Source: a virus
Virus record (IMG/VR): IMGVR_UViG_3300047557_000649
Coordinates: 1 to 48,508 of that record
DNA length: 48,508 bases
Strand: one strand, 5' to 3'
The translations under genes and the position numbers were made by a program. The notes under the pieces were generated by a model. It was not told where the DNA came from, did no database searches, and saw only the letters and a program-made list of their open reading frames with translations. Below are positions 1 through 48,508 of the stretch, one piece after another; position 1 is the stretch's first letter, and each line of letters starts with the position of its first letter.

Positions 1-943
1 CCTCATCCTCAAAGGTCTCAAACTTATTCGGTGGGTGTTTCAATAGAAGAATATTAATATCCAGTTTGGCAACGTGACCCTTCTGCATCAGTTCTTCTGT
101 TCTGATGATTTTGTATGAAGGACCAAACAAACCTTCCAGAACCCACTTATGTGTTTGTGTTCCGTCTAGGGTTCCTGTAAAACCGTAACGATATTTTGCA
201 TCTGAAAGTTTTGTCATTATAGATACTAATGACTTTGATTTAAACTGGTGTGCTTCATCTCCAACGACCACATTAAATCTTGAGAAATATTGTCGGGGAA
301 GTTTGTAGATGGACTGCCAGGTCGTAATGATCACCTGAGAGTCTGTTTCTCTTTCTTTTCCAGCATATATCTTGTGGCAAAATGAACCCACGTCCCACCC
401 ATAATCCGCAAAGTCTTTATACATCTGCTCTACAAGGGATGTCGTTGGAACGACTATCAACGTATTTTGCCCTTTCTCAACGTAATATCTCACAATTGAA
501 TATATCATCAACGACTTTCCAGAAGCAGTTGGAGATATCAGTAACTTGCGATTATGTTTTAAAGCGTCGTATACTCCCTCAACTTGGTACTCCCGGGGAG
601 AATACTTACAAATAGAAGTCATATAATCTTTCACACCTTCTTTTGAAATCATCTCATTGACTTCAAAGGGAAGACCATAAAACTTATTATTTACAAACTC
701 ATAAGTATAGTCGTGATTTTCACAGAAACGAGTGACTTTATCTAACAGACCAACATAAATCTCACCAGTCTGTGTATTGAACAAACGTATTTTTCCGTCC
801 CAGTGTTTGTTACGAAACTGGGGCATAAACTTAGCACCTGGAACGTCAAATGTGAACTGATCCGCAAGTTCGTAATAGACGTGTGGTTCTGCTTTTACCT
901 GAAGATATACCTCATTCTTTTTAGATATAACCAAGTGTGACAT
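1..943 (-). CDS. uvsW: UvsW-like DNA/RNA helicase (3' part outside window)
   Basis: Superfamily 2 helicase of the T4 UvsW type, which unwinds R-loops and branched DNA during recombination-dependent replication. The frame is open from an ATG at 943 down to the window edge, giving 314 residues; T4 UvsW has about 500, so the C-terminal helicase lobe is missing here. Visible motifs are a Walker A, PTASGKS, near residue 140, a DEAH box (GDEAH) near residue 228, and motif III-like GFTGT about 30 residues later. The N-terminal ~110 residues, with FRNKHWDGKIRLF, match the DNA-binding cap of UvsW. It follows uvsY as in other cyanomyoviruses, but a terminator and a late-type promoter lie between them, so it can be transcribed separately. 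The identification is firm; only the end of the gene is unseen. Confidence 0.93.
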   Translation of the reverse strand, partial: MSHLVISKKNEVYLQVKAEPHVYYELADQFTFDVPGAKFMPQFRNKHWDGKIRLFNTQTGEIYVGLLDKVTRFCENHDYTYEFVNNKFYGLPFEVNEMISKEGVKDYMTSICKYSPREYQVEGVYDALKHNRKLLISPTASGKSLMIYSIVRYYVEKGQNTLIVVPTTSLVEQMYKDFADYGWDVGSFCHKIYAGKERETDSQVIITTWQSIYKLPRQYFSRFNVVVGDEAHQFKSKSLVSIMTKLSDAKYRYGFTGTLDGTQTHKWVLEGLFGPSYKIIRTEELMQKGHVAKLDINILLLKHPPNKFETFEDE

Positions 944-964
944 ACGTTCATATCAATACAAAAA

Positions 965-972
965 TATTTATT
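965..972 (-). promoter_or_regulatory. Late promoter core AATAAATA before uvsW
   Basis: The minus strand reads AATAAATA here, matching the NATAAATA late core of T4-like cyanophages. It lies 22-29 bases before the uvsW ATG and just downstream of the uvsY terminator, so uvsW can be restarted as its own unit. Such sites are read in T4 by a gp55-type sigma factor with the sliding clamp; that is family knowledge and the gp55 gene is not in this window. Confidence 0.6.
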
Positions 973-977
973 GACAT

Positions 978-1002
978 AAAAAACGGGGTCAATTGAACCC
1001 CG
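978..1002 (-). terminator. Rho-independent terminator at the end of uvsY
   Basis: On the minus strand a 6-bp stem (CGGGGT with ACCCCG, 984-989 with 997-1002) and a 7-base loop are followed at once by six T residues (983-978). The last uvsY codons and its TGA stop (989-991) lie in the loop and the edge of the stem, so the terminator is partly coding. This is one of the two clearest intrinsic terminators in the window. Confidence 0.85.
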
Positions 1003-1420
1003 CTTGGAACCTGTGCCATTCAATAGCATTTTTAATTTGAAATGTTCTGTTGGAAATAGTTTTAATTACCTCTTCCAAGAACTTTAACATAATATCATAA
1101 TATCTTATCTTGAGTTCTACTTTACTTAACTTCTCATCCCCATCCATATGCCTCTGTAATGCCTCTTTGTCCCGAACTTTATATGGAAACGGTTCTTCTT
1201 CGTAGACCTCTATAGGTGCCTTTCCAGTATAGTAGTTATAGCGTTCAAGTTTAACTCTATTGTATGTTTCTCTTGCCTTTTCACGCAACAAAGTAATTGT
1301 ATTGTAGATTGTATAATACTTGGCGTGGAGTTGAGGAATTTTTAAAGACTCATCGTGTAAATTATCAGGATCAATGACAGAATCTCTCTGCCACATCTCC
1401 TGAATTTCATCAAGATTCAT
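989..1420 (-). CDS. uvsY: UvsY-like recombination mediator
   Basis: 143 residues, close to T4 UvsY (137). UvsY loads the UvsX recombinase onto single-stranded DNA covered by gp32. The protein opens with MNLDEIQEMW and a D-rich stretch, then is helical and strongly charged, with many Lys/Arg/Glu, as expected for this oligomeric DNA-binding protein. No catalytic motif is expected. The ATG overlaps the stop of the upstream 181-residue gene by four bases (ATGA), which suggests translational coupling. It lies directly before uvsW, the usual cyanomyovirus order, which supports the call. Its stop codon is part of the terminator hairpin. Confidence 0.88.
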   Translation of the reverse strand: MNLDEIQEMWQRDSVIDPDNLHDESLKIPQLHAKYYTIYNTITLLREKARETYNRVKLERYNYYTGKAPIEVYEEEPFPYKVRDKEALQRHMDGDEKLSKVELKIRYYDIMLKFLEEVIKTISNRTFQIKNAIEWHRFQAGFN

Positions 1421-1962
1421 AGGGGTTCGCCGTTTGCATCAACAATATTATAGACAGTATATTTAAAAACTGCTTCTGCCGTAAAATACCGAATATCCGT
1501 CACTGTAGCATCAAACTCTAACGATGTCAATGAGACTGGAAACAGGTCCTTAAATTTTACGTTCGCAGTGGTTCTGTAATTTGAATTTAGAATACTTAGC
1601 GATCCATCACTGTATTGTTCTTTTAGATCACGAATACTGTCGTCGTTTGTAATTAAATCTCTAAACTGTTGCGTGGTTTCTGGAAATCCTAATCCAGTAA
1701 TCCAGTTATGAATTGACATATAATTTTCAAGATTTTCATCAACTAAAAAACTTAAAGTAAAATCACCATAAGAAATTTTTTCTCCAGGAACATCCAAATC
1801 TTTTAGATAGGATGGTTGAATGGCAGTTCCAAGATTTAATTCTGGTATTCTTGCTGTGTTACAAAAAAATGAAACCTTTGGATACTTCGCTAGAGTAAAT
1901 TTAAATCCTACTGGAGATAAAAAGTTTCTATTTTGTATCTGATTACCAAATGCTGATGCCAT
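1417..1962 (-). CDS. Tail-tube-family protein, probably tail completion protein gp3
   Basis: 181 residues. The pattern NFLSPVGFKFTLAKYPKVSF near the N-terminus, followed by IPELNLG, PGEKISYGDFTLSFLVDE and NWITGLGFPE, is that of the T4 gp19/gp54/gp3 tail-tube fold. A second, clearly different gp19 lies at 7730-8299, so this is a paralogue: a tube initiator, terminator or completion protein. In cyanomyoviruses the gene between gp23 and uvsY is usually annotated as gp3, the tail completion and sheath stabiliser (T4 gp3 has 176 residues), which fits position and size. The assignment to gp3 rather than gp54 rests on synteny and memory, not alignment. It starts 19 bases after a terminator and overlaps uvsY by four bases. 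Confidence 0.7.
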   Translation of the reverse strand: MASAFGNQIQNRNFLSPVGFKFTLAKYPKVSFFCNTARIPELNLGTAIQPSYLKDLDVPGEKISYGDFTLSFLVDENLENYMSIHNWITGLGFPETTQQFRDLITNDDSIRDLKEQYSDGSLSILNSNYRTTANVKFKDLFPVSLTSLEFDATVTDIRYFTAEAVFKYTVYNIVDANGEPL

Positions 1963-1980
1963 TTTTATTTTTATTTAGAT

Positions 1981-2006
1981 AAAAAAAGACCCCCTTGCGG
2001 GGGTCT
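1981..2006 (-). terminator. Rho-independent terminator after gp23
   Basis: The minus strand carries an 8-bp perfect stem, AGACCCCC with GGGGGTCT (1987-1994 with 1999-2006), closed by a GCAA tetraloop of the stable GNRA class and followed by a T run (1987-1981). It lies 23 bases after the gp23 stop and ends the transcript of the most abundant virion protein. Confidence 0.92.
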
Positions 2007-2029
2007 GATTTGGAATTGTGATCCCGTGA

Positions 2030-3415
2030 TCACATGAGGTTTGCAACCTTGACTCTTCTGTAGTAAACGTTTGAGTTTCTCTCCAGAACACCAGGATTGG
2101 TGAGGGTAGCACCTTTTGCGAATGGGTTGGCAACAATTCCGTAACGGGTCTTGAAGCCAATTTTTGGCTGGAAGGTGTTCTCGCCAACGGCACGTACCAT
2201 CTGTAGAGGTACATATGGGCAATAGAACAGACCAGCGTCATAAGGTGAGGAACCCTTATAACCAACAACGTAGTACTGGTTTGCTGAGTTGTTAGCGGCG
2301 TATGGGTCAATGTATACGCGGAACTTACCAGCAAGAACACCAGCGAAGGTGTTACCAGTGTCATCAACGTTGAGGTTAGCGTTGAGGGCAGGGGTGTAAT
2401 CCAGAACACCAGCCATCGTCAGAGCGGAGGCAACGTCTGCGGAGCAGAGGATCATGTTGCCCTTCCCTCTACGAGTTCTCTGAGCGATTTGGTTAGCATC
2501 GCGCTCGATCTGGAAGATCAGACCCTTGAACTTCTCAACTGACCAACGACCGTTGGAGTCAACGTCAAGGTCAAAAGTACCAGCAGTTGCGGTATTAACG
2601 GTAGCACCGGTTTCAGCAACGTTGTAGATGGTACGGATGACTTCACGGTTGATTTCAGCAAGAATTTCAGTGCTGAGGATGTTAGCAAGCTCAGCTTCTG
2701 CATTCAGACCGTGAATTGCCTTGAGGTCCTGAGCGAGTTCTAATGAGTACTCAGCTTTCAGAGCTCTTGACTTAGCGGTAACGGTGACTTTCTCGATTGA
2801 GAATGCCATCTCGTTGAAAGCAGGACCACCACCTAGGTTCTCTGCCTCATCGGTACGCATACCCTGACCTACGTTGTAGGTAGTAGCAGTTGCGCTAGCG
2901 ATTGGGTTGAGGAGACCAGGGTTGGTTCCTTGTTGTGCGGTAGTACCAAGACCAACGCTACCATCGGTCCAACCATCGGTTTCAGCGAAGGTTGCGCCCT
3001 GACCAGAATATGCGGAATCTACTTCGTTGTAGAAAGCTTCTGAACCAGTTTGATTGGTGTAGCGTGAACGCATTGCGAAGATGAGTCCAGTAGGACCATT
3101 CATTGGTTGAACGCCAGCCAGGTCATAAGCAACCAGGTTAGGCATTGCACGTCTGATCAGGGAGATCAGAACGGGGTCAAAACCAGCAACAGGTGAAGAA
3201 GCACCAGCTGAGAAACCAGCGGCTGAACCAGTGTTGGTATTGACGGTTGGGGTTTCGTAAAGGAACTCACGCTCTTCGCGGAGTGCTCTTTCTTGGTTCT
3301 CCAGGAGAACGGCAGTTACCATTCTACGATGTGAATCTTTGATTGGATCAAGACCTTCGTAGTCTAGGAGGGGTGCCCACTTCTCCTGCAGATGTTCTTG
3401 GTTGAACATTTGCAT
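2030..3415 (-). CDS. gp23: Major capsid protein gp23
   Basis: 461 residues; the major head protein of T4-like phages, which forms the hexamers of the icosahedral shell (HK97 fold). Recognisable stretches are NLVAYDLAGVQPMNGPTGL, then FAMRSRY and EMAFSIEKVTVTAKSRALKA, the classic gp23 core used for marine phage typing. T4 gp23 has 521 residues; cyanophage forms are shorter, as here. A gp21-type processing site, (L/I)xE, is present as LYE at residues 52-54, which would remove an acidic N-terminal delta peptide. The ATG at 3415 is preceded by a good ribosome site, AGAGGT. The codons are richer in G and C than those of the neighbours, fitting a highly expressed gene. It is flanked by gp22 upstream and a strong terminator downstream. 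Confidence 0.97.
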   Translation of the reverse strand: MQMFNQEHLQEKWAPLLDYEGLDPIKDSHRRMVTAVLLENQERALREEREFLYETPTVNTNTGSAAGFSAGASSPVAGFDPVLISLIRRAMPNLVAYDLAGVQPMNGPTGLIFAMRSRYTNQTGSEAFYNEVDSAYSGQGATFAETDGWTDGSVGLGTTAQQGTNPGLLNPIASATATTYNVGQGMRTDEAENLGGGPAFNEMAFSIEKVTVTAKSRALKAEYSLELAQDLKAIHGLNAEAELANILSTEILAEINREVIRTIYNVAETGATVNTATAGTFDLDVDSNGRWSVEKFKGLIFQIERDANQIAQRTRRGKGNMILCSADVASALTMAGVLDYTPALNANLNVDDTGNTFAGVLAGKFRVYIDPYAANNSANQYYVVGYKGSSPYDAGLFYCPYVPLQMVRAVGENTFQPKIGFKTRYGIVANPFAKGATLTNPGVLERNSNVYYRRVKVANLM

Positions 3416-3463
3416 TTGATTTTACCTCTTTTGAAAGTTTAGTTTGAACTTATAATCTAAAAA

Positions 3464-4561
3464 TCACTTTTTAGAAACTCTATTCAGAGTCTGAAGATAT
3501 GACTCCATTAAACCAGAAACTGGTTGATAATTGGAGGACGAGTTTTCTTCAGAGAGATTCTCTGAATTGTCTCTTTGAGTACCAGCGTTTGTTGGGAAAT
3601 ATGATTCCCTTAACGTTACTAGCTTCTCACGATAGTCTGCTTCACTTTCAAACTCAACATTTTCAGCAAGAGAAGCGAGTTTGTCCTTCTGAGAAAGTGC
3701 TAGACCCTCAGCGACTTCTGCAAAGATTACATCGGCAACTGACTCGGCTAATCTTCTATTCAGAGCAACATTTCTTTCGATTTGCTCGTTGAGTTTTGCT
3801 TCCATTTCATCAAGTTTATCTACCATGCTCTCGATGACATCATATTTATCTTCAGGGATTGTTACATAATGATCTTCAAAAAGACTCTTCATTCCAGCAA
3901 GGAATGATTCGGTCATTTCGGTCTTAAGACCGTGCTCAACTGCGAGTGCGTTTTCTTGGAACCACTCGTCAGCGACATACTCAAGATATGCGTCAACTCT
4001 ATCGGTTAACTCTTCTTTGATTGTTTGTACTTGCTCAACCAAAGACTCTTCATATTGACCTTGAAGTTGCTCTTTGATTTCAGCAACTCTGGTTTTGATA
4101 GCAGCTTCAAAAATGGTACGTGCTTTTTCTTGGAACTCTTCGGAAAGTTCTTCGCCTTCTAGAAGGGCATTTACATCCTCTTCTACGCTGAACTCTTCTT
4201 CAACTTCCTCTTCACCTTCTTCTTCTGCTTCGGTTTCTAGAGCCTCTTCAGCCTCTAGATCCTCTTCAGTGGCTTCCTCTTCCTCATCCTCTGCTTCCTC
4301 TGACATTTTCTTCATAGGATCAGCGGACTTGGCGCCTTTGTTAACAACATTCTTTACTTGAGAAAGTGTTGCGCCAGGCTCTTTGAGTTTAGCCGAATCA
4401 TCATCTGCTCTATAATTTTCAGGAGTAGGACCGCCAAGATCTTCCCAAGTGCCAGTTTGACCATCAGGAATGCCTGTGGTCAGCTTTGGCATTGGTTCAG
4501 CTGGCTTTGCTCCTTTGGTTACTACGTTTTCCATTTCTTGTAAATTGCTACCAACGGACAT
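3464..4561 (-). CDS. gp22: Prohead scaffold (core) protein gp22
   Basis: 365 residues. gp22 is the main component of the internal scaffold on which gp23 assembles; it is degraded by gp21 during head maturation. The protein is very acidic in residues ~85-150 (long Glu runs) and then largely helical and likely coiled coil, with no Cys, as scaffolds are. The C-terminal part, with NRRLAESVADVIFAEVAEGL and ASLAENVEF, is typical of cyanophage gp22. Residues ~10-30 and ~68-88 repeat one motif (NVVTKGAKPAEPM and NVVNKGAKSADPM). T4 gp22 has 269 residues; the extra length is the N-terminal repeat and acidic region. It has its own late promoter and sits between protease and capsid genes. Confidence 0.93.
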   Translation of the reverse strand: MSVGSNLQEMENVVTKGAKPAEPMPKLTTGIPDGQTGTWEDLGGPTPENYRADDDSAKLKEPGATLSQVKNVVNKGAKSADPMKKMSEEAEDEEEEATEEDLEAEEALETEAEEEGEEEVEEEFSVEEDVNALLEGEELSEEFQEKARTIFEAAIKTRVAEIKEQLQGQYEESLVEQVQTIKEELTDRVDAYLEYVADEWFQENALAVEHGLKTEMTESFLAGMKSLFEDHYVTIPEDKYDVIESMVDKLDEMEAKLNEQIERNVALNRRLAESVADVIFAEVAEGLALSQKDKLASLAENVEFESEADYREKLVTLRESYFPTNAGTQRDNSENLSEENSSSNYQPVSGLMESYLQTLNRVSKK

Positions 4562-4587
4562 TTGTTTTAGATCTTAGATATAATCTA

Positions 4588-4599
4588 TATTTATTTATA
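4588..4599 (-). promoter_or_regulatory. Late promoter core TATAAATA(AATA) before gp22
   Basis: The minus strand reads TATAAATAAATA, containing TATAAATA (4599-4592) and an overlapping AATAAATA (4595-4588). It lies 27-38 bases upstream of the gp22 ATG, right after the gp21 stop. An 8-bp inverted repeat (AATCTATA at 4582-4589, TATAGATT at 4603-4610) brackets it. Confidence 0.75.
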
Positions 4600-4601
4600 A
4601 A

Positions 4602-5252
4602 TTATAGATTTGACAAAAATTCATTGAAGAGATTTAATTTGTGCTCTTCAAGTCTTTTTTGATCAACGAGAGTGTTAATTCTCTTTTGAGTTTGTTCGGC
4701 AAGTTTTTCACGAAGAATACCACCTTCCCAAACCCACTCTTTACCTTCCATAATTCCCTGAACAAAAGCGTCAGGAGCAGAAGGGTCGGCAACGATATCA
4801 GCAGCAGTTGCTAGCATAAAATCTTCACCAACAATTTTGTGACCTTCATTGGTCATCTTGAGTGAACCAACACCACGAGAAGAAACGCCAAGAGTAACGC
4901 CCTCACTGATTAGTGATTTGGCGATTTTACCCATAGGAGTTTCAAGAAGTTGTGCCTTACCTTTAAAATTGTTTCCCTCTTGAGTAAGTGAAACAATCTT
5001 ATGAGAAACGCGGTCAAGATTTACGGTTGGTCCATCTGGATGACCGAGTTCACCTAAAGCACGACCCTTTTGAATGAAACTCTCATCATATCTTTTTACT
5101 TCACGTGAAAGAGTTTCCATAGGATACATTCTGCCATTTCTATTGCAGATGTTTCCTTGGAGGAAAACACCTTCAATATACATCTTTTTGGCAGATCCTT
5201 TGCCTTCTACGATAAATTCTACTTTTTGAATTTCTTCTGTGATGAGTTTCAT
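4602..5252 (-). CDS. gp21: Prohead maturation protease gp21
   Basis: 216 residues (T4 gp21 has 212). This serine protease of the herpesvirus-assemblin-like fold processes gp22, gp23 and internal proteins inside the prohead. Visible family landmarks are NRNGRMYP (39-44), GELGHPDGP with the catalytic-type His71, GVSSRGVGS with the nucleophile candidate Ser124 or Ser125, and DIVADPSAPDAFV (~152-164). The C-terminal tail is charged and helical, probably removed by self-cleavage. Its ATG overlaps the TAA of the upstream 179-residue gene by one base (TAATG), so the two are probably coupled. Confidence 0.95.
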   Translation of the reverse strand: MKLITEEIQKVEFIVEGKGSAKKMYIEGVFLQGNICNRNGRMYPMETLSREVKRYDESFIQKGRALGELGHPDGPTVNLDRVSHKIVSLTQEGNNFKGKAQLLETPMGKIAKSLISEGVTLGVSSRGVGSLKMTNEGHKIVGEDFMLATAADIVADPSAPDAFVQGIMEGKEWVWEGGILREKLAEQTQKRINTLVDQKRLEEHKLNLFNEFLSNL

Positions 5253-5791
5253 TAGAGGGAATTTGTAATTTGAACTTCGGTAATATGAGTAACACCACTT
5301 GAATTTGTGGCGACTTTAACTGCTTTTCTTATTTCAGCACTACTTGTTGCTGTGATAACACCAGTAATTGCTGATGTGTTCCAACTTAAAACAATTCTAT
5401 CTGACTGATATCCATTTCTTGGATCAGTATTTAGAATGCTTGAAACTTGGGCAAATGTTGTATTGATTCCTGCTGGTTGAATACCAGTCAGAGCAACAAA
5501 GTCACCAACACTAACGCAAGAACCAGTTCCACCAGGTAGACTAATTGTAGTAGTAGTTCCTGTGGATACCCCAACCACTGGTTGTGATCTTACTGGTTCT
5601 TTTATAACAGCAACTTCACCCGCTTTTAACCACAAACTTGTAGAAGTACTAATAGTTGGTGTGTAACCAATCTCAATATAAGCATCTGCCTCTGGAGTAA
5701 TTCTTAAATATCCAGATTGAAGAGATATTGGATCACTAGTGGAACCTCCACTAACTTTAGCAATCTTTTGTACTATTTTAAAGGCGGACAT
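5252..5791 (-). CDS. Unknown head-module protein, beta-rich
   Basis: 179 residues, no recognised domain. It is rich in Ser, Thr, Gly and Val, has a predicted beta-strand pattern and no Lys/Arg-rich or membrane segment. The middle has a Ser/Thr/Gly stretch (VVGVSTGTTTTISL). The N-terminus, MSAFKIVQKIAKVSGG, is the only cationic part. It sits between core protein gp67 and protease gp21, where T4 has gene 68, but it does not resemble the basic, helical gp68. The position suggests a head accessory or decoration protein; this is inference. It is coupled to gp21 by a one-base overlap. Confidence 0.8.
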   Translation of the reverse strand: MSAFKIVQKIAKVSGGSTSDPISLQSGYLRITPEADAYIEIGYTPTISTSTSLWLKAGEVAVIKEPVRSQPVVGVSTGTTTTISLPGGTGSCVSVGDFVALTGIQPAGINTTFAQVSSILNTDPRNGYQSDRIVLSWNTSAITGVITATSSAEIRKAVKVATNSSGVTHITEVQITNSL

Positions 5792-5822
5792 ATCTACTCA
5801 AAAGTTTATATTAGTTATTTAG

Positions 5823-5999
5823 TTATTCCTCTGCTTCATCCGAAGACTCTTGTTCTTGCTCTCCAAAAATGGTTGTGGCAACATAAGGTCTAAAAGCATC
5901 AACTCTTTCTGCTGCTTTGGTATAGAGAATATTTTTAATTTTATCTGATACTTCTGCTGCGGAAGTATCAGTAGCAATCAAATCAATAAGATCTTCCAT
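5823..5999 (-). CDS. gp67: Prohead core protein gp67 (58 residues)
   Basis: Small gene of 58 residues read from ATG 5999 to TAA 5823. The product starts MEDLIDLIATDTSAAEVSDK, is helical, and ends in an acidic tail, EQEQESSDEAEE. T4 gp67 (80 residues) has the same plan: an MEGLIEAI-type start, a helical body and an acid tail. gp67 is a scaffold component that affects head shape and is cleaved to small peptides by gp21. Position directly after portal gp20 matches T4 gene 67. A TATAAATA late promoter lies 25-32 bases before the start. The reading frame has no internal stop and the gene fills the gap between gp20 and the 179-residue gene. Confidence 0.85.
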   Translation of the reverse strand: MEDLIDLIATDTSAAEVSDKIKNILYTKAAERVDAFRPYVATTIFGEQEQESSDEAEE

Positions 6000-6023
6000 T
6001 TAATATTTTAAAAAGTTCAAGCC

Positions 6024-6031
6024 TATTTATA
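6024..6031 (-). promoter_or_regulatory. Late promoter core TATAAATA before gp67
   Basis: TATAAATA on the minus strand, 25-32 bases before the gp67 ATG. The TAA stop codon of gp20 (6029-6027) is inside the element. Confidence 0.75.
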
Positions 6032-7700
6032 TCTCAGCACTCTTAACGTCTTTTTGGAGTTGAGCATCTGTGACTGCCCCTTGTTTATCAAGGTCTGGTT
6101 CTTGTGGAACTTCACCCATCGGACCCATTTCACCACCTTGAGGTAATGGTTCTCCAGTAATTGGATCAACGGCATTTGGATCTGGAATGATTCCCTCTTC
6201 AATTTCTTTTTCAATTTGAGCATCAATGTCAATAATTTCTTGATCAGTTTGGCGAAGAACTTTTTTGCGAACGTATTCAACGGAGAAATATTTGCCAATA
6301 TAAGGTTCCATTGTCGCCACTAATCCAAGTCTCTCATTTAACATTTCAGATTCTTTAAGTTCAGCAAACTGATTGTCATATAAGAAATCATACTGAATAT
6401 GATCATTAATTTTATCCCAATCTTCTGGAGAAACAATGTTTTTGAGAATCAATTGCGTCTTCAACATATCGCTGAACATATTGGCAAAACGCTTTCTTAA
6501 ACGTCCAACAAATTTAGCAAATTTAAGTTCATCACGGAGAATTTCTGAAGATCTTCCTAGATTGAATCCACCATCAGAGGCGATTCTTGATTCTGGAACT
6601 CCAAGTGCTCTGTAAAGTTTCTTTTGGAAATACTCAACATCAGTAAGTTCTCCAAGATTCTGTCCACCAGGAAGTGTGGTGATTTCAGTTCCTCTACCAC
6701 CTTCACGACGGGGTAACCAGAAATCTTCCATCATACTCATAAACTTACGATCATCACGAACTTCTCCAGTGTTCGCATCATAAACAAGTTTATTTCTATA
6801 GCGAGACATAACCTCTTTGAGGTATTGTTCTGCCTTTACTTTTGGAAGATTACCAACGTCAATATAGAAAATACGACGTTCTGGAGCACGAGACAATCTG
6901 TAAATAACAAGAGAGTCCTCAATCATTCTTAATTGATTGAGTGCCTTAATTGCTTTGTGAAGATATGAAAGACAGGTTCCTTTATTTCTATCAAAAAGAC
7001 CAGAAGTTACATAAGTAACAGAGTCTTTTGCGATTTTGATTGATCCTTTTGTATTTCCTGCTGAAGAAAAAGTTCCAGTAGGATAATTTGGTTTTGGAGT
7101 ATAGACGTAATATTCTTCAATCTCTGGATAAATCTCTTTTCTGATATCTTCAGGTCTTTGTATTGATACCAAATTGTCTTTGTTAGACTTTTTCTCTTGT
7201 CTAACAAATTTAATCTTCATCGGATCAATGTATCTGATCTCTTGAATACCATCTTGAGGTCTTTTAACGTCAATAACTTTTAGATAATAAAGTCTTCCAT
7301 CAACATACCAATTTCTAAAAATTTCGTGGGACTTTTTATCAAAGTCCATTACTTCTTTGATATATCTAAATTCTTCTCTGATTTTTTGCTTTAACTTATC
7401 GCTGGCATTTACGTTTGTTAATTCAATTTCAACTGGTGAGTCATATAGATCACTAACAATTGCTTCATTGACAACATCTTCAATGGCAGCATCACACTCT
7501 GGGTGAAGTGCCATTTCGCGGTATCTTCTAATTAAATCAAATTCTGTTCTATAGACTCCCTCAATATCTACATATTGACCATAAAAACCGGACTGAATAT
7601 AATAATCAACCCCGTCCTCGTTTGTTTGGGGGACGGGGGATACTACTGAATCCGGTTTTTTAGACTCATCATCAATAGAAAATCCAAAAAGTTTTGCCAT
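6027..7700 (-). CDS. gp20: Portal vertex protein gp20
   Basis: 557 residues (T4 gp20 has 524). The portal forms a dodecameric ring at one head vertex, initiates prohead assembly, and is the channel for DNA packaging by gp17. Landmarks are YREMALHPECDAAIEDVVNE (~60-80), NWYVDGRLYYLKVID, GLFDRNKGTCLSYLHKAIK, and YIDVGNLPKVKAEQYLKEVM, all typical of T4-like gp20 and much used as cyanophage markers. The last ~50 residues are acidic, Gly/Pro-rich and likely disordered. The ATG at 7700 lies 24 bases after a late promoter core. Order gp19-gp20-gp67 is as in T4. Confidence 0.97.
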   Translation of the reverse strand: MAKLFGFSIDDESKKPDSVVSPVPQTNEDGVDYYIQSGFYGQYVDIEGVYRTEFDLIRRYREMALHPECDAAIEDVVNEAIVSDLYDSPVEIELTNVNASDKLKQKIREEFRYIKEVMDFDKKSHEIFRNWYVDGRLYYLKVIDVKRPQDGIQEIRYIDPMKIKFVRQEKKSNKDNLVSIQRPEDIRKEIYPEIEEYYVYTPKPNYPTGTFSSAGNTKGSIKIAKDSVTYVTSGLFDRNKGTCLSYLHKAIKALNQLRMIEDSLVIYRLSRAPERRIFYIDVGNLPKVKAEQYLKEVMSRYRNKLVYDANTGEVRDDRKFMSMMEDFWLPRREGGRGTEITTLPGGQNLGELTDVEYFQKKLYRALGVPESRIASDGGFNLGRSSEILRDELKFAKFVGRLRKRFANMFSDMLKTQLILKNIVSPEDWDKINDHIQYDFLYDNQFAELKESEMLNERLGLVATMEPYIGKYFSVEYVRKKVLRQTDQEIIDIDAQIEKEIEEGIIPDPNAVDPITGEPLPQGGEMGPMGEVPQEPDLDKQGAVTDAQLQKDVKSAEI

Positions 7701-7723
7701 TTTATAAAGTTAAACCGTCTTAC

Positions 7724-7731
7724 TATTTATT
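7724..7731 (-). promoter_or_regulatory. Late promoter core AATAAATA before gp20
   Basis: AATAAATA on the minus strand, 24-31 bases upstream of the gp20 ATG. It overlaps the gp19 TAA stop (7732-7730) by two bases. Confidence 0.65.
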
Positions 7732-8299
7732 AGTTGATATTATCGCCACCTGCGCCAGGTGCCGTTCCTCTAATTGCTTCCCACCACTGAACTTGAAGTT
7801 CAACAGTGAACTCTTCAATTGTATCAGTGGTATCATATGAAAGATCAATCTGTGAAACATTAGTTGGGAAAACGTCATGGAACTTATACGATCTTAATTT
7901 TTCACCATCACGATCAAGTTGATGAACAAAAGCATCAGCATAATAAGTTCCAGGTTCGGTAAGACCCTGAGCAGTTTCAACATTATTAATTTTATTCATC
8001 CAATTCTCAAATGCGTGACGGAGAGCAAAGTCCGTATCATTGATAATTGTAACTGTCCAAGTGTCAAATGTTCTGTCTCCAGCAATTTTTAAAACTCTTC
8101 CTCTGAATGCTACATCAATTGGAGTAACATTAGATGCTGGAAGTGCTGCTGTTTTTACCAGGAAGTTTGCCAGATCGTTGCTTGCTCCAGTTAAACCACC
8201 AACTTCCGTAGGGAAAGCCAATTGAACCTCAAATAAATTCGGTCTGGCACCGCCACCTTTTAGTCTAGCTTTAAAGTCTGAAATTGTTCTTAATGCCAT
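7730..8299 (-). CDS. gp19: Tail tube protein gp19
   Basis: 189 residues (T4 gp19 has 163). It polymerises into the inner tube of the contractile tail. The start, MALRTISDFKARLKGGGARP, is followed by NLFEVQLAFP and the tube-fold signature LVKTAALPASNVTPIDVAFRG, then a DTWTVTIINDTDFALRHAFE stretch and a YKFHDVFPTNVSQIDLSYD segment. These are the usual cyanophage gp19 landmarks. The C-terminal AIRGTAPGAGGDNIN is probably flexible. It follows sheath gp18 by 18 bases with the ribosome site TAGAGGT, so the two are made together. Confidence 0.93.
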   Translation of the reverse strand: MALRTISDFKARLKGGGARPNLFEVQLAFPTEVGGLTGASNDLANFLVKTAALPASNVTPIDVAFRGRVLKIAGDRTFDTWTVTIINDTDFALRHAFENWMNKINNVETAQGLTEPGTYYADAFVHQLDRDGEKLRSYKFHDVFPTNVSQIDLSYDTTDTIEEFTVELQVQWWEAIRGTAPGAGGDNIN

Positions 8300-8317
8300 T
8301 GTTAGATACCTCTAAAA

Positions 8318-10483
8318 TTAAACGGTTCCGATGATTTCTTCAAATGAGACACCAGATCTCGTAGCAACGAAAGTGAGTCCAATGAAGTTAATAGATCTAG
8401 CTGGTTTGATGAAGATATCAGCAACAAATTCATTATTATCTATCACTGCTGCTGTGTTGTTTGTTTCATCACAGATGACTCTGAAGTCTTGAATACCTCT
8501 CTTTGCCTGAACATCGCGGAGGAATGGATCAACAATGTTTACAAAGTTTGATCTTGTGGTTTCATCGTTGAATTCAAATAGTTGATCTTTCGCAGCAGCA
8601 GAAATGGCGTTCTCTAGATAGATGAACAATCTACGAACGTTGATTCTGTCAAATGCGGAGGACTTGGCAAGACCAGTCTTATCTCCAAAGAGAACAATTC
8701 CAGAACCAGGAGTAAAGATTACCGAGTTGATTCTATTGGAATAGAGTCTATCTCTTTGAGTCTTGCTTGGGTTATAAGCAAGTTTAACGGCATTTAGAAT
8801 CGCACCTCTGGTTGTTCCCGCTGGTGAGAACCAAGGGAAATTATTGATGTCAGTTCTGGCACAAACACCAGCAATGTCACCGTTTAGAGGAACATATCTA
8901 AAGGTATCAGCAAACTTATCGTACATATACTTATATCCACTGTCAAATACCGAATATGAAGATGATGTAATTGGTGCGTAGAAACTGATTACGTTATTTG
9001 TAATATCAGCGGCAGAGTTTACAGTTACACTTCCTACGGTTGAATCGTTTAGGAATGCTAGTCTGTATGGTGAAATGAATGCGACAGCATCCTTTCTCTC
9101 TTCAGCAACTGAAATCAGTTTATTAGCAAGAGATTGAGCACTTTCTTTGGCATAGTTAGCAGATCCCATAAGGAAGAAATCTACCTCATACTCTTCACTG
9201 TTAGCGAAGAGATCATATCCAGTTGAAAGATTACCAATCGTAGAAGTCAGTGATCCACTAGCAGTGATATCAGTGCCACCATTGTAGTTCTTACCGCCAG
9301 CAAGAGTCAGTGTATTTGCTCCAGTAGCACCGAAGATGATAGAATCTGTTTCTTGATCCCATCCAGTATCTGTAGCAAGAGTGAACCCAGAACTAAATCC
9401 AGTGGTAACAATACCAGCAGGTTGTGATCCACCAAAAATGTATTGTGAGTTTGAAGCAAGATACTTTCTCCAGTTGGATGGTGATCCAACAGAGAACTCG
9501 GCATCTTTTGCTTTGGAAAGATTCAGGTGCTTCTCAAGAATTGTTCCAGCATTTCCACTGACTACACCCTTATCATCAATTACAACAACGTGAATTTCAT
9601 CAAATCTTGAATTTCTTGCTGCTGCGAAAGATGAAGTGGATGGTCTATCAGCAATGTTGTTCCAAGTAATTGTTGTATTATTGGAAAGTGAAATGGTCTG
9701 TTGATCAAACCAGTCTTGTTGTGCTGTATAAGAAGTTGATCCAGCAGCAACAGATTGACCAGAGGTGTGAATGGCAACCGATCCAGAAGAAGCGAAAGCA
9801 TAAACCCCAGATGGTTGGTAATCTACTGCGGTCTCTGTTCCAGCAGCAGATACGTGGGAGAGAACCTTTACATAAGCATTGGTTCCACTGATTTGAGTGA
9901 TAACACCCTTCAAATATCCATCAAGAGTGCTAGTGGTTCCCGATCCTGGAAGAATTGAGGAAATTGCCTGAGTTACACCGTATCCAACAGCAATGTTGGG
10001 TAGGCTAGCACTGGTTGAAACACCAACAAGAATCTGGTCTGCTTTTGCGTCAATCAGAGCAACCTTAACTCCATTTGACCAAGAACCTGGATTTCTTGCT
10101 GCGACTGTTACGTCAGTAATTGTATTCTCATCGTAACCAAGATTGTTGTAATCATCCAAGCTCTTGATTTTGATGCTTGACGCTGCTCCAGCAAAACCAT
10201 TTTTTAAATCCGAATCATCAGATCTTACAACTCTTAAAGATCCACCATAAGCAAGATAAGATGAAGCAACCATCCAGTGCTCATAGTGCTTATCTGTTGA
10301 GTATGGCTCTCCAAAATTTTGAAGTAAGTCAGACTCATTCTCTACTAAAACAGGAACATCTACAGGACCTTTTGCGAAAGGTGCTACAATCGCTCCAACT
10401 GCATCAGAAGTTGGATCAATCCTACCAACTGTTAAATCAACCTCTCTTACTACAATACCAGGAGATGCTAAATTTAGTGGCAT
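8318..10483 (-). CDS. gp18: Tail sheath protein gp18
   Basis: 721 residues (T4 gp18 has 659). It forms the contractile sheath around the tube. The N-terminus, SPGIVVREVDLTVGRIDP, is the conserved sheath start, and the C-terminal half carries the other signature: INSVIFTPGSGIVLFGDKTG, FDRINVRRLFIYLENAI, and a final DIFIKPARSINFIGLTFVAT. The region ~120-400 is Ser/Thr/Gly-rich and variable; it corresponds to the surface-exposed domains of T4 gp18. It starts its own transcription unit with a late promoter core ~37 bases upstream. Confidence 0.96.
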   Translation of the reverse strand: MPLNLASPGIVVREVDLTVGRIDPTSDAVGAIVAPFAKGPVDVPVLVENESDLLQNFGEPYSTDKHYEHWMVASSYLAYGGSLRVVRSDDSDLKNGFAGAASSIKIKSLDDYNNLGYDENTITDVTVAARNPGSWSNGVKVALIDAKADQILVGVSTSASLPNIAVGYGVTQAISSILPGSGTTSTLDGYLKGVITQISGTNAYVKVLSHVSAAGTETAVDYQPSGVYAFASSGSVAIHTSGQSVAAGSTSYTAQQDWFDQQTISLSNNTTITWNNIADRPSTSSFAAARNSRFDEIHVVVIDDKGVVSGNAGTILEKHLNLSKAKDAEFSVGSPSNWRKYLASNSQYIFGGSQPAGIVTTGFSSGFTLATDTGWDQETDSIIFGATGANTLTLAGGKNYNGGTDITASGSLTSTIGNLSTGYDLFANSEEYEVDFFLMGSANYAKESAQSLANKLISVAEERKDAVAFISPYRLAFLNDSTVGSVTVNSAADITNNVISFYAPITSSSYSVFDSGYKYMYDKFADTFRYVPLNGDIAGVCARTDINNFPWFSPAGTTRGAILNAVKLAYNPSKTQRDRLYSNRINSVIFTPGSGIVLFGDKTGLAKSSAFDRINVRRLFIYLENAISAAAKDQLFEFNDETTRSNFVNIVDPFLRDVQAKRGIQDFRVICDETNNTAAVIDNNEFVADIFIKPARSINFIGLTFVATRSGVSFEEIIGTV

Positions 10484-10519
10484 TTTAATTCCCCTACGAG
10501 TCCAAAATTATTCTAGAAA

Positions 10520-10527
10520 TATTTATT
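10520..10527 (-). promoter_or_regulatory. Late promoter core AATAAATA before gp18
   Basis: AATAAATA on the minus strand, 37-44 bases before the gp18 ATG, in the gap between the zinc-ribbon gene and gp18. Confidence 0.65.
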
Positions 10528-10566
10528 AAAACGGTTATTTTAAATGGGGAAACAGTGCGTGAACAC

Positions 10567-10821
10567 CTACCAATCAGGATATTCCCATCTGATATCCGAT
10601 TGAGTGTCTTTTTTGAACTTACGATTATTTAAAATACGATTTTTGGTGCACTCTTTACATTCATATGAGTATGCCGATGAGAAGACTTTTCTACCTTTAC
10701 GTGTCAGGTAAAAGTCATCCATTAAATTTTTTACTTTACCACAAACTCTACATTTCCTATCAAAAAATAATATGTGCTCTAGATCTATCTGATCATCTAT
10801 GTCCATCAAAGATAGTCCCAC
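10567..10821 (-). CDS. Small zinc-ribbon protein of unknown function
   Basis: 84 residues with two CxxC pairs, CRVC (24-27) and CKEC (55-58), about 27 residues apart, enough for one structural zinc site. Between them is a basic DFYLTRKGRK segment, and TKNRILNNRKFKK follows the second pair, so nucleic-acid binding is likely. The pattern recalls the zinc-binding N-terminal part of phage recombination endonuclease VII-like or HNH proteins, but the catalytic His/Asn motif is absent. The ATG at 10821 overlaps the end of gp17 by 16 bases; a second ATG at residue 6 would nearly remove the overlap. It sits between the large terminase and the sheath genes. Confidence 0.8.
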   Translation of the reverse strand: MGLSLMDIDDQIDLEHILFFDRKCRVCGKVKNLMDDFYLTRKGRKVFSSAYSYECKECTKNRILNNRKFKKDTQSDIRWEYPDW

Positions 10822-12452
10822 ATATAAGATTTATCACCATATTCATCTAAATGCCATCTGTCACCATCAACGTCAACAAAACTTTCACCATCTTCTAGAC
10901 CAGTTTGTATAAAACCAAATGGAGACATATCCTGCTCAATTTGATTTTTTTGTTCTTCATAGATTCTCTTACGGACATCATTATCCGTCATTTCTTTAAA
11001 GTAATCTTGAGCAACTAACCAAGAGAAAATAACCAGACACATTGCTAGATCATCATTACAACCTTCTTCTGCTTCAAATGAATTGTGTCTCTGTGCGAAT
11101 GTTGTAAGTTCAGATATAATGTCATAATCAACTGTGAGTAACTTATCGTCTTCCAATAATGTCTTTAAGTTAGAGCATCCAAGTTTTTTAACAGCGGCAG
11201 TCATTCTGACTCCCAGTTGAGATTTTTTGCCGCTAAATCCTGAACCAACAATTTGACCAGCACGACCACGCATCGCACACATTAAAACATTATCATATTC
11301 AAGATCAAAATGTAAAATATTTGCTACCTGATCTCCAATGTCATTTACTTCAATTAGCAACCAAGCACCATTGTATGCTTTTGCTACTTCGTGTATAACA
11401 CTAGGAAACAACATTGGTTTAATTTCATTGTTTCTATACTTCGCTACGACTTTGTACGGAAACTCTGTAATATCAAAAACAATAAACGCCGAGTAGTCAT
11501 TTCCTAGACCACGAGCAACGTCTACAGTAATCAAATAATTATTTTCTTCTTTCGGTTCACTGTAAACATCTAGTCCGGCATTTCGTTTGATTGGATCTTC
11601 ATATACCAGATTTCTTAACTTGGAAGGATTAATCAGTGTATTGACCGATCCTAAAAATTCACATTCAAACTCAACCTTGAATTGCTGTTCCGAAGTGTTA
11701 GCAATTGTTTGTTCTTTCCAAACCTGATCTCTACCAGGCACTTCTGACCAATGAACATCTGTAGGCACATATTCATTTTTTCCTCTCTCCGCATCGTGCC
11801 ACATACGGTAGAAGTGATTCATACCACGTGGCGTAGATACGATGATTACCTTCGTGCTCTGTCCAGAAGAAATAGTAGGATAAACAGAGGCAAAGAAGTC
11901 ATCAGCAATGTGATTCGGGATGAAAGCGAACTCGTCAAGAAAGATGACATTATAGGATCCGCCTCGGACAGCAGATGAAGAAGTAGAGTTAGATGAAATC
12001 TTGGAGCCATTTTCTAATTCTAAACTACCTTTGTTCCAGGATATAATACCCTGTTGCATCCACTTTGGTAGATTCTCATAAGCAAGTTGTAGTCTTCCAA
12101 GCAGATCTCTAGCAGTGGATGCTTTGTTTGCCAGAATAGCTATATTGACATTATCGTTGAATACGGCATAATGTAACAAATATGAAACACAAGTAGTAGA
12201 TTTACCCGTCTGGCGGGGCATCTTACAAATATTAAATCTATTCTCGTGGAAATTCCTTACAAGTTTCTCTTGAAATGGATACATCTCAAAAGGAACAAGA
12301 CCATGATCCAGAGAAACAATTTTAATATAATTCTTTGCGAAATAAACTGGATCTTCTTTACACTTTAAGAACTCAATGATTTGTTCTTCTGTAAATTCAA
12401 TTGCGGTATTTGCTTTTTTTAGATTGGGATTGCCAAGATAAACTTCACTCAT
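10806..12452 (-). CDS. gp17: Terminase large subunit gp17
   Basis: 548 residues (T4 gp17 has 610). It is the ATPase motor and headful nuclease that pumps DNA through the gp20 portal. Visible motifs are Walker A PRQTGKST (79-86), Walker B VIFLDEF (169-175), a coupling motif VSTPRG (205-210), and an RNase H-like nuclease with Asp311 in ITVDVARG, Glu368 in IEVND, and the Asp pair in GCNDDLA (~467-468). All catalytic positions look intact. Unlike T4, where gene 16 overlaps 17, gp16 is 3.2 kb upstream here, separated by three genes. It follows the 433-residue gene by six bases. Confidence 0.97.
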   Translation of the reverse strand: MSEVYLGNPNLKKANTAIEFTEEQIIEFLKCKEDPVYFAKNYIKIVSLDHGLVPFEMYPFQEKLVRNFHENRFNICKMPRQTGKSTTCVSYLLHYAVFNDNVNIAILANKASTARDLLGRLQLAYENLPKWMQQGIISWNKGSLELENGSKISSNSTSSSAVRGGSYNVIFLDEFAFIPNHIADDFFASVYPTISSGQSTKVIIVSTPRGMNHFYRMWHDAERGKNEYVPTDVHWSEVPGRDQVWKEQTIANTSEQQFKVEFECEFLGSVNTLINPSKLRNLVYEDPIKRNAGLDVYSEPKEENNYLITVDVARGLGNDYSAFIVFDITEFPYKVVAKYRNNEIKPMLFPSVIHEVAKAYNGAWLLIEVNDIGDQVANILHFDLEYDNVLMCAMRGRAGQIVGSGFSGKKSQLGVRMTAAVKKLGCSNLKTLLEDDKLLTVDYDIISELTTFAQRHNSFEAEEGCNDDLAMCLVIFSWLVAQDYFKEMTDNDVRKRIYEEQKNQIEQDMSPFGFIQTGLEDGESFVDVDGDRWHLDEYGDKSYMWDYL

Positions 12453-12458
12453 AATAAA

Positions 12459-13760
12459 TCACCTCTGTTCAATCCAGTTCAATACCGCAAGTGCTTTTTT
12501 GTTGGTGTTTGGAGATGCACAAACAAGTGTATAAGTATCACTGATTGTTCCAATACCAGACCTTCCTAGTTGTAAGTCTGCAAGTCTATCAATTTCAGTT
12601 AAAGAAGAACTACCTTCCATAGTAAATCCAGAAAGAAGATCTCTACCATTAGAAAATGAAGTTGCAGAAATATCATACTGAGCAAATGAATCTAGATTTG
12701 CGTGATTTGTCCAGTTTGCACCAGTTAATGTTGCATTCTCTAAAAGTTTCCAATACACATTCGTGTTATCATTCGTAACTGCTTGTAAAGACCTCAAAAG
12801 CAATACTGCTTGTAATGCTGTTGGTTTAAGGCGGATGCTCACGACGGGATAAAATGTATTTGCAAGTGTCATCGTAGTTCCCGCGATAGTATTGGACTGA
12901 CTTACAAGAGCTCCAAGTTTTTCTGGTTCTCCTTCTTGGATAAGTGAATTAGAACCCTGATAAAGATAATGAGTTCCTGCAACGCCAACTATGTTTTCAA
13001 TCTCAAGACGAATTGGAAGAAATGGTGTAGAACACCAAACATAATTATTTGTATTTGAATTATAAAAAGAGTGACTTTTATAAGTCCCACCATTCATTAA
13101 CCAAGCAAAATCTACGGTTCCTGCGCCATACCATTCGTAATTAATGGAAATCATCTGTTGTTTTGTTGGATCTGCAGTTACACCAGATGGTCCATTACCA
13201 TCAAACTTATCACCATTCCAATTATCTCTACTTATTGCTATTTCTGTAGTAATACCAGATGTAGTGGTGCGAATAACATAAGAATATGTTCCTCCGTTGT
13301 CCTCAAAGTAAGCACCATTATATTCATCAAACAATCCAAATCTTCTGCGAATACCCACTTGAGGATTGTCAAGACGAATTGCGAATGCAAGTGTTGTGCT
13401 TCTACCAGGAATGTATCTCATTACATTCTTGGTTTGTCTGATGACTTTACTTCCACCAGTGGAACCCACTTGCATGATTACATTACTGGAATATTGATTC
13501 CAAGTTGCAGTTCCAACTCCAACGATTCTCTCATCCCAAACATCAGTCTCTTTACCGTACTGGAATGTGTTAAAGAAAACTGTTTGATATGGAGAAACTT
13601 TTAATCTATTACTATCTGTTTCATTTCCAAAAGTTGCTGTTACTGGAAATGGATTAGTAACTGTAACAACTTCGCCATTTTTATTGGCGATCATATTGAC
13701 TTCAAAGAGGGTTCTTTCCTGATTTAGAAAGTCCTGCTCATTTTTATTAAATTGTGCCAT
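12459..13760 (-). CDS. Virion structural protein, beta-sandwich-like
   Basis: 433 residues without a named domain. The start, MAQFNKNEQDFLNQERTLFE, is helical, followed by NPFPVTATFG and a long beta-rich body with many Asn, Gly, Thr and aromatic residues. Segments such as GRSTTLAFAIRLDNPQVGIR and RRFGLFDEYNGAYFED resemble lectin-like jelly-roll sheets. The C-terminus is LADLQLGRSGIGTISDTYTL followed by a conserved-looking NWIEQR end. Comparable proteins in cyanomyoviruses are listed as virion structural proteins; that is recalled, not searched. It lies between gp16 and gp17 in a three-gene cassette. A carbohydrate-binding or head/neck fibre role is possible but unproven. Confidence 0.8.
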   Translation of the reverse strand: MAQFNKNEQDFLNQERTLFEVNMIANKNGEVVTVTNPFPVTATFGNETDSNRLKVSPYQTVFFNTFQYGKETDVWDERIVGVGTATWNQYSSNVIMQVGSTGGSKVIRQTKNVMRYIPGRSTTLAFAIRLDNPQVGIRRRFGLFDEYNGAYFEDNGGTYSYVIRTTTSGITTEIAISRDNWNGDKFDGNGPSGVTADPTKQQMISINYEWYGAGTVDFAWLMNGGTYKSHSFYNSNTNNYVWCSTPFLPIRLEIENIVGVAGTHYLYQGSNSLIQEGEPEKLGALVSQSNTIAGTTMTLANTFYPVVSIRLKPTALQAVLLLRSLQAVTNDNTNVYWKLLENATLTGANWTNHANLDSFAQYDISATSFSNGRDLLSGFTMEGSSSLTEIDRLADLQLGRSGIGTISDTYTLVCASPNTNKKALAVLNWIEQR

Positions 13761-13763
13761 AAA

Positions 13764-14072
13764 TCACTCACTCCACGATAATCTTTCTGGTTGATATCTT
13801 TGTGCGTTTTTAATTCTTGAAGTATTTACCTGACCAGGATAAATGTTATGAACAATCGCTCCAGGATATTCTCCTTGAATTTGTTCTGCTAGTTCATTTT
13901 TAGAAAGCATCTTGCCTTCTACTTCTAAACGATACATCTTTCCTTCCCAAACTACGTCAGCAAAAAAAGATTCGCTTGCTTGTTCTGGTTGGGAGGAACC
14001 TACGTTTAGAGTTCCGTTAAAGTCACCATTGATGGTGATGCTTTCTGAAATAAATTGTTGAAAGGATTTCAT
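13764..14072 (-). CDS. Candidate internal head protein with capsid-targeting peptide
   Basis: 102 residues. The N-terminus, MKSFQQFISES, closely resembles the capsid-targeting sequence of T4 internal proteins (MKTYQEFIAEA in IPI), including an IxE site after which gp21 cuts. If processed, cleavage would fall after Glu10 and release a mature protein starting SITINGDFNG. The rest has a short beta segment (TINGDFNGTLNVG), a FFADVVWEGKMYRLEVEGKM segment, and a basic C-terminus, RIKNAQRYQPERLSW. No other domain is recognised. It is two bases from the next gene upstream and sits between the two terminase subunits. Its packaging into the head is inferred from the motif only. Confidence 0.8.
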   Translation of the reverse strand: MKSFQQFISESITINGDFNGTLNVGSSQPEQASESFFADVVWEGKMYRLEVEGKMLSKNELAEQIQGEYPGAIVHNIYPGQVNTSRIKNAQRYQPERLSWSE

Positions 14073-14073
14073 T

Positions 14074-15666
14074 TTAGTTACAGTTCCAACGACGTAGGGC
14101 TTTGTTGATTCTTGAGTCTGGATCTCTTGCTGTTCTTGCTGAAGTAAGTTTAGACTTCATTCCCTTCATACGACGGCAGAAGTTAGCGCGACGATCTGCT
14201 CTTTTTCCTTTTGGATTCTTTTCTGTTACCGCAGTCTGAAGTTTTGAACCTGGATTTTCACGACGATAAGCATCTACTGCTTTCTGACTTAATCCATCAG
14301 TTTTGTCTTGACGATTGACTTTTTGCCAATCTTCAGTCAGTTCTTCTCTCCAATTTGAATGTTGTTCTTTTACGCAATTTGGAACTAATCTTTTACCTTT
14401 CTTTTTCATTCCAACTTGTTTGTAACCAACCCAACACGCTTCTTCAACATCGTGCTCACCACTTTCTAGATAATCTGCTGCGGTATCAATGTAATCTGCT
14501 GCTTTTGTGATTTTGGACTGAACCCACGCTTCAATATTACCTTCACCTTTCATTTTCTTCTTTAATCTCTTTGCCGCAGCAATGATTGTGGAAAGTTCAG
14601 AACGAGCCATTGAATACTCGTGATCCTTTTCTTCATTTGCTGGGTGAACAGTAGCAATATTATATTTCATTTGATTTGTTGAAAGCATTACTGGTTGTGA
14701 ATACATTGACCAGTATGCTGGACCCATTTTACATTCTTGCTGCATCTCATTTTTCTTACAAGCAGGACAATACCTGATCATTTCAACTGCTTCAGATTTT
14801 GTTCCCCAATTAGCAGCACCAACTTTGCGGCACTTTACAAGTGCTCCAGAAGCATAGGCACTTGGCCAAACACTATATCTTGATTTTACTTTATTGTAAC
14901 AGGCATCTTTTTTTCCACTGCCTTTACCTGGTTTGTCTTTGACTTCTTGTAAATCCATTTCTTCAGTTCTTACATTTGTTGGTTTGGCACCACCAGTTTT
15001 TTCTGGTTGATTTGGGTCTTGTCTATTTTTTCTTCTTCTTGCTCTTTCTTCTTCTTCATCAGATAAATTTGCTGCCATTTTAGAACTTCCACATTTTGGT
15101 GTAGAAGTTTGCCCTGGTTGACGAGCGCAAGGTTTACCTGCCCATTTACCACCTAATTGAACCCATCCTGCTTTTCCATCCGATGATTTGGATTTTCCAA
15201 ACCAATCACGAAGTCCTTCATCTCCAGATTTAGTTTCTTCATATGCCATTCCAACTCTGGTGTGCTTTAATTCACCTTTTTGTTTGGCAATTAATTTTTT
15301 TGAAGCAACACGTGCTCCTTCTGGGGCACTCTGAACATTTTCATCAGGAATTTTTTTCTTCGGGTTGTCATAAACATCTACATCACCATCAGCATCTCTA
15401 TCAACATACTGTTTTACGGAATGATGAACTAACTGTTTAAGATCAAGATTCGGATCAAGTTGATGTTGAGACTTTGATAAATGCTTTGTTTTATGTGTAA
15501 ACTTTGTAAAAGTCAGTTGATCTTTTGCTTCAGAAAATGGAGACTTTGATTCGGTCTCTTGTCCTGCTGCTCTTTTTTTACGAGCAGCACAATGAGCCTT
15601 TTGTGAAAATCCTTGTGGACTATCACAATCTATTGATCTCTTGTATTCTTTAGACCAACCCATCAA
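14074..15666 (-). CDS. Mosaic basic protein with repeated small phage modules, unknown function
   Basis: 530 residues, very rich in Lys/Arg, with several Cys. It seems to be a string of short modules: a Cys-containing DCDSPQGFSQKAHCAARKKR (13-32); an Asp-rich DRDADGDVDVYD (89-100) like a calcium loop; DWFGKSKSSDGKAGWVQL (154-171) with a KPCARQPGQ...PKCGSSK region; DACYNKVKSRYSVWPSAYAS (254-273), which I recall as DUF5872-like; a possible metal site RYCPACKKNEMQQEC (298-312); a helical SELSTIIAAAKRLKKKMKGE (356-375); CWVGYKQVGMKKKGKRLVPN (411-430); and a basic C-terminal ADRRANFCRRMKGMKSK (DUF6321-like by memory). Each resembles pieces seen in other cyanophage proteins. Function is unknown; DNA binding inside the head is plausible from charge and location. 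Confidence 0.82.
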   Translation of the reverse strand: MMGWSKEYKRSIDCDSPQGFSQKAHCAARKKRAAGQETESKSPFSEAKDQLTFTKFTHKTKHLSKSQHQLDPNLDLKQLVHHSVKQYVDRDADGDVDVYDNPKKKIPDENVQSAPEGARVASKKLIAKQKGELKHTRVGMAYEETKSGDEGLRDWFGKSKSSDGKAGWVQLGGKWAGKPCARQPGQTSTPKCGSSKMAANLSDEEEERARRRKNRQDPNQPEKTGGAKPTNVRTEEMDLQEVKDKPGKGSGKKDACYNKVKSRYSVWPSAYASGALVKCRKVGAANWGTKSEAVEMIRYCPACKKNEMQQECKMGPAYWSMYSQPVMLSTNQMKYNIATVHPANEEKDHEYSMARSELSTIIAAAKRLKKKMKGEGNIEAWVQSKITKAADYIDTAADYLESGEHDVEEACWVGYKQVGMKKKGKRLVPNCVKEQHSNWREELTEDWQKVNRQDKTDGLSQKAVDAYRRENPGSKLQTAVTEKNPKGKRADRRANFCRRMKGMKSKLTSARTARDPDSRINKALRRWNCN

Positions 15667-15675
15667 AAAACTCTA

Positions 15676-16098
15676 TTACTCTTTATTATTTAGAAAACCT
15701 TGTTTGAGTAGTTTTGATAACTCGGCAGTTGATCCAACAAACAAAGCATTGTTGGTAACATTATTTGTAGTTTTTACAGTATCTTCTTCTACTTCTTTTA
15801 ATTTTTTCTGTAAGTCTATAAGTTTATCTGTAACATCTCCAACAGACTTAATTAACTGTCCAGCAACTTCATATGCTCTTGGGCTGCCTCCCTCTCCGGC
15901 AAGTTCCATAATTCCATTGATTGCCTCTTGCCCCTTTTCAATTAAAGAATACAAATTAGCACGAGTATACTCATAGTCTTTTTTAATGTCATTATTAGAT
16001 TCTTTAACACTTAAAGATAAATCGGATTCAGGTTCAACCGCAACAATGTTACTCTCAACATTGAGTGCTTGGTCAATCTTTTCAAACTTATTTGTCAT
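15676..16098 (-). CDS. gp16: Terminase small subunit gp16
   Basis: 140 residues (T4 gp16 has 164). gp16 oligomers recognise or regulate DNA for packaging and stimulate the gp17 ATPase. The centre, KKDYEYTRANLYSLIEKGQE followed by GIMELAGEGGSPRAYEVAGQ and a DLQKKLKEVEED coiled coil, is the typical cyanophage gp16 pattern. The acidic N-terminus is likely flexible. It follows gp15 by 15 bases and keeps T4 order with gp13-15, but gp17 is displaced by the inserted cassette. Confidence 0.9.
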   Translation of the reverse strand: MTNKFEKIDQALNVESNIVAVEPESDLSLSVKESNNDIKKDYEYTRANLYSLIEKGQEAINGIMELAGEGGSPRAYEVAGQLIKSVGDVTDKLIDLQKKLKEVEEDTVKTTNNVTNNALFVGSTAELSKLLKQGFLNNKE

Positions 16099-16113
16099 AA
16101 TTTCACCAGACTA

Positions 16114-17160
16114 TTAAATATCTATGTTCCTTGATGGACTATAATCTCTTGAATCTGTGAATGAATACCTATTTTCATTAAATCCAAAGTCATCATCAAT
16201 GTCAATTAGATTATCATCTGCTGGAGTCAAGACATCAATAGAAGTATTTTCTAGATGCGTTGTAACAGTGCTTCCATCATATCCTCTCTTAACAGTAATT
16301 GTTGTTCCATCTACAATTTCAGTCACTTTCATAATTTCATTATTGATAATGATTCTATTGTCAACTGCTAAACCAGAAGAAGTGCTAACTGAAATTCTTG
16401 TTTCTGTCTTAGTTAGAGGTTCTCTTAGAACAGCAGTATTATCATCATTGTAATCTTTAAGTGCTTTTGGTGTTGCGGTATATCTCAGTTCTCTCTTAGC
16501 AGTCTCTCTATTTGTATCGGCATAATAATCAACCTGAACCTTACGAATGAGTCCATCAGTGGTATCAGCAATAGGACCAAACATATAAGTTTTGGCAGTA
16601 AATTGTAGAGTATAAATTAGTGCCCTTCTTGTTGAAAAGTCTCCCTCATAATCGTCTTGAAATGATATATTGTCTAGAACAACGCTAATATCTCTTTTTT
16701 CTCCAATTGAGTCTATGAGATCAACCGTTAAGTTAAATGCTGGTTGAAAAAAGGGTAAAATTTGCTCAACAATCTGAAGAGCATCATCATTTAATTTACA
16801 GAGAATATTCAGTTCAAATCCAATGTTGTAAGGAACCGGCATAAAAACTTTTTTTAAGTTTGTGCCATCAGATGCCTTAAAGGTTTGAGTTACACCTGCC
16901 TTTCTTGTTGGATCATATTGAATGGAATTCATCTCAAATGACATTCTTGGTAATGATATTTGAGTTGCTTTGTTTAAATTTGGTTGTTGCTCAATTCTTG
17001 CTAAAAATTTCTGAATTGGTCCATAGGCAAGAGGAACTCTCATATCACTAATTTCACCATCATTAGAATTTCTATGACGTATATGAATATCGTTGAAAAG
17101 TGTTCCAAAGGAAACAACTGTTCTTCTTAAGATTTCGTGATAAAAATAAGTTCCTAACAT
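16114..17160 (-). CDS. gp15: Tail sheath terminator gp15 with C-terminal extra module
   Basis: 348 residues (T4 gp15 has 272). It caps the tail and stabilises the sheath at the neck. Residues 1-230 match gp15: MLGTYFYHEILRRTVVSFGT, LFNDIHIRHR, PLAYGPIQKFLAR, and TLQFTAKTYMFGPI. Residues ~246-312 are an added module, with VDNRIIINNEIMKVTEIV, then ITVKRGYDGS and a His, resembling segments in the giant baseplate protein and the DUF4815-type protein. The last ~35 residues are Asp-rich. It starts one base within the end of gp14. The core identity is firm; the module is described from direct comparison by eye. Confidence 0.9.
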   Translation of the reverse strand: MLGTYFYHEILRRTVVSFGTLFNDIHIRHRNSNDGEISDMRVPLAYGPIQKFLARIEQQPNLNKATQISLPRMSFEMNSIQYDPTRKAGVTQTFKASDGTNLKKVFMPVPYNIGFELNILCKLNDDALQIVEQILPFFQPAFNLTVDLIDSIGEKRDISVVLDNISFQDDYEGDFSTRRALIYTLQFTAKTYMFGPIADTTDGLIRKVQVDYYADTNRETAKRELRYTATPKALKDYNDDNTAVLREPLTKTETRISVSTSSGLAVDNRIIINNEIMKVTEIVDGTTITVKRGYDGSTVTTHLENTSIDVLTPADDNLIDIDDDFGFNENRYSFTDSRDYSPSRNIDI

Positions 17161-18590
17161 TAGTAATTGCCAAAAGGATTAGATTGTGAGAAATCTAAGA
17201 AAGTATCTGCCTCTTCTTCAATTTCATCGTTTTGTTCATATTTATCATATATGTCTCTATTATCATAAGATTTGACAGTATAAATGGCATATCCATTAGA
17301 TGTTGACGCTGCGGATATGGTTGATGAAGTGCCAACAATGATTTCTCCTGGTATAAATCCACTGACCGTGGTTCCAATTCCGACAAGGGACACTTTGAGA
17401 ACCTTAGTATCCGAATCCCAAGATTTTACCCTTCCTTCTGTTCCAGAAGTTAGTCCTCTTACCACCTCGTTAAACCTATAAGTTCCTAGACCAGTAATTA
17501 GTGGTGGTGAAGCAATAGTAACAACTGGAGAGTCGCCAAGTGTATAACCAATTCCAGCACGTACCATTCTAACTGAAGAGACTTGAGTATCACCATTAAC
17601 GACAGCAATCGCAGATGCTGTAGATCCTATTCCTGCTGGACCCGAAATAGTTACATTTGGTGATGTAGAATATCCAACACCAGTATCTGATATATTAATT
17701 GATATAATTCCATAATCTGTAGTTTGAATAGAGCAAGTGGCTGCTGCTCCAACTCCATTTCCACCACTAATTGTAATTGTCGGTGGCGATAGATATCCAG
17801 ATCCTGCGTTGGTTAACAGTATACGATCTATAGAATAAATTCCTGCTTTATTTGTGGTAATGGCAACAGCAGTAGCATTAATTCCTCCACTTGGTGCGGT
17901 GGAAATTGAAACAATAGGAGATCCAGTATATCCACTTCCATCATTGTTTATGAATATTTCACTAATAAATCTATCACCCAAATTGGCGGTAGCAGTTGCT
18001 GTTCTACCTAACCCAATTAGGTTGAGTGTTGTAATAAATCCAGTATCTTGAAGTGTGGTATCAATCTCATCAATAGACGTATCAAGAACCTCATCCTCAT
18101 ATTCAAACAATTCACACTTTAATTCATAAACATAACTTTTACCTAGTTGATAAAAAGGTTGTTCGTGTTCTACAAACTTAACTTCAAATAATCTTTGACC
18201 TAAAGGAAAATAGACCAAATCTCCTTCACGAGGTCTGCTTGCTAATTCAATTTCATCATCTGGCATTGCCGCTAAAAATGCGGCAATAAAGTCTTCAAAT
18301 CTTTCTTTTGATATTGTAATTGTTAATTCATCTCTCAGACTCATTCCAAATTTTGTAAGAATATCACCAGCACCAGAATATCCTTCATAAGTATTGACAT
18401 ATGCTTCAATCAAAAAGTTATCATCAAATCTAGATGATTGGATTTCTTCAATAATAGTTTGTTTTCTTACAAATTTTCTTGGAATGTAAGTTACTTCCAC
18501 TCCATAGATTGTTAATTGCTCATTAATGAGATCTTGTACAAGTCTCTGCTCACTAGGAGATCCTTGAAGGAAGAAGGGATTAAGTGCCAT
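17160..18590 (-). CDS. gp14: Neck protein gp14 with inserted GxGY repeats
   Basis: 476 residues against 256 in T4. gp14 with gp13 forms the neck joining head and tail. Residues 1-~180 are gp14-like: MALNPFFLQGSPSEQRLVQD, VEVTYIPRKF, FGMSLRDELTITISKERFED, and REGDLVYFPLGQRLFEVKFV. Residues ~207-363 are an insertion of four ~42-residue repeats marked by GSGY, GSGY, GVGY and GIGY (218, 263, 304, 346). A further segment, ~368-430, has the pattern EVVRGLTSGTEGRVKSWD and FIPGEIIVG. The C-terminus, DFSQSNPFGNY, returns to gp14 type. The repeats also occur in gp8 and both giant proteins. The gene overlaps gp13 and gp15 by one base each. Confidence 0.92.
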   Translation of the reverse strand: MALNPFFLQGSPSEQRLVQDLINEQLTIYGVEVTYIPRKFVRKQTIIEEIQSSRFDDNFLIEAYVNTYEGYSGAGDILTKFGMSLRDELTITISKERFEDFIAAFLAAMPDDEIELASRPREGDLVYFPLGQRLFEVKFVEHEQPFYQLGKSYVYELKCELFEYEDEVLDTSIDEIDTTLQDTGFITTLNLIGLGRTATATANLGDRFISEIFINNDGSGYTGSPIVSISTAPSGGINATAVAITTNKAGIYSIDRILLTNAGSGYLSPPTITISGGNGVGAAATCSIQTTDYGIISINISDTGVGYSTSPNVTISGPAGIGSTASAIAVVNGDTQVSSVRMVRAGIGYTLGDSPVVTIASPPLITGLGTYRFNEVVRGLTSGTEGRVKSWDSDTKVLKVSLVGIGTTVSGFIPGEIIVGTSSTISAASTSNGYAIYTVKSYDNRDIYDKYEQNDEIEEEADTFLDFSQSNPFGNY

Positions 18591-19435
18591 TACCCAATAA
18601 AATCGTAAGGTGGAAGCTCATATTCAAGAGCCATTACTTGTTTAATACTTTCTAGTTCTCTTTCTGCATCTTCATAAATTTCTCTACCATTAAGTTCAAT
18701 TCCTCCAGGAAGTTTTACTCCCCTAAACTTAATAAGGTTTTGACCCCATTGTCTCTTAATCAATGCCGTTAAATATTTTTTTAGAAAACTATCATTGTAT
18801 ACATTTGTGTATGTATCTGGATCTAAAATTCTGTAACAGTCAAGAACCAAAAAAGTATCTACAGTTTGTGCTCCCCAATCAATATCCAAATACAATCTGT
18901 CTTGTCTTTTGTTATATCTAACCTGTTTATCTGTGGTCAATAAAAAGTCAATGTCTTCTAGATATGTTTTAACCATAGAATACTGTAGTAGTTCAACAGA
19001 ATTAAAATAATAAAGATCATTTAAAAATAATTGATACTTAATACTAAACATTCCACCAGAAATTGAACTGGTATCAAATTTAAAAACTTTTTCAATTCCA
19101 ATTATTGAATCTGGAACTTGAATAAAATTAGAAGTCTCATAAAAATTTGAAGTAACTGTTCCATATCCACTGACATTTGTGGATGTTGCTGTTGTAGTTA
19201 CAATTCCAACACCATTTGTACCTTTTGCTTTACCTCTATCCAGATCTGCTTGAGAGAATTTATATTTCAGATACATTCTTTCAACACCGTCAAAATGACG
19301 CTCCTGGAAGTACTGTAGGGCGTCGTCTACCAAATCATCTATTTGGTCATCATCAACGTTAATCTCCAATACAGGGGCACCCAGCCTTCTTAAACAGTAA
19401 TCAATTAGTTGTTGTCTACTTGCTGGTTTTGCCAT
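18590..19435 (-). CDS. gp13: Neck protein gp13
   Basis: 281 residues (T4 gp13 has 309). It forms the head completion ring under the portal, to which gp14 and the tail bind. Landmarks are MAKPASRQQLIDYCLRRLGA, INVDDDQIDDLVDDALQYFQ, FDGVERMYLKYKF, and a C-terminal AELERELESIKQV-like helical stretch ending in YELPPYDFIG. It is coupled to gp14 by a TAATG overlap and follows a coiled-coil gene by four bases. Confidence 0.95.
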   Translation of the reverse strand: MAKPASRQQLIDYCLRRLGAPVLEINVDDDQIDDLVDDALQYFQERHFDGVERMYLKYKFSQADLDRGKAKGTNGVGIVTTTATSTNVSGYGTVTSNFYETSNFIQVPDSIIGIEKVFKFDTSSISGGMFSIKYQLFLNDLYYFNSVELLQYSMVKTYLEDIDFLLTTDKQVRYNKRQDRLYLDIDWGAQTVDTFLVLDCYRILDPDTYTNVYNDSFLKKYLTALIKRQWGQNLIKFRGVKLPGGIELNGREIYEDAERELESIKQVMALEYELPPYDFIG

Positions 19436-19439
19436 TTTA

Positions 19440-19622
19440 TTATTCCTCTGATTGGTTAGAAATTAATAGTTCATTATATTTTTCTTCTAACGTAGAATAA
19501 TCTTGAGTCAATGTTTGAAGTTTTGCTTCTAACAAAATATTTTGATTTGACAATGACGCTAGTTTTTGATTATAAAGTTTAATCAATACATTCACATCAA
19601 CTTCACTATTTTGATTTGACAT
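19440..19622 (-). CDS. Small coiled-coil protein, unknown
   Basis: 60 residues, almost all predicted helix with leucine heptads (VLIKLYNQKLASLSNQNILL onward) and an acid end, so a dimeric or trimeric coiled coil is likely. No homologous family is recalled. It is tightly packed between the fibre-like gene and gp13 (three and four base gaps), which supports it as real and suggests a chaperone or connector for either product; this is inference. Confidence 0.75.
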   Translation of the reverse strand: MSNQNSEVDVNVLIKLYNQKLASLSNQNILLEAKLQTLTQDYSTLEEKYNELLISNQSEE

Positions 19623-19625
19623 AAA

Positions 19626-21308
19626 CTAGAATGTTCCTCCATCTAAGGTTGAAGTCCAGGTTGGTTTATTTGTATATATGGTTGTTACAGTGGTTGGAAT
19701 TGCCGACAGACTTACACTATTTTTTAGTAAATTAAATGTATTAGTAAAAGTTCCTTCAACACCAACTAGTGTGATTGTTGATGAATTTACCGTTGCCTTT
19801 ACAACACCGTAAGCTCCACTTGTTTCTTGAAGAATTAAATCTCCTTGTGTAACCGATACAGAACTTCCAAAAGTTAAATTAATTTCTGTAATGGCAGTCA
19901 AAACTTGCTTTGATGTTATAGTTGGTGACGCTGGATTATTTGTGGACGTTTGCAGTCCATCAGCATCAAAATATACAATACCATGAGTATTGAAATCACC
20001 GGTCTGGTAGTAAATACCTTTTATATCAAGATAACCTCTAGTCCCTGTAACTACACCATTTGAAACGATGGCAGCATCTGGAATGTAAGTCCAAGATCTT
20101 GGAGTTGCCGCACTACCAACATTTGTACCGTCAATATAACCGAAGAATCCAGTTTTATTATTTGCTGTCCCTACACCAGTGTTATAATCAAAAGCAATAC
20201 CTCTATCGGTATTAGTGTCAAAAGCGTGAGTAACTGTTAATTGTGTAGTTGTGGTGATTCCTGCTGTTGTGGAACCTTGAATAGTAATAATTTTTGTTGT
20301 GGTGTTGTATCCAGTAATAGTGGTCAATCCACTATTTGGTAAAGAAGCACTGCCTTGGATAATATCACCAGTGTTAATACCAATTACGGAGTCAAGTGTA
20401 ATTGTTGAGACACCAGAGGCAACTGGTGCCATAACCGTTCTCTTACTGGTTACGTCACCAAGAACGATAATTGGATCATTGATTGATACAACAGTAGAGT
20501 TTACAGATGTGGTTGTACCATCAACTTGTAGATCACCTTTAATAATAACCGTTCCTTCATTGCTTAATCCATCGGGATATGGATCAATATATAAAATTCC
20601 ATTTGATCCTGGAACTGTAGAAATTACATTATCTTCAATTTTTATGTCATCAATTGTGACACTTGATGTAAAGGTTGAAACACCAGTGACATTGATGTTT
20701 CCACCAACATTGAGATTTTTCTCAATGCCAACACCACCTTCAACTACAAGAGCACCATTATCTTTATTAGTTGAATCTGTTACATCTCCAATGTTAATGG
20801 CAACACCATTGGCAAATGCCCAGTCTGCTCCCTCAATTTCAAATCTATTATCAGTAGCTTCGTCGTATCTTAATTTTACATCTTTATCATTACCAAAACT
20901 TAAATAGGTATCATCAACTATATTAATTTCACCGGTACCATTGGGATCTAATACAATATCTCCATCAGTGTTTTGTGAAGAAAATGTATTCCCATCAAGT
21001 CTTAGATTATCAACGTTCCATTGATCTACTTTCCTTGTGTTATCAAGAATAACGACAATTCCACCATCACTATTTCGGGTGTTTGTAACTCCAGCAACAG
21101 TTCCTGGAACATGATCCATCATGGACGTATAATAACGTCCACCAACAGATATTACATTAGTTCCATCGTCACCAACATAAATTCTGTCTCTATTTTGATT
21201 AGTTCCTGTAGCACTACCAATACCAGTTACATATGCTAATTCACCCCACTGTAGACTTCCAGGTATACTAGTACCAGAGGATCTTTTAATCCTAATAATA
21301 CTTGCCAT
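19626..21308 (-). CDS. Tail-fibre-like virion structural protein
   Basis: 560 residues, beta-rich and Thr/Ser/Gly-rich. The N-terminus, IIRIKRSSGTSIPGSLQWGE, then LAYVTG, is the pattern of the N-terminal attachment domain of phage fibres and major tropism determinants (IKRGS...GELA). Central repeats such as NGALVVEGGVGIEKNLNVGG and NVTGVSTFTSSVTI look like fibre shaft. The C-terminus ends DGGTF, similar to the NGGSF end of the next gene product. Fibres decide host range, and this position between neck and baseplate genes carries variable genes in cyanomyoviruses. The exact receptor or location is unknown. It overlaps the next upstream gene by one base. Confidence 0.8.
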   Translation of the reverse strand: MASIIRIKRSSGTSIPGSLQWGELAYVTGIGSATGTNQNRDRIYVGDDGTNVISVGGRYYTSMMDHVPGTVAGVTNTRNSDGGIVVILDNTRKVDQWNVDNLRLDGNTFSSQNTDGDIVLDPNGTGEINIVDDTYLSFGNDKDVKLRYDEATDNRFEIEGADWAFANGVAINIGDVTDSTNKDNGALVVEGGVGIEKNLNVGGNINVTGVSTFTSSVTIDDIKIEDNVISTVPGSNGILYIDPYPDGLSNEGTVIIKGDLQVDGTTTSVNSTVVSINDPIIVLGDVTSKRTVMAPVASGVSTITLDSVIGINTGDIIQGSASLPNSGLTTITGYNTTTKIITIQGSTTAGITTTTQLTVTHAFDTNTDRGIAFDYNTGVGTANNKTGFFGYIDGTNVGSAATPRSWTYIPDAAIVSNGVVTGTRGYLDIKGIYYQTGDFNTHGIVYFDADGLQTSTNNPASPTITSKQVLTAITEINLTFGSSVSVTQGDLILQETSGAYGVVKATVNSSTITLVGVEGTFTNTFNLLKNSVSLSAIPTTVTTIYTNKPTWTSTLDGGTF

Positions 21309-21538
21309 TAAAAGCTACCTCCGTTGATGTCTAAATTCTGTGTTGTTCCTGGGGTTAAGTCTAATGTTGCATCCCATTTTTGGGTAGTGGAGTTATAAAC
21401 AAGAACCATCCCATTTAATACTGCGGGAGGTAAGTTTACATCTGTCAAATCACCTAAAGAAATTTCCTTAGTTCCAGCTAAAGATGATACAACTTTAACT
21501 GCGTTTTGCTGACCAACTCTAACTCTAATGTCTGCCAT
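21308..21538 (-). CDS. Small structural-type protein ending NGGSF
   Basis: 76 residues. It starts MADIRVRVGQQNAVKVVSSL and contains SLGDLTDVNLPPAVLNGMVL and VYNSTTQKWDATL, a short motif (DLxDV...G.VLVYN....W) very common in phage fibre and baseplate-attached proteins. It ends NGGSF, like the DGGTF end of its neighbour. Overlaps by one base at both ends show a translationally coupled trio with the fibre-like gene and the 113-residue gene. Probably a fibre accessory or attachment protein. Confidence 0.8.
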   Translation of the reverse strand: MADIRVRVGQQNAVKVVSSLAGTKEISLGDLTDVNLPPAVLNGMVLVYNSTTQKWDATLDLTPGTTQNLDINGGSF

Positions 21539-21879
21539 TAGCGAGTTACTCCTTCTCTAACTAGAACAGATCCTTCAACAACTCTAGTTATTACTCCAGA
21601 ATTATCTGTTATCAAAACGTCATAAACATAGCGACCTGGTTTAAGAGAGGCAGTTGTAGTAGTTCCCAGTCCAACTTTAATTGTTCCTGCGGAAGGATTT
21701 AAAATTGATGCAGTAAATGAAGTATATGCTGAACTACCAGCATGTTTTCTCATTTGAGCAGATACAGTGTATCCACCCAAATTTAATGAGGAACTAGAAT
21801 CACTATTTTCTAATGAAAATGTTTGAGTAAATGTAGTACCAGTGTTTACGACTAGATTACTTACATAAACGGCTGCCAT
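21538..21879 (-). CDS. Beta-sandwich structural protein, adaptor-like
   Basis: 113 residues, beta-rich, with the layout of the Ig-like N-terminal domain of phage baseplate upper proteins: TGTTFTQTFSLENSDSSSSL, LGGYTVSAQMRKHAGSSA, IKVGLGTTTTASLKPGRYVY, DVLITDNSGVITRVVEGSVL. It lies first in a coupled three-gene set ending with the fibre-like protein and has its own TATAAATA promoter. An adaptor between baseplate and fibre is a reasonable guess; I do not recognise a specific gene. Confidence 0.8.
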   Translation of the reverse strand: MAAVYVSNLVVNTGTTFTQTFSLENSDSSSSLNLGGYTVSAQMRKHAGSSAYTSFTASILNPSAGTIKVGLGTTTTASLKPGRYVYDVLITDNSGVITRVVEGSVLVREGVTR

Positions 21880-21906
21880 TTATAAAAATTTTCAGGATCT
21901 AAAATA

Positions 21907-21914
21907 TATTTATA
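21907..21914 (-). promoter_or_regulatory. Late promoter core TATAAATA before the fibre gene set
   Basis: TATAAATA on the minus strand, 28-35 bases before the ATG at 21879. The TAA stop (21912-21910) of the 62-residue NblA-like gene is inside the element. Confidence 0.75.
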
Positions 21915-22098
21915 CTTGACCAAATCCAAGATTACCAAGACTATGAATTACCTCCTGTTGCTTCATATAAAGCTTGATAGAGGTCTTAAGCATCAGTCTA
22001 AGTTGATTGATATCGTTACAATCATCAATTTCTCTAGATTGCATTTCATATTCAAATAATTTATTAATATCGTCAAGTTTTATTTCATTTGGATCCAT
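21910..22098 (-). CDS. Small helical protein, NblA-like (tentative)
   Basis: 62 residues, nearly all helical. The segment LFEYEMQSREIDDCNDINQL followed by RLMLKTSIKLYMKQQEVIHS has the two-helix layout, length and acidic/hydrophobic spacing of NblA, the small adaptor that targets phycobilisomes for Clp degradation (about 60 residues; hallmark FExE..., REQ..LL.LY...M). NblA homologues are known in cyanophages. The match here is by eye and partial, and no active-site test exists in sequence alone. It overlaps the upstream 66-residue gene by 14 bases and lies in the structural cluster, so a minor virion or assembly protein is the alternative. Confidence 0.72.
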   Translation of the reverse strand: MDPNEIKLDDINKLFEYEMQSREIDDCNDINQLRLMLKTSIKLYMKQQEVIHSLGNLGFGQV

Positions 22099-22285
22099 TG
22101 ATAATCTCCTTCAGTAAAGATTTAATTTCTTCAATATCTGTTTTAATTTGGTCAATTTCCTCTTTTTGCTTTTGCTTTTCAGACTTCATTTTAATGTATT
22201 GAGAATATCCCAATGTATCACAATTAACAATAGCACCAGATTTTTCATCTCTGTAGAGATTTTTATGACCTTCAACGGGAATCAT
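22085..22285 (-). CDS. Small conserved-type coiled-coil protein, unknown
   Basis: 66 residues. The N-terminal half, MIPVEGHKNLYRDEKSGAIV then NCDTLGYSQYIK, is a distinctive motif I recall from many cyanomyovirus small proteins. The second half (KQKQKEEIDQIKTDIEEIKS) is a charged coiled coil. The ATG overlaps the stop of the 2359-residue gene (ATGA), so it is coupled to it. Function unknown; possibly a baseplate assembly factor. Confidence 0.8.
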   Translation of the reverse strand: MIPVEGHKNLYRDEKSGAIVNCDTLGYSQYIKMKSEKQKQKEEIDQIKTDIEEIKSLLKEIINGSK

Positions 22286-25200
22286 GCTAAAGCAATTACT
22301 CTTAAATCTTTAAATCGTGGAGCATATGCTTCATTGGTTCCAGAACATACAATCTTAATAGCAAATCCAGTAAATTTGTCAAGGTTATCAGCACTAAATT
22401 GATACTCTAGGAACTGATTGTCTCTACTTGATGGTACAAAAGCATCTGCTCTACCACTATTCAGAGTTGAATCAATGATTGTTTCACCAAAACCATCACC
22501 ATTCAAATCCTTAAGATTATCATATCCTGGGAATAATTCATACGCTTGCTCAACTTCACTAGAGTCTGGTCTAAAGAGTCTATACAGAACTCTAAAGTCT
22601 GCTGAAGAATGTCTATAAGCAGAAACAAGAACCTTCAAGGATGTTGCTGGTTGCTTAAGATCAACTCTGTTTGTAATATAAACTGCAGAATGTGGATCAC
22701 CAGAGATTAATTTAACCCTGGAATCAGTTACATAATTTGTAATTGGATTGTTTAATCTGTTTCTTTCAAGAATAAGAACGCCATTTTGAGTATCTAGAAC
22801 TGGTGATAGGTTTGGATCTTGAGAACTAAATTCAACGGCAAGAGTAGTAGATCTATTTTTTGGTAGATCTGTTAGTCTATTTGTTTCATTGATTTCAGAA
22901 CAAACAAGTCTTGTGGAAGAAAGTTTGTTAATTTGATTTAATTCAACTGATTCATAACCCTGATCAATGAATGAAACTTCTGATCCCCCAGCACTAGTTC
23001 CAGATACAGACCTTAATTGTGCGTTTATGAATGTCGTATCACCAGGAGTAATTACATTAAATTGTGGAATAACAGCATTATATTGGAAGTTTTGGGAGGC
23101 AAATACATTTTCTCCACCAAGTGATCTTTCATCAGTAAAACTCAATTGAGTATCACCAGAAGGTCTATTTGATCTATCAACTTGTAAATAATACTTATCA
23201 ATATTTTTAGATGCTTTCAATGCCGAGTCTGTTGGCATATCGTGCGTTGTATTAATCTTTGTCAGAGATATGCCATTAAGTTCATATTTGTAGCAAAGAT
23301 CATTAACATTATGAGTTCTGATGGAAGATCCATCTATACCCCTTGTTCCAATTCCAAGTGTTCCAGAACCAATACTATTGTAGTAAATGATTTCATTATT
23401 AATCTTGACATATCCAGTTGATGTTGAAATACCTTCAAAGGTTGAGAATGTTGAGGTGTTAGCAACCGAAATAGTTGTAGCATCGGTGGCAAGATTGGCA
23501 GTAAGTAATATAGGAGTAGTGTTAGGTTCAATGTCTGCCAGAGTAACTTTATTGTTATCTGCCATCATACCGTGATTATAATGATCAACCTCAATTACTC
23601 TACCATCATAAAGATTACTAATTAGTGATGATGATCCTCTAACATCGGTATTGGCAAGAGCAACAGCAGTATTATTTTCATAATAAATTAAGTCTTGTCC
23701 ACTAGTAAATTCTTCACCCTGGACATTTGTAAGATAGAGAGTATCAATACCATCAATGTTTGAAACAGTTACGGTTGCATTTGATCCTTTAACAACATTA
23801 CTTGTTGTAATTCCCAAAACGTCACCAATAGCATATCCGTTTCCTGGTGTGGTTATAGAAACTGCGGAAACAACATTTGATGATACAGTTACCACTCCAA
23901 CAGCACCAGATCCATTTCCAGATACGCTGTAAAGAGAAACACCAGAGAATGTACCGTTAGAATATCCAACTCCAACATTAGTCAAGGAAAGTGCGGAAAC
24001 TTTACTTCCAATATTTTCAATATATCCATAAGGACCAGTTGAACTGCCTTCTCCAACCTTTCTTCCTGGAATCAGGATACTACCCATCGTAGTAGTAGTT
24101 GTGATACCAACTTTTAATTTTCTTGGAAGAGTTTTGATTGGATTTGGAGAAAGTCTTGGGGTCTGACTATTTCTAGTTCCAAGTTTAGGATTATAGAAAT
24201 AAACAGTGCCAAGGTTTTGTGTAAATTGTGCCTTATAAAGTTTAAACTTAAGGTCTTCAAATTGGCTAGGTGTCCAAATAGTCCCATTTTGAGACTTAAA
24301 TAGACTGCCACCAAGATATTGTTTGGTTACAATCACACTTTCCGCATCAGGTAGATTTTGAGTATCTACTGTTCTTTCACCCATTCTGGCAATCCAGGTT
24401 TCATAGTTATTTGATGATGGCGAAAGAATTACAATCGCATATTCCTCACCTGGTTGTAGGTATATTGGAGATGGGAAAGTAACTCTTGTTGCTACTGATC
24501 CATCTGTTGATGTATTAACCTGAGATGGTTCAAGAGTGACTCTTGCGAAGTCTTGAACTAATTGATCTGTTGGAGTTCCAAGTTCTACGGTTCTTAATTC
24601 AACAGTAACTTTTTCATTTTCATCTTTGCTTGCGAAGAATAGATCAACAGAAGTCAAGAACGCTCCAGTTTCATCAACAGTGAACGTTTGTGCCAGAGGA
24701 TCCTTTCCACCACCACGTGCGGCAGGTGCTGGTGGTGGGGGTGGAGGAGGTCTTCTTACAATAACGTTAGTTTGTCTGAATGTATCTACAATTCCACTTG
24801 TACTGTAACTAGTTTCAGCACTACTAATTAGCAAACTTCCTGGTAAAGGAGTTGAATTTGTTGAACTAGATGTAAGTTTAAATGTTTTAGTTCCAGTTCT
24901 AAATCTTAATGGTGGGGGTGGAGACGCTAAAGGATCTTTAAAGAAGAATGCCCCACCAAGATCTCCAAAAGTATCAGAAACCAATCTGAGATCTGAGACT
25001 GATGCTTGAGCACCGCTTGTTCTACCAACTAAAACAGTTCCTATCGTGACATATCCATTAAATCTTCCTTGCGCCTCTTCAGACAATGAAGCAACATCTA
25101 TATTCAAAACTGTAGAAGAGGCAGAATAAGTTGAAGGTAGACTAATTGATGTATTATATGGGTTTGCGTTAAATGTTGTAGCAGGATTATTGATATCACC

Positions 25201-28200
25201 TGTTTTATGATTTGGTTGACAAGTTCTAAAAGTTATAACTCTATTACCGCCAACAAATCCATCTACAGTTTCACCATTCTGGAATATTCCAGAAGTCATT
25301 GTAATTTCAAGAAGCTTAGGAACAATATCAATTCCACTGGTGCTATCAAAGAACTGATAATATCTTGTAATTGGTTTTAATCCACCAGCACCAAAAGCAA
25401 CGTTTCTAGAGCGAATATGAGTATCTGGTTCGCTGCTTATCTTGATGGTCTCTACATAAGTGCCGTCAAAGTCTCCAGTAACGGTTCTTTCACCACCACT
25501 AACAAATATATTTCTTACCCAATTGTCGGAAGCTGGACTTAATTGAACTCTACCAACAAATTCAATCATATTAAATGGGTTGACATTTTCAACTCTAGAT
25601 GCTAGAGGTTGTTCAATCCATCCAGTTTCTTCATAATCTAGTGTGACTAAATCACCAGTCTTTCTTACGTTTGAATCTAATAATTCAAGATTTGCTGAAA
25701 AATCAGCAGTATCCGTGTTAATTGATGGCAGTAAAGATAGTTCTGGTTTTAGAGAATAAAAATCTAATGGGGTATTTAATTCTTGATTTTCTACATCAAT
25801 ATCACACTTACAATCTGGATTCAGAATGTCTAATAAATTATTATTTTTAAAATCATCTACAAAGAATCCTGATTTGAATCTTGAAAGACCATCAGCGTCC
25901 TGAACTTGTAAAGTCTTTGTATCTAATTCAAGTAAACTTAAAGATGTAACGGTTTCTAGATTGGAAATTCTATCATCTAACTTTCCAATATCTCTCATTG
26001 TATATCTTCTATTATCAACAAGAGTTACTACAGCATCATCTGGATTATATAAGTATGCTGGAAGATTGATGGTGGCAATGTCCATCGCACTTTCTACATT
26101 AGTTGGTTCTTTAGGATCTAAAGATGATACACCTTTAATTAGTGAGAAATTGCCTAGACTATCAAGAACTAGTTTATCAATTCTAGGTAGATAATAACTA
26201 TATCCAATTAAAGAACTTTCATTAGGTGTGACAACTAACGTTGGATTATTACCAGAAGAACCAAAAGTTCTACTCGCAAAAGAAAATGGTGAAGATGTTG
26301 TTGATGTAAACTCTGCTACTCTTGGTCTAAAGTCCAGTGTGTCGCTAGCTCTTAATGAGTTTCTTAAAATTGGAATGTCATTAGTAAATCTTTCTTGACC
26401 ATAAGATTCAACAGTGTATAGATCTCCAAGATCATTTGATGGTACACTATAATAATTGTATACAATCAGTAACTTTCTTGTTGGTTCTGGGAAGTTTAAT
26501 TTTCTTACTATTCTGGAGTAATCATAATATTGTTCTCTTTGACCTTTATCAAGATCAAATCTGTTTGTAATATTTAAGTAATTACCTACAGTTATAGATT
26601 GAATATTAGTTACAATATTAGATTCTTCAAAGGTTACTGTTTCTCCAACTGTAAACGTTTGGGGAGTTAGATAACAAATTTCTACTTCTGTGGAAGATGA
26701 TCTTGTAGCAAGTTGAGCAATCGCTCCACTACTGGATCCTACTATTCTTTCACCCAAAATTGAATTAGTATCCAATGATAGACCAGAAACAAATGTTAAC
26801 TTGTCTAAAGTTGGATTAGATGTATCTAGAGATTCATAAACTCCAACAACATTAACAACATCTGGAACGTTCAGGGAAATTTCCTTATCTTGAACTCTTA
26901 ATCCATAGAATTGATTAGTGCTTAATCCACTTAAAGCTGTTGAGATGCCAGAAATTGATTTATTAACGATTACTTTCTGACTTCTAATAAAATCTTTTTG
27001 CTTGTTTCTGATTAAGTTCTTTCTTACCGTAGCGTTAAGTGTTACGTTTGAAGATTGACTTGTTCTTAAACCAGAAAATACGATTTGAGAACCATTTGAA
27101 TTCAATGTAAACTGATCACCGGTTAAATCTTCAACATCTCCATTGGAATAATGAATTGAATATCTTTCAGCGTCAAATGTTTCAAAGAAAGCACTAGAAA
27201 TTCCAGTAGATGTAACATCAACACTTAAAGATCCAACAGAGTTGGTGGTTAATTCGCGGAGTTGACTGGTTACTAATAGATTTGAATTTGCTAAAGATAC
27301 ATCTGAAATATTTGAGGCGTCTAGAGGGGCATAAAGTCCAGCACTTTCATCATTGGTAATATTTGGAACACCAATAGAAAAAGTTACAGATTGAGTTGAA
27401 GATGGTAGTCCACCATTACACACTCCAAATACACTTGAAATGCCAGCAACGGTCATAGTTAAACCATCGCTAGACACTGAAACTACTCTGTTATAAGTTT
27501 CAGTTGACAAACCAGACACTTGATATCTGATAATAGCGTCACTTCTAATACCTAAAAAGTTTTTACCAGGGCAAGTTACTGTACCAGCACTAGTTCCACC
27601 GGTAATAGTCAACCTATCAGTAATATTAAATCCTGATGGGGAAATTCTTTGAAGAACTGTATCGGCAACAAATGAGGTTTTTATTCCAGAAGAAATAGAA
27701 GTTGAAGCCTGAAAAACAGATTTGATGTCTTGTGTATTGAATACCTTGACAGTTTTAACACTTCTTGAATATTCTGATGATTCGTTGATAAGAATCTGTT
27801 CACCAGAAATAAAAGTTCCAGAAGTTTGAGTTAGTGTTATATCTACTCCAGATGCTGCCGAAACAACATAACCAGAAGCTCCACTGCTGACTCCTCTAAT
27901 GTAGGATGTTGCTGGGCATTGATTTGAATTTAGACTTTGATTTAAAGTCAGTTTAGTAAATGTTTGTACATCAAAAAGATATAACTCCCACTCCGAAGCA
28001 TCGTTAGAATATGGGGCATCACTTAAACTAAATGAGTATACTCTTGCTTGTCCAATCTCATCTCCAGTTCCAGAACCTTCTGAAGCCTTTCTTTGATTGA
28101 AGAATGTAACAGTGTTATTACTTGTATTAATACCAACAAATGGAGTTCCAGTTACATTATTAACTCTTAGTAGATTACCCATCTCAAATGGAACTAGAGA

Positions 28201-29361
28201 TGTGCCAACTGTTGCTTTATCTCTAGGTTTATCAACATCCAATATTGTAGTTGCTTGTTTTTCAATATCAAAGCCTCTTACATATGCTTTTCCAGGTGAT
28301 ACCTTGACACACATTAAATCATCACTAGGAATGTTTCCAGAGTCTGTTGTTTGTGTTGATAAGTATATTCCTTCGTTTGAAATGCCATCATTTAGTGAAT
28401 TAGCAACCTGAATATTAAACTTATCTACAGAATAATCTCCAGATTCCTCGTAAGTTCTCTTGGCAAAATAATCTTTAATGACCGAATACTCTGATTTGTT
28501 TTGAAGTTTTTTAACCTCTCCATTATCAAGTCTAATCAGTTCTACAAAACTCTTATCATTAAAATCAGTTAATGGTTTCTTTGATAAAACAGTAGAAATC
28601 TTTAATCTATCTGCTCCAGGAGCAGCAAAGTTTGAGAATCCTCTGGCATTGTCATAGAGTGAAGAGTCGTCTTTAGCAGTTACGATTTCTTCTAAAATAT
28701 TTAAACCAACTCGGTATGATGGTGTGTTTGAATATGGATCAAGTACAATTTTATCAGTTGCTACATCTACAAATGTTCCTCTGATAAAATATACACCTTG
28801 CGATATTCCTACAGCACATCCAATTGCTGATGCGTTTAATGATACTAAAGTTGCTACAGTATCACCTGCGTTAATTGAAGTATTTCCATAAACAAAAGAT
28901 TCTTCTGTTATTAAAACTTCACCATCATCTAAAGTTTTAACAACGTTATCTGATCCAGAATTTAAATATTTTATGAAAAGAGTTAAATCAGTAATTTCTG
29001 TAGACTCTGAAGGAAGTAGATACTTATCAACTACAACGGTTACTCCAGAATCCTGTCCTGTAAGACGTTTACCTACTAAATTCTCTACATAAAGAGAAAC
29101 AGGAATGCCTAAATGATCTTGATTTAATCTGATTGAATAGTACTCGGAATCATAATTGATGTTTCCGGGGATCACCATAGATCCCTCTTTGAAAATATGA
29201 CTTCCAAAGGATTCTATCTGGTTTTGTAAGATAGATTGTAAAGTTGTTAATTCTCTAGCCTGTACTGGGTATCCTGGCTTAAATAAAACTTTATAAAAAT
29301 TATTGTCCTTATTAAAGTCGTCGTAATAAGGATTTATATTTAAATTAGTTTTCTGTGGCAT
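22282..29361 (-). CDS. Very large baseplate/tail structural protein, DUF4815 type
   Basis: 2359 residues. The N-terminus, LNINPYYDDFNKDNNFYKVL then FKPGYPVQARELTTLQS and LQNQIESFG, is the start of the DUF4815 family of large cyanophage virion proteins, which runs through about the first 600 residues. A proline run of PPPPPPP type lies near residue 1540 and joins a GKDPLAQTFTVDETGAFLTS domain, typical of phage fibre/baseplate beta domains. Residues ~1790-1870 carry GVGY and GNGY repeats shared with gp14 and gp8, and ~1985-2025 an INNEIIYYNSIGS...GTRG module shared with gp15. The C-terminal ~300 residues are a separate beta-rich domain. By position it takes the place of T4 gp9-gp12 genes, and a gp10-like wedge or fibre role is likely. 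Confidence 0.88.
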   Translation of the reverse strand: MPQKTNLNINPYYDDFNKDNNFYKVLFKPGYPVQARELTTLQSILQNQIESFGSHIFKEGSMVIPGNINYDSEYYSIRLNQDHLGIPVSLYVENLVGKRLTGQDSGVTVVVDKYLLPSESTEITDLTLFIKYLNSGSDNVVKTLDDGEVLITEESFVYGNTSINAGDTVATLVSLNASAIGCAVGISQGVYFIRGTFVDVATDKIVLDPYSNTPSYRVGLNILEEIVTAKDDSSLYDNARGFSNFAAPGADRLKISTVLSKKPLTDFNDKSFVELIRLDNGEVKKLQNKSEYSVIKDYFAKRTYEESGDYSVDKFNIQVANSLNDGISNEGIYLSTQTTDSGNIPSDDLMCVKVSPGKAYVRGFDIEKQATTILDVDKPRDKATVGTSLVPFEMGNLLRVNNVTGTPFVGINTSNNTVTFFNQRKASEGSGTGDEIGQARVYSFSLSDAPYSNDASEWELYLFDVQTFTKLTLNQSLNSNQCPATSYIRGVSSGASGYVVSAASGVDITLTQTSGTFISGEQILINESSEYSRSVKTVKVFNTQDIKSVFQASTSISSGIKTSFVADTVLQRISPSGFNITDRLTITGGTSAGTVTCPGKNFLGIRSDAIIRYQVSGLSTETYNRVVSVSSDGLTMTVAGISSVFGVCNGGLPSSTQSVTFSIGVPNITNDESAGLYAPLDASNISDVSLANSNLLVTSQLRELTTNSVGSLSVDVTSTGISSAFFETFDAERYSIHYSNGDVEDLTGDQFTLNSNGSQIVFSGLRTSQSSNVTLNATVRKNLIRNKQKDFIRSQKVIVNKSISGISTALSGLSTNQFYGLRVQDKEISLNVPDVVNVVGVYESLDTSNPTLDKLTFVSGLSLDTNSILGERIVGSSSGAIAQLATRSSSTEVEICYLTPQTFTVGETVTFEESNIVTNIQSITVGNYLNITNRFDLDKGQREQYYDYSRIVRKLNFPEPTRKLLIVYNYYSVPSNDLGDLYTVESYGQERFTNDIPILRNSLRASDTLDFRPRVAEFTSTTSSPFSFASRTFGSSGNNPTLVVTPNESSLIGYSYYLPRIDKLVLDSLGNFSLIKGVSSLDPKEPTNVESAMDIATINLPAYLYNPDDAVVTLVDNRRYTMRDIGKLDDRISNLETVTSLSLLELDTKTLQVQDADGLSRFKSGFFVDDFKNNNLLDILNPDCKCDIDVENQELNTPLDFYSLKPELSLLPSINTDTADFSANLELLDSNVRKTGDLVTLDYEETGWIEQPLASRVENVNPFNMIEFVGRVQLSPASDNWVRNIFVSGGERTVTGDFDGTYVETIKISSEPDTHIRSRNVAFGAGGLKPITRYYQFFDSTSGIDIVPKLLEITMTSGIFQNGETVDGFVGGNRVITFRTCQPNHKTGDINNPATTFNANPYNTSISLPSTYSASSTVLNIDVASLSEEAQGRFNGYVTIGTVLVGRTSGAQASVSDLRLVSDTFGDLGGAFFFKDPLASPPPPLRFRTGTKTFKLTSSSTNSTPLPGSLLISSAETSYSTSGIVDTFRQTNVIVRRPPPPPPPAPAARGGGKDPLAQTFTVDETGAFLTSVDLFFASKDENEKVTVELRTVELGTPTDQLVQDFARVTLEPSQVNTSTDGSVATRVTFPSPIYLQPGEEYAIVILSPSSNNYETWIARMGERTVDTQNLPDAESVIVTKQYLGGSLFKSQNGTIWTPSQFEDLKFKLYKAQFTQNLGTVYFYNPKLGTRNSQTPRLSPNPIKTLPRKLKVGITTTTTMGSILIPGRKVGEGSSTGPYGYIENIGSKVSALSLTNVGVGYSNGTFSGVSLYSVSGNGSGAVGVVTVSSNVVSAVSITTPGNGYAIGDVLGITTSNVVKGSNATVTVSNIDGIDTLYLTNVQGEEFTSGQDLIYYENNTAVALANTDVRGSSSLISNLYDGRVIEVDHYNHGMMADNNKVTLADIEPNTTPILLTANLATDATTISVANTSTFSTFEGISTSTGYVKINNEIIYYNSIGSGTLGIGTRGIDGSSIRTHNVNDLCYKYELNGISLTKINTTHDMPTDSALKASKNIDKYYLQVDRSNRPSGDTQLSFTDERSLGGENVFASQNFQYNAVIPQFNVITPGDTTFINAQLRSVSGTSAGGSEVSFIDQGYESVELNQINKLSSTRLVCSEINETNRLTDLPKNRSTTLAVEFSSQDPNLSPVLDTQNGVLILERNRLNNPITNYVTDSRVKLISGDPHSAVYITNRVDLKQPATSLKVLVSAYRHSSADFRVLYRLFRPDSSEVEQAYELFPGYDNLKDLNGDGFGETIIDSTLNSGRADAFVPSSRDNQFLEYQFSADNLDKFTGFAIKIVCSGTNEAYAPRFKDLRVIALA

Positions 29362-29364
29362 TTT

Positions 29365-30915
29365 TTAGAATTCCAGGATAATTTTAACGTCTTCTTTTTG
29401 TCTAGAATTTCTCGTGATCAGTGGTCTATTATCTAGGTAAATAATTTCACCTGACCCTTTATTTATCTCTGGATTTGACAGTCCATTTGTGAACTGACTT
29501 CCAAGACTGATAATTTTATTTCCTGTTGGATTTGTAGTAATACCAGTAAATCCTGTGTCAATAGATCCAGAAAATCCACTAGATGTAGTAACAGGGTTTG
29601 CTGAGGATTCAAAACTTAGTACTTTTGAACTTGTAGAAACACCAACATAATCTGTTTGATCTAGAGTAGACTGATTAAAATATAAAGATCTATCTCTATA
29701 GTACTTAAGAACCTTCGTTTCAGAATCATATGATGCCACGTAACCGTGCGCTGATCCACCAGTTACTGATTGACTTATTTTATCACCAACACTAATTGTT
29801 CCAGAAACAGAAGAGAATTTTATTGAATATAGTGATGAAAATTGACTCTCAGTAAACACTGATGTTGATCCAATTGAAGTTGGATTTTTCAAGATTCCAA
29901 TTTGAGCAAATTTAGCGTCTGTGGGGAAGTCTTTAGTAGAATCATCAAATCTAGCATAAATTAAAACCTTGTCAGTTCCTAGTTCTTTATACAAATCATA
30001 CCCATGACCCTTTGATGGTGGGATGATTGGAATCAATTTGGCAAAATTTCCTGTAGCATTTGCGTTTATTGATCCAAGATCAACCATTCCATATGTATAG
30101 TTCTTTCCACCAGAAGAAACAGAGGCACTAGTTATCTTTCCGCTTACAACATCAATAACGACTTTTCCTCCACTACCATCACCTAAAATATTAACTTCTT
30201 GTCCCAATCCACCAGAGTAACCAGATCCTTGATCTTGTATATAAACTTTTTTAATTTGATTGTTATTAACTGTAGAGTCCCCGTTTTCTCTAACCGCCTG
30301 TATTTGAGAATCAGTAGACGTTGACCAATTGTTAGGAACAGAAATATATTCTGTTGAATCAAACTTTATAATATCACTAGGAGAAACAGTAAACAAGTAT
30401 TTCCAAATGTATCCATCACCACTTTCGCCTGCTCTTGATGGTTCTAAATCAGTAAATAGTGGTTCATCCTGTGATGCGTTTCCCGTAGTACTGATTCCTG
30501 AAGAACCATTATCAATACAAATATAAACGTTATAATTACTATTCATAACATAGTAATTTGCGTCATATAATCTAGAAGATTGTGTTACTGGTGATGGTGA
30601 TGTAACACTATAGTCATGACGATACATTTCATATCTGGTTCCTTGAGTCCAGTCAATTCTTCTAACTAATCTTCTTACATTGACACTAGTGACTTTTTTG
30701 CCAAAAATCATAGTGTCAGAAACATGGTTAATATTATTAAAATTATCTACTGGATTCGGCGTATTTGTGTTCCAGTCAGAAGTTCTTCCAAAACCAACTT
30801 GAGTTGGGTTTGATAGTCCTAAAAACACATAATAAGAATTTGAAGAGCTTTCTATATTCTCTACAAAATTATTAGCATTAAGAATTCTAAACTGATCTGT
30901 TACAATAGCAGCCAT
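29365..30915 (-). CDS. gp8: Baseplate wedge protein gp8
   Basis: 516 residues (T4 gp8 has 334). It is a subunit of the baseplate wedge. The first ~220 residues are typical cyanophage gp8: MAAIVTDQFRILNANNFVEN, YYVFLGLSNPTQVGFGR, RLVRRIDWTQGTRYEMYRHD, and GDGYIWKYLFTVSPSDIIKF. Residues ~225-280 carry a GSGY-type repeat (VYIQDQGSGYSGG) as in gp14. A later segment, SVGDKISQSVTGGSAHGYVA, resembles the module after the repeats in gp14. Extra length relative to T4 is explained by these additions. It starts a transcription unit with a TATAAATA core 19 bases upstream. Confidence 0.92.
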   Translation of the reverse strand: MAAIVTDQFRILNANNFVENIESSSNSYYVFLGLSNPTQVGFGRTSDWNTNTPNPVDNFNNINHVSDTMIFGKKVTSVNVRRLVRRIDWTQGTRYEMYRHDYSVTSPSPVTQSSRLYDANYYVMNSNYNVYICIDNGSSGISTTGNASQDEPLFTDLEPSRAGESGDGYIWKYLFTVSPSDIIKFDSTEYISVPNNWSTSTDSQIQAVRENGDSTVNNNQIKKVYIQDQGSGYSGGLGQEVNILGDGSGGKVVIDVVSGKITSASVSSGGKNYTYGMVDLGSINANATGNFAKLIPIIPPSKGHGYDLYKELGTDKVLIYARFDDSTKDFPTDAKFAQIGILKNPTSIGSTSVFTESQFSSLYSIKFSSVSGTISVGDKISQSVTGGSAHGYVASYDSETKVLKYYRDRSLYFNQSTLDQTDYVGVSTSSKVLSFESSANPVTTSSGFSGSIDTGFTGITTNPTGNKIISLGSQFTNGLSNPEINKGSGEIIYLDNRPLITRNSRQKEDVKIILEF

Positions 30916-30933
30916 ATTATTAGCTTTTTCCTA

Positions 30934-30941
30934 TATTTATA
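30934..30941 (-). promoter_or_regulatory. Late promoter core TATAAATA before gp8
   Basis: TATAAATA on the minus strand, 19-26 bases before the gp8 ATG, immediately after the TAG stop of the giant gene (30944-30942). Confidence 0.75.
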
Positions 30942-33900
30942 CTACCCAAGATCCTTTCTCAATGCTCCACTATCTCTCAGTCCATAATCTCTTCTTTGAA
31001 TTGAAGGGAATGTTGACAATCCAGAATCAATTGTAAATCCTGTCACACCAATAGAAATTGGAGAAGTGGATCTACTAAATCCAGATAATCTACCCCAAGA
31101 GAACTTACCAATAGGACTTGTAGTGCTTCCTGTAGTGTTGATACCGATAATATTAGAACCAGAATGAACATTGGCAACAATCTCAGAATTTGATCCGCTG
31201 GAAGTTATTGAATGTACATAGTAGACATTATCTAAGAATGTAGTTCCTACACCAACAACTGAAGAATTATTTGAGTCAATAGAGGTCACTCCAGATCCAA
31301 CAGAAGTATTGAATACGTAAATTGGATATCCAGTTTGCAGTCCAACAAAGGAGGTGGCATTCAGGAAGAATTTAAGTGCCAATGGATTTCCAGAAGTTCC
31401 AGAAGTAGTTGTAATTCCAGTAATAATTCCAGAGAAACCTTGTACAGTGGTGATATTATTAATATCCTCTTTTGTAAACGAAGGTAATGGAGTCAATACT
31501 TGTGGAGGAGCACTTTGACTATAACCAAATCCTGGATTTGTAATTGTAGTTGATGTTATTTGACCATCAGTTATTGTTGCTGTCGCTCTGGCAGTTGTAC
31601 CAACACCAACGCCAATTGATGGTGGAGCAGATATTGAAACCGTTACAGAGGACCCAACATAACCACTACCGCCACTAACAATGCTTAAAGATTGTATTGT
31701 TCCACCAGCAGATACTACAGCAGTGATTCCTGCGGCAACTGGAGACGAACCAGTTACAATTAAACCACCAAAACTGGTAATTACTAGTGATGAGGTGTTC
31801 TCTTCGTAATTAAAGAATTGTGCGTCATCAACAAATAGTTCTGTATCCGTGGTTGAGAAGTTTTTAATAATCTTTGAAGTTGGATATACTAAAGATTCTA
31901 TGGAGTCTCTGGTCTTATAAACATTTTCTCCATTTATAAACTTATCAACTTTTTGCTTAGTCCAACTAAATGGTTTGAAATTAGTTTCATCAATTCCCTG
32001 TTCAACATAAAGATTAGTTTCTATCTTATCCGATGTTGCGATGTTATATATTGTTCTAAGGTTTTGATCTATAGTTCCTGGATAGTTATTATTTTTAAAT
32101 ACCTGAACTAAATCACCAACCTTAACTGTTTCATTTACAGATACTGTGACACTATCAGTTCCTGTGGTTCCTTTATAGAAGAAAATAGAAATATTATCTT
32201 CTGGTTCTGGGGGAACAATAAAGGTGAATGATGTGCCTCCTTCAAAATTATAAGAATCTCCAGGAGTTTGAAGAACTCCATTTACAAAAACTAATAGTAA
32301 TGAATTTAGATCAATTAAAGAAGACTCTGGATCATTTGAATCAATTTCAAAACTCAACAATTGACCGTTATATCTTAATGGGAATCTAGTTCTAGATCCA
32401 TCTTGAAGGTCATCAATTGGATCAATAAAGTCAAAATCACCAAATTCCCAAGAAGACATTTTATCTGTAAATACGTCCAGAACAGTCAATTCAAAATTAG
32501 TTAATGGTGATGCTAGGTTTTTAGCAGTTACTAGTCCTACAGGTTTGAATACATCACCAATTTTGAATCCATATCCAGGTCTTGTGACCTTAAAGGAAGT
32601 GACCTCAAATAGAGTAGATCCAATTCCAGTCGTTGAACTTGCCCCCACATCAACTGATAGTAATAATCCTGTTCCTGTTGCTGTAGTTGCTCCAACGCCA
32701 AGTCTTGATACACCTACAACTTCAAGATTTTCGTAAGATGGTTGAGGTATTTGAATAGTTGGATTTGTATATCCAGATCCTGGATTTACAACTGTAAATG
32801 CTAAAGTACCACCCAAACCAACAACGGCGGTAATAGACGCTGCTGTGCCAGTGTGACCAGACTCAGTGACTCCTATAGAAATTGTACCACGATATCCAGA
32901 GCCACTAATGTCGGTAGTTCCTAGACCCACTGAAACTATAGTTCCTGCTGCTCCAACAACTGCGGTAACGGAAGCACCAACAAGAGGAGCAATACCAAGT
33001 CCACCGCTTGACCCAAGAGATACGATGACACCACCACGAGGAAGTTGATTTTGATTAATATCAGAAGTACTCTTAATTATAGATCCATTAGAAGAAGTTA
33101 TTCCTGTGAATACAATACTGGAAACACCAACATTTTCAATGTATGAATAATTATTTCCAGTATTGTTTATTGTGGATGGTTTTTGGAATATACCATTGAG
33201 TAATAGAATACCACTTCCTGTTTGAATTCCAGTGGTATTAATTCCTTGAACAGTGACAGTATACGTTTGTCCAATTCCAGTAAACCTATCAGAAATATCG
33301 TCAAAAATTCTATTATTTGTATAATCATTTCGCAAGTAAACTCTTCCATCAAAACTTGATCGGGTATACTCTAGGTTTGAAGAGTCTTTTAATATAGTAT
33401 TTTTACCTTTAGGAGCATCGGTGAAGTAAATTTTATTTCCAACAATGTTAAATGATCCTGAATAGATTCTTACAGAAGATCCATCTGCGTGTGAAGTTGA
33501 AGATGATCCAACAAAACCTCTTGATACTTCTAATAGAGGAACACTTCCAGTGCCTGTTATTGGTCCAACAGAAGTTGTACCAAATCCAACAGATACAATT
33601 TTCATATATTCATCATCTATTTTTAAAATATTATTTGGAACTATAGATGTAATTCCTGTTACTTCAAATACTGTTGAAGAATTTGTAATCTGCCCACCAT
33701 TATTGTTTAATATAGTGTTTATTGGAGTAAACGACAGAGGTGATTGAATAATACCATCAATATCAATTAAAGATTTCTCAAGTTTTTTATACATCTCTAA
33801 CTTGTGAGAGTTACCAGATCCAGTGGATGTAAACGTAACATATATTCCACTAGAAGCAAAATCACTTCTTGTAGATAGTCTAAACTTATCTTTATTGATT

Positions 33901-36900
33901 TTTATCGCATAAACTTCTGATGGTAAAATGTTGGTAACAATTCCAACAGAATTGAGTGTTGATCCTATTCCAACAGCAGAAGCCGCCACTCCAACAAAAG
34001 TTGAACTTGGAGTATAAATCAATCTTTCTCCAGTATTGAAGAAATGATCTTGAATTGTAAAGATACCAGTAGAAGGTTCAAGAATAGATGTGTTTGATGG
34101 ATTAAATTTCTTTTCAAAAATTGGTACACCTTCATAGTTTAAGTTAAAGTCTGTTTTATTAGATCTTGTACCATTCAAAGCATTATATTGAATCAAAGAT
34201 AGTGATTCTGTAACAGGACCATATAATAGATCTGGGGCAATATTATCCAAGTCACTTTCAGTGTATATAATTTCACTGAAACTTTGAATTTGTAAATTAG
34301 AACTTATAGATGGGTCTGGATGGAATATCAGGTTAAAGTTAGATCCATTATATTCAGTTGAGAAAGTTCCTATTCCAGAAGTACTTCCAATTGATAGGAA
34401 TGGATATTGAGTATTGTATGTATTTTCATCATTATGCATCATTAAAATTTGATGTATAGCACTAGTAGATCCATAAGATACTCTTATAATATTCTTAGCA
34501 CTGGTTATCTCTGAAGTACTAAATCCTACAATTGTTGAGGCAGTAGAAACATTTGTATAATTTGATTCTAATTTTATAGATCTTTCAGTTCCATCAATTT
34601 GACCACTTTCTTTAAATCTATAAGTTCCAATTCCAGCAGCGGTTGTGCCAAATCCAACAACTTTGGATCTTATTAAAACTTGATCTGAAGTATTATTTTC
34701 ATAATTTAGATATAGAATTCCAGAGTTAATAGACGCTGTAAATGTACCTATGAAATTTGATGAAAATACAGGATCGGATCCAGTATCAACATAATATTCT
34801 GAGAAATATGAGTTAGTTCCATCGTGAGTGACGTAGAGTTCTACAAAGTTCTTTTCACTTGTTGAATTATTCGTTACCTCTACAGAAGCAAAATAAGAAT
34901 TAACATTTGAAATATTATCTGAAATAATTTCAGAAGTTTGCCCAGCACTTACAATTCTATTAACGCCCGTTAGATCAACAAAACCTATACTTTGGGTTGA
35001 AATTCCCGTTAGATCGGTATTGAAAGTATTTTTAAATACTTTGATGTCATAATCACTATCATATGGATCTAAAGGTGTAAATCTTAGGGAAGAATTGCCA
35101 AATTCATCTGTATTTCCTGTTATTTCTACTAATTCCTCCGATGTATTGAATATGTTAGATTTTTCAAATGTAAAGATATTATCAGAGTCTTTTAAAACTA
35201 CTATCTCAACAACTTGAGTATCATTATTATTTGGATTTCTTATTTGAGTTAAGAATCTTGAATAATCCTCATCAATGAACAAGTCAACATATTGATCCAA
35301 TGATGATAATGAATTAGAGAATTGAGAACTTATATCGTCAATTTTTAAAACGCGGTTTGATCTACACTCAATATAATCGGCTAGTTTTTTACTCTTAAGT
35401 TTTAAGAATTTTGATTTGTTGTCAACAACATCAACATCAATGGTTAAATCATAATTGTTGATAGTATCCACTCTCTTTTCTTCTAAAATATCAAAAATGC
35501 TGATTGTATCAATTGTTGAAGATCCAATTGAAACTGATGATGTTGATTTGACTTCAGTGTCAGCGAAATTCTTTAGTCCACTTGTATGTAAGAGACGATT
35601 TACTGGATTTACAAGTTCTTCAAACTCAATAGGACTCTTTACTGTATAAGATAGAGATTGATAATAATCGTTATCTGCCAATACCTGATAATCTTCATCA
35701 AGTTTTCCTATATTGTCTGACCAACCATAATCTTGACGTAAAGAGTAATCAACATCAAATCTTCCAAAGTTATCAATTACATCATTAATTGTGGCAATAG
35801 ATCCACTTACAGATCCTTTTATAGTCTCATTTAGTGATAATTGGTAATCTCCATAAACTTTAATATAATCTTTTCCACTTTCAGTAACAATCAAATCAAC
35901 GCTAATAAATTGTCCACCAGTTAATGAGAGAAGATTTTCTCCCACCTGGAACAGTGATGGTGTTTGTGTTACTCTAAATCTTGGATAATCATCATATTTT
36001 ACGATAGAAGCATATGAATTTTGTGATGTTTTAGCAATACCAGCATTTGTGGTAATACCTGATAAATTAAACTCAATTTCTGCTGGGTTTGTATTTCTGT
36101 ATGCTGAAACAGTAAAGAAGTCATAACCATAATCAGAAGAATTAAATCCTTCACCATCATTACCATACTTTTGAATCCCTTCAACAAAGATTTTTTCACC
36201 AACAGTGAAAACTGATGTTGAAAATCCTGAAATTGGTGTTACTAATACACAAGTTACAATTCCACTTGATGAAGACTGTATAGTGTTAATTGTTACTCCA
36301 TTACTATTATTAATGGCAACAATTGATTGCTCTACAGCACTCAATCCTTTTGGTGATTGAACGATGTTAACATTAGAGATAGAAGTTCCATTCAAATTAG
36401 ATTGAAGAAGACCAGTTACTATTTGATCTCCTGTTTCTGGGTTAACTATTATTAGATCTGGTGCAGTAGTATAATTTCTTCCACCATATAAAACTTCAAT
36501 GTTTGTGATTTCGTCAGAATTAATTAGTGAAACAACTGGAGAAACAAATGCTTCTGGTCTTAAAGTTTTATCCGAAGAATACTCAAATCCTGGATCAACA
36601 ATACGAACACTATCAATTCTATTAATGTTTCCAGAATTTGGAAGAATTTTAGCGTTCAGTCCTTGAGTAGATGCTATACTTACAAAGGTTGGTAATTTCT
36701 TGTATCCATACCCACCGAATGTTATTTGTAGTGAATCTACTCCACCTCTAGCAGTTAAAGAATTAGTTGAATATTTTAAAGTATCGGTATTTGTAGTATT
36801 GTATGCTAATGATTCTGGAATTTCTTTTAATGAAACATTAAAACTCGTTGTTCCAACACCAAAGACTTTATAATTGTTGTTATACTTACTATCAACATAA

Positions 36901-39900
36901 GTAATTTTTGAGTGATTAAACACATCTGTATCTGATGTGCTGATATAACCAGTCTTTTCTAATGTGTAGAATAAGTTTGTTGGATTATTTGCTGAATATC
37001 CAAGTGTTAATGAAGCATTAGTAGATAATCCAACTGTACCAACTCCAGAAACAACAAAAACATCAGTGCTTCCAGTTGACACAAATTCATTTTTAAATTC
37101 AGCATCATAGAATAATTTGAGTTTATAACCCAGTAAAGAGGAATCTGAAAGATCAAAAACTAAATTATTATTATTAACTACAAATATTTCTGGGTTAATT
37201 GGTGAAATTTGATGGTTAGATCCACCAGTAGATCCTAAACTTACAATATTTGGTGGATATGTTACAGCATCATAGTATGTTTCTGACAGTTTAATATTAT
37301 TGTCATCAATTCTATAAACAAAGTATTCTCCAGTACTTAATCCACTTGAAACTGAATTAGAGTCATAAAATACTTTATCACCAGTTTTTAATCTATGAGA
37401 TGGTATTGTAATTTTATTTTCCGATAAGTCTACTGAAGATGATGAAAATCCTACTGGATCAATTAGAATTTTATTTCGTGATGAATTGTATTTGACCACC
37501 ACAGATCCAGAAGTTCCAATACCAACAGATTGGTTTGGTTCAACAGTAAGAGTAATTTCATCACCATTAGACAAATTGTGAGACGTTGAAACGGAAACCT
37601 GAGTTGTAATTTTTTGAACTGAACCAGTTACTTGAGAAAAATTAGATTCTAGTAAATAATCAAACTGATTGGAACCATTATTTACAAAGAATAGACCATT
37701 TGTATTAGTTGTAAGTCCGACTTGGGTTACAATACCAATGTAGTCTTTTGATTTGTTTATAATGTATACAGTTTGACTATTTCCACTGCTTGGCAAATTA
37801 AAAGTAGATCCACCAGATGAATTAGAAACTGTTAATCCAAGACCAGATGATGGTTTTGTTAAAACAACTTCTTGATTTGTTTTAAATGGGTGATTTGGTA
37901 AGTATATACTTTGCGTAGGTATGGAAACTACTTCTAAAAGTTCTCCTTTGGTATAATTTACCGATGTTCCAATACCTACAATGGTTCCTACACCAACAGA
38001 CTCCTTGGGGTTAAAATAATACTTATTATTTACTTTAGAGTCAAAATAATCTGATTGTACGGGTAAACTTAAGAAACTTGGAATCAAATCAACAAATGTT
38101 GATGCTGTATGTGCTGCTCCAGAAACACCCCTCTTCACTCTTAAAATATTTTTATCTGTAAATCTATTCAGAACAAACAGTCTTTCTGTTCCAATACCTA
38201 CACTACTTCCGATAGATATTGAATTTGGTATAGAAGAAACATAGATGTCTGTTACAACACCTGCTGTTGAATTAGAAGATATTTCTTTGTAAACTACAGT
38301 TCTTACTGTAGATACTCCCGCAATGTGAGAAGATGTTAAAGATCTTATTGATGTAGATAACCCAGATACTACAACATTATCACCATCATTTAAAGTGTGG
38401 GATGTAGAAATGTAAGCAGAAACTTGATTTGGATTGTCCCAAACAAAGACAACATTATTATACTGCTCAACTGTTGTCTGTAGACTTGTAATCTCTTTTC
38501 CTGTTAAAGTTCTGACAGAGGCACTTAATCCTCCACCACCAGTTCCAGTGTTGTCAAATGTTGCCGAATCACCGATCTTATAATCGCTACCTGCTTCAAC
38601 AATTTGGAAAGAATCTACTGATCCTTTAGTAACTGAATCAACGATTGCTGTTTGATCAACATATTCATTTGACTCAATAATAAAGTCATTATCAGCATAA
38701 GCATCAGATACTTTATATGGAAAAGTATTTCTGATTAAATTAGAACTGTTAAAATCAAAAGTATTTTGATTTATTAAGAAATTTTCTTGAATTGGATTTG
38801 ATCTGTAAGTATTTCCAATAAAATATGGATATTTTGGTTCTAGTTTTCCAGTTGAAGTATTTGTACTTATACCAACAAAATAAGCATATGTTCCTTCTGG
38901 ATATTCTGGTGTTCTACAAAATCTACCATTGTTTTCATCCAAATCACCAGAACCAGTGAATTTGTAATCATCAACAAAGAACCCTACCCCAAATCCAGAT
39001 GGTCTATCTTCTACATTTAAAGAAGAAGAACTATATCCTGTTTGAAGAAGTCTAATTCCAGAATTTTCGTCTGATGGATCACTGTATCCATATGGACCAT
39101 AAATTGGGTTTCCATCATATGCCCAACCAATAATAGGAGAGTGATCTAATCCATCATCTCCAAAATAAGTTTTACCAATATTTGTAGAATAACCAACTAC
39201 GGAATATTCTAATTGATCTCCAGAATCTCTTAAAATTTCTGACCCATATCTTTCAAAATTATTAATTGATATTCCTCTTATTTTTGGTTCAAGAATAGCA
39301 CCAGATCCTGGAGAGGTTATTGAAACCGTGGTTTTATCCTGAGTGTAGTTAACGCCAGAATTTAAAATTATAACTTCAGAAATATATCCATTTTGAACTT
39401 TTGCTCTTAGTTTTGCCCCAATTCCATCACCATTTACTTCTAAATCAGGAGCAGCATAATACTCCGATCCTCTACTTTGGATTTCAACTGATACTATTCT
39501 ACCGTCAACAATAATGGGTTTTAATTGTCCGTTTTTACCATTCTTAATAGTTAGAGTTGGTTTTTTCTGAAGGTTTAAAATTTCTGATCCATATCCACTA
39601 CCAGACTCATAGACATAAGCGTCAATAATTGATCCACGAACTACTGGAGTTGCTGTTACTACTCCAGTAGTTCCAGAATATTCAACATTAATATTTACTT
39701 GGATTTCTGGATATTCAAAATTATGATATCCAGATCCAATAGATCCAAATTTAATATAATTTTTTCTTGTATAATTTGAAGTTATAGTTCCACCAATGCC
39801 AGCATCTGCTAGTCTAAAAGAATCATTGTCTAATTTAATTACATAATATTGATTTGTCGTTGTTAATCCTGTTATTGACGTACCAGTCGTTGAATATACG

Positions 39901-42815
39901 ATCTTTTCACCACTATTAAAGTTATGATTAACGAAATTAACAGTTGAAGTAATCGTAGAAATTCCAGTTGGTTTTACAATTAATTTTCTGTTTTCATATC
40001 CATCACCAGGATTTATAACTTTGATAGACTGTAAAGTGTTTTTGGTATCATATATTCTAAACTTATGAATACCAACATTACTTGCTGTAGTAAATCCTAC
40101 AGTATTAATACCAACATAATAATCTGAAAATGTTTGGTATAGTTTAATCGTTGTTGGGTTGACAATTTGTGGATAATATACCGAACCACTTTGTAGAGTT
40201 TTATTTTGATCAGTATTTAATCCACCAAAAGTTCCAATACTGACAGGATTGTTTCCATTTTTATTATAGACAATTGGTTGACCATTTGATAGATTGTGAT
40301 TGTTTATGAATGTAATAGTTTCATTCGTAACATCAATTCCACCAGACTCTGTATTCAGTCTAGCATCAAAAGGCAACTCTCTGTATCTCTTTGAGAGAAT
40401 AGGTTCTAAAACAGCACCGCTACCATTTCCTCCAGTAACAGTGACAGAAATTATTTTTTCTATATCAAAATCTTGTGGATCCACATAAACTGCGGTCACA
40501 ATTCCACTTACAACTGGTTGAACAAAACAAGTCGTTCCAGAACCTGGGGTTGAAATTTGAATCGTTGGTGGATTAATTACATCATAGTTTGATCCAGTAT
40601 TTAAAATTTCTACATTTTCTATTGGACCATAATAGATTTTATCATCAGATTTATAATTTACAATTTCAACACCATTAATTAAAATACCAATAGGACCTGG
40701 AACAGTTTCTACTCCATATCCAGATTCAATATTTGCTTCTAAAGGAAACTTCTTGAGTAACTTCTGTGGACCTATTTTTTTACCGAAACTAGCATAAAGA
40801 GTAAATGTGTGACTTCCTGTTCCAGAAGAAAGTGGTTCAAATTCAACATAATCATCAATAGGAATAAATGATCTGGAAGAATAAAGTCTTATTTGGTTTT
40901 TATTAGTTAAAACTTTTACATAATAAATTCCTTCTGTTAATCCTGTTATAGCAGTTGTTTCTGGGGAGTAATATACAGCATCTCCAGTAATAAATGGTAC
41001 ATCAGAGTCAAAAGATAGAATAGAATATTTTAGAGTTGAAGCATTATAACCTTGAATTTTATCTCCAGTTGCTTCAGTTAGGGTCGCCTTAGAAATATTT
41101 TTAGTAATCTCATATGATGGCAGAGAGTTAGATGCCACATAAAGATATTCATCCAGATCATTATATACATTTTGAACATCAGAAGTAATTACGTTATTTC
41201 CAAACTCTAATTCTGCTCCAGAACTATATGCCTTATTTAAATTTCTTCTGATATCATAGGAAAGACCTACTACAGGGGTAAATCCTGCTAGATTATCTAA
41301 AAGTATTTCTTTTGTATTTTCATTGATATTTCTTACTACAGCATTAGAGACCACAACATTTTGAGTACCTCTAACTAAAACATCAACAGTATCAGATTCT
41401 TTTAAACTGGATTTATCAATGCTTGAAAGTAAAGTAAATGATGAACCAGAAATTGAATCTATTTGATAGCGTGAAGATGTATTGTAGATCCAGGAATTAC
41501 TAAAAATTTGTTTTTTAGTTTTGTTAACTTCTGGATTAAGAATATTTTCTCCCAGGTTCTTTACAAAAATTCTTTCACCTTCCGATGTGAGTTTAATATC
41601 AGAAATGGGAACAAATTTTGAAAGAACTCCAGTAATTCTTAATTCTACCTTTTTTGCCAGATCTCCATTTTCATAACCATAAATGACTTCATCAGATCTT
41701 AAATCTGTGGTGGAACTGATTGTAGAATCAATTCCTGTACAATTCAAAAATTGATTAACGGTTTTATTTGTATATGTGATAGTATCATTACCACAAATAA
41801 AAGTTCCTGTTGTACCAAATCCAATTGTTGAGTCAACAGTAATTACAGATGAACCGACAGAAACATTTCCAATAACCTTTGTTTTTCCTGGAATTGTAAA
41901 TGATCCTTCAATTAAATCTTTTTCATCAAATCCAACAAACAGACCTAATTTATAATAAGTTCTACCCTTTCTAGTAATAATTTCTACTTCTGATACAGAT
42001 GCCTGAGTATTGACATCTGTAGATTTTCTGATCGTCTGTCCAACCAATTTATTTGGATCACCAGAAATTCTTTCAGCAATTACAATTTCTCTTCTAATAA
42101 ATTGTGATGAAGATGGTTTTAATAGATATTGCTCAAGATCAATGACTTTTGGTGTGACTCCATATAGAATATTAAAAAGGATTCTAAAAGATTCTTCGGT
42201 TCCTTTTGCTTGATAGAATACTTTTGATTCTTTAATGAAGTTACTTACGTCCAGATTAGAAACAAAATCAACATTTTCTAATCCTGGAGTAAGAGTATAT
42301 TTTACTTTCTTATAAAACTCCTTTAAAAATAAAGAACTTAAATTTGAAACAACCGCACCAGAGGTGTGTGCTGCCGAAGAAGAAGTTGAGAAAACCAATT
42401 CTCCAGGTGAATTATCTGCGTGATAAGTTGTTATACCACTGAAACCACGAATACAACCAGTAAAACTATTTGTGGTTATTCCAGTGTATGTAATGATTTC
42501 ATCATCAATTTTAAACAGACCATACTGATTTGGAAATCCTTTGGTGCTGTTAACTACAATCACAGAATCTGTGCTTGTAATGCTTGATGATAAAGAAGTT
42601 GCTCCAGTAATTACCTCTGGAGTCAAGTTATCTAACTTTAAATATTGATCTAAATTATCTACAATATCAACTGGTCCACCAGAAAATTCTTGTGAAATGT
42701 AATACTGCTTTAAGAATTCTGACGCTTTTGGACTTTCTGATAGAATGAATTCTGGAAGTTGATTCTCAACAATTTGCTGTATTTGTACTCTTGATTCAAA
42801 CCCTGTTGCTATCAT
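30942..42815 (-). CDS. Giant baseplate protein, gp7-position, with YHYH domain
   Basis: 3957 residues, a quarter of the window. It lies between gp6 and gp8, the position of T4 gp7 (1032 residues). The N-terminus, ESRVQIQQIVENQLPEFILS then SPKASEFLKQYY, is characteristic of cyanophage large virion proteins. Residues ~85-150 have an IDDEIITYTGITTNSFTGC then IRGFSG...H module, repeated near 3070 (IDDEYMKIV...SRGFVGS...SHADG). Around 1205-1310 a YHYH-type domain reads DHSPIIGWAYDGNPIYGPYG and later GTYAYFVG. GSGY/GYGY-type repeats recur at about 730, 1000-1200, 2020-2130, 3260-3430 and 3690-3780. The rest is Ser/Thr/Gly/Ile-rich beta structure. No stop or frameshift interrupts the frame. gp7 is inferred from synteny, not from sequence similarity. 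Confidence 0.9.
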   Translation of the reverse strand: MIATGFESRVQIQQIVENQLPEFILSESPKASEFLKQYYISQEFSGGPVDIVDNLDQYLKLDNLTPEVITGATSLSSSITSTDSVIVVNSTKGFPNQYGLFKIDDEIITYTGITTNSFTGCIRGFSGITTYHADNSPGELVFSTSSSAAHTSGAVVSNLSSLFLKEFYKKVKYTLTPGLENVDFVSNLDVSNFIKESKVFYQAKGTEESFRILFNILYGVTPKVIDLEQYLLKPSSSQFIRREIVIAERISGDPNKLVGQTIRKSTDVNTQASVSEVEIITRKGRTYYKLGLFVGFDEKDLIEGSFTIPGKTKVIGNVSVGSSVITVDSTIGFGTTGTFICGNDTITYTNKTVNQFLNCTGIDSTISSTTDLRSDEVIYGYENGDLAKKVELRITGVLSKFVPISDIKLTSEGERIFVKNLGENILNPEVNKTKKQIFSNSWIYNTSSRYQIDSISGSSFTLLSSIDKSSLKESDTVDVLVRGTQNVVVSNAVVRNINENTKEILLDNLAGFTPVVGLSYDIRRNLNKAYSSGAELEFGNNVITSDVQNVYNDLDEYLYVASNSLPSYEITKNISKATLTEATGDKIQGYNASTLKYSILSFDSDVPFITGDAVYYSPETTAITGLTEGIYYVKVLTNKNQIRLYSSRSFIPIDDYVEFEPLSSGTGSHTFTLYASFGKKIGPQKLLKKFPLEANIESGYGVETVPGPIGILINGVEIVNYKSDDKIYYGPIENVEILNTGSNYDVINPPTIQISTPGSGTTCFVQPVVSGIVTAVYVDPQDFDIEKIISVTVTGGNGSGAVLEPILSKRYRELPFDARLNTESGGIDVTNETITFINNHNLSNGQPIVYNKNGNNPVSIGTFGGLNTDQNKTLQSGSVYYPQIVNPTTIKLYQTFSDYYVGINTVGFTTASNVGIHKFRIYDTKNTLQSIKVINPGDGYENRKLIVKPTGISTITSTVNFVNHNFNSGEKIVYSTTGTSITGLTTTNQYYVIKLDNDSFRLADAGIGGTITSNYTRKNYIKFGSIGSGYHNFEYPEIQVNINVEYSGTTGVVTATPVVRGSIIDAYVYESGSGYGSEILNLQKKPTLTIKNGKNGQLKPIIVDGRIVSVEIQSRGSEYYAAPDLEVNGDGIGAKLRAKVQNGYISEVIILNSGVNYTQDKTTVSITSPGSGAILEPKIRGISINNFERYGSEILRDSGDQLEYSVVGYSTNIGKTYFGDDGLDHSPIIGWAYDGNPIYGPYGYSDPSDENSGIRLLQTGYSSSSLNVEDRPSGFGVGFFVDDYKFTGSGDLDENNGRFCRTPEYPEGTYAYFVGISTNTSTGKLEPKYPYFIGNTYRSNPIQENFLINQNTFDFNSSNLIRNTFPYKVSDAYADNDFIIESNEYVDQTAIVDSVTKGSVDSFQIVEAGSDYKIGDSATFDNTGTGGGGLSASVRTLTGKEITSLQTTVEQYNNVVFVWDNPNQVSAYISTSHTLNDGDNVVVSGLSTSIRSLTSSHIAGVSTVRTVVYKEISSNSTAGVVTDIYVSSIPNSISIGSSVGIGTERLFVLNRFTDKNILRVKRGVSGAAHTASTFVDLIPSFLSLPVQSDYFDSKVNNKYYFNPKESVGVGTIVGIGTSVNYTKGELLEVVSIPTQSIYLPNHPFKTNQEVVLTKPSSGLGLTVSNSSGGSTFNLPSSGNSQTVYIINKSKDYIGIVTQVGLTTNTNGLFFVNNGSNQFDYLLESNFSQVTGSVQKITTQVSVSTSHNLSNGDEITLTVEPNQSVGIGTSGSVVVKYNSSRNKILIDPVGFSSSSVDLSENKITIPSHRLKTGDKVFYDSNSVSSGLSTGEYFVYRIDDNNIKLSETYYDAVTYPPNIVSLGSTGGSNHQISPINPEIFVVNNNNLVFDLSDSSLLGYKLKLFYDAEFKNEFVSTGSTDVFVVSGVGTVGLSTNASLTLGYSANNPTNLFYTLEKTGYISTSDTDVFNHSKITYVDSKYNNNYKVFGVGTTSFNVSLKEIPESLAYNTTNTDTLKYSTNSLTARGGVDSLQITFGGYGYKKLPTFVSIASTQGLNAKILPNSGNINRIDSVRIVDPGFEYSSDKTLRPEAFVSPVVSLINSDEITNIEVLYGGRNYTTAPDLIIVNPETGDQIVTGLLQSNLNGTSISNVNIVQSPKGLSAVEQSIVAINNSNGVTINTIQSSSSGIVTCVLVTPISGFSTSVFTVGEKIFVEGIQKYGNDGEGFNSSDYGYDFFTVSAYRNTNPAEIEFNLSGITTNAGIAKTSQNSYASIVKYDDYPRFRVTQTPSLFQVGENLLSLTGGQFISVDLIVTESGKDYIKVYGDYQLSLNETIKGSVSGSIATINDVIDNFGRFDVDYSLRQDYGWSDNIGKLDEDYQVLADNDYYQSLSYTVKSPIEFEELVNPVNRLLHTSGLKNFADTEVKSTSSVSIGSSTIDTISIFDILEEKRVDTINNYDLTIDVDVVDNKSKFLKLKSKKLADYIECRSNRVLKIDDISSQFSNSLSSLDQYVDLFIDEDYSRFLTQIRNPNNNDTQVVEIVVLKDSDNIFTFEKSNIFNTSEELVEITGNTDEFGNSSLRFTPLDPYDSDYDIKVFKNTFNTDLTGISTQSIGFVDLTGVNRIVSAGQTSEIISDNISNVNSYFASVEVTNNSTSEKNFVELYVTHDGTNSYFSEYYVDTGSDPVFSSNFIGTFTASINSGILYLNYENNTSDQVLIRSKVVGFGTTAAGIGTYRFKESGQIDGTERSIKLESNYTNVSTASTIVGFSTSEITSAKNIIRVSYGSTSAIHQILMMHNDENTYNTQYPFLSIGSTSGIGTFSTEYNGSNFNLIFHPDPSISSNLQIQSFSEIIYTESDLDNIAPDLLYGPVTESLSLIQYNALNGTRSNKTDFNLNYEGVPIFEKKFNPSNTSILEPSTGIFTIQDHFFNTGERLIYTPSSTFVGVAASAVGIGSTLNSVGIVTNILPSEVYAIKINKDKFRLSTRSDFASSGIYVTFTSTGSGNSHKLEMYKKLEKSLIDIDGIIQSPLSFTPINTILNNNGGQITNSSTVFEVTGITSIVPNNILKIDDEYMKIVSVGFGTTSVGPITGTGSVPLLEVSRGFVGSSSTSHADGSSVRIYSGSFNIVGNKIYFTDAPKGKNTILKDSSNLEYTRSSFDGRVYLRNDYTNNRIFDDISDRFTGIGQTYTVTVQGINTTGIQTGSGILLLNGIFQKPSTINNTGNNYSYIENVGVSSIVFTGITSSNGSIIKSTSDINQNQLPRGGVIVSLGSSGGLGIAPLVGASVTAVVGAAGTIVSVGLGTTDISGSGYRGTISIGVTESGHTGTAASITAVVGLGGTLAFTVVNPGSGYTNPTIQIPQPSYENLEVVGVSRLGVGATTATGTGLLLSVDVGASSTTGIGSTLFEVTSFKVTRPGYGFKIGDVFKPVGLVTAKNLASPLTNFELTVLDVFTDKMSSWEFGDFDFIDPIDDLQDGSRTRFPLRYNGQLLSFEIDSNDPESSLIDLNSLLLVFVNGVLQTPGDSYNFEGGTSFTFIVPPEPEDNISIFFYKGTTGTDSVTVSVNETVKVGDLVQVFKNNNYPGTIDQNLRTIYNIATSDKIETNLYVEQGIDETNFKPFSWTKQKVDKFINGENVYKTRDSIESLVYPTSKIIKNFSTTDTELFVDDAQFFNYEENTSSLVITSFGGLIVTGSSPVAAGITAVVSAGGTIQSLSIVSGGSGYVGSSVTVSISAPPSIGVGVGTTARATATITDGQITSTTITNPGFGYSQSAPPQVLTPLPSFTKEDINNITTVQGFSGIITGITTTSGTSGNPLALKFFLNATSFVGLQTGYPIYVFNTSVGSGVTSIDSNNSSVVGVGTTFLDNVYYVHSITSSGSNSEIVANVHSGSNIIGINTTGSTTSPIGKFSWGRLSGFSRSTSPISIGVTGFTIDSGLSTFPSIQRRDYGLRDSGALRKDLG

Positions 42816-42816
42816 C

Positions 42817-44724
42817 TTATATCCTCTTGAGTTCTCCGTTTAGATAATTTGATGTTACCTTAAATCCAATACCAGATATTTGTTCACCAGAAGATATGGT
42901 ATCCTTAACCATATTTATGGTGCTGTCAGCAACGCTAAAGTTTAGATATAGATCTTTTAACCCAATAATATCATTTGATTCTGGATATGCCTGAACCTGA
43001 ATGATGTTGTTATCTAAATCAGTAGAAGTTATGTTTATTGTTGTCAAAAGTATTTCCCCAGTCGTATAATCAACTGTTCCTGCCGACTTGATTACAACTC
43101 GGTTGGTTAATCCATTTGGATCTGGTTTAACGACAGATATTACTCCTGTCCCACTTCCATCCAGATTACCATTGGCATCTTTGTTTGGAACGTCTGTTAG
43201 ATACACTGTATCTGCTTCGCCAGAAATTCTAAATCCAGTGCTTTTAATATTGAACCCTTTAGAATTGATGTGGAACTGATTTCCGAAGCACAGTTCATAC
43301 TGAGCAAATTGATTGACTGCTGCTTTTAAGTTTCTTCTAATAACGACTCTGGTTATGTTAGAAGTAATCGCAGTATCAACATCATCAATAATTCTTACGA
43401 GTTTACTATACTTAAATCTTCCACCAAACTTATTAACATCTGTAGAAGATGCATAAGTTGTAAGAGCACTAGTGACTCTTGTTTTTAGATCATTGACATT
43501 GGATACTTTTGGTGAATCATAGTAAACCGCAGTATCAATCTCAACATAGAGAACTTTAAGATCAATAATAGACTGATTGATTCCAGTTAAGGAGTAGTTT
43601 TTAAGTTTACTCAGAATCTGTTGCTTATCAAAATCAGAAACATAATCACCATTTTTTGGTTTGATGCTGATCAGAACCGTTCCGAATTGTGGAGGATCTA
43701 ACTCTTCACCACCTACAACCGATACTGATTCTGTATTTGGATAAATTTGTTGAATAATAGACTCATAATCTCTCCCAGTGACTGCTCTGTACTGTGATGA
43801 GTAAAGTCTTGGAGCAAAATATTTGATTGAGTCAATGCTTTCAATTTCACCACCATTAGATGAGGATGCCGTGGTAAGGACAGAAACCGTAGATGATGGA
43901 ACTACAATTTCATCCGATGATCCTCTTAGTGATCCAGAGAAAGAAAACAGAGAAGCACCATTGCCATCTTTTCCATCGGTAACAATATAAGTTACGGTGA
44001 TTACTGTTCCGTTTTCTAATTTCTTTCCAAAAATACCATCACCAAATAGCAACTCATATTTTTCATCTTTAATTTCCTGAATCAGGAATGTTTCTGAAGA
44101 ACTGTCTAGATTTAAAATATTGTCAACTAAAGTGTATTCTCTACCAAGTCCAGTATCTGAAATTCCTTTTACATAAACGACAATTGTTGCCGTATCAATA
44201 AATGAATTATCTAAGATAAATCTCTGATCTAATGACCCATCAACGACGAATTGGTTACGAAGGAACGTTCCCTGATAAATGTTAATGTCACTAAATGATG
44301 CCACACCACCAGTTACAGTGGTCGTGATATTTTCTGGAATTGAAAAAGTATAAGTCGTGTCTTCAACGCCACCAACACACACTAGACCTGCCTGTAAGGT
44401 CAGTGTTGGACTTGTTGTGGTAGTTGGCACCGTTAATGAAACAACCGCTTTAGACGCCGTTCTAGAGCGTGGTACGTATCCAATATTTCTTGCTAACGAG
44501 ACAACATTTTCTCTTAAAGTCGCAGAGTCCAGGAAAGACTCATTCACGACCATATTGGAATTAAATGCCGTAATATAAGTGTTATACGCTAGAGTATCAA
44601 TTAATACAGAAAAGTTTGATCCTTCAAAATCAAAGTCTGTAAAATTTGAGTTCGCACGAAGATAATCCTTTATAGAAGTTTTGATCTGATCAAAATCTAG
44701 GTTGGTAAACTGTGTAAAAGGCAT
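42817..44724 (-). CDS. gp6: Baseplate wedge protein gp6
   Basis: 635 residues (T4 gp6 has 660). It forms the inner ring of the baseplate wedge and shares a core with gpJ/Mu gp47-type proteins. The N-terminus, MPFTQFTNLDFDQIKTSIKD then YLRANSNFTDFDFEGSNFSV and LIDTLAYNTYITAFNSNMVV, is diagnostic. The middle has FGDGIFGKKLENGTVITVTY, and VTGRDYESIIQQIYPNTESV is the other conserved block. It lies one base from gp25 and the giant gene, in the standard 25-6-7 order. Confidence 0.96.
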   Translation of the reverse strand: MPFTQFTNLDFDQIKTSIKDYLRANSNFTDFDFEGSNFSVLIDTLAYNTYITAFNSNMVVNESFLDSATLRENVVSLARNIGYVPRSRTASKAVVSLTVPTTTTSPTLTLQAGLVCVGGVEDTTYTFSIPENITTTVTGGVASFSDINIYQGTFLRNQFVVDGSLDQRFILDNSFIDTATIVVYVKGISDTGLGREYTLVDNILNLDSSSETFLIQEIKDEKYELLFGDGIFGKKLENGTVITVTYIVTDGKDGNGASLFSFSGSLRGSSDEIVVPSSTVSVLTTASSSNGGEIESIDSIKYFAPRLYSSQYRAVTGRDYESIIQQIYPNTESVSVVGGEELDPPQFGTVLISIKPKNGDYVSDFDKQQILSKLKNYSLTGINQSIIDLKVLYVEIDTAVYYDSPKVSNVNDLKTRVTSALTTYASSTDVNKFGGRFKYSKLVRIIDDVDTAITSNITRVVIRRNLKAAVNQFAQYELCFGNQFHINSKGFNIKSTGFRISGEADTVYLTDVPNKDANGNLDGSGTGVISVVKPDPNGLTNRVVIKSAGTVDYTTGEILLTTINITSTDLDNNIIQVQAYPESNDIIGLKDLYLNFSVADSTINMVKDTISSGEQISGIGFKVTSNYLNGELKRI

Positions 44725-44725
44725 T

Positions 44726-45127
44726 TTATCTTGTTGCCTCTAGGATAAATGTAAATTCTTGAGTCGGGAATTCCTGTCCAATAATGTCAAAGAATATGGT
44801 TGCCTCAAACTCATTGGTATCTGGTTTAGGATTTACCTCAACAGAAACGTTTTCAACTCTGGTTTCAAAGTTGCGTATCGCAAGTTCAATTTGATTTTGA
44901 ATGATTGAGGCAGTACCAAAATCAACAAACTCAAAAAGACTACTACGAACGTCAGATCCAAAAATTGGATTAAAGAACTTTTCTGTAGGAATAGTCTCTA
45001 CAATGTTCCTGACCGATCTTTTTATTGCGTTTTCGTTTCTTAATATCGGTAAATCCTTTGTGACCGGATGAGGTTCAAAGGATAAACTAATATCTTTAAA
45101 CGATCTAGATATCCTTTGTATTGCCAT
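44726..45127 (-). CDS. gp25: Baseplate wedge protein gp25 (lysozyme-like fold)
   Basis: 133 residues (T4 gp25 has 132). The sheath initiator and wedge component, conserved in all contractile injection systems. It contains LRNENAIKRSVRNIVETIPT followed by EKFFNPIFGSDVRSSLFEFV, with the EPR/NEXAI-like core, as expected. The fold is lysozyme-like but no enzymatic activity is needed. It has a TATAAATA late promoter 21 bases before the ATG and leads the gp25-gp6-giant transcription unit. Confidence 0.95.
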   Translation of the reverse strand: MAIQRISRSFKDISLSFEPHPVTKDLPILRNENAIKRSVRNIVETIPTEKFFNPIFGSDVRSSLFEFVDFGTASIIQNQIELAIRNFETRVENVSVEVNPKPDTNEFEATIFFDIIGQEFPTQEFTFILEATR

Positions 45128-45147
45128 CGGACAAAAGTTTCTTGCTT

Positions 45148-45155
45148 TATTTATA
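45148..45155 (-). promoter_or_regulatory. Late promoter core TATAAATA before gp25
   Basis: TATAAATA on the minus strand, 21-28 bases before the gp25 ATG and just after the stop of the 80-residue gene. Confidence 0.75.
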
Positions 45156-45157
45156 TT

Positions 45158-45400
45158 CTATTTCCAAGGTGAACCATAGGTTGGTTCAGTTCCATAACTC
45201 CAATCATCGTAATCCTCATCATTACGAATTTTCTCATGAAGTTCGGTTTGTTTTTTAAGATCATGCTTGGGTGCCAAGTCATGATAAATTTCTTGAATGA
45301 CTCTTTTTGGTTCATTTGAGTCATAATCAGTGATTAATTTTGTGGTTCCCCACATTTCTCTCATATAATTTGAATCTCTATCTACTGGTAAGTTAGACAT
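45158..45400 (-). CDS. Small acidic hydrophilic protein, unknown
   Basis: 80 residues without a known domain: MSNLPVDRDSNYMREMWGTT, then charged helices (PKHDLKKQTELHEKIRNDED) and a Trp/Tyr/Gly/Pro-rich end (DWSYGTEPTYGSPWK). It is soluble and probably partly disordered. A GGAG ribosome site lies 5-8 bases before the ATG, directly after a hairpin (45409-45429). It sits between speD and gp25. Similar small genes next to gp25 occur in cyanomyoviruses as I recall; the function is unknown. Confidence 0.8.
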   Translation of the reverse strand: MSNLPVDRDSNYMREMWGTTKLITDYDSNEPKRVIQEIYHDLAPKHDLKKQTELHEKIRNDEDYDDWSYGTEPTYGSPWK

Positions 45401-45408
45401 TTTAGCTC

Positions 45409-45429
45409 CTGTTTTAATGAATAAAACAG
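45409..45429 (-). promoter_or_regulatory. Leader hairpin beside the ribosome site of the 80-residue gene
   Basis: An 8-bp perfect stem (CTGTTTTA with TAAAACAG) and a 5-base loop end eight bases before the ATG at 45400; the last stem base is the first G of the GGAG ribosome site. It could influence ribosome access or RNA stability. There is no T run, so it is not a terminator. Confidence 0.45.
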
Positions 45430-45439
45430 AACTTTTATA

Positions 45440-45459
45440 AAGGAGGTTGCTATCTCCTT
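45440..45459 (-). terminator. Hairpin after speD, weak terminator candidate
   Basis: A 6-bp stem, AAGGAG with CTCCTT, and an 8-base loop lie 8 bases after the speD stop. The following minus-strand bases are TATAAAAG rather than a T run, so termination would be weak. The TATAAAAG itself is a poor match (6 of 8) to the late promoter core. Confidence 0.3.
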
Positions 45460-45467
45460 ATTTCTAT

Positions 45468-45794
45468 TTAACGATCCAGTTCACGCAACGAATATGAGTC
45501 TGAATTTAAGTATTTAAGTATTTCTAACGCAATTAATTTGGGATTTCCTTCACCGCAAGTGTAAACATCCACTGCTAAACATCCATTTTCTGGCCAAGTA
45601 TGGCAAGATACATGACTTTCAGCAAGGGCAATGACGACTGTACACCCTTGTGGAAGAAAACAGTGCGAAAAAGTGTTCAAGATCGTCATCTTCGCACGTT
45701 CAATTCCTCTAATCATGACGTTTTGAAGAGAATTTACGTCATTAATCAGGTCAAAGTCAACATCATACACCTCTAGGAGCAGGTGTTTGCCCAT
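45468..45794 (-). CDS. speD: S-adenosylmethionine decarboxylase proenzyme
   Basis: 108 residues from the ATG at 45794, giving MGKHLLLEVYDVDFDLINDV; an in-frame TTG at 45809 would add five residues. SpeD makes decarboxylated AdoMet, the aminopropyl donor for spermidine, after self-cleavage to a pyruvoyl enzyme. The processing site is LAESH with cleavage between Glu59 and Ser60; His65 in HTWPE and Cys80 in VDVYTCG complete the catalytic set with the same spacing (5 and 20) as bacterial class 1B enzymes of 110-130 residues. All key residues are present, so it should be active. It is a cyanophage auxiliary metabolic gene. A late promoter core lies upstream, 37-44 bases from the ATG, suggesting late expression. 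Confidence 0.93.
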   Translation of the reverse strand: MGKHLLLEVYDVDFDLINDVNSLQNVMIRGIERAKMTILNTFSHCFLPQGCTVVIALAESHVSCHTWPENGCLAVDVYTCGEGNPKLIALEILKYLNSDSYSLRELDR

Positions 45795-45830
45795 TGAAAA
45801 CTGTTTCAACTCAATTTTTTAGTAAAAATT

Positions 45831-45838
45831 TATTTATT
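45831..45838 (-). promoter_or_regulatory. Late promoter core AATAAATA before speD
   Basis: AATAAATA on the minus strand, 22-29 bases before the TTG at 45809 and 37-44 before the ATG at 45794. The TAA stop of the 211-residue gene (45836-45834) lies inside it. Confidence 0.6.
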
Positions 45839-46469
45839 TTGATTCCAAATCAGTAATTTGGTACATGTAATGATCAGATGTCTCAAATTTTCTCTTATTT
45901 TCAACTGAATAGACAGTCAAATCAATTTCATAACCAGGATTTTTATCAATTCTGTTGAATGTCCAGGCATTATCATACCAAATAATGCGATTATTTGGAT
46001 ATGCGTAGTAATTTCCAGTTTCTACTTTGAATAAATGGGCACATTTATGCTCTGGTGTCTCTGAAAAATTAAGATCTGGGACACCTTTGTTCTCCCAGGA
46101 CCAATCAAGAGTAAACATATAAGTCCCGACGACCTTTTTTCCATCGGGACGAATTAATTCTGCCTGTAATCCAGCAAGACGAGCACGTTTTTGAACATCA
46201 ATGTAGGGAGAAAAGCAATCCCAATACATAATGTCTTCTAAAGGTTCAATCGGTGCGTCTGGTTTCCAGCAAAAAGCGTGAAGTGGTCTACGAGTCCAAT
46301 TCACGCCGTTTTCTAAAAATGCCTCAAACAGAGGAACTCTTTTTTCAATGCTCGCAACAGAATGAACATCACATTTGGTTACTTCACCATGTCCCATTTT
46401 ATGGTTAAAAAGGAATTCATTACGAATGTAACAGGACCAATCTGGAAGACTATGGTTTAAGTAAGCCAT
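45834..46469 (-). CDS. Conserved-type cyanophage protein, unknown function
   Basis: 211 residues, no recognised domain, no signal peptide or membrane span. It is rich in Trp, Tyr, His and Asn: LPDWSCYIRNEFLFNHKMGH, ENGVNWTRRPLHAFCWKPDA, MYWDCFSPYIDVQKRARLAG, PEHKCAHLFKVETGNYYAYP. It appears a compact globular protein, possibly metal or sugar binding given the many His and aromatic residues; this is only a guess. It follows the 51-residue gene by two bases and runs into the speD promoter. Confidence 0.85.
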   Translation of the reverse strand: MAYLNHSLPDWSCYIRNEFLFNHKMGHGEVTKCDVHSVASIEKRVPLFEAFLENGVNWTRRPLHAFCWKPDAPIEPLEDIMYWDCFSPYIDVQKRARLAGLQAELIRPDGKKVVGTYMFTLDWSWENKGVPDLNFSETPEHKCAHLFKVETGNYYAYPNNRIIWYDNAWTFNRIDKNPGYEIDLTVYSVENKRKFETSDHYMYQITDLESK

Positions 46470-46471
46470 GT

Positions 46472-46627
46472 TTAACCTTTACCTTGACCCCTATACTTCT
46501 TACGAGCATTATTACGAGACGAAGCGGCATACTTAGTCCCAGCACCGTCTCCCTGACGAGACTTTTTAGGGGGTCCAGGAATATAAGAAGAGTTCTTATT
46601 CAGACCGATTTTTGCTTTTGCTGCCAT
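46472..46627 (-). CDS. Very basic 51-residue protein, unknown
   Basis: 51 residues from ATG 46627 to TAA 46472: MAAKAKIGLNKNSSYIPGPP then KKSRQGDGAGTKYAASSRNN and ARKKYRGQGKG. It is rich in Lys/Arg/Gly with no hydrophobic core, so it is probably disordered and nucleic-acid binding. I recall similar KKSRQG...YRGQG peptides in other cyanomyoviruses, which supports it being real. The start overlaps the preceding 64-residue gene by 28 bases, and the stop is two bases before the next gene, as expected for a coupled operon. Confidence 0.8.
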   Translation of the reverse strand: MAAKAKIGLNKNSSYIPGPPKKSRQGDGAGTKYAASSRNNARKKYRGQGKG

Positions 46628-46794
46628 ACATTATTCTCCAATAAAATTTCAGTTTCAATATCTCCAGGATTTGGAGAACCTGTCTGATAAAATTCAATTG
46701 ACAGATCCTCCATTATATTGAAATATTCTTCTTCTGTGAGACTTGAATAAATTCGTCTCCCCTTACAAAGAATATTATAGCGTTCGTTAGCCAT
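46600..46794 (-). CDS. Small unknown protein, 64 residues
   Basis: 64 residues starting MANERYNILCKGRRIYSSLT, followed by an acidic helix (EEEYFNIMEDLSIEFYQTGS) and an end in NNVWQQKQKSV. The chosen ATG at 46794 overlaps the stop of the upstream glycosyltransferase-like gene by one base (TGATG), better than a longer start within that gene. No domain recognised; the plan (basic strand, acidic helix) occurs in small phage regulators of unknown role. Confidence 0.78.
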   Translation of the reverse strand: MANERYNILCKGRRIYSSLTEEEYFNIMEDLSIEFYQTGSPNPGDIETEILLENNVWQQKQKSV

Positions 46795-47546
46795 CAAATG
46801 ATTCTTGTTTTCTCGTGACCGACTCTGATACGAGGATCGCACCAGATTTCAAAGCCTGCTTCCTTTGCGTCCAAACAGAATGATACGTCTTCTCCACACA
46901 TATCCTGAACTTCACCAGACTCAAAGACTTGCATCTTTGGAGCAAACCAAGGATACTTCATTTCAGAATGTTCAAAGACACCGTGCTTAATCAGAAGCCA
47001 TCCAAAACCAGTGTAATCAACAGTGAAAGGTTTACGACGCTTTGTAATGCTATCAACGGTTTCATGATTCATGACTCCACCATTATTGCGGAAATCATCT
47101 TCTTCTAACCAATGAGCAACTGAAGTCGTCCGACCGTCTTCTGTACAATACCATCCAGCGGCAATGTCTTGATCCATCAGAACAAGTTGCCAGAACTTTT
47201 CAGTATTAAAAACAATATCACTATCAATCCACAACTGCCAATCATACTTCAGTTTTCCATCCCAGGGAACCTGATCTGGTCCACGAAGTACATTTGCCCC
47301 AAGACACTTACAACGGGCAAAGTTCACCATTGAAGAATAATCTTGCGAGATTTGGATACTTGCTCCTGCTTGTACCAAATCAAAGCAAAGTTGTACAAAA
47401 CTCTTTAGGTAGGTATATGAGACTCCTCTTCCAGGTAGACAGAATACAACTGTTTTGCCCTTTACCATCTCACGGGCTAAGTTGTAATCCCATTCAGGTT
47501 CTGAAGCGGTCGGCGTGTTTGCTTTTACGGTAAATCCTTTAGCCAT
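46794..47546 (-). CDS. GT-A-fold glycosyltransferase-like protein
   Basis: 250 residues. The region TVVFCLPGRGVSYTYLKSF (~32-50) resembles a nucleotide-sugar binding beta-alpha start, LWIDSDIVF (105-113) contains a DSD motif like the metal-binding DxD of GT-A transferases, and a later GEDVSFCLDAKEAGFEIWCD (218-237) resembles the catalytic-base region (GED) of the same family, ending with RVGHEKT, a His commonly found near the metal site. It may glycosylate phage or host surface molecules. The donor and acceptor are unknown. It is the first gene downstream of a consensus sigma-70 promoter and starts an overlapping operon of small genes. Confidence 0.85.
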   Translation of the reverse strand: MAKGFTVKANTPTASEPEWDYNLAREMVKGKTVVFCLPGRGVSYTYLKSFVQLCFDLVQAGASIQISQDYSSMVNFARCKCLGANVLRGPDQVPWDGKLKYDWQLWIDSDIVFNTEKFWQLVLMDQDIAAGWYCTEDGRTTSVAHWLEEDDFRNNGGVMNHETVDSITKRRKPFTVDYTGFGWLLIKHGVFEHSEMKYPWFAPKMQVFESGEVQDMCGEDVSFCLDAKEAGFEIWCDPRIRVGHEKTRII

Positions 47547-47569
47547 AATAGAATGCGTTTACATCAAAG

Positions 47570-47598
47570 ATCATACAGTATTATGTAGTGAATGTCAA
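47570..47598 (-). promoter_or_regulatory. Consensus sigma-70 promoter for the glycosyltransferase operon
   Basis: The minus strand has TTGACA (47598-47593), a 17-base spacer and TATGAT (47575-47570): a perfect -35, a five-of-six -10 and the optimal spacing. It ends 24 bases before the ATG at 47546. The stop codon of the AbrB-like gene (47597-47595, TGA) lies inside the -35. In cyanophages such promoters drive early genes with the host polymerase, so this operon may be early, unlike the late units to its left. Confidence 0.8.
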
Positions 47599-47771
47599 TC
47601 ACTGTCCTTTTCGGTAATCACTAAATCTCCACCCTCAATTGATAGACGAACTTCTGTGTCTTCATACCAAGAAAGATCGTTTGCGACCCACTCAGGAATC
47701 ACAATATAATACTCACCAGTAATTGGATCAACCTGTACGAGTTGAAAATTTTCTCCGGAATTTTTTTTCAT
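47595..47771 (-). CDS. Small AbrB/MazE-like protein (tentative)
   Basis: 58 residues from ATG 47771 to TGA 47595. The stretch GEYYIVIPEWVANDLSWYED then TEVRLSIEGGDLVITEKD has the swapped-hairpin pattern of AbrB/MazE/SpoVT DNA-binding proteins (strand, I-P-x-W/x-hydrophobic, loop with D/E, strand, G-x-L-V-I). Those proteins are transcription factors or antitoxins that act as dimers. There is no toxin gene adjacent in the AT-rich part. A weak late-like core (TATAAATC) lies 27 bases upstream. The 58 codons use A/T-rich third positions like the phage, so the gene belongs to the phage side of the composition break. Confidence 0.72.
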   Translation of the reverse strand: MKKNSGENFQLVQVDPITGEYYIVIPEWVANDLSWYEDTEVRLSIEGGDLVITEKDSD

Positions 47772-47797
47772 TTCGGGTATATGAATCTTCTTTTTCA

Positions 47798-47805
47798 GAT
47801 TTATA
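47798..47805 (-). promoter_or_regulatory. Degenerate late-type core TATAAATC before the AbrB-like gene
   Basis: TATAAATC, one mismatch from TATAAATA, 27-34 bases before the ATG at 47771, in the usual spacing. Too weak alone to be sure. Confidence 0.3.
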
Positions 47806-47930
47806 TAGCACTTTATATTTTGTTCGCGTCCGTAACACTTTGTAGGTTACAGGGACCCATGGTTTTTATAACGGGGGCGCACCCCCCATCACCACGGGAC
47901 GGGGGAACTGCCAGGTCACGAACGAACGGG

Positions 47931-48134
47931 TCACCCCTGCTGACTGACCCACCCGCTCACGGGGCAGGCAACGGGCGCATGGGTCTCAGCATACTGGGCA
48001 GCGATGGCGGTAGCGGGCAGACCCCAATGGATGTAGGAGGAAGGGCGGGATCCGTTCTTCAGTTGATCGGCGCGGGAGATCCATTTGATCTGACGGGTCT
48101 GGAGGTCAGAGCAGGGGGAGAGGGGGAAGCGCAT
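47931..48134 (-). CDS. Small unknown protein in GC-rich end
   Basis: 67 residues: MRFPLSPCSDLQTRQIKWIS, RADQLKNGSRPSSYIHWGLP, ATAIAAQYAETHAPVACPVS, then a short end. No domain recalled. Third codon positions are mostly C or G, a coherent coding signal for a high-GC genome. An extended -10 motif 23 bases before the ATG supports expression. There is no clear ribosome site. Confidence 0.5.
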   Translation of the reverse strand: MRFPLSPCSDLQTRQIKWISRADQLKNGSRPSSYIHWGLPATAIAAQYAETHAPVACPVSGWVSQQG

Positions 48135-48156
48135 CGGGTCGGTTGCGGATGTGTGT

Positions 48157-48165
48157 ATTGTAGCA
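48157..48165 (-). promoter_or_regulatory. Extended -10 promoter element
   Basis: TGCTACAAT on the minus strand: a TG-n extended -10 with TACAAT. It begins two bases after the HicA-like stop and ends 22 bases before the ATG at 48134. No good -35 is visible, which extended -10 promoters can do without. Confidence 0.5.
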
Positions 48166-48167
48166 GG

Positions 48168-48356
48168 TCAGGCGGAGCGGTGGCGGGCGCGTCGGATATC
48201 CCGCTTCACGTTGGCAAGGTGGCGACGGTCTGAAGCGGTGGAAGCGGTCACGACCTGGGCGCCTGCAGCATCACGCCAGATCAGATGCTTGCCAGTGCGG
48301 TGCAGGGAGAATCCCTCAGAGATCATCAGGTCGTGAATGCGGCGGGCGTCGGTCAT
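48168..48356 (-). CDS. HicA-like small protein (tentative)
   Basis: 62 residues from ATG 48356; an upstream TTG at 48458 would add 34 residues with a less convincing start. The pattern RRIHDLMISEGFSLHRTGKH then LIWRDAAGAQVVTAST and a basic LANVKRDIRRAR end follows HicA toxins: an alpha-beta-beta-beta-alpha double-stranded-RNA-binding fold with a GSH-type His (here GKH, His24) that is the mRNase catalytic residue. No HicB antitoxin follows within the window. It is in the GC-rich end with matching codon use. A phage orphan HicA-like protein is possible; toxin activity is not shown. Confidence 0.62.
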   Translation of the reverse strand: MTDARRIHDLMISEGFSLHRTGKHLIWRDAAGAQVVTASTASDRRHLANVKRDIRRARHRSA

Positions 48357-48432
48357 CAGATCCGTTGCGGTCCCCCTAATGGTAGACCCCCCACCCGACG
48401 AATCAGGCAGGGGGTGTGCGGTTGTCAGAGTG

Positions 48433-48508
48433 TCACCAGATGATCGGGGTGCCGTCAAAATCGGTTACAGTTCCCTGCTGATCGTCGGCGGCAATTGATT
48501 CAAGAATT
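48433..48508 (-). CDS. C-terminal end of an unknown gene (5' part outside window)
   Basis: An open frame from the window edge to TGA at 48433 gives 24 residues, ILESIAADDQQGTVTDFDGT then PIIW. Third positions are GC-rich as in the neighbouring small genes, and the stop is followed by the HicA-like gene on the same strand. Nothing can be said of function. Confidence 0.45.
   Translation of the reverse strand, partial: ILESIAADDQQGTVTDFDGTPIIW

What the first reader, a model, noticed from the sequence alone, without database searches (positions are those of the whole stretch)
13764..14072. Capsid-targeting peptide in a cyanophage protein within the terminase cassette
MKSFQQFISES is very close to the T4 internal-protein targeting sequence MKTYQEFIAEA and has the IxE gp21 cleavage site. 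It predicts a protein packaged in the head and injected with DNA, such as an anti-host-defence effector, as T4 IPI is.
Basis: partly seen in the sequence, partly recalled or inferred. Interest (0 to 1): 0.7.

Follow-up and report, generated by a model that had tools for sequence, protein, structure and literature searches.

The report
T4-style head-packaging tag in cyanophage
A small protein next to the DNA-packaging genes of an ocean cyanobacterial virus starts with the same short address label that phage T4 uses to load proteins into its head; we find this label on dozens of unrelated proteins in related viruses, including enzymes already seen inside virus particles, although this particular protein has not itself been detected in particles.

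Summary
The ORF is real (13764-14072, minus, 102 aa, phrog_1742). Its first ten residues, MKSFQQFISE, match the T4 capsid-targeting sequence (CTS) at all four mutationally mapped positions (F4 and F7 targeting; I8 and E10 processing). Expected by chance: about 3e-4 per window. One correction: MKTYQEFIAEA belongs to T4 IPII/IPIII; IPI starts MKTFKEFTSTTTP. The tag is modular: a degenerate tag pattern hits at least 120 viral loci with at least 41 unrelated bodies, including S-AdoMet lyases, an ADP-ribosyltransferase and nucleotidyltransferases; a codon-permuted control hits 3. In cyanophages with published virion proteomes, tagged enzymes (SAM lyase, kinase, NMNAT/cytidylyltransferase) are virion proteins. 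The window encodes its own gp21 protease, scaffold and capsid protein. So the CTS reading is well supported. The injected anti-defence effector reading is not shown for this protein. Its homologues are absent from the reported proteomes of S-SCSM1 and S-SZBM1. The body is conserved, acidic, unlike any known anti-defence family, and almost always paired with the virion-protein gene phrog_1645, either between terS and terL or between portal and gp21. A conserved head-core role is a serious rival. Best reading: a new member of a known kind, a T4-type CTS cargo.

The parts
13764..14072 (-). phrog_1742 protein, 102 aa; predicted mature form 92 aa, 10.4 kDa, pI 4.9
14043..14072 (-). codons 1-10, MKSFQQFISE: T4-type capsid-targeting propeptide; predicted gp21 cut after Glu10, before Ser11
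   Evidence: motif at CTS residues 4, 7, 8, 10; modular on unrelated bodies; modelled as a short helix, residues 4-9, at low confidence
13836..13970 (-). residues 35-79: small strand-strand-helix-strand core of the body
   Evidence: AlphaFold2 model, mean pLDDT about 90 or more over residues 41-80 and 78 over residues 31-40; paralogous domain in DUF6321 proteins
13884..13892 (-). residues 61-63, L-x-E: conserved possible second gp21 site (L61 invariant, E63 nearly so)
   Evidence: function inferred only
13773..13802 (-). residues 91-100, conserved C-terminal RYxPxxLxW motif
   Evidence: alignment A2
12459..13760 (-). phrog_1645 virion structural protein, the usual downstream partner; all-beta lectin-like sandwich model
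   Evidence: orthologue S-SZBM1_190 detected in virions
14074..15663 (-). DUF6321 protein, pI 9.6, net charge +35; S-SCSM1 orthologue SSCSM1_29 is a virion protein and carries a paralogue of the phrog_1742 core
4602..5252 (-). gp21-type prohead protease, the predicted processing enzyme
   Evidence: phrog_207, E 1.8e-82
3464..4561 (-). gp22-type prohead scaffold, the core a CTS would bind
   Evidence: phrog_237, E 2.6e-116
2030..3415 (-). gp23-type major capsid protein
   Evidence: phrog_138, E 3.4e-172; [LI]xE sites at residues 11, 39, 47 and 54
6027..7700 (-). gp20-type portal
   Evidence: phrog_213, E 3e-225
10806..12452 (-). terminase large subunit
15676..16098 (-). terminase small subunit

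Best explanation
The first ten residues are a T4-type capsid-targeting propeptide. During head assembly they bind the gp22-type core, so the protein is enclosed in the prohead; the gp21-type protease then cuts after Glu10 and frees a 92-residue acidic protein starting at Ser11. Shown here: the motif, its modular reuse on unrelated bodies, its association with virion enzymes in related phages, and the presence of gp20-gp23 homologues in the same window. Inferred: the binding, the cut, and the fate of the mature protein. I think it most likely (about 0.55) that it stays in the head at low copy and leaves with the DNA, acting in a conserved early step or together with the basic DUF6321 virion protein and phrog_1645. 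A specific anti-defence role for this body is unlikely (about 0.15).
For: CTS mutagenesis in T4 maps targeting to residues 4 and 7 and processing to 8 and 10 (PMC9026906); all four match. Virion link: S-SCSM1 NMNAT MKSFLQFLKEA; S-CREM2 SAM lyase MKDFDSFLEE, kinase VKRFDAFLTE and cytidylyltransferase MKNFSSFLTE are MS-detected. Strict-motif CDSs in three proteome phages: 4 of 7 virion, exact p 0.026; without phrog_1742 itself 4 of 5, p 0.0067. The NMNAT family keeps the strict tag in 41 of 47 loci. T4-type portal in 11 of 24 and gp21 in 8 of 24 tag-bearing records, mostly fragments; the one 168-kb record has both. phrog_1742 sits next to virion genes in two head-gene contexts.
Against: Homologues SSCSM1_30 and SSZBM1_191, and the tagged SSZBM1_192, are not in the reported virion proteomes although their neighbours are. 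SSCSM1_30 gives only two well-sized tryptic peptides, but SSZBM1_191 gives five. The body is acidic (pI 4.9), while T4 IPs are described as basic. No proteome gives the mature N-terminus. The proteome test is small, and CsCl preparations can carry contaminants. S-CBWM1 NMNAT, cited as a virion protein, has no tag, so virion enzymes do not always need one.
Confidence: 0.75

Rival explanations
1. Prohead-core protein lost on maturation. The CTS brings it into the core, but gp21 then cuts it (after Glu10 and perhaps Glu63) and the pieces leave, as with T4 gp67 and gp68. It helps build the head and is not injected.
For: Absent from two mature-virion proteomes. At least 12 loci place phrog_1742 + phrog_1645 between the portal and gp21, the place of genes 67 and 68 in T4. 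L61 invariant and E63 nearly invariant make a conserved second [LI]xE, absent at that place in the paralogous domains. The body is conserved, unlike T4 IPs.
Against: E63 lies in a confidently modelled helix and may be structural. Only two [LI]xE sites exist, against twelve or more in the window's scaffold. Most loci have the gene in the terminase cassette, away from the core genes.
Confidence: 0.3
2. Injected anti-defence effector, as T4 IPI is against GmrSD.
For: The same tag is on S-AdoMet lyases, an anti-restriction type of enzyme, one of them in S-CREM2 virions; T4 IPI and IPIII act this way.
Against: No Pfam or PDB sequence match for the body; conserved body across many Synechococcus phages; not detected in virions.
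Confidence: 0.15
3. Injected modulator of host RNA polymerase or a DNA-mimic inhibitor with a T7 Gp2 / RNAP-epsilon / p56-like fold.
For: Best PDB fold matches include T7 Gp2 on RNAP (prob 0.99, TM 0.65 on the target), YkzG and p56; mature protein acidic; T4 Alt is a packaged RNAP modifier.
Against: No PDB match is significant (best E 0.12); no sequence similarity to Gp2; small beta-beta-alpha-beta folds are common.
Confidence: 0.07
4. The N-terminus is a chance resemblance, or an amphipathic helix used for something else such as membrane attachment.
For: A 10-residue motif with aromatic and hydrophobic residues could have other uses; no direct cleavage data.
Against: Permuted control 3 against at least 120 hits; motif residues match T4 mutational data; virion association; E10 invariant in a family diverged to 44% identity (many rows were found through the tag, but a search with the whole protein agrees).
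Confidence: 0.08

Closest known systems
T4 internal proteins IPI, IPII, IPIII and their capsid-targeting sequences
   Same: Ten-residue N-terminal peptide with aromatic 4, F7, I8, E10; [LI]xE gp21 site; small protein; gp20-gp23 head module in the same phage
   Different: Body conserved, acidic and almost always paired with a virion-protein gene (phrog_1645 or a phrog_8198-type gene), against variable basic IPs; not yet seen in virions
T4 Alt and polyvalent injected proteins (PMC5512222)
   Same: Head-packaged host-modifying enzymes; a tagged ART-PolyVal protein exists among the tagged bodies
   Different: phrog_1742 has no recognisable enzyme domain
T4 prohead core proteins gp67 and gp68
   Same: Small core-associated proteins; same gene position (between portal and gp21) in at least 12 loci
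   Different: T4 gp67 and gp68 lack this N-terminal motif and are cut to peptides; phrog_1742 has only two candidate sites
DUF6321 / gp114-like cyanophage virion proteins (SSCSM1_29)
   Same: Carry a paralogue of the phrog_1742 core domain; adjacent gene; some DUF6321 proteins bear the tag
   Different: Long, basic, multidomain

Membership tests
T4-type capsid-targeting sequence | N-terminal, at the start Met, with aromatic residue 4 and F7 (targeting) | tested here: met
   F4, F7
T4-type capsid-targeting sequence | [ILM]8-x-E10 processing site | tested here: met
   I8-S9-E10; hydrophobic 8 and E10 kept across the family
T4-type capsid-targeting sequence | Portable: same peptide on unrelated bodies | tested here: met
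   At least 41 body clusters; control pattern 3 hits
T4-type capsid-targeting sequence | Phage encodes gp21-type protease and scaffold | tested here: met
   phrog_207 and phrog_237 in the window
T4-type capsid-targeting sequence | Tagged proteins present in virions | tested here: inconclusive
   True of several tagged enzymes; homologues of this protein not reported
T4-type capsid-targeting sequence | Peptide removed by the protease, new N-terminus at residue 11 | not testable with these tools
   Needs N-terminal MS
T4 internal protein | Small basic internal head protein, variable between phages | tested here: not met
   pI 4.9, conserved body
T4 internal protein | Injected with the DNA | not testable with these tools
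   No infection data
T7 Gp2 family | Sequence similarity to Gp2 | tested here: not met
   hhalign probability 0.14%
T7 Gp2 family | Gp2-like fold | tested here: inconclusive
   prob 0.99 but E 0.12

The most novel reading that the evidence does not exclude
phrog_1742 is the conserved cargo of a cyanophage-wide, T4-type head-delivery system that also carries SAM lyases, kinases, NMNAT-like enzymes and Cas9-annotated proteins, and its Gp2-like body retunes host RNA polymerase as the DNA enters.
Probability: 0.07. Interest if true: 0.85.

Novelty: new member of a known kind. Interest (0 to 1): 0.6.

Why it matters
Cyanophage virions repeatedly contain enzymes (NMNAT/cytidylyltransferase, kinases, SAM lyase, a Cas9-annotated protein), and the authors could not tell packaged cargo from contamination. 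A T4-type N-terminal tag on these proteins gives a simple rule for which cyanophage proteins enter the head, testable by N-terminal proteomics, and lets head cargo be predicted from sequence in marine T4-like phages. No paper in the searched library was found to report a CTS in cyanophages.

Tried and rejected
Pfam search for the body: nothing. PDB sequence search: only weak repeat-driven matches to designed kelch proteins, no single stretch significant. PDB fold search: nothing significant; Gp2/YkzG/p56 near the top only suggestive, and no sequence support for Gp2. phrog_1645 model gives a generic lectin-like beta sandwich; the individual PDB names are not informative. Literature search for the peptide strings: no paper; DUF6321: no paper. 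S-SM1 and S-SM2 (GU071094, GU071095) show no strict-motif ORF in the 50 kb around the terminase genes, so the S-SM1 proteome cannot test it there. S-CBWM1, a non-T4 phage, has no strict tag in its first 50 kb and its NMNAT is untagged: kept as a negative control. The DUF6321 neighbour in the window has no tag itself. Supplementary proteome tables could not be read, so the S-CREM1 and S-SM1 protein lists were not used. The large first cluster is single-linkage chaining, so 41 is a lower bound.

Full report
What is there. The ORF at 13764-14072 (-) encodes 102 aa starting MKSFQQFISES. It belongs to phrog_1742, function unknown, found in 139 phage records, all cyanophages. The window is a 48.5-kb IMG/VR record of a T4-like cyanophage and carries its own portal, gp21-type protease, scaffold and major capsid protein.

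Is the peptide a CTS? Mutagenesis reviewed in PMC9026906 places targeting at residues 4 and 7 and processing at 8 and 10. The window peptide has F4, F7, I8 and E10. A motif built on those positions has an expected count of 3e-4 in the window's 34 CDSs; in 48 kb of T4 it finds only IPII and IPIII, and in the window only this ORF.

Is it modular? Bodies behind the tag fall into at least 41 unrelated clusters. Pfam names some: S-AdoMet lyase, ART-PolyVal, CTP_transf_like, a double-psi beta barrel, a methyltransferase and DUF6321. Some loci carry several different tagged genes (L167 four, L166 and L182 two each). Of 24 tag-bearing records, 11 hold a T4-type portal and 8 a gp21 protease; most are short fragments and the only one of 168 kb has both.

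Does the tag go with virions? The GenBank notes of S-SCSM1 and S-CREM2 and the tables in PMC10665884 and PMC9146016 list MS-detected proteins. Strict-motif CDSs: S-CREM2 SAM lyase, kinase and cytidylyltransferase, all in virions; S-SCSM1 NMNAT in virions, SSCSM1_30 (phrog_1742) not; S-SZBM1_191 (phrog_1742) and _192 not. Stratified exact p is 0.026, or 0.0067 without phrog_1742. Looser variants, chosen after seeing the data, also favour the link: S-CREM2 gp13 MKDLHSFLTEQ and gp136 MQTFSMFFSED, and S-SZBM1_140 MRFRQFIIEA, all detected (p 6e-4, post hoc). The S-CRM01 kinase, a virion protein according to PMC10665884, starts MISFDQFLSE, and its cytidylyltransferase-like neighbour starts MKLFNQFFKEA. 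The NMNAT family keeps the strict tag in 41 of 47 loci. PMC10665884 left open whether these enzymes are packaged or contaminants.

What about this protein? Its neighbours' orthologues are virion proteins: the DUF6321 protein (SSCSM1_29, 35% identity) and phrog_1645 (S-SZBM1_190). Gene order is terS-DUF6321-phrog_1742-phrog_1645-terL in most loci, but portal-phrog_1742-phrog_1645-gp21 in at least 12, so the pair moves as a unit between two head-gene settings. The core domain has a paralogue inside DUF6321 proteins. The model is a strand-strand-helix-strand core with a low-confidence N-terminal helix. The mature form is acidic (pI 4.9), the DUF6321 neighbour strongly basic. The best PDB fold matches (T7 Gp2, YkzG, p56) are not significant, and Gp2 has no sequence similarity.

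Weighing. That residues 1-10 are a CTS: about 0.75-0.8. That the mature protein is kept and ejected: about 0.55. That it is a prohead-core protein lost on maturation: about 0.3, because it is missing from two proteomes, has a conserved second LxE, and can sit where T4 keeps genes 67 and 68. Anti-defence: about 0.15. The tests on proteomes are small, the tag-pattern set is selected for the tag so its invariant columns are not independent evidence, and no mature N-terminus has been measured.

Noticed in passing
L209:3837-13331 (S-CREM2) and L275:2249-6827 (S-CRM01): A block of genes whose products begin with tag-like peptides: SAM lyase, a Cas9-annotated protein (tag-like RFASFMAEA after a short extension), kinase, small proteins; these products are MS-detected in S-CREM2 virions.
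   Followed up: partly
L187, L124, L106, L161 and about a dozen similar tagged loci: CTS-like tag directly in front of an S-AdoMet lyase domain, a recurring architecture.
   Followed up: partly
L167:6502-9422: Four different tagged genes in one cluster, like a cassette of swappable head cargo.
   Followed up: no
L182:6037-7309: Two adjacent tagged genes, one with an ADP-ribosyltransferase-like motif (LYHGTSS); ART-PolyVal was found among the tagged bodies.
   Followed up: no
L153, L160, L165, L169, L192 and others: phrog_1742 + phrog_1645 occur as a pair between portal and gp21 instead of in the terminase cassette.
   Followed up: yes
window 5252-5791 (-): 179-aa ORF between portal and gp21 with no PHROG match, in the place of T4 genes 67 and 68.
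   Followed up: no
L136, L083, L189 and S-SM2 L222:21377-21805: Tag followed by APTNSV-like sequence that resembles the capsid protein just after its own LAE site.
   Followed up: no
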